DNA of 64,000 nucleotides from Litorivivens lipolytica (GTDB lineage: Bacteria; Pseudomonadota; Gammaproteobacteria; Pseudomonadales; Spongiibacteraceae): assembly GCF_014191715.1 (NCBI RefSeq), contig NZ_JACHWY010000001.1, positions 930,001 to 994,000 of the forward strand, read 5' to 3'. Under the pieces are notes generated by a model that worked only from the letters and a program-made list of their open reading frames with translations, had not been told where the DNA came from and did no database searches. A program made the translations under genes and the position numbers. Of this stretch, positions 1 to 64,000 are shown piece by piece (positions within the stretch are counted from its first letter, which is position 1; each line of letters begins with the position of its first letter).

Positions 1-815
1 ATATCCGATTCAGAGAACGCCGCGTCCGCTACAATTTTGGTCGCGGCCTCCTGAAAACGGCGGCTGAGCGCGTCTTGTCCCGGCGGCGCATCGGCCATCA
101 ACTGCCAGGCCAGCGCCGACTGATCCCGGCCATGATCCATTGGGTCACGCCCCAACCAGCGACCCAACACACTGACATCCGCGCTCAGATAGTAGTCATC
201 GCCCAGATCCAGTCGTGCCTCCTGCTCCCGAAACCCAGCTAACTGTCCCCGCTCAAGCAGGGTCTTTTCAAGCAGCGGATTCAGTTCCGCATCGGGATTG
301 CTGTAGCCACCGAGTTTTACCCGCAGCCCCAGAAAACGCGGCAGAACCACCGATAAACCCAGTGTTTGAGGCTCATTCAATCCACCGCTGGCCTCCAGCA
401 AGGTTGGCACCAGTGTATTGGTGAAATCGTCAGCCACACCCGCGAGCGCTGGCAAGGGCGAGGTCGATACCACTGCCTTCACTCTATCCAGAGTCTGCTT
501 CAATAAAGCCTGTTGAAGATCGCCGCCAGCAGCGAATCTGTCTTGCGCGGATTTAACACGATCATCTCGCTGCTCAACTGAAGCACCGCTCACAACCGCA
601 CTACCGTGTGCCTGAAGGCAGCGCAAACGATCAATAGTCGCCTTGGACTCAGTTAAACAGTACTGCAAACGCGGGTTGGGGCCGGCCAATCGGCAATCAG
701 CCCGGTGGGGTTCGAGAAATTGTCGCGCCGCATCAGCAGAGCTGAACGACGCATTTGCGGGCAGCACAATATAGGCCAGCGCCTGCACGGCTAGAAACCG
801 TAGTAGATTGTTCAT
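1..815 (-). CDS. Uncharacterised secreted protein, 3' end cut by window edge
   Basis: An open minus-strand frame of 271 codons runs from an ATG at 815 off the left edge without a stop. The start is supported by an AAGGAG ribosome site just upstream that overlaps the stop of the preceding gene. The first 22 residues (MNNLLRFLAVQALAYIV, then LPANA) look like a cleavable signal peptide, so the product is probably periplasmic or outer-membrane. The visible part has a Cys-containing segment (residues 40-70) and a middle part with alternating hydrophobic residues and a GDDYYLSADV patch that could be beta-strand. I do not recognise a family. It follows the 128-residue gene by 10 nt, so the two are probably co-transcribed. 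Confidence 0.75.
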   Translation of the reverse strand, partial: MNNLLRFLAVQALAYIVLPANASFSSADAARQFLEPHRADCRLAGPNPRLQYCLTESKATIDRLRCLQAHGSAVVSGASVEQRDDRVKSAQDRFAAGGDLQQALLKQTLDRVKAVVSTSPLPALAGVADDFTNTLVPTLLEASGGLNEPQTLGLSVVLPRFLGLRVKLGGYSNPDAELNPLLEKTLLERGQLAGFREQEARLDLGDDYYLSADVSVLGRWLGRDPMDHGRDQSALAWQLMADAPPGQDALSRRFQEAATKIVADAAFSESD

Positions 816-825
816 AAGCCTCTCC

Positions 826-1212
826 TTAGGCGTAAGCGAGCATAAGCGACAGCGGCTGGCTGCTCACATTCTTCGGCACCTTTTCGTAAAACGGTTCGCC
901 CAGCGCGTGATTATTTAGAGCCAGAAGATTTATCTCGATATGCATATCCTGATTGGACGCGGGAATCGCCGTAAAATCACACCACAGGGTGGCGGTCACC
1001 GGCAGCGACAGGGTTTCAAAACAACCAGCTGCGCCGCCGGTCTGTTCAATGAGATGCTGGTAATCCCACTCATTACAGCTAATGGTGCCCAGAGTCGGGC
1101 CGTCCTCACCTTGCCGCCGCTCCCAGATTCGCAGTCGCAGTCGATATTGCTGACCGCTGTTCAACCCAATCCAGCAGGGCTTTTGTGGTTCATGATTACT
1201 ATAGACAGCCAT
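826..1212 (-). CDS. Hypothetical protein, 128 aa
   Basis: This 128-residue protein has no signal peptide or membrane segment and I recognise no domain. A good ribosome site (GGAGG, 6 nt before the ATG at 1212) supports translation. It contains three cysteines and several tryptophans in short beta-like stretches, which suggests a small soluble protein. It is the first gene of a minus-strand pair with the secreted protein that starts at 815, and lies divergent from the OmpA-like gene across a 126-nt gap that must hold both promoters. A plus-strand open frame (940-1227) covers the same DNA but has no comparable ribosome site, so I prefer this strand. Confidence 0.6.
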   Translation of the reverse strand: MAVYSNHEPQKPCWIGLNSGQQYRLRLRIWERRQGEDGPTLGTISCNEWDYQHLIEQTGGAAGCFETLSLPVTATLWCDFTAIPASNQDMHIEINLLALNNHALGEPFYEKVPKNVSSQPLSLMLAYA

Positions 1213-1338
1213 GATAATCCTCCGTGACAGACTTTATTATTGTCTCCTTGAAGCACGCCGCTGAAAGCAAGATTGCAGATGCAAGACAGGGCCTCACGCG
1301 GTATGCTTGACCCCATAATAACCGCTCGAATATGACAG

Positions 1339-2391
1339 GTGTTACCCGAATTGGAGAACTGGGCCCACAACGCTCTGGCTGTACTGCTGATCACGCTTTT
1401 CAGCTGCGCCCCATCCCTCGCACAGCCGCCTGTTACCGATATGGTCGGCAGTGGTGAAAATTTGCTTTCACCCGGCAGCGGTGATCCCGGTCAGGGCGCT
1501 GATGTTTTTGGTATTACCGACCTGATCGGCAGCGAAACTGGAGACTCCAATTCCGGACTCAGCGCCGATAACGGCTGCGAGGGTTTTCAGTGTGACCAGA
1601 CGACGCTGTTTGAACTACCGGGGCTCGAGTCTGAAGAAAGCCGTGAGAACGCCGAAACCGGCGAGTGTCGCGACAGCGACAAAGATGGCGTCTGTGACAC
1701 TCGCGATGCCTGTCTAGGCTCCCCCGCCTCAGCACCGGTTCTGGACAATGGCTGCGGCCTGCAACCCGGCAACCCCATTATTCTTAGCGGCGTTCGTTTT
1801 GCCTCCGGCAGCGCACAGTTGAACACGGCGGCCAAAAGCTCACTGAGTTCAATTATCAGTTTGATCAAATCCAGCGAGGCGCCACACATTGTTGTCGAAG
1901 GTCATACTGATGACAACGGCAGCGAGGAAGCCAACCTCGCTCTATCAGAAGCGCGGGCAAAAGCGGTCTACCAGTATTTGATCAGCAACGGCATAGCGGA
2001 AAACCGACTCGCATTCGTCGGCCGTGGCGAAGCCTTTCCTCTGGTCCCTCACCGCACCAGTAGTGGACAGCGACTTCCCGGCGTGGCCGAGATCAATCGC
2101 CGCATGGAGCTGACCGTCACTGCCCCGGAAACGTTTGCCGCTTTACGTACCGCCATGCGCGAGCGCGAGCAGCGTCGTCAGGAGAAAATCGCGCAGGAGG
2201 CTCGCCTTCGTGAGGAAAAAGCGGCCCAAATACAAGCGGCTAAAGAGCGTGCTGAAAGCGCCGAGGAAAGCTACGACGAAGTGCTGGAGTTTCTAGAAGA
2301 AACCGGCACCGCCTCACGCGACGACGAAGGCGAAGCCGAGGATTACAGCGACCCCGGTTACACCCTGGAAGTCATTAACCTGGAAGAATAA
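1339..2391 (+). CDS. OmpA-family protein with TSP3-like calcium repeat and C-terminal coiled coil
   Basis: Starts at GTG 1339; a TGA lies two codons upstream in frame, so no longer form exists. Residues 11-29 form a signal peptide ending SLAQ. Residues 111-127 are one TSP3-like acidic repeat (DSDKDGVCD), a probable calcium-binding loop. Residues 148-260 form an OmpA/MotB C-terminal domain with the EGHTDDNG and SEARAKAV motifs and NRRMELTV, which in this family bind meso-diaminopimelate in peptidoglycan. Residues 265-320 are charged and predicted coiled coil, followed by an acidic tail. The downstream barrel gene is in the same frame, separated by one TAA and seven codons, which suggests the two work as a pair at the envelope. 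Transport partner or receptor role is not shown. Confidence 0.85.
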   Translation: MLPELENWAHNALAVLLITLFSCAPSLAQPPVTDMVGSGENLLSPGSGDPGQGADVFGITDLIGSETGDSNSGLSADNGCEGFQCDQTTLFELPGLESEESRENAETGECRDSDKDGVCDTRDACLGSPASAPVLDNGCGLQPGNPIILSGVRFASGSAQLNTAAKSSLSSIISLIKSSEAPHIVVEGHTDDNGSEEANLALSEARAKAVYQYLISNGIAENRLAFVGRGEAFPLVPHRTSSGQRLPGVAEINRRMELTVTAPETFAALRTAMREREQRRQEKIAQEARLREEKAAQIQAAKERAESAEESYDEVLEFLEETGTASRDDEGEAEDYSDPGYTLEVINLEE

Positions 2392-2412
2392 AGCGAGCTA
2401 TACACTTATCTC

Positions 2413-4071
2413 ATGCCAATAGATCTTCCCCCGAGCTTACCGCCCAGCCTGGAAAACCCCTCCAGCGTGATCGACGAGCAACGCAGTCGCGGCGCCTATA
2501 TTCGCACTGTGGGCGACTTTTCCGTACAGGTAAGTGGTGATCACTATCTCAGCTTTGACGAACTCGAAGCGATATTCGATAAAGCCCGCACTCCATCGGA
2601 AGCCATCCTGCTAATGAACGACCAGACTCGCCAGAAAGGTCATTGGCTGGTCGAGTATCTCTATGCCCGCCCGGTGAATGGGATCGTGCATGTACTGGCG
2701 ATACAAAAGCGTCTCGGAGAGATCGAGGGCGACGACGCAATCACCCATTTCTTCAGCGGCTTGGAAAATACCCCTTCACTGAAACGCCATGAGTTTTTGC
2801 GTCGCCAGATTCTGGCCAACCAGTATTCCCGACGAACCGGACGCGATTACTCAACAACCTATTCTTCAGCAAATGCAGGGGCCTTGAATATTCAGCTCAA
2901 CGAAAAAGCCAGCAGCAAGCGAAAACGCTGGCGGGGCAGCTTACAACTCGGCAATCAGGGCAACCGTTTTGTTGGCCGATACTTTGCGGATACCGCATTG
3001 AGCTACACCTTTTCTCGTGGCACCCAGTTGCAGGCACGTCACCAGCGCGCTATTCCCGAATGGGGCGAAACCGGTGAAGGCGAAGATTACAACAGCAATC
3101 GCCTCAGCATCAGCCACCCCTCGCGCTGGGGCATTTATGAACTGGAAGCGAGCCACTCAGAATACACCCGAAATATCACCACACCCGCCACTGCCGGCAG
3201 CTGCTCCGCCGCCCTGTTTGGCGGCGTGTGTTTGAGCAGCACACCGGGGCAAGCGGCCAGCAGTGAATCTTTCGATGCCACCATACAAACCGTGGCAATC
3301 AATGCCCAACAACTAATCTCGGCGGATACCGATCACCGCTGGACACTGCAACAGCGTCTTGAATATATCGATTCCGAACTTTCCAACCGGAGCCTGACAC
3401 CGCAAGACGAGTCCTACACCGCACTGGAAATCGGAACACGCTATGAGGCGCTGACACCCGTCGCCGGCAAAGCGCTTAACTGGCGGATCAGCCTGCATAT
3501 CGATCACGGCCTCAGCAGTGATAGCGGAACGTTTGCTACCGCCCCGGAATCACCCAGTGTCGCCATCGGAAAGCGCACTGCAGAATTCACCACGGCGAAA
3601 CCGAGTTTCTCCGTCATCTACCCCATTACTGAACATTGGGAAGCAGAACTGAGCGCGCAGGCCCAACTCACCAACGATCAACTGCCTCAGCAACAGCAGT
3701 GGGTACTCGGGGGCACCTCGCGTCTGCATGCCTACCTGCCCGGCGTGCTGGTCGGCGACAGCGGCTACCATGCAAAGGCCTCGCTGAAACGTAAATGGTC
3801 CATCAATGACGATGTAACACTGAGTGCCAGCGTGTTTTATGAAGCAGGCGCAGCAGGCTATGAAGATGTACAACTCGGCAACAGCGAAGACGTGGATCTC
3901 AGCCAATACAGCACACTGCAGGACGCCGGCCTGAGCGCATCAATACGCGCCGGTGATCACCTTGAACTTACCGCCGTCGCTGCAGCACCCACCGCAGACA
4001 GTAATATCAGCGTAGATCACATAGAAGCTCAGGAAGCGGACTTCTTTATCGTACTAAAAGCCAGCTTTTAA
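2413..4071 (+). CDS. ShlB/FhaC/HecB-like two-partner secretion transporter (TpsB-like barrel)
   Basis: The protein has 552 residues. The N terminus is proline-rich, followed by about 100 residues that could be POTRA-like (FDELEAIF, LVEYLYARPVNG), then a long beta-rich region from about residue 165 ending in FIVLKASF, with a C-terminal Phe typical of Bam-assembled barrels. Residues 430-450 (LGGTSRLHAYLPG, VGDSG) match the conserved GG..R..Y..G..GD.G motif of the TpsB barrel. TpsB proteins export large adhesins or cytolysins across the outer membrane; no TpsA partner is in the window. It is odd that no signal peptide is visible and that the ATG at 2413 has only a weak ribosome site. The frame continues unbroken back to the TAA of the OmpA gene, so expression may be coupled or the two may once have been one protein. 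Confidence 0.65.
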   Translation: MPIDLPPSLPPSLENPSSVIDEQRSRGAYIRTVGDFSVQVSGDHYLSFDELEAIFDKARTPSEAILLMNDQTRQKGHWLVEYLYARPVNGIVHVLAIQKRLGEIEGDDAITHFFSGLENTPSLKRHEFLRRQILANQYSRRTGRDYSTTYSSANAGALNIQLNEKASSKRKRWRGSLQLGNQGNRFVGRYFADTALSYTFSRGTQLQARHQRAIPEWGETGEGEDYNSNRLSISHPSRWGIYELEASHSEYTRNITTPATAGSCSAALFGGVCLSSTPGQAASSESFDATIQTVAINAQQLISADTDHRWTLQQRLEYIDSELSNRSLTPQDESYTALEIGTRYEALTPVAGKALNWRISLHIDHGLSSDSGTFATAPESPSVAIGKRTAEFTTAKPSFSVIYPITEHWEAELSAQAQLTNDQLPQQQQWVLGGTSRLHAYLPGVLVGDSGYHAKASLKRKWSINDDVTLSASVFYEAGAAGYEDVQLGNSEDVDLSQYSTLQDAGLSASIRAGDHLELTAVAAAPTADSNISVDHIEAQEADFFIVLKASF

Positions 4072-4090
4072 GCCCGGCAAAGAGGATCAC

Positions 4091-4843
4091 ATGGCGCAAA
4101 TTGCCCAATTGACCTACTACCCCGTCAAAGGCCTGCAGGGCATTTCGCTTGAGCGTGTTCAATTAACCGAAAACCGTGGTTTTCCTGCCGACAGGCAATT
4201 CGCCATTGCCGACGAAAGTACGCCCTTCGATCCGAGCGAGCCCTGCCATCTCAAAAAACAACAGCTGGTCGTGCAAATGAAATACGAGCGACTGGCCCAG
4301 CTTAAAACGGGCTTTGATCCGCTGACCACGGAATTGACACTTTCGTCAAACGGCAGCACCTCTATCTTCGCACTGAGTAATTCGGCGGGAAAGTCGGAGT
4401 GCGAAGAGCATCTGACCAATTTCATGCAAGGGCTGATCAAAGGCAAGGCTCGGCTAATAAGCGCACCGGGTATCAGCTATACCGACCTTTCAACGCCCTG
4501 CATTTCCCTGATCAACCTCAATAGCGTAAAAGCACTAGAGAAAGCGCTAGGCTATCCAGTAGACCACCGACGCTTTCGCGCCAATATCTACTTGGATGAT
4601 TTACCCGCCTGGGAAGAAGAAACGTGGCTGAATAAAACCCTGACGATTAACGGCACGGAATTCCTCGTTTACAAAATTACTGATCGCTGCACGGCGATAA
4701 ATGTTAACCCGGAAACTGCAGCGCGCGATCAAACGCTTCAGGGTTTGAAGCGACAGTTTGGGCATTTGAATATGGGGGTTTATGCGAAGGTGATTAAAGG
4801 CGGGGAAATTCGAGAAGGCGACAGCATTAGATTGAGGCAATAA
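4091..4843 (+). CDS. MOSC domain-containing protein (YcbX-like)
   Basis: This 250-residue cytoplasmic protein starts with an MOSC N-terminal beta-barrel segment (YYPVKGLQGISL, NRGFPADRQFAI at residues 9-40). The MOSC core at about residues 120-250 ends in CTAINVNPETAARD, LKRQFGHLNMGVYAKV and IREGDSIRL. In YcbX and mARC relatives the conserved Cys (DRCTAINV) ligates the molybdenum cofactor, and these enzymes reduce N-hydroxylated compounds. The GAGG ribosome site is 7 nt before the ATG. It lies 19 nt after the barrel gene and is probably transcribed with it. The moaCDE genes at 49-50 kb make molybdopterin. No YcbX-type ferredoxin domain is fused at the C terminus, so an electron donor must come from elsewhere. 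Confidence 0.85.
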   Translation: MAQIAQLTYYPVKGLQGISLERVQLTENRGFPADRQFAIADESTPFDPSEPCHLKKQQLVVQMKYERLAQLKTGFDPLTTELTLSSNGSTSIFALSNSAGKSECEEHLTNFMQGLIKGKARLISAPGISYTDLSTPCISLINLNSVKALEKALGYPVDHRRFRANIYLDDLPAWEEETWLNKTLTINGTEFLVYKITDRCTAINVNPETAARDQTLQGLKRQFGHLNMGVYAKVIKGGEIREGDSIRLRQ

Positions 4844-4876
4844 AAAAGGAGGCCGAAGCCTCCTTTTCTTTTTTTT
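4844..4876. terminator. Bidirectional rho-independent terminator
   Basis: A perfect stem AAAAGGAGGC with a short CGAA loop and GCCTCCTTTT is followed by a T-rich run on the plus strand and preceded by A residues, so it can stop transcripts from both sides. It begins right after the MOSC stop codon and overlaps the stop of the converging outer-membrane gene. Confidence 0.88.
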
Positions 4877-6059
4877 AGAACAACCAGGAGATTGAAACTG
4901 CCGTCAGATCAAACTCTTGATCAGGCACGTTCGACAAAGTTGGAATAAACTCCACATCTCTGGTTTCTTGTGCAATATCGAAAACGAGATTGCCGTGTTT
5001 AATACCAAAACCGATTGAGCTAGCTTCAATACTATCAACCATAGATGTTTCCGGATTACCGCTGACATCAATATCTGTATCGCTCATACCAAAGCGAACA
5101 AACAGCGAGCCTGCACCCATGAACTCTGGGAACATCTGCCATTCCAAACCAAAAGCAGTGCGCTCTTCCTCAAGGTCTCCTTCAGCGTTACCCGTAGTAT
5201 TCACAGTAAGCGCGTTGAGGATGTCCTCATACTCAAGATTATCGATTTCATAATTGAATGTGATAACTGAATTCATGCCCATGATCGCTGGCAAGGGAGC
5301 CATATAGCCAATACCATAGTTCAGCGCTTGAGGACGACCCGGAACGCCTTCTACAGCGTCAAAAGTCACATCGTCTTCGACTTCACTATCAGTTCCAGAT
5401 CGGTAAATCAGTCCATAAGTCAGCTTATGTCCCTTCGGAAGCACATCATCCAGAGGCGCTTTACCTTGCAGGCCCAGCGAGAAGCCAATTTCGTTCTCGT
5501 CTAATTCGTCCTCTTCGCCAGTGTTGATATTCTTGATATCAGCAAACCGGAAGAGCCAATCAAGAGTGAAACCAAAATTAATATTCTCGCTTAGTTCGAA
5601 GCCCATCCCCCACTTCAACTCTCGGTAATCTGTTTCAACATCGGCCGCATTTTGCGTCCCATTTACGTTGTAAAACGCCGAATTCTTGAATCGATATGGG
5701 GAGAAATATGCAAAACCCTGCTGATTCTTTGCAAATGCGAAGTACTTCAGCGTATTTGAGGAATCGTAAAGATCACCGCATGGGCCGCCTGAGCAAGTAT
5801 TTAGAAACTCGTTCGTATCAATCCGTTCTACGAGCTCACCAATCTCCAGAGTCGCGTCACCAGAATCCTTAATTTTTGCTAAACCAGCGGGGTTGTACCA
5901 AAGCGAGCTACTATCCCCAACGTTAGCAACGAACGCGCCGCCCATACCCATCGCGCGAGTACCCGGCGTATTAAAGTACTGCTCCAAAGCAAAGCTATTG
6001 CTCGCCCCCAAAGTCGCACCAGCCATCAGGCCGGCAGCAAGAAGTTTTTTGTTTTTCAT
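4875..6059 (-). CDS. FadL/PorV-like outer-membrane beta-barrel protein
   Basis: The protein has 394 residues. Signal peptide at residues 1-24 (MKNKKLLAAGLMAGATL, ending SFA). Next comes the family hallmark GTRAMGMGGAFVANVGDSSS followed by WYNPAGLA, as in the OmpP1/FadL/PorV superfamily of N-plugged 14-stranded barrels. The rest alternates polar and hydrophobic residues and ends in SISWLF with the C-terminal aromatic used by the Bam machine. FadL-type proteins import hydrophobic compounds, while PorV-type proteins serve secretion; the sequence does not decide. It is the last gene of the caspase/LPP20/transglycosylase unit, 28 nt after the transglycosylase, and ends in the bidirectional terminator. 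Confidence 0.75.
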   Translation of the reverse strand: MKNKKLLAAGLMAGATLGASNSFALEQYFNTPGTRAMGMGGAFVANVGDSSSLWYNPAGLAKIKDSGDATLEIGELVERIDTNEFLNTCSGGPCGDLYDSSNTLKYFAFAKNQQGFAYFSPYRFKNSAFYNVNGTQNAADVETDYRELKWGMGFELSENINFGFTLDWLFRFADIKNINTGEEDELDENEIGFSLGLQGKAPLDDVLPKGHKLTYGLIYRSGTDSEVEDDVTFDAVEGVPGRPQALNYGIGYMAPLPAIMGMNSVITFNYEIDNLEYEDILNALTVNTTGNAEGDLEEERTAFGLEWQMFPEFMGAGSLFVRFGMSDTDIDVSGNPETSMVDSIEASSIGFGIKHGNLVFDIAQETRDVEFIPTLSNVPDQEFDLTAVSISWLF

Positions 6060-6087
6060 TGTCGTTCTCCTCAGTTATCGCTGTAGC

Positions 6088-7359
6088 TTAGGTTTGTGAA
6101 GCTTTTTTATAGCCTTCCGCTCGGCGGACGACTTTTTTCAGGTAATTCTGTGTTTCCTCGTAAGGCAGGTTTTTAATCAGATGATTGTAGACTTGTTCTG
6201 GTGACATTTTGTTGATGATCTTTGCCGCCTGATTAACGTTTCTTTTGCCCGTGAATGCCTTGGCGACATTCCCTGCCCCCGTATTGTACGCCGCTATAAC
6301 ACAGTAATAGCGACTCAATGGGTCTTCTATTTTTTTCAAATAGCGATTATTCAGAATCCACAGATAGGCGGCGCCCAGCTCTATATTCTGATCAGGGTTG
6401 TATAGAGCTGAAGGTGCCAGCAGAGTCTGCTTCCCATAAACATATTCCGTTGCGTCCAAGCCGGCCGTTTTGGGAACGATTTGCATCAAACCGTACGCCG
6501 GAACGCCAGAACGTGCCATCGGATTGAAGGCAGACTCCGTTTGGATCACTGCCAATACTAGGCTGGTTTCCAGATCTCTACGCTGAGATTCAGCCACGAT
6601 ACGATCAGCATAGGCTTCCGCACGCGCAGGCATCGCTACAGCACCCGCATTTGGTCTGGATGCTTTCTTACTCTTCAGAACCTTGGAAATATCTACGCTG
6701 GCGGTAACAGCCTTACCGTCCTGAGAGCGTTTTAATTCCAATTTGCTGGCGAGCTCTTTTACCCGCTTCTCCAGCAATTCAGCTTTCTTTTTGTCCGCAG
6801 AGCTCAAACCAAAAATCGAGCTATTCGGTACCTTGCTGGTTTTTGCCTTAACACCTTCACGCTTGATACGCGCTTCAACAGCACTGGCAAATTGATCAGT
6901 TTCAAACGCGCCCGAGACCGTCGTGGTCAGTACCTGACGAATCTGGTCCTCAAACTTTTTAACCGCGGCTTTCTGATTCGCCTGTACACCCTGCGCGGAG
7001 ATCGTCAGCGTATTACTCTCGAAGTCGACCGCTCGCTTCACGGCGTAGTCTTGCGTGTAAGACACCCAGACTTTCTGAGAACTGACTTCCGGATCAGGCC
7101 AACGTTTTTTGATCGCCTTCTTGTAGTTATCTAATTCTTCTTCAAAAATCTTGCGGTAGGCGGCAAATTCTTCCTGTTGACGCTTCTTGTAAAGCTCGAA
7201 CTCAGTAGGTTTCTTTGTGGAAGCCTCGACACTGCGCTCTGCAGCCGAATCTAGCTCCCCAGCTTCCCGCTCGAGCTCTCCCCAAATATCTGCTGTCGTG
7301 ACAGGCGCCGCTGGCAAAATCGCCAGCAGCGCTGTCAGCAGTTTTGCGCTTCGCTTCAC
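6088..7359 (-). CDS. MltC-like lytic transglycosylase (N-terminal DUF3393-like plus SLT domain)
   Basis: The protein has 423 residues with a signal peptide (residues 1-23, no lipobox Cys, unlike E. coli MltC). Residues 50-160 resemble the MltC N-terminal domain (FELYKKRQQEEFAAYRKIF, WVSYTQDYAVKRAVDFE). Residues 245-415 are a family-1 SLT domain: catalytic Glu275 in the TESAFNP motif, AYGLMQI at 289-295 and AAYNTGAGNV at 356-365. Such enzymes cleave the MurNAc-GlcNAc bond to give 1,6-anhydro ends. It is probably periplasmic. Its start lies 1 nt after the stop of the LPP20 lipoprotein, so it is co-translated in the orthocaspase unit, placing peptidoglycan cleavage in the same pathway as a protease-fold protein. 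Confidence 0.88.
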   Translation of the reverse strand: MKRSAKLLTALLAILPAAPVTTADIWGELEREAGELDSAAERSVEASTKKPTEFELYKKRQQEEFAAYRKIFEEELDNYKKAIKKRWPDPEVSSQKVWVSYTQDYAVKRAVDFESNTLTISAQGVQANQKAAVKKFEDQIRQVLTTTVSGAFETDQFASAVEARIKREGVKAKTSKVPNSSIFGLSSADKKKAELLEKRVKELASKLELKRSQDGKAVTASVDISKVLKSKKASRPNAGAVAMPARAEAYADRIVAESQRRDLETSLVLAVIQTESAFNPMARSGVPAYGLMQIVPKTAGLDATEYVYGKQTLLAPSALYNPDQNIELGAAYLWILNNRYLKKIEDPLSRYYCVIAAYNTGAGNVAKAFTGKRNVNQAAKIINKMSPEQVYNHLIKNLPYEETQNYLKKVVRRAEGYKKASQT

Positions 7360-7360
7360 C

Positions 7361-7945
7361 TTACTGAGCCGTCAGCTCATCCAGCTCATTGTGCGCTTTG
7401 AAAGCTTTAAATTCCTCGTAGAGGATTGCTTCGTTTTGCGCGCTCAGGTTGGCATCAGCTTCTTTCATCAGATCATTAAATAGATCTTTCGTCAGCGATG
7501 GGCTCATGGTCACCATGACACAATATTCCGGCTGACCATCAATACCCATGACATATTCAGCTTTCACCGCGCGAGTACCGGAGAGATTCTGGTTAGCTAC
7601 AGTTTTGGAGACACTTTCAAAGGAAGAACCGAAGGAATCGCCGGCAGATGCTTCAGTCAGACGCTGATAGGTTTTATCCAGCGCCGTCGCTTTAACTTCA
7701 ATTTGACGGGCAATTTCAGCACGAGCTAATGCCGTCGCTTTGGCCTGCATAATGCTGGAAGAACCTTTCTTGGCAACGCACTGAGTGCTCGCAAGACCAT
7801 CTTCAACCATCGGCAGCTTTACCCAATCCGGGCGATTATCGTAAGGCGCCGCGTTGCTTGTCTGAGCGGTCTGTTCTGGTGCACCTGCGCAGGCTGCCAA
7901 CAAAACACTTGCTGCCAGGGAAGCTGCTTTAACTGCTGTTTTCAT
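7361..7945 (-). CDS. LPP20-family lipoprotein
   Basis: The protein has 194 residues. A type II signal peptide ends in LLAAC (lipidated Cys19). The mature part starts with a polar linker, then PDWVKLP and an LPP20-type core: a Cys followed by KATALARAEIARQI, then YVMGIDGQPEYCVMVTM. LPP20 proteins (Helicobacter Lpp20, Vibrio FlgP) are outer-membrane lipoproteins of poorly known role. The last 40 residues are helical and charged. It sits between an uncharacterised LPP20-like secreted protein (21 nt upstream) and the lytic transglycosylase (1 nt downstream). No flagellar genes are near, so a FlgP role is not supported. Confidence 0.8.
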   Translation of the reverse strand: MKTAVKAASLAASVLLAACAGAPEQTAQTSNAAPYDNRPDWVKLPMVEDGLASTQCVAKKGSSSIMQAKATALARAEIARQIEVKATALDKTYQRLTEASAGDSFGSSFESVSKTVANQNLSGTRAVKAEYVMGIDGQPEYCVMVTMSPSLTKDLFNDLMKEADANLSAQNEAILYEEFKAFKAHNELDELTAQ

Positions 7946-7966
7946 AATATTCTCCTTGAGTGAGTT

Positions 7967-9010
7967 TTATTGAGCAGTGTTCTCGAGTAATTCAACTTCT
8001 ACAATATAAGGTTTGTCCACGCGCGGCGTGATAGACAATCTCGAAAGGCTTGCCGAAATGCGGTGATGACTGGATAGCGAAACAGCTTCCATCGAGTATC
8101 CTCGACCGGTGCTTTCCCCGGATACTGTTTTTTGTAATGATTTGACGCGAACATCTTTGTTCTGCGCCAATTCAGCATAAGCCCTGTGAATTGCCAAATC
8201 AATAACGGATTGCAGTGTGCCAGCGGCCGTATAGGCAGAAACGGTAGCTTTTCCGCGCAGCGCATTGGAATTTGCGTAGCGCTTAAATTTCTGACGATCT
8301 TCGTAGAGCCATCGTTGAAATAACGTTGCCCCATCACGGCAACTTTCCATCAAGGTGAGTGGCGGCAAATCTCGATTGTTAGTTTCAACAGAAATCGTAT
8401 GATCAATAAAGCTAAGATATTGCTGAGCCGCCGCCGTACGCAATAATCGATATTCCGAGCTGACATCAGCAATGCCCCAGTACGCAGCCGTTTCACTGGC
8501 AGATTTAGCCGCATCCAGCCATTGCTGCTTGTCGGAGATGCGCCATTCACCTACACCAAGCACATTGGTGCTTTCAGCGTCGGATGACTGCCCGCACAGC
8601 CACTCAGGCTCGCAGCGCTGACTACTGCACGTTGAGGCCACACATGTATCGTCCGAATGGTCGCCAGTGACCAAATAGGAGAAGACTGCGCCCCGCCCGA
8701 CGTAGTCGGACGTGAAATCAAAATGACGCCCTTCAACATCAATACCTGCAAACTCAAGCAGCGCATCGTCGTTTTGGAATTTTTCAGGGAGTGTGGCGCC
8801 ATCAACTGCAAACAGTTGTCGCAATGCGGAACGTCGGCTGGCCGCGATGGCAAGGCTGCCAGCCGCATCAAACTTTTCGGCTACGCCTATGTAACCTTGA
8901 TACTCGTTCGTGACCGGTTGCGAGAGCCAGCAGGGCTCCGCAGCAAGTGTCGATGTCACCAGCAGGCCGCACATCGACAAACTAGCTTTAAGGATCGGTC
9001 CGAGCCTCAA
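7967..9010 (-). CDS. Secreted protein with LPP20-like repeats, 347 aa
   Basis: A signal peptide (residues 1-24, ending TLAA) is followed directly by PCWL. The mature protein seems to contain two LPP20-like units: YIGVAEKFDAAGSLAIAAS near residue 40 and LGVGEWRISDKQQWLDAAKS near residue 150, each a short Gly-rich strand followed by a helix. Five cysteines between residues 115 and 140 probably form disulfides. It lacks a lipobox, so a periplasmic location is likely. The first 23 nt overlap the 3' end of the upstream DUF4384-like lipoprotein gene, indicating translational coupling. I cannot name a function; the shared fold with its two neighbours suggests gene duplication inside the unit. Confidence 0.65.
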   Translation of the reverse strand: MRLGPILKASLSMCGLLVTSTLAAEPCWLSQPVTNEYQGYIGVAEKFDAAGSLAIAASRRSALRQLFAVDGATLPEKFQNDDALLEFAGIDVEGRHFDFTSDYVGRGAVFSYLVTGDHSDDTCVASTCSSQRCEPEWLCGQSSDAESTNVLGVGEWRISDKQQWLDAAKSASETAAYWGIADVSSEYRLLRTAAAQQYLSFIDHTISVETNNRDLPPLTLMESCRDGATLFQRWLYEDRQKFKRYANSNALRGKATVSAYTAAGTLQSVIDLAIHRAYAELAQNKDVRVKSLQKTVSGESTGRGYSMEAVSLSSHHRISASLSRLSITPRVDKPYIVEVELLENTAQ

Positions 9011-10148
9011 GTGTAGACACCCCTATCGGGTCAACAAAATCAAACCAGCGAAGAAACTGGTCGAACTGATAGTAATCATCGCCCGCCAGAAAACCGCCCT
9101 GGCTTTCCAGCTTGGCGAACTCAGACAGCACAATCGGGTTCTCAGTCAGCACACCGATATATACATCGTAAGTGGTTTTGCCGTCTTCCAGCACGAGTGA
9201 GGTAAAGGTGCCCCCATCGGGATACTGAAATGCGCTGTTATTATCAACAAAACGGTTTTCCAACAAATTGGCAATTCGCCCGTCTTCATAAATATTAAAC
9301 AGCGAAAAGTAACCATTGCGGCGGGACGCGACTCGGAAGCTGAAATCGTCGCCGTGCCTCAGCCTGACACTGCGAGCAAAACGAAAATCTGCTGGCGGCC
9401 GCGGCGCTTCACCAGAGGCAATATCAATATCCAGTGCTTTGACGGTGCCGGCAAAATCCGGCGCTATAAACGACAGGAATTTGCGATCTGCCACAGTGTA
9501 CGTGGCACTATCGTTCACGCTAAGCACCCAGCGATTGTTCTGACGCTTGAGATCAATCACAACCGTTTTCTCTAGCGTGCTGGTGTCGCGCTCCAGCTTT
9601 TCTCTCAATTCGGATACGAAATGAGAATTCACCAGAATGGACGGCCCTTTAAACTGAATGGTTCTTGGAAGATTGCCCTGCCACTGGCGAGCGAGATCGG
9701 AATAAACCTTTTGTACCAGAGGCCGTTTGTCGAGCTGATAGACAACGTAGACTTTGCCGCGGGGATCATCAATATCGCGACACAACTCAACCGCGTTATC
9801 GATAGCGACATCGGACTCGATCGACACATCCTGATCAAAGGTCTGAGACTCATAATCATCGATCGCGCGCGTCGTGCTTTTGGTGGTCACAGACACCCGG
9901 CTGGAAAGTTTCTGTGCAATTTCGGACAAGGCTAATTGGCGTGCTTTGCTTAGCGATTCACCGACACCCACGCCAACGACAAAGTGATCGGTATCGCGAG
10001 GTGTTTTATCAATACAGAACGAACGGTATTGCTGCTCCGCCTGTGTTTCAGACGAAACCTCAGACGCCTCTGAACCCTCCGGCAGCAGGCCACAGGACTG
10101 AATTAGAAGCGTGCTTGCAAACAGAAGTGCGCCAAAAAGCCTTTTCAC
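8988..10148 (-). CDS. Lipoprotein with LPP20-like and DUF4384-like domains
   Basis: The protein has 386 residues. The lipobox LIQSC gives lipidated Cys19. Residues 43-150 form an LPP20-like domain (VVGVGVGESLSKARQLALS, VYVVYQLDKRPLV). Residues 250-345 resemble DUF4384: LRHGDDFSFRVASRRNGYF followed by LFNIYEDGRIANLLEN. To my knowledge DUF4384 is often fused to bacterial caspase domains; here it is a separate gene 9 nt downstream of a caspase gene, which links the two functionally. It is the second gene of the unit and overlaps the next by 23 nt. Location is probably the periplasmic face of the outer membrane. No catalytic residues are evident. Confidence 0.75.
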   Translation of the reverse strand: MKRLFGALLFASTLLIQSCGLLPEGSEASEVSSETQAEQQYRSFCIDKTPRDTDHFVVGVGVGESLSKARQLALSEIAQKLSSRVSVTTKSTTRAIDDYESQTFDQDVSIESDVAIDNAVELCRDIDDPRGKVYVVYQLDKRPLVQKVYSDLARQWQGNLPRTIQFKGPSILVNSHFVSELREKLERDTSTLEKTVVIDLKRQNNRWVLSVNDSATYTVADRKFLSFIAPDFAGTVKALDIDIASGEAPRPPADFRFARSVRLRHGDDFSFRVASRRNGYFSLFNIYEDGRIANLLENRFVDNNSAFQYPDGGTFTSLVLEDGKTTYDVYIGVLTENPIVLSEFAKLESQGGFLAGDDYYQFDQFLRWFDFVDPIGVSTLEARTDP

Positions 10149-10157
10149 TCGCCGCCC

Positions 10158-12254
10158 TTACTTCAAGACAGCAAGAGGCTTGGATTTTTGGCCACTGAGC
10201 CCGGGGGTCTGATTACTTCCTTTGTCGGTCTGATCAATATATTCGGCCACTTCGTAGCTGACAAAACTCTGAATCTCTTCCGCGCTCACAACGCCGTCGT
10301 TGTTGCCTTTCACCCAGTTATCCGCCTTGCCACGCAGTGCGCGCAGGAAGTTGTAGGTAAACAGGCCATGACGACTTTCTTTATGCCAGTAACTGACTTC
10401 GCTGGCCGAAGCACTGGTAAACAGCGTGAGATTGTCGATGTTGCCAGGATTCAGCTCATTGGTTTTAAAAGCCGCCGGGCTAACGCCGGTATACAGTGCT
10501 TTGGTGCGCTGACCGTCGGAGGTGTCCGTATTACCCGAAAAGCAGGAGTCCAGCACCAGCGTTACGTTATTGGTAGGCAGCGATTTAATAGCCGCGTACA
10601 GATCTTCGAGCGGATAGCCCTGCTGGTCGAGTCGTTCCATCTGCGCATCAACCGGCACCAAGTAAGCCTTACCGTCTTCCAGTCCAGGCGCGCCGTGGCC
10701 GGAGTAGTAAATAAAGACCGGCGGATTCGGCTGTAGCTCGGAATCCCGCTTGACCATCTTGTACAGGTCGCCGTCTTTGAATTTCTTGTCTTTGGTTCCG
10801 AAAATATCACGCAGACCAAAGGTGCCTTCATTCAGGTACAACTTGGTCTTTTGAAAGCCAAGCGTTTTCTTGGCGTACTGAGCCACAATATTGGCGTCGT
10901 TTTCCGCGTAATCCACGGCATCCAGATTGCTGTATCGGCTATTGCCGACCACGAAGGCCCGACCGAAGCGAATCTGTTTTGTCCCCGTGGGAATATCGGT
11001 ATCTACCGGCTCAATCGCAATACCTGCCAAGGGAGCCGCTACAGCAGCCGGGGCCTGAAAGCTGTTGCCCGCGTAACGCTGCGGCGCACTGCCGGCCGGC
11101 AGTACCATCGAATGAGCGAATTCCTGCTGAGTACTTTCATCCGCGCGATCAATCGCGCGCAAGGCAATTGGCAAGCGGTCACCGGTTTTCAGGCGATTGG
11201 TTTTGGCAAAGGTAAAGGTCACGCGCTGACTGGCATTGACCGCCAAACGACCGATAGCGCTCTCCGTATCCCCAAAAATATGGACGTTGCTATTTTCAGA
11301 GCGGACCTGAGTCACCGCATCCAGCGCGGGGCCCTTACCCTGATTTATAACCGTATAGGAAATCTCATAGATATTGCCCTTAACATGAGCCACACGCTGA
11401 TCGTGAATGGCAAACGCAGCAGGCATATATTCCTGCGTAGCAAAAGCAAATTTGAGTTCGTCCGGGATGCCGAAGCCATCGGCTTCGGTCGCGGTCACAC
11501 TCAAGTGCTCAGAGCCGGTACCAACCTTATCGGTCGCAATAACTTCGAGGGTTTCCACAATAGACTGACCGGGTGAAACATTCCCGATGGCAAGCTTCCG
11601 ACGGGTATCACAACACCCCAGCGTCACATGCTGGGAGCTGCTGAATACCGTCAGCTCTACCGATTCGGCCATGGACTGCCCTGCGTTTTCAATCGTCACA
11701 ACCGCCTTGGCAGATTCCTTAGCCGACAATACATTGTCACGGTTGCTGTCTACGAGGTCATAGCGAATGACCAGCTGAGGGGGATTGGCAAATTTTTCCT
11801 GGAGGTCCTGCTGAGCCTTTTGATCTGCCTGCTGCTGTTCCCAGGCAACCTTGCGCTCTTGCTCTATACGCGCCAACTCATTGCTGACGTAGCCCATATA
11901 GCGATTGGGGTAGTAATCGTAGGCCGTAGAATCAGAAACGATTCGACGTTCGAGGCCTCGCGGGGTCTCCACCCACTCAACCTGCTGATCTTTGACAATG
12001 CGAATCTTGCCGTCAGAGGAATACAGTTGCAGAGCACGCGAAAGATAATCACGCGCAGCCTGATAGTCGCCGGACTCGTAATTTTTCTTGCCCTTGCGAT
12101 AGAGACTCAAAGCACGTTCTTCTTTGGAACCGCTTTCTTCTTCAGCCTTGTCTTTCGCCGCGCCGAGTAACGAATCAAACAACCCAGCCTGTACCGGCCC
12201 GGCAAAGCAGAAAGCCAGAGTCAGGTATGCCCCACACCACCACGCTTTTTTCAT
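10158..12254 (-). CDS. Secreted caspase-fold protease (orthocaspase, peptidase C14) with TPR and EF-hand-like loops
   Basis: I start at ATG 12254 (698 aa) because it opens a clean signal peptide (MKKAWWCGAYLTLAF, ending VQAG); an earlier in-frame ATG at 12308 adds 18 polar residues. Order: TPR-like helix pair at 47-80; coiled coil at 125-155; an EF-hand-like loop at 169-180 (DSNRDNVLSAKE); two Ig/CARDB-like beta domains at about 185-385; a caspase domain at about 428-645 with the catalytic dyad His520 (YYSGHG) and Cys571 (LDSCFSG); and a second, degenerate EF-hand-like loop at 649-660. Metacaspase relatives cleave after Arg or Lys and often need calcium. Secretion to the periplasm is unusual for this family. 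It heads a six-gene unit with LPP20 proteins and a transglycosylase. Confidence 0.9.
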   Translation of the reverse strand: MKKAWWCGAYLTLAFCFAGPVQAGLFDSLLGAAKDKAEEESGSKEERALSLYRKGKKNYESGDYQAARDYLSRALQLYSSDGKIRIVKDQQVEWVETPRGLERRIVSDSTAYDYYPNRYMGYVSNELARIEQERKVAWEQQQADQKAQQDLQEKFANPPQLVIRYDLVDSNRDNVLSAKESAKAVVTIENAGQSMAESVELTVFSSSQHVTLGCCDTRRKLAIGNVSPGQSIVETLEVIATDKVGTGSEHLSVTATEADGFGIPDELKFAFATQEYMPAAFAIHDQRVAHVKGNIYEISYTVINQGKGPALDAVTQVRSENSNVHIFGDTESAIGRLAVNASQRVTFTFAKTNRLKTGDRLPIALRAIDRADESTQQEFAHSMVLPAGSAPQRYAGNSFQAPAAVAAPLAGIAIEPVDTDIPTGTKQIRFGRAFVVGNSRYSNLDAVDYAENDANIVAQYAKKTLGFQKTKLYLNEGTFGLRDIFGTKDKKFKDGDLYKMVKRDSELQPNPPVFIYYSGHGAPGLEDGKAYLVPVDAQMERLDQQGYPLEDLYAAIKSLPTNNVTLVLDSCFSGNTDTSDGQRTKALYTGVSPAAFKTNELNPGNIDNLTLFTSASASEVSYWHKESRHGLFTYNFLRALRGKADNWVKGNNDGVVSAEEIQSFVSYEVAEYIDQTDKGSNQTPGLSGQKSKPLAVLK

Positions 12255-12436
12255 TGTTCTTGTCCGATCTTCTTGACCTGAATGCCCGCTTAACCGCAGA
12301 CACAGCAATGCGTTAACTGTATCACAATTAACCCAAGGGTGTGCATATTACCAAAAGCCATATGCCGAGCTTAACGCTTTGAATTGTATGAATAAACAGT
12401 AAATATAATATATTTTTAGTAAATCGGAGCAGAAAC

Positions 12437-12466
12437 AAAAACGGCCCACCCAAAGGTGAGCCGTTT
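12437..12466 (-). terminator. Rho-independent terminator after tRNA-Val
   Basis: On the minus strand, AAAACGGCTCACC pairs with GGTGGGCCGTTTT around a TTTG loop (one small bulge), followed by TTTTGTTT. It lies 10 nt beyond the encoded CCA end of tRNA-Val. Confidence 0.8.
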
Positions 12467-12476
12467 TCGCGAATAT

Positions 12477-12553
12477 TGGTACGACCGAGTGGACTCGAAC
12501 CACCGACCCCCACCATGTCAAGGTGGTGCTCTAACCAGCTGAGCTACGGTCGT
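12477..12553 (-). tRNA. tRNA-Val(GAC)
   Basis: The tRNA is 77 nt including an encoded CCA. The acceptor stem ACGACCG pairs with CGGTCGT, discriminator A. The D-arm has AGCTCAGCTGGTTAGAGC, and the anticodon stem CCACC/GGTGG encloses loop TTGACAT, giving anticodon GAC (Val). The T-arm contains GGTTCGAGTCC. It is transcribed alone with its own promoter and terminator. Confidence 0.97.
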
Positions 12554-12600
12554 ACAGCATCTGATCAGCGGAAAAACCACCCCGCCTTCAGAGGACGCGC

Positions 12601-12629
12601 ATTATAGCCACGCTGCTGACACTAAACAA
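12601..12629 (-). promoter_or_regulatory. Sigma-70 promoter of tRNA-Val
   Basis: On the minus strand, -35 TTGTTT (12624-12629) and a perfect -10 TATAAT (12601-12606) are 17 nt apart. The -10 is followed by a GC-rich GCGCG discriminator, as is usual for stringently controlled stable-RNA promoters. The tRNA begins about 47 nt downstream of the -10. Confidence 0.8.
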
Positions 12630-12662
12630 CCACCTGTTTTCAATCAGCTTTCTCCAGCGCCC

Positions 12663-12812
12663 TCAGCGGGTCTCCCGGTCCATTTCACGGTGTACTTCAT
12701 TGGCCCGAGCCCGCTCGCGCTCCACCTCTGCATCGCTCAAGGTCCGGCTCGAACTGCACCCCACTGCGGTGAATGTCGCCATCATCAGGATCAGCAACGG
12801 AATTTTCTTCAT
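12663..12812 (-). CDS. Small lipoprotein, 49 aa
   Basis: A short frame from ATG 12812 to TGA 12663 encodes a hydrophobic leader (MKKIPLLILMMATFT) ending in the lipobox AVGC, so Cys19 would be lipidated. The 30-residue mature part is highly charged and helical, rich in Glu and Arg (DAEVERERARANEVHREM). A GGGGAAG ribosome site precedes the ATG. The serines after the Cys suggest outer-membrane sorting. It follows uvrB by 23 nt on the same strand and may share its transcript. Function is unknown; a small coiled-coil lipoprotein of Lpp-like size is one option, but it lacks the Lpp heptads and C-terminal Lys. Confidence 0.72.
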   Translation of the reverse strand: MKKIPLLILMMATFTAVGCSSSRTLSDAEVERERARANEVHREMDRETR

Positions 12813-12835
12813 TATGGTCTTCCCCTTTCTTCTAT

Positions 12836-14860
12836 TTATTCAACAAACAGATCGCGCTTAATATCCGCCAATCGATCCCGAACCCGCGCAGCCTCTTCAA
12901 ACTCCAGATTCTTGGCGTGCTCGGCCATTTGCTGCTCCAGATTCTTGAGCATTTTGGAGAGTTCAGCCGGTTTCATGGACTTCACATCAACTGCATAATC
13001 CCCACCGGGCTCCGCCGCCTTGCGAGCACCGCCCTTGCGACCGCGCTTGCTACCGGGCGCGAAGGCCCCCTCCAGTATATCCGCAACGGCTTTTTTCACA
13101 CCGGCAGGCGTTATGTTGTGCTCTTTGTTAAAGGCCACCTGCTTCTCGCGACGGCGATTAGTCTCACTTATGGCCCGCTCCATGGAGCCTGTCATCACAT
13201 CGGCATAGAGAATCGCCTTACCGTTGAGATTTCGAGCCGCCCTACCAATAGTCTGAATCAAAGACCGCTCAGAGCGCAGGAAACCTTCCTTGTCCGCATC
13301 CAGTATCGCGACCAGCGACACCTCAGGCATGTCCAGACCTTCTCTCAGCAGGTTAATCCCCACCAACACATCAAATTCACCTAAACGCAGATCGCGAATG
13401 ATTTCGACACGCTCAACGGTATCAATATCTGAATGCAAGTAGCGCACCCGAATACCATTCTCGCCAAGGTACTCGGTCAAATCCTCTGCCATGCGCTTGG
13501 TTAGCGTGGTGACCAGCACCCGCTCCTCTGCAGCAACCCGCAGATTGATTTCAGACATCAAATCATCCACCTGCGTCGCTGCGGGTCGGATTTCCACCTC
13601 AGGATCCACCAGCCCCGTGGGCCGCACCACCTGCTCCACCACCCGCGCTGCGTGCTCAGCCTCATAGGGGCCAGGTGTTGCCGATACAAATATGGCCTGT
13701 GGGATCAAGCGCTCCCACTCCTCAAACCTCAGGGGCCGGTTATCCAGTGCCGAGGGCAGCCGAAAGCCGTAGTCCACTAGCGTTTCCTTTCGCGAGCGAT
13801 CGCCCTTGTACATGGCTCCTATCTGTGGAATCCCCACGTGAGACTCGTCGACAACAACCAGCGCATTGTGCGGCAGGTAATCAAACAAGGTCGGCGGCGC
13901 CTCCCCCGGCTCCCGCCCGGACAGATAGCGCGAGTAGTTCTCAATGCCAGTGCAATAGCCCAGCTCGCGGATCATCTCCATATCGAACTTGGTGCGCTGC
14001 TCCAAACGCTGGGCCTCCAGAAGCTTGTCGTTGTTGCGCAGAACTTCCAATCGCTCTTTTAGCTCTTCTTCAATCTGATCGACCGCTTTCAGCAGCGTAT
14101 CGCGCGGTGTTACATAGTGACTCTTCGGGAAAACGGTATAACGAGGCAGCTTGCCTAGCGACTCCCCCGTCAGCGGATCAAACAGCGTAATGCTTTCAAT
14201 CTCATCATCGAACAACTCAACCCGCACCGCGTCTTTTTCAGATTCTGCCGGGAAAATATCTATTACATCCCCCCGCACACGGTAGGTCGCCCGCTGAAAA
14301 GCCACATCATTGCGGGTGTACTGCAACTCCGCGAGCCGGCGTAGCAACTTGCGCTGATCAATCTGCTCGCCCCGATCTAGGTGCAATACCATCTTGAAGT
14401 ATTGCTCGGGGTCACCCAGACCATAAATGGCCGACACCGTCGCCACAATCAGCGCATCCTCGCGCTCCATCAGTGCCTTGGTGGCAGAAAGACGCATTTG
14501 CTCAATATGATCGTTAACCGACGCGTCCTTCTCTATATAGGTATCGGACGAAGGAACGTAAGCCTCTGGCTGGTAATAATCGTAGTAAGAGACGAAATAC
14601 TCGACCGAGTTATTGGGGAAGAACTCTTTAAACTCGCCATAGAGCTGGGCCGCGAGGGTCTTATTGGGCGCCATGACAATGGTCGGCCGCTGAATCGCCT
14701 CAATAACATTGGCAATGGTGAAGGTTTTACCTGAACCGGTGACACCCAGCAGGGTCTGCGAATGCAGCCCCGCATTGATCCCCTCCACCAGCTGCTCAAT
14801 AGCTTTTGGCTGGTCTCCGGCGGGCTCAAACTTGGATGAAACCGTGAAAGATTTGCTCAT
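12836..14860 (-). CDS. uvrB: UvrABC excinuclease subunit B
   Basis: UvrB is the damage-verifying helicase-like subunit of nucleotide excision repair; it is loaded by UvrA and recruits UvrC. The 674-residue protein has full family length. Visible motifs: the Walker [11 protein letters not shown] at about 39-48, the beta-hairpin [12 protein letters not shown] near 92-103 that inserts into DNA, the Walker B region [18 protein letters not shown], the helicase motif QTIGRAARN, and a C-terminal UVR motif ([14 protein letters not shown]) that contacts UvrC. The start [21 protein letters not shown] is canonical. I see no clear LexA box upstream, so SOS control is not shown. Confidence 0.98.
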
Positions 14861-14949
14861 ATTTTCAACAGCATAAAGAGAAATATGGTACTACCCCGCC
14901 ACCGCCTTGGCCAATTGCCATAAATCTGGAAAAAACGGCTTTCAAGCGG

Positions 14950-14978
14950 TTGACGATGTAAAAAAAGGCCTTTAATAT
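14950..14978 (+). promoter_or_regulatory. Sigma-70 promoter of tRNA-Asn
   Basis: TTGACG at 14950-14955 and TAATAT at 14973-14978 are separated by 17 nt and lie 29 nt before the mature tRNA-Asn 5' end, followed by a GC-rich start region. Confidence 0.8.
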
Positions 14979-15007
14979 GCGCCACCTCTCCTGACGGAGA
15001 GCACCAA

Positions 15008-15083
15008 TCCGCCTTAGCTCAGTTGGTAGAGCAAATGACTGTTAATCATTGGGTCGCTGGTTCGAGCCCAGCAGGCGGAGCCA
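15008..15083 (+). tRNA. tRNA-Asn(GTT)
   Basis: The tRNA is 76 nt with an encoded CCA. The acceptor stem TCCGCCT closes with AGGCGGA, discriminator G. The anticodon stem ATGA/TCAT encloses CTGTTAA, giving GTT (Asn). The T-loop GGTTCGAGCCC is intact. The AT-richer islet of secreted proteins begins shortly after it; tRNA-Asn is a known integration hotspot, but I see no integrase or repeated 3' end. Confidence 0.97.
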
Positions 15084-15090
15084 AACAAAG

Positions 15091-15125
15091 AAAAGGGCTA
15101 CATCGAAAGGTGTAGCCCTTTTTTG
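15091..15125 (+). terminator. Rho-independent terminator after tRNA-Asn
   Basis: AAAGGGCTACA pairs with TGTAGCCCTTT across a short loop and is followed by TTTTT. It starts about 8 nt after the tRNA CCA. Confidence 0.88.
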
Positions 15126-15163
15126 TGCAATTTCGCGTGGCCACCTGACGGCTGCGCCTGCTT

Positions 15164-15583
15164 TTATTGCGTTCCGCAAATCTTTCCACGCCGCTCATCG
15201 CCAGTCACCAGCCACTGCCCAGCACTATACTCCAGAAAAGGGCAGGCGTTCGCATGAATAAACCGCTCATCCTGTTTAATGAGCCACGCATTCTGAATTG
15301 ATAGGTCCCCCGCCTTCATCTTGATAATTTCGCCATCACTCCACGGCATACCATTGGCAACGGAGCTGACTATCCGCATCAATAGATGCCAATCTCCAAG
15401 CCTGCCGAGGTAGTGAAGATCTCGTGAACCGATTTGTTCAAGTTTAACTTCAGGATAATAAGCAATATCGGAGAGCCGCAGATAAGCGCCCAAACTGCCG
15501 GACGCTTGAACGCGCCCCACGACCAGAGCGGCAAGCATAAGGCCGATACAGCAGCCCGCACGAAACAAGGTTTTCACAGTCAT
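15164..15583 (-). CDS. Hypothetical secreted protein, 139 aa
   Basis: A hydrophobic N terminus (residues 1-28, ending VQAS) is a likely signal peptide. The mature part of about 110 residues contains two cysteines near the C terminus and short beta-like segments (DWHLLMRIVSSV). I recognise no family. The stop lies about 40 nt past the tRNA-Asn terminator and the gene converges on it. It is divergent from the small gene at 15617, with only 33 nt between the starts, so their promoters must overlap the coding regions. Confidence 0.6.
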   Translation of the reverse strand: MTVKTLFRAGCCIGLMLAALVVGRVQASGSLGAYLRLSDIAYYPEVKLEQIGSRDLHYLGRLGDWHLLMRIVSSVANGMPWSDGEIIKMKAGDLSIQNAWLIKQDERFIHANACPFLEYSAGQWLVTGDERRGKICGTQ

Positions 15584-15616
15584 CCCCGGCGCTTCTCTCT
15601 TTCTGTAAGATTAGTC

Positions 15617-16012
15617 ATGTGTTTTCAGCTGAGTTTATCAACATCACCACCTTTGCTAGGATTTAATATATCACCCACCAAAAAGCGGATTAAAAGGTTG
15701 CTCTCTCGTAGCATCATCACACTCATAGTGACATCCGTCGCGACTCTCTCTCATGGTGGCGCCGGTAGCCCCTGCTCTTACGCAATATTCAAAGACGACG
15801 GCACAATCACTGGACTAAAGGGAGAGCACATCACACTCCAGCTGCACGCTTTGCAAAAACGGATCGAGCTCTCGAAATCTGCTTTATACCAGCAAGGCTA
15901 TACTCCGAATTTAGGGGCGAAAATCCCACTGAAGATAAAACTAATCGAGCGTGGTGCATGCACACCGTTGATTGCACACCCCTCCCCTAACAACCGCAGT
16001 CATCTCGAGTAA
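15617..16012 (+). CDS. Hypothetical protein with N-terminal membrane or signal segment, 131 aa
   Basis: I choose ATG 15617 over the upstream in-frame ATG at 15434, because the longer form would run through the opposite-strand secreted gene. Residues 23-47 (KRIKRLLSRSIITLIVTSV and following) form a signal anchor or long signal peptide. The rest is about 85 residues with two Cys, rich in Lys and Leu. No domain is recognised. It precedes the WG-repeat protein by 30 nt, with a good AAAGGAG site for that next gene, so the two are likely co-transcribed. Base composition is AT-richer than the flanks. Confidence 0.5.
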   Translation: MCFQLSLSTSPPLLGFNISPTKKRIKRLLSRSIITLIVTSVATLSHGGAGSPCSYAIFKDDGTITGLKGEHITLQLHALQKRIELSKSALYQQGYTPNLGAKIPLKIKLIERGACTPLIAHPSPNNRSHLE

Positions 16013-16042
16013 TATAAGACAACAAAGGAGACTACACCCGCA

Positions 16043-17830
16043 ATGTCTTACCGACAAAGCCTATACTCCCTAATCCTGACGCTCCTTATTGTCATAACTC
16101 CGTTATCGCTTGCAGCAGCCCCTTATGAAATAGGCGGCAGACTCAATATTGAAGGTTTTCGTGTCTTTGTCAGCGACAAGGGCTTTGGCGAGGATTTTGC
16201 TGACGTTAATCTCCACATGGCGACAAAAGTCTGGACCCTGCTTGGGGAGCCCGTACAGATGTGCACCGGTTGGTGGGAGCTAAACGCTCTCAATGTTGAA
16301 GGGCAGCGATTTACGATGCGAGAGCTACCCACTGAAGTCGCGAACGCCATACGTATATGGGGTGGTGAATTCTGGCTTCCCTTCGACAGCAAGCAAAATA
16401 CAGGCTTTGATTACATAAAGTGTGACCCAGGGTCGTTCTGGGGGCCCGGGGTAAAAAAAGCCTCATTTAATGTCCCGGAGAGCCGTGGTTGGGATAAGCA
16501 GTTCTACACTTTTTCGATGGCCACAGGCTATGCTCTTAAATCGGCCACACCTCGCTCATCTGACTACGCGAAAAATATATTGAAACGCGGCCAAGCCCTA
16601 TTCCGCGATGAGCTTTACGGCAGCGACACGGTAAAAATCGAAGGTTTGCGCTTGGATATAGGGGCCGTATACCGCTGGCTTAACGAATATCGGGAAGCAA
16701 GCATACAAGAGCAAGAGCAATCGGTGAGCAAAAATCAAGAATCAGCCCCTGATGACTTCGATGCTCTTTTCAAGCAGGTTGATCAAGCAAAATCGTTAAA
16801 GACTACAAAGCGTGAACACTCAGGGAAAAGCACTCAGCGGCAGAGAGTTGCCGACGCAATGACAAGGTCTAGGGATAACTATGAAAAACGCATTGCATCC
16901 CGCGATTGCGGAAAGATTCCTTCCGACAGCAAGGCGTATAATAATCTTTTTACATTTATTCAAACGCAGAGGCGAGGACACCAGGATTGCAGCAAAGAAG
17001 AACTCCGGCCTTCCCGGGGAAGCAACAACCTCGTGGGCTTTAAAGATGCAGCTGGTAACTGGGCTATTCAGCCGCGATTTACACGGGTGCGACCTTTCAG
17101 CGAAGGCCTAGCAGCAGCATTGGAATATCCCTGTCGACACAAACAGTACAGCTTTAGTGATACACCTTACTGTTACTGGGGCTACATTGATCGAACAGGA
17201 CACTGGCAGATACCACCTCGCTTTCTGGAGGCTTATCCCTTCATTGATGGCCTAGCGATAGCAAGGCAACCTTTTGCTATTACCAAGGACTATCGGTACC
17301 GATATCCCTACACAATCCGCGCGTCGAACCGTGGGCAACAAAACGGATGGAGTGGCACTCGGCCGCAACCTCTGTATGGGATTATAGCAAAATCCGGAAA
17401 ATGGCACGTACCTCCAACCTATACCGACGTGTCGGCTCAATCAAGACATGCAAGACGCTTTGGCCGTTGGTTTGGTAAGTGCCCTAACAATATTAGTGGA
17501 GACGACGGTGGCTATTGTGAGATTGAACGTAACGGCGTCGTTGCATTTATGCCCCTTGGACCTTACAGCCAGATAAAATTAATGGAGCGCGGCTACCTAT
17601 TTTCGGACAAATTTGAAGATAGCGACTTTGGAGCCATTGTATCGATGTGCCAAAAGATGGGCCTTAAAACCTTTATTCCGGTACATGAGTATAAGATACA
17701 ACGCGAACTCAATATCTCCGAACTTCCGTCGAACGACAAGCGATGGCAGCATTATCGGAGCGACAGAATCTCCCCTATCACTGGCGAATACGGAAGCTAT
17801 CTAAAACAAGTACTGTGCACTTGGGAATAA
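16043..17830 (+). CDS. Secreted WG-repeat protein
   Basis: The protein has 595 residues with a signal peptide (residues 1-25, ending LAAA) and an AAAGGAG ribosome site. Residues 26-230 are an uncharacterised domain rich in Trp and Gly (CTGWWELNAL, IRIWGGEFWLP). Residues 230-300 are a charged, probably coiled linker. From about residue 328 there are WG-type repeats: VGFKDAAGNWAIQPRF, YWGYIDRTGHWQIPPRF and YGIIAKSGKWHVPPTY. In known proteins these fold as beta-strand pairs and often mediate binding. The later part is Cys-containing. It lies between two uncharacterised secreted proteins on the same strand, in the AT-richer islet. No enzyme motif is visible. Confidence 0.75.
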   Translation: MSYRQSLYSLILTLLIVITPLSLAAAPYEIGGRLNIEGFRVFVSDKGFGEDFADVNLHMATKVWTLLGEPVQMCTGWWELNALNVEGQRFTMRELPTEVANAIRIWGGEFWLPFDSKQNTGFDYIKCDPGSFWGPGVKKASFNVPESRGWDKQFYTFSMATGYALKSATPRSSDYAKNILKRGQALFRDELYGSDTVKIEGLRLDIGAVYRWLNEYREASIQEQEQSVSKNQESAPDDFDALFKQVDQAKSLKTTKREHSGKSTQRQRVADAMTRSRDNYEKRIASRDCGKIPSDSKAYNNLFTFIQTQRRGHQDCSKEELRPSRGSNNLVGFKDAAGNWAIQPRFTRVRPFSEGLAAALEYPCRHKQYSFSDTPYCYWGYIDRTGHWQIPPRFLEAYPFIDGLAIARQPFAITKDYRYRYPYTIRASNRGQQNGWSGTRPQPLYGIIAKSGKWHVPPTYTDVSAQSRHARRFGRWFGKCPNNISGDDGGYCEIERNGVVAFMPLGPYSQIKLMERGYLFSDKFEDSDFGAIVSMCQKMGLKTFIPVHEYKIQRELNISELPSNDKRWQHYRSDRISPITGEYGSYLKQVLCTWE

Positions 17831-17835
17831 AATTC

Positions 17836-18879
17836 ATGACTAACCTGACAACAAGCGCAACCAAAACGACTCTCAGCAGAATCGTCTGCGCACTTACACA
17901 GACCACTCGGTTAGCTATCGCTAGTTTACTCATACTCGTCGTATCTGGCTGTTCAAGCTATCCAAGGCATGAGTCTCAAACAGAACATATCGACGTTCGC
18001 AGTGAGCGCGTCTTGAGCGACAAACAGTCTGTCTACTTTCGCATTGAGGGAAAACCAACTATTTCAGGCCGACCTAGCGAAGCCTCTTTCATCGAGACCA
18101 TCCTTGGAGAGAGTGAAGATTTTTATATCGTTGAGTACGACTACGTCAAAGTCAAAGAGCGAACCCATTACCCCGGTAAGCTCTATATTGGTCTAAACCC
18201 TCTAATCTTCTGGATTTGTTTTTTAGATAGGCATATGCCCGACGTTTGCTACGGGAGTACTAGCGACTGGGAATACCGTCACGAAAAGCGAAACATTCGA
18301 GAACTGTCAGACGAAACAAGGGATTGGGTCGCCCCTAAAACTCCAGGCGAGTATAGCTATACTTGGGTAGCGAAGGATGAGTTCGGCAGCGAGATAGCAC
18401 GTACTGAGGAAGTATCCTTGTCTACGATTGCACGTAGCGGGACAAGCGCATTCAAAATTCCTTTCCGCGCCCCGTTGGAATCTCTACCCTTGCGCCCCCA
18501 AGCAGTTGAACTATTGATCACTCGCAGGCAAAACAATGGCAGTCAGTTGACTCTGAAGGCACCATATGACGAAAACTGGGTAGCGGCGCTGGAACTAGAC
18601 GCTATCCAGTGGAAGTCCAAACGAGAACAACAGAGAATCTATATGACCTCGCTGCGCAGCGCACTGATCAGCGACGATCATCATACTGCAGTCAAAAACT
18701 ACGCCGCACTTGAAGCGCTCGAACTGCCACTACCGAACAGTTTTTATTTCCGCTATGCCGAGTCGCTCCGAAAGATCTACGACAGCGTCGGAGCGCGCAA
18801 GTACTATCAAACGTATCTGGAGCTGGCAGGCAGCAATGGCGAATATGCAGACATTACCCGTGAGCGGCTCGGAAAATAG
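17836..18879 (+). CDS. Uncharacterised lipoprotein, 347 aa
   Basis: I use ATG 17836, five nt after the WG-protein stop, because it gives a leader ending in LVVSGC with a lipidated Cys; an upstream in-frame ATG overlaps the WG gene by 88 nt. The leader is long (about 38 residues with a polar n-region). The mature protein has a beta-rich N-terminal half with Cys pairs (WICFLDRHMPDVCYG) and a C-terminal helical segment resembling TPR-type helices (ALEALELPLPNSFYFRYAE, YYQTYLELAG). No known family is apparent. It is likely co-transcribed with the WG-repeat gene, suggesting a shared envelope role. Confidence 0.65.
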   Translation: MTNLTTSATKTTLSRIVCALTQTTRLAIASLLILVVSGCSSYPRHESQTEHIDVRSERVLSDKQSVYFRIEGKPTISGRPSEASFIETILGESEDFYIVEYDYVKVKERTHYPGKLYIGLNPLIFWICFLDRHMPDVCYGSTSDWEYRHEKRNIRELSDETRDWVAPKTPGEYSYTWVAKDEFGSEIARTEEVSLSTIARSGTSAFKIPFRAPLESLPLRPQAVELLITRRQNNGSQLTLKAPYDENWVAALELDAIQWKSKREQQRIYMTSLRSALISDDHHTAVKNYAALEALELPLPNSFYFRYAESLRKIYDSVGARKYYQTYLELAGSNGEYADITRERLGK

Positions 18880-18880
18880 G

Positions 18881-19633
18881 TCAAAACGTCAGCGGCGATT
18901 TAATATGCCGCTCAAATATCCTGTCTCGATGCGCCAGCAGAACAGTATCCAGCGCACTAGCAATCGCCTCTGAAGGATGCGAGAACCCCGCTCGCATGCC
19001 CTTCGGCATCGGGATCACTTCATGCGGCAAGGGGTTGATCATCACGCCGATAAAGATCGCCGCATAAAAATCCAGCGCGGTCGGCTGATCGCCGAAAAAA
19101 TACGGCCCGCCCTGCTTTAGTTGTGCGCTGAGTAAATTCAATATCTCTACTGTGCGAGCTTCCGAGCGTTTTACCGCCTCGTCACTGTAGCCATATTTAT
19201 CGGCCAAACGCTGGAGCACCGGGTTGACGGAGGGACCGCCAGACAGAGCGATAGATTGCAACCGACGATTCCAGCCCAAGCCTTCAACACCGGCAATCTC
19301 CCGCAGCAGCCCGAAGTGCTGCACGCGCTGACTTGGGTCTTGCGGTATCAACGCCGGCTCGGGTTCTAGCTCCTCGGCGAGCAAGACCATGCTCTCCCAG
19401 AGAATATGCTGGCGGTTATTTGCATCGACAATGACCGGTGCACTGGTTTGCCCTGTCCACTCCCTCAAGGCTCGGTTTTCACCGCCAACCTCCTGCAGAA
19501 CGGGCGTGTAGCTAATCCCCTTATACGACAGCACCGCCTTGATCGCCTCGCCCCACACACCGGGCGTGCCCGCACATAGTACGAGTCGCAGTCCACCCTG
19601 CTCTCGCGCCTGCTCCACACTGATGTATTCCAT
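18881..19633 (-). CDS. Glutathione S-transferase family protein
   Basis: This 250-residue cytoplasmic protein has an N-terminal thioredoxin-fold domain (residues 15-95: LRLVLCAGTPGVWGEAIKAVL, TSAPVIVDANN, ILWESMVLL) with the cis-Pro in SAPV and the Glu-Ser pair that contacts glutathione. It is followed by an all-helical C-terminal domain (QLKQGGPYFFGDQPTALDFY). The usual catalytic Ser/Tyr/Cys is not obvious; the CAGTPGV loop occupies its place. The substrate is unknown. The stop lies next to that of the converging lipoprotein gene. Confidence 0.8.
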   Translation of the reverse strand: MEYISVEQAREQGGLRLVLCAGTPGVWGEAIKAVLSYKGISYTPVLQEVGGENRALREWTGQTSAPVIVDANNRQHILWESMVLLAEELEPEPALIPQDPSQRVQHFGLLREIAGVEGLGWNRRLQSIALSGGPSVNPVLQRLADKYGYSDEAVKRSEARTVEILNLLSAQLKQGGPYFFGDQPTALDFYAAIFIGVMINPLPHEVIPMPKGMRAGFSHPSEAIASALDTVLLAHRDRIFERHIKSPLTF

Positions 19634-19767
19634 GAAAGACTCCTCTCACCACCTTATTATTTTCTAAGTTTCAGCTACCAAGGCCGCGCAGGCATCACCC
19701 ATTCAGGGGAACCTCGCCGCGAGGCGGATGACTGCTATACTGCGCCGAAACCCCACGGCAAGAGACC

Positions 19768-21216
19768 ATGCAGACGCCCGCAAACAGCCCGACGCTTACC
19801 CTCGCCCTGCTGCCACTCACACTGCTCCTGATCCTGCTTGGCGTCAATGTCGCTCTGTTTGGTGACAGCGCCATAGAAGGGCCAAATCAAATTGCGTTGA
19901 TCATTGCTGGCGTTATGGCGGCTCTGATTAGCATTCGACGGGGCGTGGCTTGGTCAGATCTTCAAGACGGCATGTTGAAAGTCGTACATGTTGCACTTAC
20001 TCCGATTTTAATGCTGCTTTTGATCGGTGCGTTGGCCAGCACCTGGATGATCAGCGGAATCGTCCCCACGCTGATTGTCTTGGGGCTACAACTGGCTGAC
20101 CCAGCCTGGTTTTATGCCGCAGCGGCTGTCGTCTGCGCCATTGTATCCACTGCCGTTGGCAGCTCGTGGACAACTGCCGCCACCATTGGTGTCGCCATGA
20201 TGGCTACGGGGCAAGGCTTGGGCATGAGTCTGCCAGTAACAGCAGGTGCGGTTATTTCCGGGGCGTATTTCGGTGACAAACTATCCCCCCTGTCAGATAC
20301 CACCAACCTCGCTTCCGGGGTATGCGGCGTGGATTTATTTCAACACGTTCGCTATCTGTTTCTCACCACACTGCCGTCATTCGTATTGGCGCTTGGTCTT
20401 TTCATCGCGATGGGGCTGACACACAGCGCTGAAGGTCAGATCGCCCAGCCTGCGGAGATGATCAATGCAATTAATCGCAATGTGCATACCTCCGGCTGGC
20501 TGCTGCTTGTTCCGGCACTGGTGGTGTTTGCCATTGTCCGCAAAATGCCGGCCTTGCCGTTGATGTTTTTTGCGACGCTGCTCGGCAGTCTGTGTTCACT
20601 GCTATTCCAGCGCGAGCTGGTCTATTTGATTGGTGGCTCTGAAGACTGGAGCGGAATTTACCGAGGCTTAATCGCCACCCTCGTAACCGATAACGCTATT
20701 TCCACCGGCAATGCTTTTACCGATGATTTGCTGTCCACCTCTGGTATGGCCGGCATGTTAAATACCATCTGGCTGATACTCTGTGCGGTGGTATTTGGCG
20801 GCTTAATGGAAGCGTCAGGCTGCCTGACCAGCCTGCTCAATGGTTTGAATCGATTGGTGAAGGGGCCAAGCTCGCTGGTCGCAACAACGTCGGGCACCTG
20901 CGGCGTATTGAACCTGACAGCCTCAGAGCAATACCTGACACTGCTGATTGCCGGGCGTATGTACCCGGAGCTTTATGACCAGTACAACTTGAGCCAGAAG
21001 AATCTGAGCCGAACACTGGAGGACAGTGGAACAGTAACGTCAGTATTAGTCCCGTGGAATACGTGTGGTGCTTACCACGCGACCGTTCTAGGTATAGGAA
21101 CGCTGAGCTATCTGCCCTTTTGCTTTTTTAATTTGATCAGCCCACTAATGACGGTACTGGTAATGCGGTTGGGATGGAAGATCGAAACGACCTCCCCCGC
21201 TCAAAACGCACAGTAA
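19768..21216 (+). CDS. NhaC-family Na+/H+ antiporter
   Basis: This 482-residue inner-membrane protein has about 11-12 hydrophobic segments. Family-specific signatures include AVGSSWTTAATIGVAMM, GAYFGDKLSPLSDTTNLAS in the centre and LVTDNAISTGNAFTDD, with VPWNTCGAYHA near the C terminus. NhaC antiporters extrude Na+ in exchange for H+, or exchange organic anions as in malate/lactate antiporters; the sequence alone does not settle the substrate. Sodium handling fits a marine host. It stands alone, converging on the M20 peptidase gene with a 3-nt gap. Confidence 0.9.
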   Translation: MQTPANSPTLTLALLPLTLLLILLGVNVALFGDSAIEGPNQIALIIAGVMAALISIRRGVAWSDLQDGMLKVVHVALTPILMLLLIGALASTWMISGIVPTLIVLGLQLADPAWFYAAAAVVCAIVSTAVGSSWTTAATIGVAMMATGQGLGMSLPVTAGAVISGAYFGDKLSPLSDTTNLASGVCGVDLFQHVRYLFLTTLPSFVLALGLFIAMGLTHSAEGQIAQPAEMINAINRNVHTSGWLLLVPALVVFAIVRKMPALPLMFFATLLGSLCSLLFQRELVYLIGGSEDWSGIYRGLIATLVTDNAISTGNAFTDDLLSTSGMAGMLNTIWLILCAVVFGGLMEASGCLTSLLNGLNRLVKGPSSLVATTSGTCGVLNLTASEQYLTLLIAGRMYPELYDQYNLSQKNLSRTLEDSGTVTSVLVPWNTCGAYHATVLGIGTLSYLPFCFFNLISPLMTVLVMRLGWKIETTSPAQNAQ

Positions 21217-21219
21217 ACC

Positions 21220-22683
21220 TTACAGCTCGTCGGCCCGCGCAATCAGTGCATAGTACATTTTCACGGCCTCGGTGTAACTTGAAACCGACACGCGCTCATC
21301 CGTACCGTGTATGCCTGCGAGCTCGCGTGGACTAACCTCTACCCCCATAAACCGATAGCTATTTTTGGCCACCTCACTGAAATGCCGCGCGTCAGTCGCA
21401 GCCATAACAAGACGCGGAGCCACAATTGTCTCCGGGCTTACCTGCCTGACCACATCACTCAGTACCTGAAAGCCCGCACTGGACGTATCAGCAACCGGTG
21501 AAGGGTTGCTGCCAAAACCATCATAGGGTGCAATCTTGATCGCCGGATCATCCACAACCTCTTTCACGTAAGCCATCACCGATTCGACGGTATCACCCGG
21601 CAGAATCCTGAAGTTTACGACGGCGCTGGCCTTAATCGGCAATACGTTATCGCGCACACTGCCCTGCAGCATGGTAACAGCCGTTGTCGTACGGATGCCG
21701 GCATTGGTTGCCGGATTATTTTCCAACACAGTAGTTAGCAAGGGTGAAAACAGCCAGGCATTGGCGAACAACAAACGCTGGAAGAAAGGCTGATCCTCTC
21801 CCAGAAAACGCATGAACTCAACGGTATAATCCAGATCTACCGGAAAGGGATGCTGCTCCAAGCGATGCACCGCACGACCAACCCGGCCCGCAGCGGTCTG
21901 CATCGGCGGCATGGATGAGTGACCACCGGTACCGCGCGCACTCAGCTTCAAACTGACGTAGCCCTTTTCACCCGGGCCAATCAAGGCAATGCGCTTCTCA
22001 ACGCCGGGCACCATATCCTTGGCAATCACGCCGCCTTCATCCAGCAGAAAATCGAGCGTTTCACCGCGCTGCTTAAACAGATCGGCAATGGCGACAGCAC
22101 CGAGATTACCGCCAACTTCTTCGTCGTGCCCAAAGGCCAGATAGATTGTGCGCGGTGGAACAAAGCCTTCCGCCAGGTGGCGCTCTACCGCTTCAAGAAT
22201 ACCAACCACGCCGGCCTTGTCATCAATGGCGCCTCGCCCCCAGATATAGCCATCCGCAACGGTGCCCGCATAGGGTGGATAGGTCCATTCCTCTTCCGTC
22301 CCGGGAATAACCGGAACCACATCCTGATGCGACAACAAGATAATCGGGTTACGCGAAGTATCCTGCCCTTGCCAACGAAACAGCAGTGTTGCTTCATTGA
22401 TCACTTCATAAGGAATCTGTGCAAAGGTTTTTGGAAAGCGCTGTTTCAGGTATTCCTGAAACGCAAAAAACGGCTGCAGGTCGAACTCTCTCGGGTCACC
22501 ACTGGAAACGGTGGGAAAAGTCAGTGACTTCGCCAAACCCTGCGCCAGATACTGTTCATCCCAACGCCCCAAATCAACGGCGCTTGCCTGCTCATCCAGT
22601 ACCGGCTTGAATTGTTGAGTACGCACCAGCAATACAACGGCCAGCACCACTAACAACACACCAATCCATTTCAGAAATTTCAT
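21220..22683 (-). CDS. M20-family metallopeptidase, membrane-anchored
   Basis: The protein has 487 residues. Residues 4-22 are an uncleaved or signal-type hydrophobic segment. The M20 dinuclear zinc site is visible: LLSHQDVVPV (His ligand), WGRGAIDDKAG (bridging Asp) and FGHDEEVGGN (catalytic Glu and ligand). ARGTGGHSSMPP marks the lid/dimerisation domain, and the terminal zinc His lies in GIHGTDERVS. Length and the N-terminal anchor match the CPS1/PM20D1-like subgroup, which hydrolyses N-acyl amino acids or dipeptides. It follows the TonB receptor by 24 nt on the same strand, so receptor and peptidase may serve one uptake route. Confidence 0.9.
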   Translation of the reverse strand: MKFLKWIGVLLVVLAVVLLVRTQQFKPVLDEQASAVDLGRWDEQYLAQGLAKSLTFPTVSSGDPREFDLQPFFAFQEYLKQRFPKTFAQIPYEVINEATLLFRWQGQDTSRNPIILLSHQDVVPVIPGTEEEWTYPPYAGTVADGYIWGRGAIDDKAGVVGILEAVERHLAEGFVPPRTIYLAFGHDEEVGGNLGAVAIADLFKQRGETLDFLLDEGGVIAKDMVPGVEKRIALIGPGEKGYVSLKLSARGTGGHSSMPPMQTAAGRVGRAVHRLEQHPFPVDLDYTVEFMRFLGEDQPFFQRLLFANAWLFSPLLTTVLENNPATNAGIRTTTAVTMLQGSVRDNVLPIKASAVVNFRILPGDTVESVMAYVKEVVDDPAIKIAPYDGFGSNPSPVADTSSAGFQVLSDVVRQVSPETIVAPRLVMAATDARHFSEVAKNSYRFMGVEVSPRELAGIHGTDERVSVSSYTEAVKMYYALIARADEL

Positions 22684-22707
22684 AAGAACCTTATTTTCCG
22701 AGAGCTA

Positions 22708-25239
22708 TCAGAAGCGATAACTGAATTCCAAGCCAGCCTGGCGCGGCGTACCGGGCACCCGGTTGGCTACGCCGATCACGCTGGTTACCGCGATACCGCC
22801 GACAAAATACGGCGCATCTTTAATATTGTCGACAAAGGCCGTAACTGACAGCTGATCATTCACTTCCCAAGCCAAACGCGCGTTGTACAACTCATACTGA
22901 CTGATAACAGAGCTTTCGTATTCGCCGCTCAGATAATCGGTGCCGATAAAAATCTCATCGGAATAGTAGTACTGCAGCTGCGGCGAAATAATGCCGAGGT
23001 CGGAGAACCAGTCGTAGCGCACAACCAGTCCGCGCACGTTCTGCGGCACTTGCGGAAAAGCTTCACCACTGCGATCCACCACCGCAAACCCATCGGCGGT
23101 ATTGGTACCCAAGCTGTATTCCACCAGGTCACCATCGGTGTAACCAGCATTGGCATTAATCGTAAAATCACCGAGCAAGGCCGTTAGCTCCAGCTCGAAA
23201 CCGTCGACCACGGCTTCACCGGCGTTACCGGTAAACTGAATCACTTCGGTCGCAGTCGCGCCTCGCTCGTAAAGCGCGACTTGCAGGTCGGTGTAATCCA
23301 TCTGGAAGACAGCAACGTTAAAGCGCACGCGCGAATCAAGCGCATCGAGTTTAAAACCCAGCTCCTTATTAGTTACCAGCTCCGGCTCAAACTGCTGAAT
23401 ATTGGCGGAAGTCTGAGTGTTGCGAATATCGAGACCACCGGACTTAAAGCCTTTTGAGATCGTGCCATAGACAATAAAACTGTCGAGATTTAAGGCTTCC
23501 AGCGTATCGTCTGTCGCCAGATAGGTCAGGGTCAGGTTGGGCGTAACCTCGGAGAAACGGGTATCGCCAACCAATGGCTCAGCAAATACCAACGGAACTT
23601 GAGGCGCCTGATAGGCGAAGTATTGCTGCAGGGATACCGGCGAATAAATGCCGTCTTGATAGTGAGCGACCGGCTGCACGATCGCGGGGTCACTGCCTAT
23701 CTGCGCATTCAGGCGATTGCCGTATTCAACGTAATCGGGTGTGATCTGCGTGTGCTCGCTACTGCGTTCTTCTTCCGTATAACGGACACCCAGCGTCACT
23801 TGAAACCAACTCGCCATATCCCAGCTGGCTTGCGCGAAAACCGCTTTGGTTTTGTTTTCGTAGTTGGCATTCTGGGCGGCATTGGCCTGTACCGGCAGCA
23901 CGGAGTTATTCGGCAAAGGAATACCCAGATCAACAGCCGCATCAGGGCCAACCGCGACCAGACCGTTGTCACCCACGTCGGTGCCATCAAGTGTATCGTC
24001 CAGAGTTTCACGCGCGAAAAATGCACCAAAGGTGTAGTTGAGGGTTTCATCCCATGCACTGCCGTTAAACTTCAGCTCTTGTGTAAATTGCGTGCGCTGC
24101 TGATCAGGTGTGCTCAAACCAGCGCCATCAAATACCTGCCGACCGGCGTCGGGACCGACCGCAACGATATGAATGCCGGTACCGTCGGAGTCACCACTAA
24201 TCGCAATATTGTCTTGCAAGGCATAGCTACTGATACTTTCTACATCCATGCCCCACATCGGCCAGCGCAGTGTCAGGGCAGCCATATGGTTGTCTATGGC
24301 ATAACGGGCATCTTCGTCGTTCTGCGACACTTTAAAATCACCGGCCAACGAATCGCTGAGGTCACAAGCCTCTTTCAGGTTACTGCCATTGGCATCGCGG
24401 TATATGCCCTTGGTTAGAATGGCACCACTGTTCTGGAACTTACAGTTGTAGGGCGAGCCGCGCTCATCAATGCGACTGAGAAAGCCAAACAAATCCACTT
24501 CGAGGGTTTCTGTTGCGTACCAGAGCATTCGCCCCGACACCGCCATACGATCCTGGTCAAACAAGGCATTGTCAGCATTTACGTTGTCGATGGAACCATC
24601 ACTGCGCTTGGCATTGATCGCGAGTCGCAATGCCAGATCATCCGTCAGGGGAATATTGGAACTCAGCTTGGCATTTTTGCGGCCATGGCTGCCGAGCGTC
24701 ATCTTGGCGGCGAGCTCAAACTCGTCAGAGTGGGGCTTTTTGGAATCCACCAGAATCGCACCACCGATATTATTCTTGCCGAACAGTGTGCCCTGGGGCC
24801 CACGCAGTACCTGGATATTTTCGACATCGACCGCATCCAGCAACTGGGCGTCCGAACGCGGCACGTAAACGCCGTTCAAGTACATCCCCACACCCGGATC
24901 CAGTACCGGGTTACCGCTGCGCTGTCCGATACCTCGAATAAAAATGGCCGGCGCCTTGTAATTGGTCTGGGAGAACTGAAGGCTAGGCGCCAGAGTCTCG
25001 ACGTCTTCAATATCGCTGATACCCAGCCGCTCTAGCGTTTCCGAGCCCACGGCAGAAACCGCAATCGGCGTATCCTGAAGATTTTCGGCCCGGCGGCGAG
25101 CGGTCACCACGACCTCCTCCAGCACACCGCGGCTTTCCGATTGAGCCGCGACAGGCGCGCTCTGGGTTATAGAGCCCGCCAGCACCAAGGGAACAGTGAG
25201 CAGGGACAGTGGCGAGCGTAGAAGCGTGATTCGCGACAT
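22708..25239 (-). CDS. TonB-dependent outer-membrane receptor
   Basis: The protein has 843 residues. Signal peptide at residues 1-32, then a plug domain with the TonB box VLEEVVVTARRR and AENLQDTPIAVSAV at about 38-60, and IFIRGIGQ, VYVPRSDAQLLD and VLRGPQGTLFGKNNIGGAIL to about residue 170. A long 22-stranded barrel ends in AGLEFSYRF. This is the broad iron-complex/small-molecule receptor group. The first hydrophobic plug signature is complete, so it is probably functional. The ligand is unknown. The 245-nt gap upstream is AT-rich and must hold its promoter; I see no convincing Fur box. The M20 peptidase follows 24 nt downstream. Confidence 0.95.
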   Translation of the reverse strand: MSRITLLRSPLSLLTVPLVLAGSITQSAPVAAQSESRGVLEEVVVTARRRAENLQDTPIAVSAVGSETLERLGISDIEDVETLAPSLQFSQTNYKAPAIFIRGIGQRSGNPVLDPGVGMYLNGVYVPRSDAQLLDAVDVENIQVLRGPQGTLFGKNNIGGAILVDSKKPHSDEFELAAKMTLGSHGRKNAKLSSNIPLTDDLALRLAINAKRSDGSIDNVNADNALFDQDRMAVSGRMLWYATETLEVDLFGFLSRIDERGSPYNCKFQNSGAILTKGIYRDANGSNLKEACDLSDSLAGDFKVSQNDEDARYAIDNHMAALTLRWPMWGMDVESISSYALQDNIAISGDSDGTGIHIVAVGPDAGRQVFDGAGLSTPDQQRTQFTQELKFNGSAWDETLNYTFGAFFARETLDDTLDGTDVGDNGLVAVGPDAAVDLGIPLPNNSVLPVQANAAQNANYENKTKAVFAQASWDMASWFQVTLGVRYTEEERSSEHTQITPDYVEYGNRLNAQIGSDPAIVQPVAHYQDGIYSPVSLQQYFAYQAPQVPLVFAEPLVGDTRFSEVTPNLTLTYLATDDTLEALNLDSFIVYGTISKGFKSGGLDIRNTQTSANIQQFEPELVTNKELGFKLDALDSRVRFNVAVFQMDYTDLQVALYERGATATEVIQFTGNAGEAVVDGFELELTALLGDFTINANAGYTDGDLVEYSLGTNTADGFAVVDRSGEAFPQVPQNVRGLVVRYDWFSDLGIISPQLQYYYSDEIFIGTDYLSGEYESSVISQYELYNARLAWEVNDQLSVTAFVDNIKDAPYFVGGIAVTSVIGVANRVPGTPRQAGLEFSYRF

Positions 25240-25484
25240 AATTCTCTCGTTATTTGTTAACTATGAACACATTATCCAGATTTATCGTATTCAGACCAAA
25301 CATTCGAGAGGATTTTCGAACCCCAGATCACCTTAAGATCACGGCACAGCCCCTTGTTTCTGCTCTTTATTCCGCTATTTCCATTTCCTTCAAACACCCC
25401 AAAGAAGCAAATCTTATAGCGGTAATTACGTATTTATGCTTAAATTTTGATCGATTTCAGCACAACAATTAAGCAATTCAAAAG

Positions 25485-26030
25485 ATGTGTGTCGTTATGC
25501 GCAAATATAGCTCCCTTCCTCCCGCCGCACTTTTCGCAACCAACTGCACTCAAGTTGTACCGCTGGTAAAGGGGCGTGATTTGCGTCTGGCACTTAGTCG
25601 CTACCGCGTCCCGCCTTCAGTGCTTGCTCTTATAGCCAATCTTTCTCCTTTGGAGATGGAACAGGCGCTTAACCAACGGAGGCTAACGGGAACGACGCTG
25701 CACTGGTATCAGCGAATGCGCCATTACGAACACACATTGGGGCAAACTATCGACGACAATCTGCGACGTTTTGGGAAATTCGTTCTCCCCCGCTACTTGT
25801 CAGATCGACACATGGCCATGTACGCCCCCGATTCCTGGGCAATTTTGCCCTCTGCGCGGATTGCCAGCGGTGTTAGCAAGTGGGTGTGCTCTCAACTAGA
25901 TGGTGCCGACAGATGCCGAATCAAAACCTACGATTTTAATCAGTTGCATTACGATCACTGGCTGGAAGAAAACCAGCTGGATCACGGCGCCGACGTGTTA
26001 GACTTCTGGTCTGCCGATAAGAGCAGCTGA
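25485..26030 (+). CDS. Hypothetical protein, 181 aa
   Basis: This soluble protein has no signal peptide. The start is uncertain: ATG 25485 or ATG 25497 (residue 5), neither with a strong ribosome site. The body is rich in Arg, Tyr and Trp (RDLRLALSRYRVPPSVLALI, WYQRMRHYEHTLGQTI) and ends in an acidic segment (HYDHWLEENQLDHGADVLDFW). No family is recognised. It precedes the response-regulator gene by 90 nt on the same strand, so a functional link is possible but not shown. Confidence 0.55.
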   Translation: MCVVMRKYSSLPPAALFATNCTQVVPLVKGRDLRLALSRYRVPPSVLALIANLSPLEMEQALNQRRLTGTTLHWYQRMRHYEHTLGQTIDDNLRRFGKFVLPRYLSDRHMAMYAPDSWAILPSARIASGVSKWVCSQLDGADRCRIKTYDFNQLHYDHWLEENQLDHGADVLDFWSADKSS

Positions 26031-26120
26031 GACAGTCTTAGGTACTATTACGTAAACCCTTTTTGCCCAATTTCTGCTTCAATATAGGCTCAACACGGGC
26101 ACAACCGGAGGCGGGTTTTC

Positions 26121-26612
26121 GTGAAAGGTGGAGAGCAGAAGAGCCTAAACGTTCTTATTGCTGACGATGATCCAAGCGACGTATTTATTGTCTCGCGAGG
26201 CTTGTCCGAATTCAGTCACAAATGCAATTTGTTTGACGCGAAAGACGGAGAACAATTGCTGATGATGCTCGGTATTGACCCGAGTACAGGCCGCCCCAGC
26301 ACTCCCAATCCGAAACTGCCCAAGCTTGATCTCATTTTGATCGATTTGTTCATGCCGAAGATCTATGGCCTGCAAGTCCTGAAAATGATCAAACGAGACC
26401 GGCGCTACCAGCAAACCCCCTGCGTGATCATGTCGACCAACCTGTCAGATTATGACCGCAGTCAGGCAGAAGGCATGGGCGCTGCCGGCGCAATTCAGAA
26501 ACCGGCAACCTTGAGTGATTTCCGCGCAGCCATTCGCTCCGTTGAATTTTCACTGATTTTCAACCTGGACCCAGAGCCCATCCAGTCAAGCCAGAATCAT
26601 CGCTTAAGCTGA
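26121..26612 (+). CDS. Single-domain response regulator (Rcp1-like receiver)
   Basis: Starts with GTG 26121 and encodes 163 residues, essentially one receiver domain. Acidic pocket Asp15-17 (IADDDPSD), phosphoacceptor Asp75 (LILIDLFMPK), Ser/Thr at 105-106 (IMST) and Lys127 (QKPA) are all in place. An extended loop at residues 52-68, rich in Pro, matches the Rcp1 subfamily that partners phytochrome-like or hybrid kinases. No output domain and no histidine kinase occurs in the window, so its partner is elsewhere. The 3' end overlaps the converging SMR gene by 9 nt. Confidence 0.9.
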   Translation: MKGGEQKSLNVLIADDDPSDVFIVSRGLSEFSHKCNLFDAKDGEQLLMMLGIDPSTGRPSTPNPKLPKLDLILIDLFMPKIYGLQVLKMIKRDRRYQQTPCVIMSTNLSDYDRSQAEGMGAAGAIQKPATLSDFRAAIRSVEFSLIFNLDPEPIQSSQNHRLS

Positions 26613-26921
26613 AGTCAGCTTCAGCCCGACAATACCCAGCACCACACAGATCAGCGACACAATTCGGATCAGCCCCATGGGCTCACCGAACCACACGACA
26701 CCCGCGACAACCGCTCCACAGGCCCCTATCCCGACCCATACCGTATAAGCCGTACCCACGGGCAAATACCGCATGGCCACTTCCAGTAGCACAACACTCA
26801 CTACCATTGCTGCAACAGTGACCAGTGTAAGCCACGGCCGCGCTGCGCCAATACCGGTTTTCAGGCCAAGAACCCAGATGATTTCACTGACACCCGCCAG
26901 CAATAGAATAAGCCACGCCAT
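26604..26921 (-). CDS. sugE: SMR-family transporter, Gdx/SugE-like guanidinium exporter
   Basis: Start at ATG 26921 gives 105 residues, the normal SMR length; an in-frame ATG 9 codons upstream is less likely. Four transmembrane helices are evident. The essential Glu13 lies in helix 1 (LLLAGVSEIIWVLGLK), and the signatures LPVGTAYTVWVGIGACGAVV and IVSLICVVLGIVGLKL match SugE/Gdx proteins more closely than EmrE. Gdx members export guanidinium with proton exchange as antiparallel dimers. It is divergent from a TetR-type gene whose start is about 150 nt away, and that regulator may control it. No guanidine riboswitch was recognised in the short leader. Confidence 0.85.
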   Translation of the reverse strand: MAWLILLLAGVSEIIWVLGLKTGIGAARPWLTLVTVAAMVVSVVLLEVAMRYLPVGTAYTVWVGIGACGAVVAGVVWFGEPMGLIRIVSLICVVLGIVGLKLTSA

Positions 26922-27068
26922 GATCAATCCGTGCGGGGCCGTCCCCAATGAAGATACAACGCGCGGTCGTCCGCTCGAGGTGTTTTGACAGGACGGTCAG
27001 TATAGCAAAGTGCGCTTGTGAGGCCTGTGATTTTCCGCTACCGTTCAGCCAAACTGATAAGAGCTGCC

Positions 27069-27704
27069 ATGAGTACGCCACGAGAATCCAACGACACACG
27101 CAAGCGTATCCTGCTGGCCGCTCGCCAACAGTTCGCTCGCAATGGTTACGCCGGCACACGGCTGGACGATATAGCCGAAGATGTCGGCATACGTCGCCCT
27201 TCCCTGTTCCATCATTTCAAAGACAAACCCACGCTGTACCAAGCGGTCTGGCAACAGGCCATGGAAGAGCAGGACGAACAGCTTACGCCCTATTTCGAAC
27301 AACCCGGCACACATCCGGTTGAATTGCTGCATTTAGCGACGGATGCCTGGGTGGACTACGCCTTCAGTAACCCGGATTTCGTCTATCTCTCGCTCTTTGC
27401 CGTGGCATCGGGACAGAGCAAGGAAATGCCGCCCAAAACGGCCGTACAAACGCTGGATCGCTGGCAAAAATTGATAGAAAGAGGTATTCGAGAAGGCGCG
27501 TTTAACCCGGTGCCGCTGGTTGACTGCATGTCACTGATTGCAGGCATGACCAGCTTTTATCTGGCCACGCCAAACAACAAGGTGCCACAACTGGTGCAAT
27601 CCTACACCGGCGACCGGGTATTGTTTGCGAATCGTTTGAAGCAACTGCTGTCTACCCTGCTGGTCAAACCGCAGGGTGACAACGTGCTGCCTTTCCGGCG
27701 CTGA
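27069..27704 (+). CDS. TetR/AcrR-family transcriptional regulator
   Basis: I use ATG 27069 (211 aa), preceded by AAGAG; an upstream in-frame ATG at 27018 adds 17 residues. The N-terminal helix-turn-helix occupies residues 10-57 (RKRILLAARQQFARNGYAG, RLDDIAEDVGIRRPSLFHHFKDK), characteristic of TetR. The remaining helical domain would bind a ligand and resembles TetR_C-type dimerisation helices. It is divergent from the SMR exporter, a typical arrangement for local repression, and its 3' end converges on sodB with 7 nt between. Confidence 0.9.
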   Translation: MSTPRESNDTRKRILLAARQQFARNGYAGTRLDDIAEDVGIRRPSLFHHFKDKPTLYQAVWQQAMEEQDEQLTPYFEQPGTHPVELLHLATDAWVDYAFSNPDFVYLSLFAVASGQSKEMPPKTAVQTLDRWQKLIERGIREGAFNPVPLVDCMSLIAGMTSFYLATPNNKVPQLVQSYTGDRVLFANRLKQLLSTLLVKPQGDNVLPFRR

Positions 27705-27711
27705 TCAGTGA

Positions 27712-28302
27712 TCAGCTGGCCTTGCGTAGGTTTTCTGCAACAAAGTCCCAGTTAACCAGCTCCCAGAACGCCGCCAGATACTCCGGACGGGCATTGCGGT
27801 AATCGATGTAGTAAGCGTGTTCCCACACATCCACCGTTAACAGCGGCGTCACGCCCTTGTGGGCAACCGGCGTATCGGCGTCGTCGGTATTCACTACGCC
27901 CAGCTTGCCATCCTCAAATTTCACCAGCCAGGTCCAACCTGAAGCGAAATTGCCTTTTGCCGATTCATCGAAAGTTTCACGAAAGCTTTTGAATTCGCCA
28001 AATTGCTTGTTAATTGCCTCCAGCAATTCTCCGCTCGGCTCTCCACCACCCTCAGGGCTCAGACCCTGCCAGTAGAAATTGTGGTTCCACACCTGCGCCG
28101 CCTGATTAAACAACTTGCCCTCTGAAGACTGGATAATCTCCTCAAGAGATTTATCGGCATCCGCGGTTCCCTCAATCAAACCATTAAGCGTGTCCACATA
28201 TTTCTGGTGGTGTTTACCATGGTGATAATCCAGCGTTTCCCGCGAAATATGCGGTTCAAGAGCGCGTTTTCCGTAAGGCAATTCCATTAGTTCGAAGGCC
28301 AT
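27712..28302 (-). CDS. sodB: Superoxide dismutase, Fe-type
   Basis: The 196-residue cytoplasmic enzyme dismutates superoxide to oxygen and hydrogen peroxide. Metal ligands are visible: the first His in TLDYHHGKHHQKYVDTLN, the second in QVWNHNFYW, then Asp and His in DVWEHAYYIDY. Length and the short LSPEGGGEPSG loop fit the Fe-dependent SodB dimer group. The start at MAFELMELPYG has an AGGAGGA site. The leader (28303-28524, shared with the divergent thioesterase) may carry iron-responsive control, but no Fur box was convincing. Confidence 0.97.
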   Translation of the reverse strand: MAFELMELPYGKRALEPHISRETLDYHHGKHHQKYVDTLNGLIEGTADADKSLEEIIQSSEGKLFNQAAQVWNHNFYWQGLSPEGGGEPSGELLEAINKQFGEFKSFRETFDESAKGNFASGWTWLVKFEDGKLGVVNTDDADTPVAHKGVTPLLTVDVWEHAYYIDYRNARPEYLAAFWELVNWDFVAENLRKAS

Positions 28303-28524
28303 ACAACATTCCTCCTATTCCAAAAATTTTCGTCACTGAAAGTGTTATCGTCAGCGAAACATAGTGGCGCCGCGCAGGCCTATGAAAATATTCACAGAAC
28401 CCAGCCCCATGCCAATTAGTTACGCAGTCAATGCATAATCCGATGGTTTTGTCGCGCGCTCACGTTCTGGCGAGCGACTTGCAGAGCAGGCACAATAGCC
28501 GGCACATTTTCAGGAGTAGCGATT

Positions 28525-28959
28525 ATGAGCGAGATACTGGCCGCCGATTTTGACTTGCCCCCGGGCTACCGCCACTGGGCCGGTGACAAGGCTGAAGACA
28601 ATATCGGCCCCTTTTTCTGCCGCAGCATGGCGCCCAATTCAGACACCGCCCTGCGCCTCACAGAGAAACACTGCAACCTGTTTGGCATCACCCACGGTGG
28701 GGTACTGATGGCTTTTGCGGATTACACCCTCTGCTTAGCCGCATTAGAAAACGAAGAACAGGGCTGCTTAACCGTCACCTGCGACAACCAGTTTATCGGC
28801 TCCGCCAAGGCGGGAGAGCTGTTGACCGGCCGCGGTGAGCTCATTAGACGCACCCGCAAACTGGCCTTCGTCCGCGCCACCCTTCAGGTCGATGACCGAA
28901 TCGTGCTCTCCTCCACCGCCACCCTGAAAATGCTGGATCAGCAAGCGCCGGGCACCTGA
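28525..28959 (+). CDS. PaaI-type hotdog thioesterase
   Basis: The 144-residue protein has a single hotdog fold. The active-site helix begins at FGITHGGVLMAFADYTL (residues 52-68), where the HGG motif and Asp are typical of PaaI/4HBT acyl-CoA thioesterases; LTVTCDNQFIGSAKAGELL matches the following strands. A CAGGAG site lies 9 nt before the ATG. It is divergent from sodB and upstream of the giant lipoprotein. The acyl substrate is not determined. A second hotdog protein is at 56449-56874. Confidence 0.85.
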   Translation: MSEILAADFDLPPGYRHWAGDKAEDNIGPFFCRSMAPNSDTALRLTEKHCNLFGITHGGVLMAFADYTLCLAALENEEQGCLTVTCDNQFIGSAKAGELLTGRGELIRRTRKLAFVRATLQVDDRIVLSSTATLKMLDQQAPGT

Positions 28960-29021
28960 CCCGGCATTTACCTCTGCTGCGCCTACCCTCCCCATTCTCG
29001 TCCTTCATTAACAGATTGAAA

Positions 29022-29049
29022 TTGCGCCTGCGTGGTGCTTGTGTAGAAT
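29022..29049 (+). promoter_or_regulatory. Possible sigma-70 promoter of the large lipoprotein gene
   Basis: TTGCGC at 29022-29027 and TAGAAT at 29044-29049 are 16 nt apart, and the -10 has an upstream TG extension (TGTGTAGAAT). It lies 110 nt before the lipoprotein start. Both boxes are imperfect, so this is tentative. Confidence 0.4.
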
Positions 29050-29160
29050 GCTAACAGTGTCAACTCCGAACCTTACTGCCGCGTAATTGTTGTTAAATAG
29101 TGGCGATCGGACGCGACTTTGCATACAAACAACCATAACAAAGCAGTTCGAGGTTCTAGC

Positions 29161-32100
29161 ATGAAGCGAGTCTATGGTGGCCTGGGCATACTGGGTCTGG
29201 CGGTCGCGTTGAGCGCGTGTGGTGGCGGCAGTTCCAGCAGTGGCGGCGGCAGCCCCGGTTCTGGCGGCGGCGCCAGCAGCAGCTCCGGCCAATTTGTAGA
29301 CGGTCTCGTCAAAGGCTTGAGTTACCGACGCAACGGCGGCGATGAGGTCTTCCAGACCAGCGCAACCGGCTCCTTCACGTATCTCACCGGAGAGACCCTG
29401 ACCTTCTTCCTCGGCAAGATCGAGCTGGGTGAGGTTGATCCCTCTGCGGCCTTTGTCAGCCCCAAGGATTTTGGTGACACCGCCACCGCTATAGCACAGT
29501 TCCTGCAAACCCTCGACGCCGACAGCAACCCTGAAAACGGTATTCAGCTCAGCGAAGCCGTGCGCGCGGCGGCAGACGCCTTCACGGGTACTGTCGATTT
29601 CAGCACTCTGGAAGGTAGCGACCTCGAAACCTTCGCCACCACAGCCAATGGCGAACCTGCCCGCACACTGGTCAGTGCTGCCGATGCGGAGGCCCACCTG
29701 AATGCCTCTCTGGCGGATATCGAAGATGGCCGCGTCGACTACGATGGCGGCGTGGATACTGACAGCGATGGCGTAAATGATGCGGTCGATAAATGCCCCG
29801 CTACCCCCGGCGATGAAAACTTTGCAGGCTGCCCGGACAGCGATGCGCTGGCTGCTGACGATGATGGCGATACCATCGCAAATGGCTCCGACAACTGCCC
29901 TGCAACACCCAACGCAGATCAACTCGATACCGACGGCGATCTTCGCGGCGATGCCTGTGATCGCGATGACGACAATGATGGCTTGCTGGACGAGGATGAA
30001 GCGAACCTGCAAACCAACCCCACCCTGTCCGACACGGACTTTGACGGAGTAGGCGACGGTGACGACAACTGCCCCGTAGATGCAAACGCGGAGCAAACCG
30101 ATACCGACCGCGACGGTCAGGGCAATGTCTGCGACGAAGACGACGACAACGACGGCGCTAACGATGACGAAGATGCCTTCCCCCTCGACCCCAGTGAAGA
30201 CACCGATACCGACGGTGACGGCACAGGCAATAACAAAGACGAAGACGACGACAACGATGGCGTAAACGATGACGAGGACGACTTCCCCTTAGATGATTCG
30301 GAAACTACCGACACTGATGGCGATGGCGTTGGTAACAACGAAGACGACGATGATGACGGCGACGGTGTCAAAGATGAGGATGACGCCTTCCCGGAAGATA
30401 AAGACAATCACTCCGATGCCGACAACGACGGTCTTGGCGATGAAACAGCTGATGCCTGCCACGAGACACCGGCTAACGAGCAGGTTGATGCGCGTGGTTG
30501 TAGCGCGTCCCAATCGAACCACGCATCCTGCGTAGGCGAGTACCACCTCGCTGGCGGCCGCAGCTATCAAGTTACTCTGACCTCAGCGACTAAGCAGACC
30601 ATCAGCTTTCAGGTATTCGAGCCTGCCACATTTGATTGTGACAACGTTAATCAAGGCGCTCACCCGCTAGCACTTCACGGTCACGGTTTTGGTGGCCTGC
30701 GCCTGCAGGAAGCCGATCAACTCACCCAAAAGTTGGTCGATGCAGGCTATGCCGTCATCAGTATCGACCAACGCGGCTTCGGAGATAGCGAAGGCACCGT
30801 GCGCGTGATGGATCCGGATTTTGAAGGCAAAGACTTGGTCCAAATTTTGGATTGGGCAGAAGAACACTTGGACTATTTGGCTTGGCGCAATGATAGCAGC
30901 AAAGAATTTGTCGCCCGCCCCGCCGACAGAACCAGTATCAGCGGCGGCGACAACCTGCTCGCAGGCGCCTATGGCAGCAGCTACGGCGGTGGTTACCAAT
31001 TGCTACTGCATGCCGTCGACCCGAAAGATCGTCTGGACGCGCTCGCGCCCGATATTACCTGGCACGACTTGCGCTATAGCCTGAACCCCGGCGACACCCT
31101 GAAAACAGCCTGGGATCTGTTGCTTGTTGCTGGTGGTGAAGGCGGCAGCTATGTACCTGGGCTCACCAGTGCTAACCCACAAACGGTGAAACCAGGTTCT
31201 GGCCTTGATCCGTATATTCGCGAAACTTTGCTGCGCGGCGCCAGCACCAATGAATTTCCACGGAATGGACTCGAGTGGTTCCGATATCACAGCCCGACTT
31301 ACTGGTGTGACCTACGCGACGAGCCCAGTCGCCCCTACTCGCCTCACGCAGGTACGCTGAACAATAACCTCAATCCCGACACGGCACCCGGAAACAATAC
31401 TCGCGCATCCCAACGCCCTGTCGACGTACTGCTGACACAAGGCTTCCGCGATGCTTTGTTTAACTTTAATGACGCCTGGTGGAACTATCAGTGCCTGAGT
31501 GAGCGCGGCGGTGACGTGCGTCTTCTCACCCACCAAAGTGGCCACAACCTTCAGGACTATGTGGACCGCGTAGACGGTTTTGAGATGCCGCCACAGATCA
31601 CCTTTCAGCGCGGCAGTGGCAACAAAAACTGTGGTCAAATTGATCGAGAGCAGGCCACCATCGACTGGTTTAACGAAAAACTCAAAGGCCTGCCCGCCAG
31701 TGACATGCTCGCCGAAACCAACGATGGATTATGCCTGTCACTGGAAGACGGTGACGCTATCATGCTGCCCGCGGAACATTTGCTGGCCACACGTTCGGGC
31801 CAGACGGATTCAATCGGCACCCATGCCTACCCAGTCTCGGGAGTCTCGGTCAGCAATATCCCTAATGGCGTCATTGCGCAGCAAGCATTCAACGCCGGTC
31901 AGGAGTTCAGCGTTTATCCCATCGCTGAAGTTTCTGCCGAGGAAGGGCTTATCGTCGCCGGTATTCCACTGGCTAATCTTGTGGTCACCACCCCCATCGG
32001 GGCCAGCGATGCGTACTGCGCCGGTTCGGATGAAACGGCACGGACAGGTTGCGACAGCATCACCTATATCGGTCTGGGCGTTCAGCGGAACGGTTCCGAG

Positions 32101-34704
32101 ACGTGGCAGCTGATTGATGATCAGATCATGCCCATACGCGGATTAGGCAATCACCTCTCGATTGAAATGGTAGGTATCGCAGAGCGCCTTGCCAAGGGGG
32201 ATCGTCTAGGTCTGCTCGTCTACGGCTATCACCCCCAATATCTGGCCTCGTTTTCCCGTGATGCCAGTATTGCCGCAGTGAATCTGTCCGGTGACTTGCA
32301 GCTTCCGCTGTATCAAGTGGATCAAGACGGCGCACCAATCCTTGATCAACCCGCCGATACCGCTCTATCTCCGATCACGCCCGACGAGACGGTCTGCAGC
32401 GACTGCAACAATGGCTACGGCACTGGCGTTATCGGGGTTATCGGCGCCTTCGGCAGCGACATGAATCAGGCGCTGACGTTAATGCTCTCTGGCGATTACG
32501 TAAACGCACAGGGTGCTTTTGAAACGGCTTTCGCCAATTTAGGCACAAACCTTCAGGCTCTTGGCGCCAGCGACCCATCTGATATTCCTGCCCTTATCGG
32601 TCTGCATACCTCCCCCGAAGAGGCCGCCGCAGAACTAGTCAGTGCGGAACGCAGCGTCGAGCCGATTATTCTAACTGGCGACAAATTGCCGCAATGGAGT
32701 GTGCCGGCCGCCTTTGGTTATCCCGAGCCCTATCCTTCAGGTGCCGATACAGAGCAGTGCCCTGACCAACTAGGGGGCGGTTGTGAAGCCTATGACCCGC
32801 TCATGGGCAACCTACAAGACGGTGGCAGTACGATCGGCAGTGCGATCCGTAATGCTCACAACGGCACGATGCTCCATCCTGCAGGCTGGACGCCCGGCGC
32901 TGACCCAGCAAAAGGCAAGATTGCGATAAACCAGATCGTTGCCTGGAGCTTTATTGAGGGTGAATGGCGTGAGATTCCTGTGCAGGTCGATGAGCGCATG
33001 CCCTACTTTCTCGCCAATGCCAACTCAAGCTTTTCCTTTTATTCGGGTACTGACGAAGAGCTGACCTATGTTTGGCGTAGTGAAGGTGACCCTGAAGGTT
33101 ACTTCGGGGAAGAAGTCTGGGGGATGACCGAAGGTGAATGCGTTCGCGAGTATGATCCCAATGGTTGGGATACTCTCGCTTACGACCCTCTGAACCCTGA
33201 TAACGTCACCAATCCCCCGGCTACGGATCGCATGCGCGGACTAAGCGCTCCCGTGCCTGACCCCATTTCCGGGCTCGATTACGATGACGAAATCGTCTTT
33301 ATGGCCTCAGACGCGGGCGAGCAAGAGACGGAAACTTCACCTCCCAATACAGAACAGCTACACGAAGTTCGTGTCGTCGACCCGCTGGCCCCAGACAATG
33401 TGAGGTTTGTATATCTCGGACTACGTACCAGCGGAAGCTCATCCGTAGATGGCTATATTTCCTATGTCCACGATCCTTTTGCGGATCAGTGGATAGATCG
33501 ACGCTTCTTTACGGATGACGATCCCGAAAAACTCGGTAGCAGCAATACGGGGTATGGTCCCAATCTTACAGGTACAGTTTGCGATGGCTACAGCGTAGAT
33601 CAAACAAACTACACCACGAGATCTTCCACTGACCGCTTTACCCGCGACGGCGTTACCGTTACCACGGATACCTACCAGTGGTACGCCAGTGGTCGTTGGA
33701 TGGTGCGCAGTCTGAAAGTCCGTGAACCCGGCAATAGCAGTGAGCCCACTGACTGGACTCAACGCCCTGATCTGATCGACCGCTGGAAAGGCCGTGCCTT
33801 TCAGCAAAGCCCGGACTCAACCATCTCGCTGGTCGGCTTTGAAGATGAGCAGGTCAACTGGGAAGCCAATGCCGCTCTGCTGGGTGAGCGCTGTGGCCCG
33901 GTGCGCTGTATTCGTGAGACTTGGGGCGCAGATTCCGGCACCAATGTCACCAAGACTGAAACGTTTTATCGCGACGTCATTACCTACCGCTATCGCGTCA
34001 GGGTTCACCCGATTCCCTCAGATGGCCTCTACACGTCCTGGGACTACAATCGCAGTTCCATGCTGCCTGACCCCGGCGAAGCGGTGGAACCCGGTCGCTA
34101 CTTCACAGCCCTTCGCCCACAGGGTGTACCGATCGACGGTATCAACGATGATTTCGGCCAGATAGATAGTTTACTAGGACAACCGGCATTCTTTGATACG
34201 GCAGACCCCACCTTTAACCTGCCACTGGCCTTTGATAACTGGGAGCAGATTTCAGGTAAGGGCAACAGCGGTTCGCTGGTGTACAGCTTTGAGTTGAAGG
34301 GAGCGACCTCAGCGATGACACCGGTCGTGGTGCCCTACTACCGTGATGACGCCTGTCTGGATGACGGCACTGGTGATGATCCGGTAGCCCGTCCCTGGCC
34401 CGGCGAAGACTCAACAGATCCGCGGGTAAACGTTGGCTATGAACAGGCCAACGGTGGAACTCCTTACGATCAGTTGCGTTGCGATCAGCGGCAGGGGGCA
34501 TTCGGCGCCCACGGTATTCACTACTTCTTTACCGGCGATGTCGATAACGCCTTTGTACTGGGCAAGCCCATCAATGAAATTGACGGCCAGCAATGGCAGT
34601 TTATGGTGCCGACCCAACGCCCCGAAAACAAAGGCACACCCTATGCCAATGTTGTGCGGGCACCGCTACAGACGGTCGTCACACCGCTCGCTGCTCTAGA
34701 GTGA
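29161..34704 (+). CDS. Giant lipoprotein (1847 aa) with TSP3 calcium repeats and alpha/beta-hydrolase domain
   Basis: ATG 29161 has a GAGG site and gives a signal peptide ending ALSAC (lipidated Cys20), followed by a Gly/Ser linker. Residues 40-200 are an uncharacterised domain. Residues 200-430 are tandem acidic TSP3-like repeats (DTDSDGVNDAVDKCP and many DDDNDG loops), expected to bind calcium. Residues 460-860 are an alpha/beta hydrolase of CocE/S15 type: ISIDQRGFGDSEG, nucleophile elbow GSSYG with Ser607, a candidate Asp near 764 (GFRDALFN) and His near 795 (HQSGHN). Residues 1100-1847 are a large unknown region rich in Trp and Tyr (KGKIAINQIVAWSF, VQVDERMPYFL). It is probably on the cell surface or periplasmic. 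The substrate is unknown. Confidence 0.85.
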   Translation: MKRVYGGLGILGLAVALSACGGGSSSSGGGSPGSGGGASSSSGQFVDGLVKGLSYRRNGGDEVFQTSATGSFTYLTGETLTFFLGKIELGEVDPSAAFVSPKDFGDTATAIAQFLQTLDADSNPENGIQLSEAVRAAADAFTGTVDFSTLEGSDLETFATTANGEPARTLVSAADAEAHLNASLADIEDGRVDYDGGVDTDSDGVNDAVDKCPATPGDENFAGCPDSDALAADDDGDTIANGSDNCPATPNADQLDTDGDLRGDACDRDDDNDGLLDEDEANLQTNPTLSDTDFDGVGDGDDNCPVDANAEQTDTDRDGQGNVCDEDDDNDGANDDEDAFPLDPSEDTDTDGDGTGNNKDEDDDNDGVNDDEDDFPLDDSETTDTDGDGVGNNEDDDDDGDGVKDEDDAFPEDKDNHSDADNDGLGDETADACHETPANEQVDARGCSASQSNHASCVGEYHLAGGRSYQVTLTSATKQTISFQVFEPATFDCDNVNQGAHPLALHGHGFGGLRLQEADQLTQKLVDAGYAVISIDQRGFGDSEGTVRVMDPDFEGKDLVQILDWAEEHLDYLAWRNDSSKEFVARPADRTSISGGDNLLAGAYGSSYGGGYQLLLHAVDPKDRLDALAPDITWHDLRYSLNPGDTLKTAWDLLLVAGGEGGSYVPGLTSANPQTVKPGSGLDPYIRETLLRGASTNEFPRNGLEWFRYHSPTYWCDLRDEPSRPYSPHAGTLNNNLNPDTAPGNNTRASQRPVDVLLTQGFRDALFNFNDAWWNYQCLSERGGDVRLLTHQSGHNLQDYVDRVDGFEMPPQITFQRGSGNKNCGQIDREQATIDWFNEKLKGLPASDMLAETNDGLCLSLEDGDAIMLPAEHLLATRSGQTDSIGTHAYPVSGVSVSNIPNGVIAQQAFNAGQEFSVYPIAEVSAEEGLIVAGIPLANLVVTTPIGASDAYCAGSDETARTGCDSITYIGLGVQRNGSETWQLIDDQIMPIRGLGNHLSIEMVGIAERLAKGDRLGLLVYGYHPQYLASFSRDASIAAVNLSGDLQLPLYQVDQDGAPILDQPADTALSPITPDETVCSDCNNGYGTGVIGVIGAFGSDMNQALTLMLSGDYVNAQGAFETAFANLGTNLQALGASDPSDIPALIGLHTSPEEAAAELVSAERSVEPIILTGDKLPQWSVPAAFGYPEPYPSGADTEQCPDQLGGGCEAYDPLMGNLQDGGSTIGSAIRNAHNGTMLHPAGWTPGADPAKGKIAINQIVAWSFIEGEWREIPVQVDERMPYFLANANSSFSFYSGTDEELTYVWRSEGDPEGYFGEEVWGMTEGECVREYDPNGWDTLAYDPLNPDNVTNPPATDRMRGLSAPVPDPISGLDYDDEIVFMASDAGEQETETSPPNTEQLHEVRVVDPLAPDNVRFVYLGLRTSGSSSVDGYISYVHDPFADQWIDRRFFTDDDPEKLGSSNTGYGPNLTGTVCDGYSVDQTNYTTRSSTDRFTRDGVTVTTDTYQWYASGRWMVRSLKVREPGNSSEPTDWTQRPDLIDRWKGRAFQQSPDSTISLVGFEDEQVNWEANAALLGERCGPVRCIRETWGADSGTNVTKTETFYRDVITYRYRVRVHPIPSDGLYTSWDYNRSSMLPDPGEAVEPGRYFTALRPQGVPIDGINDDFGQIDSLLGQPAFFDTADPTFNLPLAFDNWEQISGKGNSGSLVYSFELKGATSAMTPVVVPYYRDDACLDDGTGDDPVARPWPGEDSTDPRVNVGYEQANGGTPYDQLRCDQRQGAFGAHGIHYFFTGDVDNAFVLGKPINEIDGQQWQFMVPTQRPENKGTPYANVVRAPLQTVVTPLAALE

Positions 34705-37101
34705 TAGGGTGTAACACCCTATCGCCCCCATATCGATAACACCCTGCGAGTTGGCGTCAATATCTACCGCCACCTCGCAGTGAACCTCGCCCTCGATCTC
34801 GACCCGAATACGCGGCGAGTCACTGGCTAAATCAACGGCAAAATATCCGCCATTTTCAATTCGGTCTCGGCCACGGCTGGTCGTTACCGTAACACTCTCG
34901 CCTTCCGGCAAATCGTGTACGCGTATTTGGCCAAATACAGAAACGGTTTGCACACCTATCCATTCCAGTACCGGCACATGGCCCGGATACAATACAACGT
35001 CCTCAACACGCCCTGAATATTCAAGCAAACTGCCGCTCTTCGACAGGACGGCTATGCGGTACTTTTCGTAGGGCTGGAGCGGTACAAACTGAACAGACCC
35101 CGATATCACGGGAATATGCCGCCCCTCGTTGATACTGATAATCGCCTCAGAGCGATGAGTTGCCGGCAAGGAAACCAGCACACCGGAACGAACGCCGCTA
35201 CCGCCGAAGATCTGCACGCCGCGAGAGGTGGCATTTAATGAGGTGTTCAGGCTTCCTGAATAGACTCTCGACGAGACATCACCCTCCACTGCACTAACCG
35301 TCGATGTATGGCTGAATCGACTGTGATCGAGAATCACATCGCCTTCGAGGTAAGCTTCTTCCTCGCGCTGCTCCACCAAGGCAGAATAATCCAGCCGCTT
35401 AATGTCGCCCCTGGGCTCGCTCGAAGCATCCACGCCAATGGCAACGCGCACCCGTTGAGTGCCGTAATTGCGCCAGCTGCTCCGCCCCCAATAAGCATGA
35501 TTTTCTCGAAACAGGCGATACGCAACATCTAGAGTCGCTGAAAAATGTTCCTGCTCGTCATAGTTCAGCGAGCCAGAAATCTGCAAAGCACTATTGCCAA
35601 AGTTGGGCGAGTAGCCTGCGCTCAGTGAGCTCACCATGCCGCTATTGGAATCCGTCTCCAGATAGCGGGTGTTGGCTCGGAGCGACCATGGCGCTCGATA
35701 GAACCCGTAGCGTAGCCCGACTTCTTCACTATCCGTGGTAAAGCGGCGCAATTGCGTTAACTCGTTAACGCTCCCTGGTTGCCCTCGGCTCCAATCCAGA
35801 CCGAACGATCCGGCATCGCTGTACCATGACGCAGACAGGGTTGATGCTCGGTAACCATCGTTCGCCTGCTGCACGCTCGCCACGCCCGTGAAATTGCGCC
35901 AAACCCAGCGATAGGATGTCTGCAGTGCCTGCCACGGGTGGGTGGCCAGCAGGGTGAAATCAATATAAGTCGGGTCATTCAAGCGGTGCCCGTAACCGAG
36001 GCGCGCAAACTCGCCATCGCTAACCCGGTGCAGCCGGGTCGGGTCGGCCAGTACACCAACATCAGCGCTGAAATGGTTTTCACCGACCGGAGGCAGCGTG
36101 GTGGATTTGGTAAAAAAACGTCGATCCTGCTGCACGACCACGCCATCCACAACAACCCGTATTTCAATGTCGTATGCGCCTATCGGCAAGCCCGATACAT
36201 CCAGGCGATGATTCCCGGCAGAATAGTTGCGCGTCGACAGCAAGCGGCCATCGCGATAAATGTCCACCCGCCCGCGTTGTGGCAGAAAATACTCAAACTG
36301 GGTTGCCCCGTTTTGATCTAAATCCAGTCGCAAATCCGTGGTTGTATGAATCCCGCCGCCATATACCATGGCTCCGGGCGTTAGGCGGTTACCGGGCAAT
36401 TCGTAGCGACCCAACACAAAGCGGTCGCGCCGGGCGTCGGCGGAAAAATACATCTCACGCGCGTAATATTCGTCGTCGGTTATGCCCAACTGAGCCGTAA
36501 AGCGTTGATCGCCGCGACTCAGGACCTGATCCAGAGCAAGGTTATAAGACGTGTTTGAGCCCGCGACATCACTATCGCTATGTAAGTACAGCGAACGAAA
36601 ATCGGCGAGGTATGACAGCCCTCCGGTGTAGGGCGGCAGATAATGATCTGTCTCTGTCTGATACATCGGCAACAAACGGGGCGCAAGGTAAATGACGGCG
36701 GCAAACAGATTCGGATCGTAGGTAACAATCAGGGGGCTTTCGGTGCCCTCAAAACAGCTTGCGATGGTCGTCGCATGACAATCAGACGGATCCCTGAAGG
36801 GTATGGGAGCGGCCAATAAATCGCTCAGTACAGCCGGATCCGTGGTGGCCGGTAATGTCGAAACAAGCTCTTCGGAGCTCGCAAAGTGAATCGTGCGATG
36901 ATCAAAGTCAGCCAATATGGCATCGAGCAATCGCCCATCGTAATAAACATCGACAAATGCCGTTTCCATTGCCTTGACTGGCAACGGATGCACGAAGAAG
37001 ATCAAAAAAAGTAAAGAGAGCCGTCTACTCGACGGAAATAAGAATTTCCAGAACGTCGCTATACGAACCTGCTTTGGCGGCTGACAGGTCGGCTTCGGCA
37101 A
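34696..37101 (-). CDS. Outer-membrane usher, alternative (CFA/I/TcfC-like) chaperone-usher type
   Basis: The usher threads pilin-chaperone complexes through the outer membrane. The mature part starts METAFVDVYYDGRLLDAILADF; the preceding residues (RRLSLLFLIFFVHPLPVKA) are a signal peptide. No ATG, GTG or TTG sits just before that leader: the nearest is a TTG at 37101, giving 801 residues and a 77-nt overlap with the pilin gene. Barrel features include FVLGRYELPGNRLTPGAMVYGGG, the middle-domain strand RGRVDIYRDGRLL, and LPIGAYDIEIRVV. The C-terminal half has beta strands and Ig-like plug segments. The 3' end overlaps the giant lipoprotein by 9 nt. The start is uncertain. Confidence 0.75.
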   Translation of the reverse strand: MPKPTCQPPKQVRIATFWKFLFPSSRRLSLLFLIFFVHPLPVKAMETAFVDVYYDGRLLDAILADFDHRTIHFASSEELVSTLPATTDPAVLSDLLAAPIPFRDPSDCHATTIASCFEGTESPLIVTYDPNLFAAVIYLAPRLLPMYQTETDHYLPPYTGGLSYLADFRSLYLHSDSDVAGSNTSYNLALDQVLSRGDQRFTAQLGITDDEYYAREMYFSADARRDRFVLGRYELPGNRLTPGAMVYGGGIHTTTDLRLDLDQNGATQFEYFLPQRGRVDIYRDGRLLSTRNYSAGNHRLDVSGLPIGAYDIEIRVVVDGVVVQQDRRFFTKSTTLPPVGENHFSADVGVLADPTRLHRVSDGEFARLGYGHRLNDPTYIDFTLLATHPWQALQTSYRWVWRNFTGVASVQQANDGYRASTLSASWYSDAGSFGLDWSRGQPGSVNELTQLRRFTTDSEEVGLRYGFYRAPWSLRANTRYLETDSNSGMVSSLSAGYSPNFGNSALQISGSLNYDEQEHFSATLDVAYRLFRENHAYWGRSSWRNYGTQRVRVAIGVDASSEPRGDIKRLDYSALVEQREEEAYLEGDVILDHSRFSHTSTVSAVEGDVSSRVYSGSLNTSLNATSRGVQIFGGSGVRSGVLVSLPATHRSEAIISINEGRHIPVISGSVQFVPLQPYEKYRIAVLSKSGSLLEYSGRVEDVVLYPGHVPVLEWIGVQTVSVFGQIRVHDLPEGESVTVTTSRGRDRIENGGYFAVDLASDSPRIRVEIEGEVHCEVAVDIDANSQGVIDMGAIGCYTLSL

Positions 37102-37558
37102 CAGACACTTTAATAAAGGGGCGCGAACTGGAATCAGCCGCAGAAGAACAACTAATAGACTGCGAATTTGCCGAGAGCCCGGAGTAAGTCTGGCCCGACG
37201 ACAGCGGCTGGTAGCCACCGCCATCATTCCATTGAACGTTGTAATCCAGTAGTCGATTCTTTGGACCCAACATACCAAAGCGATTGCCACCTTCTGTGGT
37301 GGTCGCGGTGAGGCTATAACTGCCCGTGCTAGACCAGACGCAAAATTGCTGCTCCGCTTCCAAATCACCGGCACCGGCCCAATTCCCTAGAGCAAACGGT
37401 TGGACTTGCGTGACGCTGACCTTGGCGGGCACCGCCGCGCTGATGGGAACCTTGACAGTACTGGAACTCTCTACGGTTTGCGCAACTGCCGGCAAGGACA
37501 GCGCACCCACAACAGCTCCAAGGAGTGCCAGGTACAATGTGCGTTTCAGACAACGCAT
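37025..37558 (-). CDS. Minor fimbrial subunit (pilin-like), 177 aa
   Basis: A signal peptide (residues 1-26, ending AVAQ) is followed by SSTVKVPISAAVPAKVSVTQ, an N-terminal strand suitable for donor-strand exchange. FCVWSSTGSYSLT with a Cys, a second Cys near residue 135, and the C-terminal EADLSAAKAGSYSDVLEIL match CFA/I-type or spore-coat-U-type pilins. It shares several of these patches with the 184-residue pilin upstream, so they are paralogues. It lies between that gene and the usher and overlaps the usher start, so it may be an adaptor or tip subunit. Confidence 0.75.
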   Translation of the reverse strand: MRCLKRTLYLALLGAVVGALSLPAVAQTVESSSTVKVPISAAVPAKVSVTQVQPFALGNWAGAGDLEAEQQFCVWSSTGSYSLTATTTEGGNRFGMLGPKNRLLDYNVQWNDGGGYQPLSSGQTYSGLSANSQSISCSSAADSSSRPFIKVSVAEADLSAAKAGSYSDVLEILISVE

Positions 37559-37636
37559 AAGGAATACACCAGAACAGCTCTGTTAGCGTCATAACACCAA
37601 GTACGCCTTACAAAGTCAATGGCGGAAAACACTTAG

Positions 37637-37665
37637 TTGGCGGGGGAACAACCCCCCCCCGCCAA
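37637..37665 (-). promoter_or_regulatory. Strong GC hairpin with a 9-base C tract between the two pilin genes
   Basis: TTGGCGGGGG at 37637-37646 pairs with CCCCCGCCAA at 37656-37665; the C run on the plus strand is nine bases (37652-37660). In minus-strand RNA this is a strong stem with no T-run, in the 134-nt gap between major and minor pilin. It probably dampens or stabilises the upstream transcript. The length of the homopolymer could vary. Confidence 0.6.
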
Positions 37666-37692
37666 TATGGGCTAACTAACTGAATTTACGAG

Positions 37693-38247
37693 TTATTCTG
37701 GCGCAACAACAACAGTCAGCTCACCGGTATAAACTGCAGCGCGTGCAGCTTCCAGATCGGCCTCAGCCAGAGTGACCGTCAGGGTGGCGTTAGTGCCGCC
37801 CACGTTGGTGCAGGTTTTGTTGTTTGCCGTCGTGACTTGTGCAGTCAAAGCATCGCCATGCACAATCGTGTCGGCAGCAGTGGTCTCATCAGCCCAGGAA
37901 ACCGAGAAAGGCAGATCATTCTGACCGGTTGACTCCAGATTAAAGCCAGCGGCCGTGCTGGCGTCGGTAATGGTGACGTTATAAGCTTCAGTAGAGGACC
38001 AGACGCACAGCAGATCTGTTCCGGAAACATCGCCACCGGTCCAGTTGGCCAGCTCAGTATCCAGATTGATAGCCGTTGCGCCGGTAATTTGTACTTTTTG
38101 CGCAACTTGGGCATTCACATCCACTTTAGCGGTAGAAGAATTACCTTTAGTACCATCTTGAGTTGCAGCAAAGGTACTCAGAGAAACCGCAGCGATCGCC
38201 GCAGACAATACAACACGTTTGAAATGCTTTGACGCACTCATCATCAA
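37693..38247 (-). CDS. Major fimbrial subunit (pilin-like), 184 aa
   Basis: A signal peptide (residues 1-28, ending STFA) precedes TQDGTKGNSSTAKVDVNAQVAQ, then LLCVWSSTEAYNVT, a second Cys at about 148, and the C-terminal LAEADLEAARAAVYTGELTVVV. The paired Cys and the AEADL..A...Y.....L pattern are shared with the 177-residue neighbour. As the first gene of the minus-strand set, followed by a strong hairpin, it is the likely major pilin. Its start probably lies at MMMSASKHFK or at the third Met. The divergent chaperone is 224 nt upstream. Confidence 0.75.
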   Translation of the reverse strand: MMMSASKHFKRVVLSAAIAAVSLSTFAATQDGTKGNSSTAKVDVNAQVAQKVQITGATAINLDTELANWTGGDVSGTDLLCVWSSTEAYNVTITDASTAAGFNLESTGQNDLPFSVSWADETTAADTIVHGDALTAQVTTANNKTCTNVGGTNATLTVTLAEADLEAARAAVYTGELTVVVAPE

Positions 38248-38471
38248 CCCCTTTTATTTATAATGACACCGCTTCGTGCGGATTCACGATTCTTAGAAGT
38301 TGAGTAATGTAGTGGCCACCATACATGACAGGGCTTACTCAAACGCCTGTCCCCTCTCCAGAAGGAGCGCGACAAAAATAACGGTATTAATTCACAAAGT
38401 CAACTTTGTGTGCAAAAGTATCACTACCTTAAGCACCCCAAGTCCTCTGAACTGCCCCCAGAAAAACACAA

Positions 38472-39212
38472 ATGTTAAATATTTCAATTAGATACATCGC
38501 CAGCTGTCTGTTACTGTTCGCCTCCCCCCTAATCCTCGGGGACGTGCTAATCGACAGAAGCATCATCGACGTCACGGCTGGAGAGGCCCGACGCAGTGAT
38601 TTTCATGTCCTGAATCAGGGCAGCACTGACAGCGAAGTTAGTATCGAGCTATACCGAGTTTTGAATCCGGGCCTGCCCAACGAGGAGCGCGTATCGCCTG
38701 AAAATCCTCGAGACATGGGCCTGTTGGCTACCCCGCGCCAATTCACATTGGCAGCCGGCGAACGCAGAAAGGTGCGGCTATCCTTTCTTCACCTCCCGAC
38801 AGAGACAGATGCCATTTACCGCATTTTGGTGAAGCCCTCAGCAAACAAGGGCACGTCGTCAAAGGCCAGCCAGATCAGCGTGGTGTTTAACTATGAATTG
38901 CTGCTTATTCTCCGCCCACCCTCGAAAGAGGCCCGCTACCTAGTCTCCAGCACAGACCAAGCGCTGACCTTTACCCATACGGGCAACAGTAATTTTTTAT
39001 TGTATGCCGGTAGAGAATGCCCGAACGAAAGCAATGAAGAACAGTGCCAGCCGATCCCTGCGAAAAGACTCTATGCGGGTGCAAGCCATAGCTTTCCTCT
39101 GCAACCGGATACGCGCTACGTCAATTTTCTCTACAAGGACGACGGGGAGGCCCGCCTGATAGAGTTTTGCGGCCAGCCTTTGAAGAGCTGCACCGTTAAA
39201 GCTTCGCGTTAG
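38472..39212 (+). CDS. Periplasmic fimbrial chaperone (PapD-like)
   Basis: The protein has 246 residues with a signal peptide (residues 1-23, ending LILG). The N-terminal Ig domain (VLIDRSIIDVTAGEARRSDF, FTLAAGERRKVRLSFL, IYRILVKPS) and second domain (residues 145-240) match the chaperones of alternative chaperone-usher systems; the Arg-Lys pair in GERRKVRL is on the subunit-capping strand. Two Cys pairs occur near the C terminus (RECPNESNEEQC, CGQPLKSC). It is transcribed away from the pilins and usher, which is unusual, and overlaps the convergent patatin gene by 4 nt. Confidence 0.8.
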   Translation: MLNISIRYIASCLLLFASPLILGDVLIDRSIIDVTAGEARRSDFHVLNQGSTDSEVSIELYRVLNPGLPNEERVSPENPRDMGLLATPRQFTLAAGERRKVRLSFLHLPTETDAIYRILVKPSANKGTSSKASQISVVFNYELLLILRPPSKEARYLVSSTDQALTFTHTGNSNFLLYAGRECPNESNEEQCQPIPAKRLYAGASHSFPLQPDTRYVNFLYKDDGEARLIEFCGQPLKSCTVKASR

Positions 39213-40261
39213 AGAGGCTCAATAAAATCTGGCAGATCCTGCTTGAGCAAACGCTCTTCCAGAAAATCTGCCAGCTCCTGACTTCTTCCAGCGACGTTGT
39301 ACCAGTCTCTGAATCGCCCCACGTCATCATCCCGATAGCTTTTAAAATCCGTTCGATCCGGAATTTTCTGGTTAGGCAGCGTCGCAATCCACTCGTCGCT
39401 GGGGTGTATTACCAAGGTATTAGCACCGTTGCTCATACCGCGTGACCCGATATATTTATCCAACCAACCCGGCAGCAGGGTTTTGGAAAAGTGCGGCATC
39501 AGCACCACGCCTTCCTGACTCAGCGGCAAGTCCATGTGGTAATCAATCAATCCACCGTCGCGATAGCGACCCGCCTGCCCCGGCATGGAGATCGCTTCCA
39601 GCACAAAGGGAATAGAACCGCTCGCCAACAAAGACTGCTGCAGGTTGCTGTCAGTCAGTGGAAGGATATTGGTTTTAAAACCGGGAAACGCCGATTCAGC
39701 TAAGCCTCCGCGCGGATCTGCAAACACATGGCGCTCCAGAAAAACCGAAAGCCAATCCCGCTTGACCGTGTTGAGCAGTAAGGCACCGGCAAATCCCAGC
39801 GCCATGGGCAGCGTTTTATCAAGGCCTGTCCAACCCCGGCAGGCCGCGGTGACGACATGAAGCCGCGCCCACGGGTGAGCTAGAATCTCTTTTGTGCCCT
39901 GCTCGCCCAGCAGTGCGTCCAGCAAACGGGTTGCAGTATCGGTCACCTCTCTCAAAGAAGGCTTGCCGCTATAACACTGCTCAACGTAAAGCCTTTCAAG
40001 ACGATTGATGGCCGCAATCGGGTCAGCGGTGGATACTGCCGCTAAACGCCAACTGCCTATAGAGGAGCCCACCAGCGGTAGCGGCGCTTCTCGGCGCTTG
40101 AGCCACTCCCCGAATAGAAACTTATCCATGGCCGCGAGCACCAGCCATTTAGGACCACCCGCTGCGCCTGCAATCGCTGCGACGTTTTCCGGTTGCAGCC
40201 CTTCCCGCTCGATCAACTCAATTGCAGCTCGACCGGCCTTGAATTGCAGTGGTGCGCGCAT
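39209..40261 (-). CDS. Patatin-like phospholipase family protein
   Basis: Start ATG 40261 gives 350 residues; a longer frame starts 28 codons upstream but overlaps the divergent enoyl-CoA hydratase. The oxyanion region AGAAGGPKW, the nucleophile elbow VGSSIGSWRL (Ser in G-S-S-I-G) and the catalytic Asp in RDGGLIDYH identify a Ser-Asp dyad hydrolase of patatin type. The probable substrate is a lipid or acyl ester. No signal peptide is present. It is divergent from the enoyl-CoA hydratase gene, with 77 nt between, and converges on the fimbrial chaperone. A second patatin is at 54960-56432. Confidence 0.85.
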   Translation of the reverse strand: MRAPLQFKAGRAAIELIEREGLQPENVAAIAGAAGGPKWLVLAAMDKFLFGEWLKRREAPLPLVGSSIGSWRLAAVSTADPIAAINRLERLYVEQCYSGKPSLREVTDTATRLLDALLGEQGTKEILAHPWARLHVVTAACRGWTGLDKTLPMALGFAGALLLNTVKRDWLSVFLERHVFADPRGGLAESAFPGFKTNILPLTDSNLQQSLLASGSIPFVLEAISMPGQAGRYRDGGLIDYHMDLPLSQEGVVLMPHFSKTLLPGWLDKYIGSRGMSNGANTLVIHPSDEWIATLPNQKIPDRTDFKSYRDDDVGRFRDWYNVAGRSQELADFLEERLLKQDLPDFIEPL

Positions 40262-40338
40262 CCCTCGACTCCCTATCCTATCGTTAATATCCGCTGTGTC
40301 GCTGGCGATTATACTCAAACAAAAGGAGGATGCCGCCC

Positions 40339-41154
40339 ATGACAACGATTGAACTCTCCACCCCGGAAAGCGGAATTGCTCTGGTCACCTTGAATCGACC
40401 GGAAACCCTCAATGCCCTGAATGAAACCCTTATTCGGGAGTTGCGAGAAACGCTGCAAACCCTGCACAACGACCGCGCCACCCGCGTGATTATTCTGACA
40501 GGCGCTGGAAAAGGGTTCTGCGCTGGCGCCGATCTGAGCAATACGGGTGCGGCACCCGGATCCATTCCCGGCACCGAGGGTATGGGGCAACTGGGTTACG
40601 TGTACAAGTTTCAGGAATATCTGGCAGAAGTCATGCTCGCCATCAATGAATGCGACAAACCCGTGATTGCCGCGATAAACGGCGTTGCTGTCGGCGGCGG
40701 CTTGGCCATAACACTGGCATGCGATCTGCGCATCGCCTCCACCAAAGCCCGCTTTGGCTCGGTGTTTATTAAAACCGGCTTGTCGTCGTGCGATGTAGGG
40801 ACCAGTTATTTCCTGCCCCGCATTATTGGTCTGTCCGATGCCAGCGACCTGATGCTGACCGGGCGTATTATCGATGCGGCAGAGGCTCGTGAATTGAGGC
40901 TGACTTCTCAAACCGTCGAACCGGACGCATTGCTAGAAGCGTGCCTGGAAAAAGCCCGGATGATTCGCGACAACGCCGAATACGGTGTGTGGATGACTAA
41001 AAAAGGTCTGCGCAGTAATGTGAATGCCAGCAGCCTGCGCGAAGCCATGGAAATTGAAAACCGCACCCAGGTGCTGGGCTACTTTACCGGCTGCATGGAA
41101 GAAGCGATGACAGCCTTCAACGAAAAACGGCCACCGAAGTGGCCGTCGCTCTGA
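40339..41154 (+). CDS. Enoyl-CoA hydratase/isomerase family protein
   Basis: AAAGGAGG at 40322-40329 directly abuts an ATG at 40330, so the second ATG at 40339 is the better start (271 aa). Crotonase signatures: ITLTGAGKGFCAGADL-type motif (residues about 53-68), NGVAVGGGLAITLACDLRIA with the oxyanion glycines, and ARFGSVFIKTGL. The substrate is a CoA thioester. The catalytic Glu positions are less clear: SCDVGTSYFLP replaces a typical Glu-containing stretch, so dehydratase activity needs testing. It is related to the protein at 52556-53359, which shares the TRV.ILTGAG.GFC.GADL motif. Confidence 0.88.
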   Translation: MTTIELSTPESGIALVTLNRPETLNALNETLIRELRETLQTLHNDRATRVIILTGAGKGFCAGADLSNTGAAPGSIPGTEGMGQLGYVYKFQEYLAEVMLAINECDKPVIAAINGVAVGGGLAITLACDLRIASTKARFGSVFIKTGLSSCDVGTSYFLPRIIGLSDASDLMLTGRIIDAAEARELRLTSQTVEPDALLEACLEKARMIRDNAEYGVWMTKKGLRSNVNASSLREAMEIENRTQVLGYFTGCMEEAMTAFNEKRPPKWPSL

Positions 41155-41178
41155 GCACTACGTGCCCGATCTCACAAC

Positions 41179-41571
41179 TTACTGTTCGAGGATCTTGCGC
41201 TCGGTATCCAGATCGCGGTTTACCGCATCAAACTCGGTAAATTTGTTGGGGTAGCGGGCGCGCAGCTTTTCTATATTTACCTTCATGGCATGCTCAAAGC
41301 TCGCCTTGTCACCCACATCAACTTTCAGCTCATCCATCAGAATGGCGATGTACCAGAACACATCGCCAATCTCTTCAACCAGATTCACCTTATCGAGAGG
41401 CGTGCCATAGAAGATATGGCGTTTAACGGCATCGGTCAGTTCGCCGGTTTCAGTTTGCAAACCCATCAGTGCGTGCAAAATCCGCAGATTCACCCGCGAC
41501 ATTTGCTCCTCACTGGGCTGTGATTCGGTCTGCAATGCCTGTTGGATATAGTCTTCGCCTTTCATTTGCAT
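41179..41571 (-). CDS. MazG-like nucleotide pyrophosphohydrolase
   Basis: This 130-residue cytoplasmic protein has an all-alpha NTP-PPase fold: HALMGLQTETGELTDAVKR carries the ExxE pair, and NLVEEIGDVFWYIAILMDEL carries the ExxD pair that bind Mg2+. MazG-type enzymes hydrolyse NTPs to NMP and PPi. It follows the RND permease gene by 8 nt on the same strand and may be read through from it. The AGGAGA-type site before MQMKGEDY is good. Substrate specificity is not shown. Confidence 0.8.
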   Translation of the reverse strand: MQMKGEDYIQQALQTESQPSEEQMSRVNLRILHALMGLQTETGELTDAVKRHIFYGTPLDKVNLVEEIGDVFWYIAILMDELKVDVGDKASFEHAMKVNIEKLRARYPNKFTEFDAVNRDLDTERKILEQ

Positions 41572-41579
41572 CTCCTGAA

Positions 41580-44500
41580 TTATGAATGAGCGGATAAGGG
41601 TTTACGCACACGCGCAAAAAAGGTGTACAGGACCGGTACCGCGAACAAGGTAAACAGCGTACCAATAGACATGCCTGCGGTAATCACCAAACCAATACTG
41701 AAGCGGCTTTGGGCGCCAGCGCCGCTGGCCATCAGCAGTGGCAGCACACCAAATACCATGGCAGCGGTCGTCATCAAAATCGGCCGCAGTCGCACCGCAG
41801 CAGCCCGTTTGGCCGCTTCGCGAACGCTCAAGCCCTCGGACTCCTGCAGGTTATTGGCAAAGTCGACAATCAATATACCGTGTTTGCTGATCAAACCTAT
41901 CAGTGTAATCAGGCCGATCTGGGAATAGATATTCATGGTCGAAAGGCCCAGTGCTAACGGTATCAGGGCACCGCAAATCGACATCGGCACGCTGATCAGC
42001 ACGATGATGGGGTCACGGAAGCTTTCAAACTGCGCCGCCAACACCAGATAAATCAACAGCACCGAGAAACCGAACGTCGCTACCAGTACGTTGCCTTCCT
42101 CCAGGAACTGCCGCGCCTGCCCCATGTAATCGTGACCGAAGCCATCCGGCAGCGCGCGCTCAGAGAGTTCATCCATATACTCAATCGCCTGCCCCATACT
42201 AACGCCCGGTGCCAGCATGGCGCCAATATAGGTGGCGTTCAGCTGCTGGAATTGACTGAGCTTGTTGGGCGACGAGCGCAGTTCAGTGGAGACGAAGGTA
42301 GAAAGCGGCACCATTTCACCGGTCACCGCCGGCACATGATAGTTTGCCAGCGCTTCGGGATTCAGACGGAAGGGTGCGTCCGCTTGGGCAATGACCTTGT
42401 AGCTGCGATTATCGACGCTAAAACGGCCACTGTTTGCCTCGCCAAGATACGTCGACAGGGTGCGGCCGATATCTTCCATCGACACACCCATCTCACCCGC
42501 AATGGAGCGATCGATATTGACCACCAGTTCGGGTTTGTTGAATTTAAGATCCTGACTGATATAGGTGAACAGACCGCTTTTGGAAGCTTCTTCACGCACA
42601 CGGTCCGCAACCTGAAACAAGAGCTCATCAGACAGCGTCGATGTCAGCACATACTGCATCGGCAAACCACCGGCTGCGCCGGGCAGCGGCGGGAAATTGT
42701 AGGTGTACAGCTGCAGACCAGTGACCTTGTTCAACTCCGACAGCAGGGAATCCTGAATTTCCTTCGCGGTGCGCTCGCGCTCATCCCAATCAGACAAGAG
42801 CACCAGCGAAAACACATTGGAATCTGACACCCAGAAAAAGCTGCGCTCCCGCTCGGGAATCTCCGCAATGGGTTTCTCGGTCTGCGCTACATACTTTTCC
42901 ATGTAGTCGGCGTTGGCATCTATCGGGCCGGTACCGGTCACCACGACGACACCATCATCTTCCATTGGCGCCAGCTCCTGAGCTATCGAGTCGTAAAGAA
43001 AATAGATACAACTCAGAATCACCGCGCAGAACAACACCGTAAGCCAGCGCATTTTGATCGCTTCATCCAAAGCTCTCAGATACAACTGGGTCAAGCCATC
43101 GAGTACGGAGTTAATGCTTTTGGAGAACCGCCCTTCGGCGATCTGCTCCGGCAACATCCGGGAACACATCATCGGCGACAGGGTCAGCGCCACCACGCCG
43201 GATACGATAACGGCCGCGGCCAGAGTAAAGGCAAACTCGGTAAACAGGGCTCCGGTCAAACCTTCGAGAAACCCGACCGGACCATACACCGCCGCGAGTG
43301 TGAACGTCATGGCGATAACCGGAAAGGCAATCTCGCGCGCCCCTTTCAGCGCCGCCTGATAGCGTGACTCGCCCTCCTCCATATGACGCTGAATATTCTC
43401 CAGCACCACAATGGCGTCATCCACAACCAAACCAATCGCCAGCACCATGGCCAGCAAGGTCAGCAGATTGAGGGAGAAGCCCATCATCAGCATGAGCACC
43501 ATCACGCCCACGAGCGACAGCGGGATGGTCACCATCGGCACCAACACCGAACGCAGATTGCCGAGGAAGACTAAAATCACCAGCACCACAATGATGCTCG
43601 CCTCGACCAGCGTTTTCAGGACTTCCTCAATGGATTTTTCGATGGAGACGGTGGTGTCAAACACCACTTCCATTTTCAGCTCTGGCGGCAACTGTTTTTC
43701 AAGGTCGGGCAAGGCAGCCCGCACATTGGCGGCAACTTCCACCGGGTTGGCGCTGGCCGAAGCTGTTGTTTGCACAAACACCGTTCGCTGACCACCGTAG
43801 CGAATCACGTCTCGGTAGTGCTCGGCACCTAGTTCGACTCGCGCAATGTCCTTCATCCGGATAAGAGTCTGGCCATTTCCGCGAACCACGATATCTTCAA
43901 ATTCCTCGCGGGAATTGAGGTCAGTATCCGCCGTTACCGAGATGCGCACGAACTCGCCGTCGATTTTGCCCGCTGCGCTCTGGTAATTATTGCGCGCCAA
44001 CGCACTTTCAATGTCATCCGTTGAAAGCCCCAGTGACGCCATACGCTCGCTGTCTAACCAAATCCGCATGGCAAAGGTGCGCTTACCGCGAATCTGGGCC
44101 TGACTGACCCCTTCAATGGTATTGATTTCGGGCAGAACCACCTTGCTCAAATAGTCGGTAATCTGCTCCTGACTCATCACCTCACTGACAAAACTGATGT
44201 ATTGCAGAATATCGCCGCTGGCACTTTCCATTTTTTCGACCAGCGGGTTTTCCGACTCGCGCGGCAATTCAGTACGCACCTTATTGACCTTGGCGCTAAC
44301 CTCAAGGAAGGCCGAATCCACGTCGTAATCGGGCGTCAGAAAGGCGGTGACGACTGAGGTACTGTCGGTGCTCGTCGCCGTCATATAGGCAATCCCTTCT
44401 GCGGAGCTCAACGCAGAAAGTACCGGCGTGGTCACAAAGCCTTTCATCAAGGCCGCAGAAGCACCGGGATAAACCGTTGTAACGTTAATAGCGGGATAGG

Positions 44501-44621
44501 TTATTTCAGGGTGCTGGCGCAATTGCAGGCCGGTAAAGGCTTTCAGGCCCGTCACCAACAGCAATAAACTGAGCACACAAGCCAGAACCGGTCGACGAAT
44601 AAAAATATCAGTAAAATTCAT
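41580..44621 (-). CDS. RND-family efflux permease (HAE1/AcrB type)
   Basis: The 1013-residue inner-membrane protein exports hydrophobic compounds with proton motive force. It starts MNFTDIFIRRPVLACVLSLLL with helix 1, followed by porter domains (NVTTVYPGAS, ISVTADTDLNSREEFEDIVV), the proton-relay Asp pair in helix 4 (AIGLVVDDAIVVLENI), and a central loop, repeated in the second half (QIGLITLIGLISKHGILIVDFAN, GLVITAGMSIGTLFTLFAVPVLYTFFA). It is slightly short at the C terminus relative to AcrB. The periplasmic adaptor is 8 nt upstream. No outer-membrane TolC partner is in the window. Substrates are unknown. Confidence 0.95.
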   Translation of the reverse strand: MNFTDIFIRRPVLACVLSLLLLVTGLKAFTGLQLRQHPEITYPAINVTTVYPGASAALMKGFVTTPVLSALSSAEGIAYMTATSTDSTSVVTAFLTPDYDVDSAFLEVSAKVNKVRTELPRESENPLVEKMESASGDILQYISFVSEVMSQEQITDYLSKVVLPEINTIEGVSQAQIRGKRTFAMRIWLDSERMASLGLSTDDIESALARNNYQSAAGKIDGEFVRISVTADTDLNSREEFEDIVVRGNGQTLIRMKDIARVELGAEHYRDVIRYGGQRTVFVQTTASASANPVEVAANVRAALPDLEKQLPPELKMEVVFDTTVSIEKSIEEVLKTLVEASIIVVLVILVFLGNLRSVLVPMVTIPLSLVGVMVLMLMMGFSLNLLTLLAMVLAIGLVVDDAIVVLENIQRHMEEGESRYQAALKGAREIAFPVIAMTFTLAAVYGPVGFLEGLTGALFTEFAFTLAAAVIVSGVVALTLSPMMCSRMLPEQIAEGRFSKSINSVLDGLTQLYLRALDEAIKMRWLTVLFCAVILSCIYFLYDSIAQELAPMEDDGVVVVTGTGPIDANADYMEKYVAQTEKPIAEIPERERSFFWVSDSNVFSLVLLSDWDERERTAKEIQDSLLSELNKVTGLQLYTYNFPPLPGAAGGLPMQYVLTSTLSDELLFQVADRVREEASKSGLFTYISQDLKFNKPELVVNIDRSIAGEMGVSMEDIGRTLSTYLGEANSGRFSVDNRSYKVIAQADAPFRLNPEALANYHVPAVTGEMVPLSTFVSTELRSSPNKLSQFQQLNATYIGAMLAPGVSMGQAIEYMDELSERALPDGFGHDYMGQARQFLEEGNVLVATFGFSVLLIYLVLAAQFESFRDPIIVLISVPMSICGALIPLALGLSTMNIYSQIGLITLIGLISKHGILIVDFANNLQESEGLSVREAAKRAAAVRLRPILMTTAAMVFGVLPLLMASGAGAQSRFSIGLVITAGMSIGTLFTLFAVPVLYTFFARVRKPLSAHS

Positions 44622-44629
44622 GGCGCGGC

Positions 44630-45802
44630 CTACGGCTTCTGCTCAATGACTTCGACCCGCGTGCCATTATTCAACTTCAATTGGCCAGCCGTCACCACCA
44701 GTTCGCCGGCGGACACTCCTTCAACAATGGAGACCCGATTGCCCTGACGTTCACCGAGTTTCACGTAACGGCGACTCACCGCCAGTCCACGCTCGGGTGG
44801 AATTTCCATTTTATGGATTTTGGACAGATCGATTTCCAGGCCAAAGATTTCCAGCGTAGTATCCGGCGTTTTCAGGTTCAGCTCCTGCTCGGAGACCACA
44901 AACACCGAATCACCGTAGAGTGAGTAACTAATCGCTGTTTGTGGCACTGTGATAACAGACTTCTGCTCTTCCAGGATGATACTCACATTGGCAAACATAC
45001 CCGGCAGAATCTTGCCGGTGTCATTCAGAAAATTGCCTTGCACCTGAATATTGCGCGTCGTTTCGTCAACTTTTGCATTGATCGAGGAAATCGTGGCTTC
45101 AAATACGCGCTGCCCAAAGGCCGTGACCGTGAACCGGATTTTCTGGCCCACATAGAGCTTGGGCGTGAAATACTCCGGGACGGAGAACTCGATCAGCAAC
45201 TCATCGAGTGCCTGCAGGGTCACGATATCGTCGCCGCTGTTAATAAATTCCCCGACATTGACCTGACGCAGGCCTAAACGACCGGAAAATGGCGCTTTGA
45301 TTTTCTTTTGCGAGATGGTCGCTTCTGTGCGTTCGACCTGCGCTTTCATGTCTGCAAGCTGGGCTTCGACCTTGTCAAACTCGGTGCGAGAAATAGCGTT
45401 GCTGCGCATCAGGCGGGAATCGCGATCAAAGTTGATTTTTGCCAGTCGATACTGGGCTTTAAAGCTTTTGAGGTTTGCCTGCTCAACTTCATCGTCAAGC
45501 TGAATCAGTACGTCACCCTCGTCCACCTCCTGACCGGAGGCAAAGTAAATCTCCTTGATCAGGCCGCTGGCCTCAGTGGTGATATCGACACCATTGACGG
45601 CTTTTACCGTGCCGACGGCTGACAAGGTGGTATCCCACTGCTCTTCCAGAGCCGGGTCGGCTTCAACCCCGACAGGCGGTGGGATATAAGCCGCCACAAA
45701 GCTGCCGACCATGCGGTCGCGAAACTCGATAAAGCCAAAAATGGCGCCAAACACCACACTCAACGTGAGTAAGGTGATAGCAGTGTACATAAACTTTCTC
45801 AT
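44630..45802 (-). CDS. RND efflux periplasmic adaptor (membrane fusion protein)
   Basis: I use ATG 45802 (390 aa), 13 codons inside the open frame, because it precedes the N-terminal helix MRKFMYTAITLLTLSVVFG. Lipoyl-like halves appear as VDITTEASGLIKEIYFASGQEVDEGD and KIKAPFSGRLGLRQVNVGEFINSG, with a short alpha-hairpin between (residues 120-170), then beta-barrel and membrane-proximal domains (VPEYFTPKLYVGQKIRF, ILPGMFANVSIILEEQ). The adaptor links the permease to an outer-membrane channel. It is co-transcribed with the permease, which starts 8 nt after its stop. Confidence 0.93.
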   Translation of the reverse strand: MRKFMYTAITLLTLSVVFGAIFGFIEFRDRMVGSFVAAYIPPPVGVEADPALEEQWDTTLSAVGTVKAVNGVDITTEASGLIKEIYFASGQEVDEGDVLIQLDDEVEQANLKSFKAQYRLAKINFDRDSRLMRSNAISRTEFDKVEAQLADMKAQVERTEATISQKKIKAPFSGRLGLRQVNVGEFINSGDDIVTLQALDELLIEFSVPEYFTPKLYVGQKIRFTVTAFGQRVFEATISSINAKVDETTRNIQVQGNFLNDTGKILPGMFANVSIILEEQKSVITVPQTAISYSLYGDSVFVVSEQELNLKTPDTTLEIFGLEIDLSKIHKMEIPPERGLAVSRRYVKLGERQGNRVSIVEGVSAGELVVTAGQLKLNNGTRVEVIEQKP

Positions 45803-45841
45803 GGCGCGTCCTGGCTGTATCGGGTTCGTCGGCTGAATCAA

Positions 45842-46315
45842 TTACAGGTTGGCTTCAACCCACTCAAGCACATCGTCGTGATGCGTTTTGGTTTTGAACT
45901 TGTCGAGAATATGCTTCAGGCGACCGTCTTTACCGATGATAAAGGTGGTGCGCACCGTGCCCATGTTCTCCTTGCCCATGAACTTCTTCAGCTGCCAGCA
46001 GCCGTATTTATCGATAATGGCGTGGTCGGGGTCTGACAGGAGCGTAAAGTTGAGATCGTATTTCTCCTGAAAACGCTTGAGTTTAGCGGGCTCGTCAAAG
46101 CTGACGCCCAGCACCACACAGTCTTTCTTTTTGAGCGCTTTCTCGGTATCTCGAAGACCGCAGGCTTGCGTCGTACAGCCCGGCGTTAAGGCGCGCGGGT
46201 AAAAGTAGAGAATGACATTTTTCTCGCCTTTGAAATCTTTCAAGGCAACTTTGTTGCCGTCCTGATCCAGCAGGGAAAATGCCGGGGCCATATTGCCAAC
46301 TTTGGGAAATGCCAT
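45842..46315 (-). CDS. bcp: Thiol peroxidase Bcp (peroxiredoxin)
   Basis: The 157-residue cytoplasmic enzyme reduces peroxides using thioredoxin. The peroxidatic Cys lies in YPRALTPGCTTQACGLRD (the usual T-P-G-C-T), and the second Cys of the motif, five residues later, is in the position of the Bcp resolving Cys. Other features: APAFSLLDQDGN and ISFDEPAKL-like GVSFDEPAKLKRF. It lies between rmuC (11 nt upstream) and the RND adaptor (39 nt downstream), all on the minus strand, so the genes may share a transcript. Confidence 0.93.
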   Translation of the reverse strand: MAFPKVGNMAPAFSLLDQDGNKVALKDFKGEKNVILYFYPRALTPGCTTQACGLRDTEKALKKKDCVVLGVSFDEPAKLKRFQEKYDLNFTLLSDPDHAIIDKYGCWQLKKFMGKENMGTVRTTFIIGKDGRLKHILDKFKTKTHHDDVLEWVEANL

Positions 46316-46326
46316 GTTGCGCTCCG

Positions 46327-47673
46327 TTAGTCGTCTGCAGTAGGTAGGGATTCAAATTCATCATCTGCCTGATAATTCTTAGGCAGACTGCGCTTGGTTT
46401 TAGCGCCGAGCTTTTCAAGTTTCTCAACCCGGCGCACCAGATTACCGCGACCGCGGCTAATGCGATCGAGCGTTTTCTCGTAGGCCTCGCGACTGCGATC
46501 CAGATGCTTGCCGATATCCTCCATCGAAGACAGCATCATCACAAACTGATCGTGCAAGCCGCCCGCTTCACTGGCGATCGCTTCTGCATTGCGGTTCTGG
46601 TGTTCGTGCCGCCAGATACTCTGCACGGTTCTAAGAGTTGCCAGCAGGGTTGTCGGGCTAACCACGATGATGTTTTTCTCGTAGGCTGTGCGAAACAACT
46701 CAGGGTCGGCGTCAAAGGCCGCCATAAAAGCGGATTCTATGGGCACGAAGATCAACACAAAATCGAGACTGTTAATCCCGGCAATATGCTCATAGGACTT
46801 CAGGCTAAGGCCATCAATGTGCTGCTTGATGGATCGCACATGAGCCTGTAGCGCCTGTTTGCGCTCGGTTTCGTCCTCGGCGCTGGCATACTGTTCATAA
46901 GCCACCAGTGACACTTTGGCGTCGATGACGATATCTTTTTCATCGGGTAAGCGCACCACCACGTCGGGCTGCAGGCGGCGGCCATCATGCTCGGTAAAGC
47001 TGGTCTGGGTCTCGTATTCGTGGCCCTTTCGGAGGCCGGATTCCTCAAGAACCCGCTCCAGTATCACCTCGCCCCAGTTGCCGCGCACCTTACTGTCGCC
47101 CTTGAGTGCCCGCGTGAGATTCACCGCCTCGGCACTCATACGCTGATTGACCTGCTGTAACTGGGCAATCTGTTCTTTCAGGGTACTGCGATCGCGAGTC
47201 TCGCGGTCGTATATATCATCAACGCGGGTACGAAATTCCTTGAGCTGATCCCTGAACGGGGTCAGCAGGGTTTCCAGTGTCTGGCGGCTGGATTCGTTAA
47301 AGCTTTTTTGTTTCTGTTCAAAAATTGAATCGGAGAGTTGCTTGAACTGAACCGTCAATTGATCGCGGGCCTGTTCCAGCACCTGCATTTTTTCCTGATG
47401 GGTCTTGGCCTGCTCTTCCAGCCGTGTCGACAGCCGGGCATTCTCGTTGGCGCTTTCAAGATTTTTCTGCCGGAGCTCTGCAATCTCCTTCATCAGGCGC
47501 TCGCTTTGCGCCGTTGCAGCCTCAAGTTTGACGGCGTAGGCCTTCGCATCCACCTCTATTGCGCGAATAGACACTTCGCCGGCGCGACGCCGGCGCAGAT
47601 CTCCGAGCAGATAACCCAGTAATACACCAAGCAGCAAAGCTCCCGCCAGCAGTGACAGAGTATTGGTTGTCAT
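46327..47673 (-). CDS. rmuC: DNA recombination protein RmuC
   Basis: The protein has 448 residues. An N-terminal membrane anchor (LSLLAGALLLGVLLGYLLG) precedes a long coiled coil (residues 30-170) and the RmuC core (KGDSKVRGNWGEVILERVLEESGLRKG, DVVVRLPDEKDIVIDAKVSL), a nuclease-like fold related to PD-(D/E)xK. RmuC limits DNA inversions and restricts recombination or foreign DNA in known hosts. The C-terminal helical region ends in charged residues. It precedes bcp by 11 nt. Length fits the family. Confidence 0.95.
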   Translation of the reverse strand: MTTNTLSLLAGALLLGVLLGYLLGDLRRRRAGEVSIRAIEVDAKAYAVKLEAATAQSERLMKEIAELRQKNLESANENARLSTRLEEQAKTHQEKMQVLEQARDQLTVQFKQLSDSIFEQKQKSFNESSRQTLETLLTPFRDQLKEFRTRVDDIYDRETRDRSTLKEQIAQLQQVNQRMSAEAVNLTRALKGDSKVRGNWGEVILERVLEESGLRKGHEYETQTSFTEHDGRRLQPDVVVRLPDEKDIVIDAKVSLVAYEQYASAEDETERKQALQAHVRSIKQHIDGLSLKSYEHIAGINSLDFVLIFVPIESAFMAAFDADPELFRTAYEKNIIVVSPTTLLATLRTVQSIWRHEHQNRNAEAIASEAGGLHDQFVMMLSSMEDIGKHLDRSREAYEKTLDRISRGRGNLVRRVEKLEKLGAKTKRSLPKNYQADDEFESLPTADD

Positions 47674-47716
47674 TGTCGTTACAGCTTTTTCCGAGGCACC
47701 AAATATAGGGCCGGTT

Positions 47717-48280
47717 TCAGCGTTTGTTCCAGCCAGTATGCTCGGCCCACAGTGGGCTGGGCTGATCCACCCGAACCGGGAAAACGCCTTTTTTCCGGTC
47801 GTCGAGATATTCTGTGAGCAAATCGGTCACCACCGGAAAGGCAATATCTTTCCAAGGGATTTCGCTCTCATCGAATAATTGTACTTCCAGGCTCTCCGGG
47901 CCGGCGGCAAAAGCGCCATCTTTCAACTCACCGCGGTAGAACACGTAAACCTGATTAATGTGGGGAATATCGAACAGACGGTACAAGGTTTCACCCTTTA
48001 CTTCCGCGCAGGCCTCTTCCTGAGATTCACGCAGCGCGCCCTGCAACATGGTTTCACCGTTTTCCATAAAACCGGCGGGCAGCGTCCAGTAATTTTTTCG
48101 CGGTTCGATTGCCCGGCGACACATGAGGATTTTGTCGCCGGCGGTGATCAGACAGCCCACCACTACCCGAGGGTTCTGGTAGTGAATGATATTGCAGTGA
48201 TCGCAGATATAGCGCGGTCGATCGTCTCCCTCGGGGATACGCTTATCAACCGATTTGCCGCATTCACTGCAATAGTTCAT
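47717..48280 (-). CDS. NUDIX hydrolase with N-terminal zinc ribbon
   Basis: The protein has 187 residues. The N terminus has a CxxC zinc ribbon (CSECGK, CDHCNI), followed by a complete Nudix box GFMENGETMLQGALRESQEEA at about 70-92. This layout matches the NudC-related group that hydrolyses nucleoside diphosphate derivatives such as NADH or ADP-ribose, although it is smaller than NudC. The ATG overlaps the stop of the flavin reductase gene by one base (TGATG), so translation is coupled. Substrate is unknown. Confidence 0.85.
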   Translation of the reverse strand: MNYCSECGKSVDKRIPEGDDRPRYICDHCNIIHYQNPRVVVGCLITAGDKILMCRRAIEPRKNYWTLPAGFMENGETMLQGALRESQEEACAEVKGETLYRLFDIPHINQVYVFYRGELKDGAFAAGPESLEVQLFDESEIPWKDIAFPVVTDLLTEYLDDRKKGVFPVRVDQPSPLWAEHTGWNKR

Positions 48281-48756
48281 CAGCGCAACTCGCGGTATTT
48301 GCCAGAGAAGAATACCAGTGGCTTGTCGTTATTGCTGTTAACCATGCTTTGCACCTTACCCACCAGAATCACGTGGTCGCCACCTTCATAGCGTTGCCAA
48401 ATATCGCATTCAAAGGTTGTCAGTGCGCCCTTGATCATCGGTGTGCCGTGGCGGCCCAGGGTGTAGTGACTCTTGTCCAGCGCGTGATCGCCCTTTTTGG
48501 CGTACATGTTAGACAGATTCATCTGTTCCTGAGACAAAATGTTCACCGCGTATTTTTTCGCCTTGGCAAAGGCGTCAAAGCACTCGGAATCGTTCTGCAG
48601 GCTCCACAGCACCAGTGCCGGGTCGAGAGAAACTGAGGCAAAGGAGTTAACGGTCATACCAAAGGGCTCGTAACCGTCAGGATTGGCTGTGATCACGCAA
48701 ACACCGGTCGGGAAACGCCCCAGTGCATTGCGAAATTCGCGGCTGTCCAGGCTCAT
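48280..48756 (-). CDS. Flavin reductase family protein (FMN-binding split barrel)
   Basis: ATG 48756, with AAGGAA upstream, gives 158 residues; an earlier in-frame ATG is not supported. The core LGRFPTGVCVITANPDGYEPFGMTVNSFASVSLDP is the FMN-binding motif of flavin reductases of two-component monooxygenases, followed by ALVLWSLQNDSECFDAF and HVILVGKVQSM. Such proteins supply FMNH2 to a partner oxygenase; no partner is next to it. The stop overlaps the Nudix gene start by one base. Confidence 0.88.
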   Translation of the reverse strand: MSLDSREFRNALGRFPTGVCVITANPDGYEPFGMTVNSFASVSLDPALVLWSLQNDSECFDAFAKAKKYAVNILSQEQMNLSNMYAKKGDHALDKSHYTLGRHGTPMIKGALTTFECDIWQRYEGGDHVILVGKVQSMVNSNNDKPLVFFSGKYRELR

Positions 48757-48881
48757 AATTATTCCTTTTTTCAGGTGGGATAAGGCCTGGGCATTATACA
48801 CGCCTCACCCGCAAATTTAATGACGTCAACAGCCGCACAGGCGCTCAGAATGGGCCTTTCAGCTCGTCCGTTTAAATGAGT

Positions 48882-49334
48882 TTACCAGCGATCTGCCGCC
48901 TGACCGTCACTGTCGCGAGCCTCAACCCAAAAATCGCCCTCATCGGTGCACTCTTTCTTCCAGAAGGGTGCGCGAGTCTTCAGGTAATCCATAATGAATT
49001 CACAGGCGGCAAAAGCCTCACCGCGATGTGCAGCCGCCGTTACCACCAGCACGATCTGATCACCTGGCACAAACTCGCCAACACGATGGATGACGGTAGC
49101 GCCCTGCAACTGCCAACGTTTACAGGCTTCATCGACGATTTTCTGCAGGGATTTTTCCGTCATCCCCGGATAGTGCTCCAGACTCATGGCCTGAACACGG
49201 CGACCGTCGTTATTGCTACGCATACAGCCAATAAAGCTGGCTACTCCGCCGATTGAATCGGCCAACTGCTGTACCCGCTGAATTTCCTCGCCCGCGTTAA
49301 AATCGGCGGTATCGACTACGACCTTGACCGTCAT
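48882..49334 (-). CDS. moaE: Molybdopterin synthase catalytic subunit MoaE
   Basis: The 150-residue protein transfers sulfur from MoaD to precursor Z to make molybdopterin. The core has VASFIGCMRSNNDGRRVQAMSLEHYPGM, GEFVPGDQIVLVVTAAAHRGEAFAACEFIMDYLKTRAPFWKKE, matching MoaE including the conserved Arg and Lys residues near the active site. It is downstream of moaD by 2 nt, completing the unit MBL-moaC-moaD-moaE. MoaA, the first enzyme, is not in the window. Confidence 0.97.
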   Translation of the reverse strand: MTVKVVVDTADFNAGEEIQRVQQLADSIGGVASFIGCMRSNNDGRRVQAMSLEHYPGMTEKSLQKIVDEACKRWQLQGATVIHRVGEFVPGDQIVLVVTAAAHRGEAFAACEFIMDYLKTRAPFWKKECTDEGDFWVEARDSDGQAADRW

Positions 49335-49336
49335 GC

Positions 49337-49585
49337 TCAGCCCCCGGTCACTGGCGGGTAAAAGGCCAGCTCATCGCCCGGATTAACCTGAGACTCCAGC
49401 GAAACCACTTCCTGATTCAGCGCCGTCAGCACATTCGGCGCACATAGAACCTCTTCCCACGCCGGGTGTTTTTTAATCAGCTGTTCACGCACTGCACTGA
49501 CTTTGACAGGCTCTGTGACAGGCCATTCCAACTCATGGCAACCGAGAGCCTCCCTCAGCTTGGCAAAAAACAGAATGCGAATCAT
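49337..49585 (-). CDS. moaD: Molybdopterin synthase small subunit MoaD
   Basis: ATG 49585 overlaps the moaC stop as ATGA and gives 82 residues; an in-frame ATG five codons upstream is less likely. It is a ubiquitin-like sulfur carrier ([26 protein letters not shown]) ending in the required Gly-Gly (PPVTGG) that is thiocarboxylated by MoeB. It sits between moaC and moaE. Confidence 0.95.
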
Positions 49586-50064
49586 GCGTCGGCCTGCCAA
49601 TGCCCGGAGCGACCACCCAGCTTTTCAAGCAGTTTGACCTCACCGATGACCATACCCTTGTCGACGGCCTTGCACATGTCATAGATCGTCAGCGCTGCAA
49701 CTGAGGCCGCTGTCAGCGCTTCCATTTCAACACCGGTTTGCCCTGCCAGCTTGCAGCGGGCTTCGATAACCACAGCGTTGTTCTCGGTGTCCGGGGTCAA
49801 TTCCACTTTGATAGAGGTGAGCATCAGTGGATGGCAGAGGGGAATCAGGTCCGCACATTTCTTGGCGGCCTGAATGCCGGCAATGCGCGCCACGGCCAGC
49901 ACGTCACCCTTTTTGTGCTCGCCGTTAACGATCATGGCCAGCGTTTCTGGCTGCATGCGAATGCAGGCTTGTGCACGAGCCTCACGTTCCGTCACAGCCT
50001 TGGCCGTGACATCCACCATCTGGGCATTGCCCTTGGCGTCAATATGCGTCAGTGAATCTGCCAT
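49582..50064 (-). CDS. moaC: Cyclic pyranopterin monophosphate synthase MoaC
   Basis: The 160-residue enzyme converts 3',8-cyclo-GTP to cyclic pyranopterin monophosphate. Motifs: [37 protein letters not shown] (active-site His and Lys) and [29 protein letters not shown]. The ATG overlaps the MBL-fold gene stop by one base and its stop overlaps the moaD ATG. MoaA and MoaB are absent from the window. Confidence 0.97.
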
Positions 50065-50711
50065 CAGCCAAACCGGGTATCTGAGACAAAAGGATTGGTG
50101 CGGCGCTCCTGACCAAAGGTCGAGGTCGGTCCGTGACCGGGAATAAAGGTCACGTCATCGCCCAGCGGCCAAAGCTTTTCCTGAATGGAACTGATCAACT
50201 CGTCGTGGTTGCCTTTGGGAAAGTCCGTTCGCCCAATAGAACCCTGAAACAAGACATCCCCCACAATGGCCAGTCGCACGCCCTCATGAAAGAAAATAAC
50301 ATGGCCCGGCGTATGACCGGGGCAATGCCGAACCTGCAGCGTCTGCTCTCCCACGGTTACGGTATCACCATCGTTTAGCCACTGATCAGGCACAAAGGCC
50401 TCGGCACGAGGAAAGCCGGCCATCTCGCACCAGTCCGGAAGTTTGTCGATCCAGAAGCTGTCCTCTTGCTGAGGACCAATAATCGGCACGCCATATTCCT
50501 GACGCATGTCATCGGCCGCCGCGCAGTGATCCATATGGCCGTGAGTCAGGAGCACCTTTTCCAGTGTTCCGCCAAGCTGCTCGAGCCCGGATTTAATCCT
50601 TTCCAGATCACCACCGGGATCGACAACGGCCGCCTTGCCGGTGGCCTCGCAAACCAAAATACTGCAGTTCTGTTGATAGGCCGTTACCGGCACAATCGCG
50701 CACTTCAACAT
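50064..50711 (-). CDS. MBL-fold hydrolase, glyoxalase II-like (YcbL group)
   Basis: The 215-residue protein has the dinuclear metal motif THGHMDH, downstream His in [10 protein letters not shown], an Asp in IVGDVLF, and a final His in PGHGPTSTF. This is the YcbL/type-II glyoxalase group that hydrolyses thioesters such as lactoylglutathione. It heads the moa unit; its stop overlaps the moaC start, so it is translationally coupled. Its relation to molybdopterin synthesis is not clear. Confidence 0.9.
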
Positions 50712-50869
50712 CGTTTAAAACCTGATAAATGAAGCCGTCAAGCTTAACACACCACCCCCGCCCCGGCAGCCCGGACAAGAGAATGGCCTTTCCAATATTG
50801 CCATTTGATGGGCATTTCTATAGAGTAGCGGCCCTTCTGAGACGGGCAGGTTCCTGATCAGGAGATAAA

Positions 50870-50891
50870 GGTGAGGTGTCCGAGTGGCTGA
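50870..50891 (+). repeat. Broken direct copy of the tRNA-Ser 5' end
   Basis: The 22 bases at 50870-50891 are identical to the first 22 bases of the tRNA-Ser at 50999-51020 (acceptor 5' strand and D-arm start). Downstream there is no anticodon arm, variable arm or T-arm, so this is not a functional tRNA. The 107 bases between the copies contain nothing I can assign. Confidence 0.85.
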
Positions 50892-50998
50892 CTTGGAGGC
50901 TTTGCCGGAAAGAGCGCCCGCAGGGGCGATAACGAGCACGCAGGCGTGCGGTCTCGGGGCTCGCTAAATACCCGAATAAATACGTGAAGCAATACCCC

Positions 50999-51086
50999 GG
51001 TGAGGTGTCCGAGTGGCTGAAGGAGCACGCCTGGAAAGTGTGTATACGGCAACGTATCGAGGGTTCGAATCCCTCCCTCACCGCCA
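50999..51086 (+). tRNA. tRNA-Ser(GGA)
   Basis: The tRNA is 88 nt with an encoded CCA. The acceptor GGTGAGG pairs with CCTCACC, discriminator G. The anticodon loop CTGGAAA gives GGA (Ser). A long variable arm (TATACGGCAACGTATC) is typical of class II tRNAs, and the T-arm GGTTCGAATCC is intact. Confidence 0.97.
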
Positions 51087-51091
51087 GTCAT

Positions 51092-51121
51092 AAAAAAACC
51101 CGGCTTATGCCGGGTTTTTTT
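51092..51121. terminator. Rho-independent terminator (tRNA-Ser / FimV-like gene)
   Basis: AAAAACCCGGC pairs with GCCGGGTTTTT around TTAT and is followed by T residues on the plus strand. It lies 5 nt after the tRNA CCA and 20 nt before the end of the converging FimV-like gene; A-runs on the other side let it serve both. Confidence 0.88.
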
Positions 51122-51140
51122 ATGGGCAATTAAAACAGCC

Positions 51141-52415
51141 TTAGTCTAACCACCCCTGAGTACCGGACATGCGCCGTTGCAGCGACGACAGGCGACGATG
51201 CAAGCGCCACTCCCGCGCAAACAAACAGCCGAAACCCAAAATCATACCAATGGATGTCCAGCCGAGAGACCGAAGCAACTGCCCGGGGAAACGCGCCAGC
51301 AACGGCAATCCCAAAGCCCATGCCGGAGGAGCCTCAACGTTCGGCGTTGGCTCTTGTTTGCGGACAGCCTCGATTTTCGCCCGAGCTTCCTCCAGCTTGG
51401 CCTCCACTTCAGCCATCCGCCGCAGCATCCTAATTCTTTCAGCCTGCTTTAGGGCTTCATCGGAAATTTCAGACTCGGGTGTTTGAGTGTAAGGTTGGAA
51501 TTCGGTCTCCTCGGACGAATAGGCCATAACCTCTGATGACTCTTCAACATCGCTCACTGCAAGTTGTTCTGCCGAGGGCTCCTCGACCAACTCTTCCGGC
51601 ACCTCTTGAACAGCACGTGGCAGACTCTCCACTACCGCAACAGCTTCCTGAGCCTCCTGCCAAGGATCGACGAGGCGATAACCCTGCGCGCTGTCGTTGA
51701 ATACCAAACGGACATCACCGGATTGCTCCGGAATATTCAGTACCCAAGCCTCTTTCAATCGCTCCGGGTGACCGCCGATAAAAGCTCGAGGATTGTATTG
51801 GAACAGGCTCGCCATCCACTGCTCACGCCCGCCTCCGCGCTGCCGACTGAGGCTTCCAGCAAGCGTCCACAGGGAGTCGCCTCGCGCAACGCGATATTGT
51901 CGGTCAGATGGGGACAAGGGCTGTCGTTGAACCGTTTGCTCTGGCTTGCGCCGCTGACGGACATCGGCACCTGAAGTACTTGAGCTCTTTGAGGAAGGAG
52001 ACTTACCGGAGGCTGCCACGCGCTGGTTACTGTCGAGAGCGAGATCAGGCAAATCCATAAGGACCGTGTATTCACGCTTCAGGTAGCCCGTCGGCCACAT
52101 TACATTCAACGTGAAGGCAATGTAGGGTTCCACAATCGCCGAATCCGAGCGCAGAACAACTCGCTGCGCTTTAGCGTCGTACGTCAGCGTATATTTTGAC
52201 CTCACCTCGGAATCCAGCGGTAAGCCGGAAACACCATCCTCGATCGTTGATAGCACTAACTTCAGGTCATCTTCGGACAGGCTGCCCGTATGCCGAACCG
52301 GGATATGTAGCTCTAATGGAGCGCCCAGTGGGGAGTGCAACTCAGCATCTCCCAGGCCAAGCGCGCGCAGCTCCTGCAGCGGCAGCACCGCCACAGAAAA
52401 AACCATATACTTCAT
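51141..52415 (-). CDS. FimV/HubP-like polar protein, short form with LysM domain
   Basis: ATG 52415 gives 424 residues; an in-frame ATG 11 codons upstream is less likely. A signal-like segment (MKYMVFSVAVLPL) leads to the conserved FimV N-terminal domain (LGLGDAELHSPLGAPLELHIPV, YTLTYDAKAQRVVLRSD). A LysM-like motif for peptidoglycan follows near residues 175-235 (YRVARGDSLWTLAGSL, FQYNPRAFIGG), then an acidic Glu/Pro-rich region, a coiled coil (KQAERIRMLRRMAEVEAKLEE), and one transmembrane helix (TSIGMILGFGCLF). Full FimV proteins have a long cytoplasmic TPR tail; here only about 25 residues follow the helix. It may be a short paralogue. Confidence 0.8.
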   Translation of the reverse strand: MKYMVFSVAVLPLQELRALGLGDAELHSPLGAPLELHIPVRHTGSLSEDDLKLVLSTIEDGVSGLPLDSEVRSKYTLTYDAKAQRVVLRSDSAIVEPYIAFTLNVMWPTGYLKREYTVLMDLPDLALDSNQRVAASGKSPSSKSSSTSGADVRQRRKPEQTVQRQPLSPSDRQYRVARGDSLWTLAGSLSRQRGGGREQWMASLFQYNPRAFIGGHPERLKEAWVLNIPEQSGDVRLVFNDSAQGYRLVDPWQEAQEAVAVVESLPRAVQEVPEELVEEPSAEQLAVSDVEESSEVMAYSSEETEFQPYTQTPESEISDEALKQAERIRMLRRMAEVEAKLEEARAKIEAVRKQEPTPNVEAPPAWALGLPLLARFPGQLLRSLGWTSIGMILGFGCLFAREWRLHRRLSSLQRRMSGTQGWLD

Positions 52416-52555
52416 TAAGTTGTGCGTCTTCAAGCCCCCTCCTGCCATATAGACTCACAGCGCCTAGAACTCGCTCTTCCCTAAGTTTAGACTATTTCAC
52501 AGCCCTTGATGCAAAGAGAGTTTGCCAATGGGAATAAGTCCACTAAGCGCCAGAC

Positions 52556-53359
52556 TCAATCCTTGAAAACCGGGGATCTCTTGTCCTTTCGCGCCTTGAT
52601 CGCCTCTTCGAAATTCTGGGTTGTCATCCGCACAAACAGCTGGGCATGACCTTCGTAATGCATATGCGACTGTTGGCTACCCGCCTCAAGGCCGGCCCAC
52701 ATCAGTTGCTTGGTCATCTCCACGCCCAACTGACTGAAGCCACTGATCCGCTCGGCCAGCTGGCAGCACTCATCCAGCAGCGCCTCAGGGGAGACCACGC
52801 GAGATACCAGCCCAATGCGATCGGCCTCTTCGGCGCTCACATCCCTACCCGACAGCATGATCTCGAAGGCCCGGCTTGAACCGATGGCCCGTGGCAGCAT
52901 ATAACTCAAGCCCAGCTCAGCCGCTGTCAGGCCATTGTTGATACCTGCGGCCCGAAAATACGCTCGCTCGGAGGCGATACGAATATCCGTGGCCATCGCT
53001 AGACAAAAGCCACCACCAATGGCTGCCCCATTGATAGCGCCAATGACCGGCTGGGGCATGTCGTGAATAGCCTTGATAACGTCATCCAGCACCCGCATGG
53101 CACGGCGGGCAATGCCGGGCATGGTGAGGCCATCAAAGATGGAGAGGTAACCTGGATCTTCCAGATCGGCGCCGGAACAGAAGCCTTCGCCGGCCCCGGT
53201 CAATATGACAACGCGTGTATCATTATCAAACCCCACCTCCTCTAGCGCTTCCTTCAAGGGCACCATCACATCGAAGGCCATGGCATTCATGCGCTCGGGA
53301 CGATTAAGGGTAATACGGGTAACGTGGGGGCGGGGTTTATCGACTTGAATGAAAGACAT
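52556..53359 (-). CDS. Enoyl-CoA hydratase/isomerase family protein
   Basis: ATG 53359 gives 267 residues; the longer frame from 53425 adds 22 unconvincing residues. Crotonase features: VILTGAGEGFCSGADL at about 55-70, NGAAIGGGFCLAMATDIRIA around 105-125, AYFRAAGINNGLTAAELGLSYMLPRAIG, and SGRDVSAEEADRIGLVSRVV. The Glu in AAELGLSYML occupies the usual second catalytic position and so is a candidate. It lies between the FimV-like gene and the UbiB-like kinase, 75 nt after the latter. It probably acts on CoA thioesters in fatty acid or related degradation. Confidence 0.88.
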   Translation of the reverse strand: MSFIQVDKPRPHVTRITLNRPERMNAMAFDVMVPLKEALEEVGFDNDTRVVILTGAGEGFCSGADLEDPGYLSIFDGLTMPGIARRAMRVLDDVIKAIHDMPQPVIGAINGAAIGGGFCLAMATDIRIASERAYFRAAGINNGLTAAELGLSYMLPRAIGSSRAFEIMLSGRDVSAEEADRIGLVSRVVSPEALLDECCQLAERISGFSQLGVEMTKQLMWAGLEAGSQQSHMHYEGHAQLFVRMTTQNFEEAIKARKDKRSPVFKD

Positions 53360-53434
53360 GTCAGCGCTCGTTCTGGTTATGGTCGGACCATTGAATCTCA
53401 GGCGCCGACCACAATCCATTAACAAGCGTTCAAC

Positions 53435-54760
53435 TTACTGGTAGAGCGTTACCCGATCATCGCCAAAGATATTGGCGCCCGGCGCCAACAGATCCATGTA
53501 GCGATCAAAGTAGAGGAACTGTTTGAGCAGCAAGGTAAATGAACGAGGAAAGCGAATGCCGTAGCTTTTAGCGATATCACCCAGCTCACTCATCAGGCTG
53601 GTTACCCCGTCCGGTTCGGAACCACCGCTGCCCAGCAGGTACTCGGGCTCCATGGCATCGAGCCGCCCGAACAAGTGCTGAATGTCACGGGCCAGCGCAT
53701 CGACATCGACCTCGCTGCGGGTAACACCAATCGCCAGCATGGATTCCGCCATGGTCTGGTAGTCCTGTTCATTCACCGCCATAAACAGCTTGAACGTCGC
53801 TTCCCAAACACTCGGTTTGATTCGCCCTACCATGCCAAAATCAATAAAACCCACCTGGCCATTATTAAGTAACATCAAGTTGCCGCTGTGCAGGTCGGCG
53901 TGGAAAAACGCGCACTGAGTCAGACTGGCAAACCAGGTATTCATGGCATTAAACAGACTTTCCGCTGCATCGTGGCCGGAGGCTTTGAGCGCTTCCATAT
54001 CCGTCAGTGCCACCCCATAGAATCGCTCCATGGTCAGCACCCGCTCGTTGCTGGCCTCAAGATTGGGCTTGGGAACGACAACGCTGGTATTGCCGCTATC
54101 GTTTAGAAAACGGGAAAAGTGAATCAGGTTGTCGGCTTCTTTAACGAAATCGCATTCGTCCAGCATGGCCTGATACATCTCTTCCACCAGATCGGCTATG
54201 GAGCCCCGATCCAGATTCGGAATAATGCGCTCACACAAGCGCGTCATCAGGTACACCGCGTTGAGGTCGGTGGTCAAAGTCTCTTTAACGCCCGGTTTCT
54301 GTACTTTCACGACCACCTGCTCACCGCTAAGCAAGGTTGCGGCGTGCACCTGAGCAATGGACGCCGAGGCCAGCGGCTGGGGGCTGATATGCTCGAAAAC
54401 GCGATCGAGCGGTTTGCCCAAATCTTCCTCAATGATGGCTTTTACCTTGCGAAAGGGAATCGCCGGAGTCTGATCCAGACATTTCTGGAACTCATCCACG
54501 TACTCTTTCGGAAAGATAGACGGCGAACTGGCTATAAACTGGCCAAACTTGATGTAGGTGACGCCGAGCGATTCAAACAGCTCGCGCATCTCGGCGGGCG
54601 CGGGCACCCGCCAGTCGATCAGCCAGCGCAGTGCCTTGGGATACACTGCGGAAAAGGTCTGTAACAGTCGAACTGAGCCGCGGACACCCAGCTCAGCCAT
54701 TTGCATGGGGCGACGGCCTTTTTGCGGAGTTTTCTGTGCCATGAAGGTGTCGGCGCTCAT
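53435..54760 (-). CDS. ABC1/UbiB-type atypical kinase (AarF family)
   Basis: ATG 54760 with AGGGAAG upstream gives 441 residues; an in-frame ATG 14 codons upstream is less likely. Family motifs: the KxGQ motif (VTYIKFGQFIAS), the AQVHAA loop (ASASIAQVHAATL), VVKVQKPGV, FHADLHSGNLML (catalytic loop) and VGFIDFGMVGRI (metal-binding Asp). UbiB proteins support ubiquinone synthesis through an ATPase-like activity on lipids or protein partners. It is shorter than E. coli UbiB and lacks clear C-terminal transmembrane helices, so it may be an AarF paralogue. It is divergent from the DUF3336-patatin gene. Confidence 0.85.
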   Translation of the reverse strand: MSADTFMAQKTPQKGRRPMQMAELGVRGSVRLLQTFSAVYPKALRWLIDWRVPAPAEMRELFESLGVTYIKFGQFIASSPSIFPKEYVDEFQKCLDQTPAIPFRKVKAIIEEDLGKPLDRVFEHISPQPLASASIAQVHAATLLSGEQVVVKVQKPGVKETLTTDLNAVYLMTRLCERIIPNLDRGSIADLVEEMYQAMLDECDFVKEADNLIHFSRFLNDSGNTSVVVPKPNLEASNERVLTMERFYGVALTDMEALKASGHDAAESLFNAMNTWFASLTQCAFFHADLHSGNLMLLNNGQVGFIDFGMVGRIKPSVWEATFKLFMAVNEQDYQTMAESMLAIGVTRSEVDVDALARDIQHLFGRLDAMEPEYLLGSGGSEPDGVTSLMSELGDIAKSYGIRFPRSFTLLLKQFLYFDRYMDLLAPGANIFGDDRVTLYQ

Positions 54761-54959
54761 TGAATCTTCCCTGACGGTAATGCGAGCGGCAATTATACGC
54801 AAGTCGAATTGCGAGGGAGAGTGACTCCACGCGGAAATCGCAATATTTCACAGAGTAGTAACCGTAGAGCCCTATCGTTGGGCGACATATGAACAGCTAT
54901 TATTCACAATTCATACCCTCTACAATGTGGGTGGTGTCAATATTACTCAGGATAGAGAT

Positions 54960-56432
54960 GTGCAGTTACCAATGAGACGACGCAAGCAGCTAGAAGAGCG
55001 ACTTCGCAACGCGGAATCCTACGAGCAGTGGTCGCAGGCTGCGCAGGCTTGGGACGATCTGGTCGGACTGGCGCAGTGGCGCAAGATGGATCAAACCCGC
55101 CTTTATGACCATGTCTCAATTCGCTACCGACTCGATCGCTTGCGTGCCCTGCGCAGTCGCCAAGACGATATCGGCCTGCTCTTCACCCTGAATGAAGGCA
55201 TCCACGGCAATATGGCCGGTATGGGCAAAGCGGCGGTTCACTCCCGCTCCAAGTTCGGCACCAAACACCTTATTGAGGATTATGTCGACGAGATTGCCGA
55301 CGCCCTCAAACATATCGCGACCACCAACAACCCCAAAATCGACTTCGAAGCCAAGCTCGACTTCTTTAATCGAGCCAGCCAGTGCTATGGCCGCTCGGCG
55401 CTGATGCTGAGTGGTGGCGGCGCCCTCGGCTTTTACCATATCGGCGTGGTCAAGGCTCTGCTGGAACAGAACCTGCTGCCCAACGTAATTTCCGGCTCCA
55501 GCGCCGGCTCCATCGTCGCGGCGGTGCTGGGCACTCACAATGACGATGAGATGGCCCAGTTCATGGATGCCAAGAATCTGGCCTTTGAAGCGAAGCAGGA
55601 AGCCAGCTGGTTCAACCGCATGTTCCGCGGCACCCGCGCCAATATTGATATCCACGACTTGCAGAATCTGATTGCCCGCCTGATCCCGGATATGACCTTT
55701 GAAGAGGCTTATCGCAAAACCGGGCGCAATATCTGCATCTCTATTGCCCCGGCCGAGCCTCACCAGACCTCGCGCCTGCTCAATGCCATCGCCTCACCCA
55801 ATGTCTATATCCGCACGGCCGTGCTCGCCTCCTGCGCAGTGCCCGGCGTATATCCCCCGGTGAGCCTGCAGGCCAAAAACGTGTACGGCGACAGCCAACC
55901 CTACCTTGCCTCGCGCAAGTGGATCGACGGTTCTATTTCCGACGACCTGCCCGCCAAACGTCTGTCGCGCATGTACGGGGTAAATCACTTTATCGTCAGC
56001 CAGATCAACCCGGTGGTATTGCCCTTTATCAGCCGCAAGAAAAAACGTGGCGGGCTGTCTTCAGTTTTCACCGGCATCGGCCGCGCAGCACTGACCGAGG
56101 TACTGGACGCGCAGCGCTTTATCTCCCAGAACTACCTGCAGGATATGCCGCGGGTGAATATGGTGCTGAACAGCATGCACAGTCTGGCCAAGCAGGAGTA
56201 CACCGGAGACATCAATATAGTGCCGAGCTTCCGCTTTTACGACTTGCGCAAGTTGCTGGCAAAATTGTCAGAGGAAGAACTGGTCGGCCTGATGCGTGAA
56301 GGTGAGCGCGCCGCGTGGCCGCAAATTGAAACCATTCGCACCTGCACCAAGATCAGCAATGTTCTGGATGACATCATGGAAGATCTGCAGGATCTCGAAG
56401 TCGAAGCTGTGCGCAAACTGCAGGGGGCTTAG
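54960..56432 (+). CDS. Patatin-like phospholipase with N-terminal DUF3336
   Basis: I use GTG 54960 (490 aa), 8 nt after AGGA; the open frame allows GTG 54927 and ATG 54972 as well. Residues 1-140 form a helical DUF3336-like domain (RLRNAESYEQWSQAAQAWDDL). The patatin domain has the oxyanion glycines GGGALGFYHIGVV, the nucleophile elbow SGSSAGSI and the Asp motif DGSISDDLPA. The family includes SDP1/Tgl3-like triacylglycerol lipases, which use the same DUF3336-patatin layout, so lipid-droplet or membrane lipid hydrolysis is likely. No signal peptide is present. Confidence 0.9.
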   Translation: MQLPMRRRKQLEERLRNAESYEQWSQAAQAWDDLVGLAQWRKMDQTRLYDHVSIRYRLDRLRALRSRQDDIGLLFTLNEGIHGNMAGMGKAAVHSRSKFGTKHLIEDYVDEIADALKHIATTNNPKIDFEAKLDFFNRASQCYGRSALMLSGGGALGFYHIGVVKALLEQNLLPNVISGSSAGSIVAAVLGTHNDDEMAQFMDAKNLAFEAKQEASWFNRMFRGTRANIDIHDLQNLIARLIPDMTFEEAYRKTGRNICISIAPAEPHQTSRLLNAIASPNVYIRTAVLASCAVPGVYPPVSLQAKNVYGDSQPYLASRKWIDGSISDDLPAKRLSRMYGVNHFIVSQINPVVLPFISRKKKRGGLSSVFTGIGRAALTEVLDAQRFISQNYLQDMPRVNMVLNSMHSLAKQEYTGDINIVPSFRFYDLRKLLAKLSEEELVGLMREGERAAWPQIETIRTCTKISNVLDDIMEDLQDLEVEAVRKLQGA

Positions 56433-56448
56433 GCCACCTGCAGCTGTT

Positions 56449-56874
56449 TTAACCCTTTGTGGATTTGACCACCACGGTTAACCGGGACACACAAACCAGT
56501 CGCTGCTGATCATCGTGTACCTGGGTTTCCCACACCTGAGTGGTCCGCCCCACGTGCAGAGGGCGACAGGTTCCCGTCACAAAGCCTTCGGTCGCCGAGC
56601 GCAGATGATTGGCGTTGACTTCCAATCCCACCACAATCGATTCCGGCCCTGCAGCAAGAAAGCCGCCAACGCTCCCCATGGTTTCCGAAAGCACCACGGA
56701 AGCTCCTCCGTGTAACAAGCCAAAAGGCTGTTTGGTGCGGCTATCGACCGGCATTCTGGCGACCAGACTATCCTCAGTCATATCGACAAATTCGATACCC
56801 AGCCAACTGGCCAGGCTGTTCTCTTGAATACGATTGAGATCTTCAATACTCGCAGCTTGCTTCCACACAGACAT
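56449..56874 (-). CDS. Hotdog-fold thioesterase (PaaI/MenI-like)
   Basis: The 141-residue protein has a single hotdog fold. The active-site helix begins at QPFGLLHGGASVVLSETMGS with the HGG motif and Glu, as in MenI/YdiI and EntH thioesterases, followed by VGLEVNANHLRSA. It probably hydrolyses aryl- or acyl-CoA. It converges on the patatin gene and lies divergent from the first EamA transporter. Confidence 0.85.
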   Translation of the reverse strand: MSVWKQAASIEDLNRIQENSLASWLGIEFVDMTEDSLVARMPVDSRTKQPFGLLHGGASVVLSETMGSVGGFLAAGPESIVVGLEVNANHLRSATEGFVTGTCRPLHVGRTTQVWETQVHDDQQRLVCVSRLTVVVKSTKG

Positions 56875-56958
56875 TACTTACCCTTACACTGGCGGTTTTA
56901 AAATCCTATTTTAACGCCCGCGACTGCCTGAGGAAGCTACGCTCAGCGCACAAAGGCT

Positions 56959-57852
56959 GTGCAACGGACAACGACTATCAGTACTGCAGACCCCAAACAA
57001 TTTGCCCTCGGCGTGACGCTCGGTATTCTCACGGTTTTCCTCGGCAGTACCGTCGCTGCTGCCGGCAAACACCTCAGTGGACAGGTCCATATTTCCGCCA
57101 TCGTACTGGCGCAATACCTGATCTGTTTTCTGATGGTACTGCCCTGGTGGCTGCGCAATGGCAAACGCGCCGTACTAACCCAACGGCTGGGCACCCATAT
57201 TGTTCGCGGTGTTAGTGGTTGCGCCTGCTTCTATACCTATTATCTGGCCATGCAGCACATGCCGCTGGTCGAAGCGACCCTGTTTCGCAATACCGCGCCG
57301 CTGCTGGTGCCGCTGGTGATTCTGGTCTGGTATCGCAGCGCGATTCCGAGCGCCCGACTGATCCCGCTGATCATCGGCTTTGCCGGCGTCACACTGGTGC
57401 TGAGACCGACATTCGACGGCATCAGCATCTGGCAGCTGATTGCCCTGAGCTCCGGCGTCGGGCTTGCTATCTCCATGGTGGGAACACGCGAACTGGCCCG
57501 CACCGAACCGGAAAGTCGAATCCTGTTTTACTACTTCAGCATCTCACTGTTATTTGTACTGCCATTCTTTGCGCTCAACTATCAGCCGATTCCGAGCGCC
57601 GCGCTGCCCTGGCTGCTCTACGTGGGCGTGGTTATGTACGGCACCTTCGTGATCTACACCAAGGCTTTCTCGTATGTCCCCTCCTCGATTCTGGCGCCCA
57701 CCAGTTATTTTGCGCTGGTATTCAGCGGCCTGCTGGACTGGCTGATTTGGGGGGTCGTCCCTGACCTCCCCACAGTACTGGGTATTGCTCTGGTGGTGTG
57801 TGGCGGCTTACTGATTTTGCGGACACCCGGCACCGGTGCAGACGACAACTGA
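56959..57852 (+). CDS. EamA/DMT-family transporter
   Basis: GTG 56959 gives 297 residues with about ten transmembrane helices in two EamA repeats (ALGVTLGILTVFLGSTVAAA, then YFALVFSGLLDWLIWGVVP). The first half has VRGVSGCACFYTYYLAMQHMP, a typical RhaT/EamA segment. DMT proteins export metabolites; the substrate is unknown. Its last 45 nt overlap the last 45 nt of a second EamA gene on the opposite strand. Confidence 0.88.
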   Translation: MQRTTTISTADPKQFALGVTLGILTVFLGSTVAAAGKHLSGQVHISAIVLAQYLICFLMVLPWWLRNGKRAVLTQRLGTHIVRGVSGCACFYTYYLAMQHMPLVEATLFRNTAPLLVPLVILVWYRSAIPSARLIPLIIGFAGVTLVLRPTFDGISIWQLIALSSGVGLAISMVGTRELARTEPESRILFYYFSISLLFVLPFFALNYQPIPSAALPWLLYVGVVMYGTFVIYTKAFSYVPSSILAPTSYFALVFSGLLDWLIWGVVPDLPTVLGIALVVCGGLLILRTPGTGADDN

Positions 57853-58737
57853 CGGCCCGCGAATTTTCTTAAGAATCGAAGGCAGCAGTTCGTACACCGC
57901 AAGCCCAGACAGAATCAACAGGCTGCCCAGCTTCAGCGATTCGCTGACCGTTTCACCGGCGACCCACACGCCAAGCGCCATTGCCATCACCGGCGTAATC
58001 AGCGGCACCAAACCCACAAGCTCAAAAGGTAGCGTGCGCAGCACATAAAAAAACGCCATAAACCCCAGAATCGAGGCCACCCCCGCCAGATAAATCACCG
58101 CCCAAGTAGACGTATTTAACGCCAGCGGCGGCAGCTCATCTTTAGACAGCGCGAAGCACAGCAGCAGGCCCGGCAATGCAAAAACCATGGCTCCAAGGCT
58201 CTGCTCCAGCGGATCAATACCCTGTGTATCCACGTGCTTTACCAATACATTGCTCAAGGAAAACATCAGCGTCGATGCCACCATCAACAGCAAACCAATC
58301 CAGGCATCTCCGCCCAGAGTGAGCTGCTGCTCTACGATCACCAACAGACCGGCGAGTGCGATACTCAAACCCAACACTCGCAAGGGAGTGAACGGGTTTT
58401 TCTTGAGTATCACAATAGACAACAAGCCCATTACAAAGGGCGACGTCGCCAACATCACAGAAATCAAGCCAGAAGAAATATAGCCCGTGGCACTGTAAAC
58501 CAGCGGCATATTCGGAAAGATTCCGAGACTTGCGAAGGCGTAGGCCTTCCAGTGGCGACGCTTGAGGCCGCTGCCGCCATGAAACAGGGCTACAAGTGTG
58601 CAGGCGATCAGCGACGCCAGCGCAAAGCGCATCACGGCTGCCGTGAATGGCGCGTAATAGTCGCTACTGAGTTTGATTGCTAACGGTGTGGTAGCCCAGA
58701 CGGCTATCACGATCAGGTAAGCCAATGGTGGCCCCAT
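57808..58737 (-). CDS. EamA/DMT-family transporter
   Basis: The 309-residue protein has ten transmembrane helices in two EamA repeats: AYLIVIAVWATTPLAIKLSSD at the start, the second repeat with IYLAGVASILGFMAFFYVLRTLP and GLVPLITPVMAMALGVWVAGE. The protein ends in a Cys-containing tail (VVVCTGAGCPQNQ) that is coded opposite the end of the other EamA gene. The substrate is unknown. Upstream (58738-58782) is only a short leader, then the candidate small RNA terminator. Confidence 0.88.
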   Translation of the reverse strand: MGPPLAYLIVIAVWATTPLAIKLSSDYYAPFTAAVMRFALASLIACTLVALFHGGSGLKRRHWKAYAFASLGIFPNMPLVYSATGYISSGLISVMLATSPFVMGLLSIVILKKNPFTPLRVLGLSIALAGLLVIVEQQLTLGGDAWIGLLLMVASTLMFSLSNVLVKHVDTQGIDPLEQSLGAMVFALPGLLLCFALSKDELPPLALNTSTWAVIYLAGVASILGFMAFFYVLRTLPFELVGLVPLITPVMAMALGVWVAGETVSESLKLGSLLILSGLAVYELLPSILKKIRGPSVVVCTGAGCPQNQ

Positions 58738-58782
58738 GGCGGCACTCTCCCCTGCCTTGCCGCAAAATCTGAAGCCTGAAAC

Positions 58783-58810
58783 AAAAAAGGCCGCAGATTT
58801 CTGCGGCCTT
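58783..58810 (-). terminator. Rho-independent terminator of candidate small RNA
   Basis: On the minus strand AAGGCCGCAG (58801-58810) and CTGCGGCCTT (58787-58796) form a 10-bp stem with a 4-base AAAT loop, followed by TTTTTTG. No known gene lies immediately upstream on that strand; the TonB receptor already has its own terminator at 58993-59023. Confidence 0.85.
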
Positions 58811-58947
58811 AATGAAAAATTTAACTACTTCATCCAGACACGCAGTGGCGCTTCGCCGGGCGTACAAACCAGCGCATCGCAAAGCATTTCATGGAATGAA
58901 GTTGGTTCATGTTGTGTTCGGTGTCATTCAGTTAAATCGAGTAGATG
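58783..58947 (-). ncRNA. Candidate small RNA (about 165 nt)
   Basis: On the minus strand TTGCAA (58977-58982) and TAGGAT (58954-58959) are 17 nt apart, predicting a start near 58947, and the strong terminator at 58783-58810 ends the transcript. The unit sits between the TonB receptor terminator and the EamA start. A 26-codon frame (58830-58910, beginning MNQLHSMKCFAMRWF) is present but has no ribosome site, so an RNA role is more likely than a peptide. No RNA family was recognised. Confidence 0.45.
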
Positions 58948-58953
58948 CGCTCA

Positions 58954-58982
58954 ATCCTAAGTGAGCTTTTCACTTCTTGCAA
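58954..58982 (-). promoter_or_regulatory. Predicted sigma-70 promoter of candidate small RNA
   Basis: TTGCAA at 58977-58982 and TAGGAT at 58954-58959 on the minus strand, spacer 17 nt, lie just after the receptor terminator. The -10 is imperfect. Confidence 0.45.
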
Positions 58983-58992
58983 GACAAAAAGC

Positions 58993-59023
58993 AAAAACCC
59001 GAATGGCCACTGCCATTCGGGTT
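58993..59023 (-). terminator. Rho-independent terminator of the TonB receptor gene
   Basis: On the minus strand AACCCGAATGGC pairs with GCCATTCGGGTT around AGTG, followed by TTTTTGCTTTTTG. It starts about 45 nt after the receptor stop codon. Confidence 0.9.
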
Positions 59024-59068
59024 GATTACTCGACAGCTTGAGCTGAAATCAGTAGCTGTACTTAAACC

Positions 59069-61759
59069 TCAGTAGCTGTACTTGGCGCTCAGGCCCCAGC
59101 TGCGACCCACTTCCTGCTCAAGGATGGTAACGTTGCGACCGGAGGAATTCTCCTGCTCGAACTCACGTTCCTCTTCCAGGATGTTCTGCACCTTCAGGCT
59201 GACCGACAGGGTATCGGTCGGATAGAAGGTATAGGTCAGATCCAGCGAGTGAAAGGGCTGCTCAAAAGCGTCGTCGTTACCGGCAACACCGGCAAAGTAA
59301 ATGCGTTCTCCAAACACGTTGTAGATCAGAGAAACACTGTGGATACCACCCGGTGAGTCGTATCCCAACTGACCATTGATCACGTACTCCGAGTGACCAG
59401 TCAGACGACGTACGTCATTGGTCAGTACGTTGTTGGTGGTATCAATCTCCACTTCCGAGTCACTCAGGGCAACGTTGCCGGACACGAAGAAGCCATCCAT
59501 GCCAATCAGGTCAGCCGGTACAGTTACCAATCCTTCAAGTTCGATACCGAAGATGTCACCTGACTTGGCGTTCTCGTAAGTCAGAACAACATTGTCATCC
59601 GAACCTGGCTGACGAACCGTCTCGATGGGTGCGCTGATATCCTTGTAGAACAGCGATACCGTAAAGTTGTCGCCATTCTCGTAGAAGAACTCAGCACGCA
59701 GATCGAGGTGATCAATGTCAGATTTCTCAACGAAGGGGTTACCGCGAACACGCTGGTTGATCTGCGGATCAATATAGACCACCTGAGCCGTTTCACGCAG
59801 ATCAGGGCGAACCGTAGTTTGCGCGTAGCTGGCCCGCAACTGGTATTCCTCTGAGCCAAACAGGCCGTAGTCGGAATATGTCAGTGCCGCCGAGTGATAC
59901 CAATCGTCTTCGATAAAGGCAAACCGCTGGTTCGGGTCCTGCAGGGCCTGAATCTGCGCCTGAATCGACGTGCCAGTGAAGTCCAGCAGATCAACCGTCA
60001 GCAGCGCCTGCTTGTACTCTTCCCAGCGCGAACCCAGAGTAACTCGCCAATTTTCGCTCAGGCGTACATCCAGCTCACCGAAGTAGGCATTCAGTTTACG
60101 CGCGGCGATATAGCTTTCCGTTCCGAAGTTACTGCCCAGTGAAGCGGTAAAATCATTATCGAGATCACCCAGTACCGGATCCGACATGACACGACCGGGG
60201 CCACCTGCCAGCACCGAGCTGGAAAGACCGGTTGTATTCACGTTGAAGGTGTACTGGTAGTACTCGCGGAACTTCTCCGAAGCTGCGTAACCACCTTTTA
60301 TGGTCACTTCCGTCTGATCCAGATAGACCGGCAGCTCGAAGCTGCCACCCCAGCTCTCTTCCTCATCTTCAAGCTCCAGAAAGACATGCTGCCCGGCCGC
60401 AGGCGCTGGCGAAATCTGGGTGAAGCCCGTTGAGAGATCAGTAGAACCGCTGTAGTTGGTCTGGTTGGGAACGTCTGTGGTTACCTGCGCGTCTGAGTAA
60501 AACCAGGAAAATCGCAGCGACTCCAGAAAGGCAAGGCGCTCACTCCAGTCATAGAGAAACTCCAAACCTTCAAAGCTGTGCTCGCCAGTCAGCTGAACCA
60601 TTTCCAGCGCCCGTTCTTCAGTCCGCGTCTGGTATTTCACTACGCGATTACCGTCTGAGGGCGGGTTGTTGGAATCGAATCCCCGAGAGATGCTCGCGTC
60701 TTTTACGTCGTGCTGGATATCGAAGTAGCTCAAGCCCACAGCGTGGGTATTGCCATACTCCGCGCCCAGCGTCGCCGAATACGTCGCGCGCTCTTCTTCG
60801 CTGGTTCGGTCGACCTCGGCATACCGTTCTTCCGGGTTACCGATTTCACGCTTGATCTGATCCTTATTGCGAAACTTCTCGCCGATAGATGCACTGACCG
60901 AGCCACCGACCAACCACTGATAGCCGACATCCCAGGAATTACCCACCGCCAGCTTCCAGTCTTGATCAGGCTTGTTGTCGAGGTTTTCGCCCATGCCGAT
61001 TTGGCGCGGCAGGGCCAGCATCAGATTACGCTGAATCTGCTCGGCCTCTTGCGCTGTGGTGTTGTTGCCCGCATCGTTTTCGGTCTGGAAAATATTGCTC
61101 TGGGAAATATCGCCTTTGTAGCGCGCAATCGCGCCGGCAATTTCGTCTGGCAAGGGCTTGATGCTGCTGTCGTTGTACTCCAGCCCACTGTGACTAATGC
61201 TATTGCCGCCCGTGCCGACACTGAAACTGATCAGCGGTGCCTTGGGGAAGGACTTGGTGCGCACATCAATCGCGCCACCACCAAAGTTGGCGGGCGTTGC
61301 GGAACCAAAAGCCTTCTGCACTTTTATCGATTCCACAATAGACGTCGGAAACAGGTCGAGCGGGATAACGCTGCGCGCCAGATCCGGCGACGGCACCACT
61401 GCCCCGTTCACAGTAACGCTGGAATAGCGCTCACCAAGACCGCGAATGTATACAAACTTGTCGTCGATCAAGGTCAGGCCGGGCAGACGGCGCAGTGCAC
61501 CGGCGATGGTGGAATCACCCGCCCGTGCAATGGCTTCGAAGCCCAGAAAATCCGCTGAAAAGGGAATTTCGATACGTTCATCAACGATTGACGCAGCAAC
61601 ACTTTTGAGTCGCCCCGTGACGACCACCTCTTCGATCGGCCCCGGTGCAGCGATCTCGGGCTTGTAGCCCTCTTCCTGCTGCGCCAAAACTAGGCCGGAC
61701 CCGAAGACGGTGCCAAGCAGGATGGCCCGCGACAATCGGCTTCGTTTACTTAGTTTCAT
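59069..61759 (-). CDS. TonB-dependent receptor, large (896 aa)
   Basis: ATG 61759 starts a signal peptide (MKLSKRSRLSRAILLGTVF, ending VLAQ); the open frame extends 24 codons further up without support. TonB box-like IEEVVVTGRLKS, then plug motifs GALRRLPGLTLIDDKFVYIRGLGERYSSVTVNGA, SPDLARSVIPLDLFPTSIVESIKV and PANFGGGAIDVRTKS. The barrel ends in RSWGLSAKYSY. The RGLGERYS motif is typical of receptors in carbohydrate or other non-siderophore groups in marine bacteria. The upstream lipoprotein gene lies 94 nt away and may be part of the same uptake system. The ligand is unknown. Confidence 0.95.
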   Translation of the reverse strand: MKLSKRSRLSRAILLGTVFGSGLVLAQQEEGYKPEIAAPGPIEEVVVTGRLKSVAASIVDERIEIPFSADFLGFEAIARAGDSTIAGALRRLPGLTLIDDKFVYIRGLGERYSSVTVNGAVVPSPDLARSVIPLDLFPTSIVESIKVQKAFGSATPANFGGGAIDVRTKSFPKAPLISFSVGTGGNSISHSGLEYNDSSIKPLPDEIAGAIARYKGDISQSNIFQTENDAGNNTTAQEAEQIQRNLMLALPRQIGMGENLDNKPDQDWKLAVGNSWDVGYQWLVGGSVSASIGEKFRNKDQIKREIGNPEERYAEVDRTSEEERATYSATLGAEYGNTHAVGLSYFDIQHDVKDASISRGFDSNNPPSDGNRVVKYQTRTEERALEMVQLTGEHSFEGLEFLYDWSERLAFLESLRFSWFYSDAQVTTDVPNQTNYSGSTDLSTGFTQISPAPAAGQHVFLELEDEEESWGGSFELPVYLDQTEVTIKGGYAASEKFREYYQYTFNVNTTGLSSSVLAGGPGRVMSDPVLGDLDNDFTASLGSNFGTESYIAARKLNAYFGELDVRLSENWRVTLGSRWEEYKQALLTVDLLDFTGTSIQAQIQALQDPNQRFAFIEDDWYHSAALTYSDYGLFGSEEYQLRASYAQTTVRPDLRETAQVVYIDPQINQRVRGNPFVEKSDIDHLDLRAEFFYENGDNFTVSLFYKDISAPIETVRQPGSDDNVVLTYENAKSGDIFGIELEGLVTVPADLIGMDGFFVSGNVALSDSEVEIDTTNNVLTNDVRRLTGHSEYVINGQLGYDSPGGIHSVSLIYNVFGERIYFAGVAGNDDAFEQPFHSLDLTYTFYPTDTLSVSLKVQNILEEEREFEQENSSGRNVTILEQEVGRSWGLSAKYSY

Positions 61760-61806
61760 GATTAATAACCCACAATTCTGAAGAGTCTGATTGTTCGGTT
61801 GGCGCA

Positions 61807-61827
61807 GAGGGTGCATCACGCACCCTC
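61807..61827 (-). promoter_or_regulatory. Intercistronic stem-loop between lipoprotein and receptor genes
   Basis: GAGGGTGC and GCACCCTC pair across a 5-base loop. No T-run follows on the minus strand, so it is more likely an RNA-stability or attenuation element in the 94-nt gap than a terminator. Confidence 0.5.
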
Positions 61828-61853
61828 CCAACCCGTCGTTGTTCTACAGAGGG

Positions 61854-63554
61854 TTATGGGTTCAGGGGCTGGTCAAGACCGACCGCCCAGCCGCTCAGCC
61901 AGTTGTCACCGGAATTCGCGCCACCCAGGTAAGTCGGGGTCTTGAAGATTGATCCCAGAGTCGCTGCATCAAACAGCTGAGTAGACTGATCGAAGACGGT
62001 GGTACCGGCGCCGTTCTGAATGTTGGCTGCGGTCAGGTAATCGCGCTCGGCGGTGGTATCTTCCAGTACCGAACCAATCGCGCTGCCAGCCACATCGGAA
62101 CCAGTGATCAGCACATTGTTGGTGTTGCTGTTGGCAGGTGTTTGAGCGTTACCGCCACCACCGGCCAGCCAGTTGACCAGATCGAAACCGCTGTTGGCTG
62201 CGTCTGCGCCGACTTTGGTCGCTTCGCTACAGGCGATCACGTTGCTTGAGGCAATGCTGGTACCGTCTTGCGCGCCATCGATGGTCTGCGGACCTTCAGA
62301 GTCATCCAGTTCCAGACACTCGTTGCTCGCCATGGAAGTGCCATAAGACGTGATCAGCGAGTTGTACATTTCGAAGAACGCACCTTCACGATACAGCGGA
62401 CCTTCAGAATCACCCTTGCCGCTCGGGTTAGTACCGGCATTTTCATCCACATTGCTGGTGATGCAGGTCAGGTTGGAGATACGCAGTTTGGTGGTCGGCG
62501 TGAAGCCGTCATCGCGACTGCCGCCGGTGTTATCGCCTTCGATACAACGGTTACCGCCAGAGGTGTGGATAACGACCGCGTACTGGATATCGCCGTTGTA
62601 GCCTTCGGAGTAGTCAATAGAGTCATCACCCACGTTAACGGCAACAATGTGATCCATATTTACCGCGCCACCAAACATTTCGAAACCATCATCCTGAGAG
62701 GTGTAGGTTTGGACGTGGCTGATAGTGGTGCCGCTACCGACGGCGTTCAGGGTAATGGCATTCAGCTCGTCGCCATCAACCACTTCAAAACCTGCGTGCT
62801 TAACAACAACGTATTCCAGAACACCGGAGTTTTCTGCGTTGTTGTTGCCGCCGTAAGTGGCCGGACGGCCCTCAGCGGTTACGTGACAGTTGTGGACGTT
62901 GTTCGCGGTTGCATCGAAATCGCTAGCGCTGCCTTTTGAGGCGAAGCCCGAACCGGTGCTGGTGCCGTCGTGACACTTGTTAGTACGGCCGTTGCCATTA
63001 ATCTGCAAGCCGCCCCACTGACCGCGATCGTTTTCCGTGGCGGTACCCAGAATGGCATCTTCATCTGAAGTAAAGATGATCGGGTTATTTGCCGTGCCTT
63101 CGGCAAAAATCTGTGAACCGCGGGCGATACGTACGTAGCTGTCCTGATCTTTAAAGACCATGGTCACGCCAGCGGCGATATTCAGGCGAGTACCTTCGCC
63201 CTCTTGGGGAATGCGCTTCCCAGATTGAGCGGCGGTCGCGTTAACATCTTCACCGATAAACAGGCTGTCTTCGAATACGTGCTTACCGCCAAAGTTTGAG
63301 AAAGTAATTGAATCAACGGTAATCGGCTTGCTGTCGCTAACGAACAGTGATGAATACACACAGTCCTGGCCGTCAAAGGTTCCCTGAAAGGTCTGACCGG
63401 ATTCGGTGTAGCTCGCACAGACGTTACTGCCGGTGCCACCGCCTGTGCTGCCGCTGTTGCTGATATTAGTAGGTGAAAGGTTTACGTCACCGCTGTCGGT
63501 ACAACCGACCAGAGCGCCTGCGACAACACTGGAAATCAAGACTCGTTTCAACAT
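61854..63554 (-). CDS. Lipoprotein with beta-helix-like repeats, partner of TonB receptor
   Basis: ATG 63554 begins a lipoprotein leader (MLKRVLISSVVAGALVGC, lipidated Cys18); the longer frame adds 29 residues. The protein has 566 residues. A Ser/Gly/Thr-rich linker leads to an Asp/Asn-rich body with short strand-turn units (GTATENDRGQWGGLQINGNG, ENSGVLEYVVVKHAG), suggestive of a right-handed beta-helix, with paired Cys. It is followed on the same strand by the receptor 94 nt downstream, so it may capture ligand at the surface for it. No catalytic motif is seen. Confidence 0.75.
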   Translation of the reverse strand: MLKRVLISSVVAGALVGCTDSGDVNLSPTNISNSGSTGGGTGSNVCASYTESGQTFQGTFDGQDCVYSSLFVSDSKPITVDSITFSNFGGKHVFEDSLFIGEDVNATAAQSGKRIPQEGEGTRLNIAAGVTMVFKDQDSYVRIARGSQIFAEGTANNPIIFTSDEDAILGTATENDRGQWGGLQINGNGRTNKCHDGTSTGSGFASKGSASDFDATANNVHNCHVTAEGRPATYGGNNNAENSGVLEYVVVKHAGFEVVDGDELNAITLNAVGSGTTISHVQTYTSQDDGFEMFGGAVNMDHIVAVNVGDDSIDYSEGYNGDIQYAVVIHTSGGNRCIEGDNTGGSRDDGFTPTTKLRISNLTCITSNVDENAGTNPSGKGDSEGPLYREGAFFEMYNSLITSYGTSMASNECLELDDSEGPQTIDGAQDGTSIASSNVIACSEATKVGADAANSGFDLVNWLAGGGGNAQTPANSNTNNVLITGSDVAGSAIGSVLEDTTAERDYLTAANIQNGAGTTVFDQSTQLFDAATLGSIFKTPTYLGGANSGDNWLSGWAVGLDQPLNP

Positions 63555-63881
63555 GTATGCTGCTCCCAACTGAGAAAGACTTTTAAAAGGTCGTTCAGTT
63601 ACTCGCGCGACTCGCTCCATGATTTCAAGCCACGCCTCCATATCAGTAACTGCGGCTCAGCCTATAGAGAATGTGTGACGTATTTATTTCAGCTACACGA
63701 CACTAATGTGAAACCTTTTGGCGACAGTTTCTAAAACGGCGAGTATCTGAAGGGATTAGCGGGGCAAAAACGCGGGAAAATCAGGAAACTATCGAAACGT
63801 GCTTAAAGAAAGCTTTATGACAGTTCGGAGAAAGCGTGAAGCAAGGCGCACAATCGGGCGATTGCGCGCCACAGGGGTATA
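63555..63881. other. Intergenic region upstream of the lipoprotein, with a palindrome
   Basis: No gene is apparent. At 63845-63870 there is a near-perfect palindrome (GGCGC, one mismatch, CAATCG / CGATTG, then GCGCC), 12 nt past the stop of the edge gene when read on the minus strand; it could be that gene's terminator, though only TTGCTTC follows. The rest, AT-richer at 63660-63830, should contain the lipoprotein promoter, but I find no convincing -35/-10 pair. Confidence 0.4.
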
Positions 63882-64000
63882 TCAGAGATTATTGACCAGC
63901 CAGCCGAGAATACTGGCAACCACACGATAGAAGGCCATTTTGATCGACATCCACCAGGACGGCGTCTCACGAATTTCGCGATCTTCCTCTGCCTGAGTCA
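63882..64000 (-). CDS. C-terminal end of an unknown protein, cut by window edge
   Basis: A minus-strand frame enters from the right edge and stops at TGA 63882-63884. The 38 visible residues begin TQAEEDREIRETPSWWMSI and end KMAFYRVVASILGWLVNNL, so a charged stretch is followed by one hydrophobic helix, suggesting a membrane-associated C terminus. Nothing identifies the family. The palindrome beyond the stop may terminate it. Confidence 0.5.
   Translation of the reverse strand, partial: TQAEEDREIRETPSWWMSIKMAFYRVVASILGWLVNNL

Follow-up and report, generated by a model that had tools for sequence, protein, structure and literature searches.

Six open reading frames, whose positions were rechecked, occupy the minus strand from 12254 to 4875 of the window, the 64,000-nucleotide stretch analysed here, from the marine gammaproteobacterium Litorivivens lipolytica (Spongiibacteraceae). 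They and the features that flank them are as follows.

12477-12553: tRNA-Val, then its own terminator-like hairpin and T run; between the operon and uvrB
12255..12476, minus strand: stretch from tRNA-Val to gene 1, upstream of the operon; the expected promoter site
10158..12254, minus strand: gene 1, predicted secreted caspase, 698 aa
8988..10148, minus strand: gene 2, predicted DUF4384/LPP20 lipoprotein, 386 aa, GTG start
7967..9010, minus strand: gene 3, predicted Cys-rich secreted protein, 347 aa, TTG start
7361..7945, minus strand: gene 4, predicted small LPP20 lipoprotein, 194 aa
6088..7359, minus strand: gene 5, predicted SLT enzyme (MltC-type), 423 aa, GTG start
4875..6059, minus strand: gene 6, predicted outer-membrane beta-barrel, 394 aa
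4844..4867: intrinsic terminator (10-bp stem, strong hairpin and T runs), common to the operon and the convergent gene
4091-4843: convergent gene, which uses terminator 4844-4867 jointly with the operon

From gene 1 to gene 6 the intergenic gaps are exactly 9, -23, 21, 1 and 28 nt and the run ends at its terminator, so that genes 1-6 are one operon, as the initial annotation had it. That annotation also held every product to be exported, and signals are visible in all six; signal peptides and lipoboxes were read solely by eye, giving lipoboxes in gene 2 (LIQS-C) and gene 4 (LLAA-C) and ordinary signal peptides in genes 1, 3, 5 and 6. Because tRNA-Val and its hairpin stand between the operon and uvrB, the operon probably has its own promoter. 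A promoter scan upstream of the operon recognised none, with sites no more numerous than in shuffled sequence. A 21-bp palindrome at 12312-12332, unique in the genome, was considered as an operator and dropped: it is absent in one congener (G001) and only partly kept in another (G002). The operon has no island or mobile context, its uvrB and tRNA-Val neighbours being fixed in three species.

By its domain score and conserved dyad, gene 1 is a predicted orthocaspase (C14). A signal peptide is followed by one TPR-like stretch, two CARDB-like domains (Pfam CARDB, 1.6e-8, two stretches) and a C14 domain that scores 52.3 bits against a Pfam cut-off of 21.4 (E 8e-14). The dyad consists of His520 (in YYSGHG) and Cys571 (in LDSCFSG) and is invariant across five aligned orthologous caspases. 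Other orthocaspases, caspase-DUF4384 proteins included, have the same C14 domain with a His-Cys dyad, but gene 1 is predicted to be exported and has TPR and CARDB in place of their fusion partners; DUF4384, fused to the caspase in 23 of 473 cyanobacterial proteins (PMC8283722), is here found on a separate lipoprotein, in an operon that also has wall genes. Full-length orthologues of gene 1 are rare: three genus members have one, and no other of 116 relatives reaches a comparable score. In open-licence papers we found no orthocaspase together with such wall and lipoprotein operon genes, and no C14 protein tied to lytic transglycosylases and lipoproteins.

The LPP20 proteins named by the initial annotation were borne out in part. 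Gene 4 is a predicted LPP20-family outer-membrane-type lipoprotein, an assignment made from its family profile and its lipobox LLAAC: the single sequence falls under the Pfam LPP20 cut-off at 14.1 bits, and the family profile matches the solved Helicobacter pylori Lpp20 (5ok8) at 6.3e-14. Like that protein, it is a lipoprotein with an LPP20 fold, the fold being predicted from the sequence profile; in the family of gene 4, by contrast, the partner genes are wall enzymes and LpoB. A parallel in H. pylori is HP1457, which has been described as homologous to LpoB and lies near a further envelope gene (PMC11394524). Gene 2 is a lipoprotein with an LPP20-like N-terminal part and a C-terminal DUF4384 part, each scoring close to its Pfam cut-off: DUF4384 lies just under it (24.7 bits against 27, E 2.6e-5), and LPP20 just under it in one run (24.5 against 25.9, E 3.7e-5) and over it in another (27.3). 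Both domains are visible in its orthologues; a connection between DUF4384 and LPP20 was not found in open-licence papers. For gene 3 the LPP20 label is unsupported on present evidence, as no profile match to LPP20, nor to any other Pfam family, was found. Its alignment has six conserved Cys following the signal peptide, and its relatives adjoin lpp20 and SLT genes in three other lineages (loci L061, L105 and L104; genomes G041, G588 and G514). The AlphaFold models for gene 3 (mean pLDDT 40) and gene 2 (mean pLDDT 38) were unusable.

Gene 5 had been called MltC-like, which fits its domains and not its anchoring. It scores 97.9 bits against a cut-off of 21.3 for Pfam SLT (3.6e-28) and 25.3 against 22.6 for Mltc_N, its family profile matches MltC structures (9vi7/4c5f) at 4.7e-74 across both domains, and its catalytic Glu275 is invariant in ten SLT relatives; the two sets of catalytic residues singled out by the initial annotation, this one and the caspase dyad, are thus both conserved. 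The full-length Mltc_N and SLT architecture and the catalytic Glu are those of MltC, but the protein reaches 174 bits against the curated MltC equivalog, whose cut-off is 375, and its sequence lacks a lipobox and has an extra N-terminal helical segment (F..YK); it is also encoded beside LPP20 lipoproteins, whereas MltC is encoded alone. As judged from these comparisons it is an MltC-type secreted lytic transglycosylase, not MltC. Its basic linker was considered as a caspase site and set aside as evidence, since caspase-less relatives have basic linkers too. Gene 6 ends in a C-terminal Phe and shows weak similarity over the full barrel to profiles of PorV/PorQ and FadL-type barrels, below every model's cut-off (PorV_fam, 31.1 bits against 90, 1.8e-7; Toluene_X, 21.9 against 29.7, 7e-5), and no match was found in the PDB. 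It is a PorV/FadL-like predicted barrel only, outside the FadL/TodX and PorV families by score.

Within the genus the gene order is conserved. The initial annotation had named a lack of conservation of the order, or of the caspase dyad, as grounds for refuting it, and this check did not refute it. One species (G001) carries the complete six-gene set, identically ordered and in the same uvrB/tRNA-Val context, and another (G002) has genes 1-4 behind uvrB and tRNA-Val, on a contig that ends after gene 4. Identities of the gene products range from 50 to 88 percent, with gene 4 the most conserved operon gene at 82-88%. Genes 1-4, those that G002 has, show a dN/dS of 0.04-0.17 against it (uvrB, 0.02) and are therefore under purifying selection.

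Beyond the genus, gene neighbourhoods indicate that the operon is two separable modules joined together. The more widespread, module B, usually occurs without a caspase; it comprises genes 4 and 5, often with gene 3, and pairs an LPP20 lipoprotein with a secreted enzyme of wall type. Of 373 genomes of the order, 68 have the lpp20 family by the gene 4 profile (A13); with an earlier version of that profile the figure was 18 of 303 for the class. We sampled 52 lpp20 loci from 27 families, picked up solely with the gene 4 profile. In 29 of these loci, either an MltC-type SLT enzyme or a second enzyme, tgl, is encoded no more than 8 kb from lpp20; 23 loci have one on the same strand at a distance of 1.2 kb or less. 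LpoB, an outer-membrane activator of PBP1B, is absent from the operon itself and lies within 8 kb in 19 of the 52 (three proteins checked score 126-137 bits against Pfam LpoB). At least one of SLT/tgl and LpoB is near lpp20 in 39 loci, covering 20 of the 27 families; a single gene in a genome of roughly 4 Mb would be expected to lie this close in about 1 percent of cases or less. Because relatives of the gene 4-gene 5 pair sit with LpoB, we propose that the pair belongs to the control that the outer membrane exerts over the synthesis and turnover of peptidoglycan.

The enzyme tgl has conserved DCEDR ... PGH ... DPTY motifs in ten relatives, from which we infer a transglutaminase-like Cys-His-Asp enzyme; searches of Pfam, NCBIfam and the PDB returned no significant match. 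Behind the signal peptide, tgl and the SLT enzymes of the gene 5 family have the same kind of N-terminal helical segment, with the pattern F..[YW]K..Q...F..Y......F...L...W. When a profile of this segment, built from 20 tgl proteins, was run against the 1226 ORFs of all fetched loci, its best matches outside tgl were SLT enzymes of the gene 5 family (E 7e-7 to 9e-3) together with the N-terminal end of a second secreted caspase encoded in the host genome (E 6e-5; L041 7945-9381). Gene 1, the operon's own caspase, is without the segment. The simplest reading would be that interchangeable hydrolase domains are carried on one docking segment, which is a lead only, because the segment is short. It is also low-complexity-like, with E values of 1e-6 to 1e-2.

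Module A comprises genes 1 and 2, usually with gene 6, and so combines a caspase, a DUF4384 lipoprotein and a barrel. On its own, with a DUF4384 or DUF4384/FlgO-type partner for the caspase, it is present in G429 (barrel, caspase, an anti-sigma-like zinc-finger protein and a DUF4384/FlgT_N protein) and in G625 (caspase-DUF4384), in both cases apart from module B. The initial annotation had suggested searching other genomes for caspase, DUF4384, LPP20 and SLT together, and a rearranged form of that combination, with tgl in place of SLT, exists in another family of the order. The gene 2 profile found it in two genomes (G176 and G255) and the caspase profile in two more (G761 and G764), which makes four of the 46 genomes of that family; G779, considered as a fifth carrier, has a different caspase. 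All four have the order lpp20 - barrel - caspase - DUF4384 - tgl, with a caspase 37 percent identical to gene 1 and a tgl of 457-475 aa. In the host's own family, G012 has nine genes in a row on one strand, SLT - 254 aa - TPR - LpoB - LPP20 - 342 aa - PKD - lpp20 - caspase, whose short secreted caspase (PF00656, 142 bits; YAGHG and DACRDNP) is unrelated to gene 1 and lies 33 bp behind lpp20; in its sisters G004, G006 and G009 the cluster is otherwise the same, but lpp20 is inverted and the caspase is missing. The 71 lpp20-bearing genomes contain 40 C14 genes. Five of these genomes have a C14 gene no farther than 5 kb from lpp20, where 0.12 would be expected. Without the three from which the search was started, the count is two, with 0.10 expected (P about 0.004). 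The genomic linkage of predicted secreted caspases with LPP20 lipoproteins and peptidoglycan enzymes is real and recurs outside the genus.

Taking the operon, its export motifs and catalytic residues, the module structure and the recurrent linkage together, we tentatively favour, as possible rather than probable, an outer-membrane-anchored wall-remodelling unit. In module B, an outer-membrane LPP20 lipoprotein would sit adjacent to a secreted wall-cutting enzyme, with the N-terminal helical segment of gene 5 probably docking the enzyme to the lipoproteins. The LPP20 lipoproteins would be its docking partners in a physical complex, tethering the enzyme to the outer membrane and regulating it, as LpoB does PBP1B. 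Module A would contribute the barrel, a caspase located in the periplasm whose TPR/CARDB domains bind proteins, and the DUF4384/LPP20 lipoprotein that partners it. Recruited through TPR/CARDB and the DUF4384 lipoprotein, the caspase would cut either another member of the set or a component of the wall machinery, thereby adjusting wall cutting. One bacterial caspase, MaOC1, cuts the product of a neighbouring gene, an antitoxin (PMC7935541). Several observations weigh against this reading: most related caspases are not near lpp20, most lpp20 loci have no caspase, so that the wall module works without one, and the N-terminal segment is short, low-complexity-like and missing from gene 1. A more specific version, a caspase-gated switch, would make the periplasmic caspase the proteolytic regulator of an LPP20-anchored peptidoglycan hydrolase complex, with interchangeable hydrolase domains (lytic transglycosylase, Cys-His-Asp enzyme or caspase) docked to LPP20 by the shared N-terminal helical segment; we consider it rather unlikely.

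The same genes might instead share nothing beyond expression, in a co-regulated form of envelope maintenance in which the caspase trims or degrades damaged envelope proteins and the SLT enzyme performs ordinary turnover. Modules A and B are found apart far more often than together, and the gene order of the joined set differs between families; both points speak for this reading. Yet two unrelated caspase types have each become joined with lpp20, the near-overlapping genes suggest stoichiometric products, and lpp20, omp, caspase and DUF4384 are kept together in two families; on balance we find maintenance of this kind somewhat unlikely.

Another reading is a machine for assembly or secretion: barrel and LPP20/FlgT-like lipoproteins would form an export or appendage structure of the outer membrane, for which the SLT enzyme opens the wall and the caspase matures cargo. 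LPP20 and FlgT-type proteins form flagellar outer-membrane rings, relatives of gene 2 weakly match FlgO/FlgT_N, gene 6 is nearest to PorV/PorQ of type IX secretion, and dedicated SLT enzymes accompany secretion systems. Against these stand an operon without an inner-membrane motor, ATPase or cargo gene, a barrel that scores below cut-off and a wall module that mostly occurs without any barrel, and we regard such a machine as distinctly unlikely. Regulated lysis or defence, floated by the initial annotation, found no support and seems highly improbable. Here the caspase would sense infection or stress and free the SLT enzyme, lysing the cell. Some defence systems do use bacterial caspases, and the generic caspase profile of PADLOC matches gene 1 weakly (E 1.3e-4), but PADLOC returned no other defence-gene match, and neither known partner genes nor an island context was found. 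The chromosomal context is fixed in three species and is no island, the genes compared are under purifying selection, gene 5 is predicted to be an MltC-type turnover enzyme and not an endolysin, and all the products would be periplasmic, apart from phage replication.

The operon brings known component families into a new combination, and a split caspase and DUF4384 set with an LPP20 and MltC-type set has no joint description that we found in open-licence papers. To our knowledge, bacterial caspases are widespread, but very few of their natural substrates have been established, and research has dealt almost entirely with caspases of the cytoplasm. Genome comparison here yields a short list of likely envelope partners for the caspase, along with a defined catalytic residue to mutate. 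The link of LPP20 to wall enzymes is the broader result. Caspase aside, it connects the orphan LPP20 lipoprotein family with LpoB and peptidoglycan enzymes in many gammaproteobacterial families, and so makes LPP20 function directly testable.

An imperfect palindrome of 21 bp, GTTAANTGTNNNACANTTAAC, lies at 12312-12332 of the window, upstream of the six-gene operon. It occurs as a single copy in the host genome and, when looked for in relatives, was not conserved.

Elsewhere in the window, an OmpA-domain protein is followed after 22 nt by a ShlB/FhaC-type barrel that resembles a two-partner secretion transporter (1339-4071), with no obvious exoprotein gene between the two. A protein of secreted appearance (16043-17830) carries WG beta repeats, the only domains recognised in it.

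The host genome also encodes a second secreted caspase (locus L041:7945-9381, contig C1 near 1603658), whose N-terminus is an F..YKQQQ segment, as in the wall enzymes, and whose caspase domain is preceded by three near-identical 60-aa repeats (NPCDRNTGYGC.RTVRDQQLNDIMDEDDSNFSS). A further LPP20/CsgG-type lipoprotein cluster is found on contig C4 (locus L045:6506-12298), with these members:

L045 8057-8320, LPP20-like protein
within L045:6506-12298, lipoproteins of 206 aa and 136 aa
within L045:6506-12298, TPR-like protein of 488 aa

A cluster in the host's family comprises nine genes on one strand (L153:234-10591), which encode, among others, a short secreted caspase, an MltC-type lytic transglycosylase, LpoB and LPP20; in sister genomes the caspase is absent and lpp20 lies in the opposite orientation. 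A distant proteobacterium, G842, has three caspase-like ORFs inside 8 kb of one contig (L195:1926-10012). In G596, from a distant family, uvrB (window 12836-14860 in the host) likewise directly adjoins the lpp20 cluster, in convergent orientation (L111:8600-15805), an adjacency that may reflect either chance or an old position.
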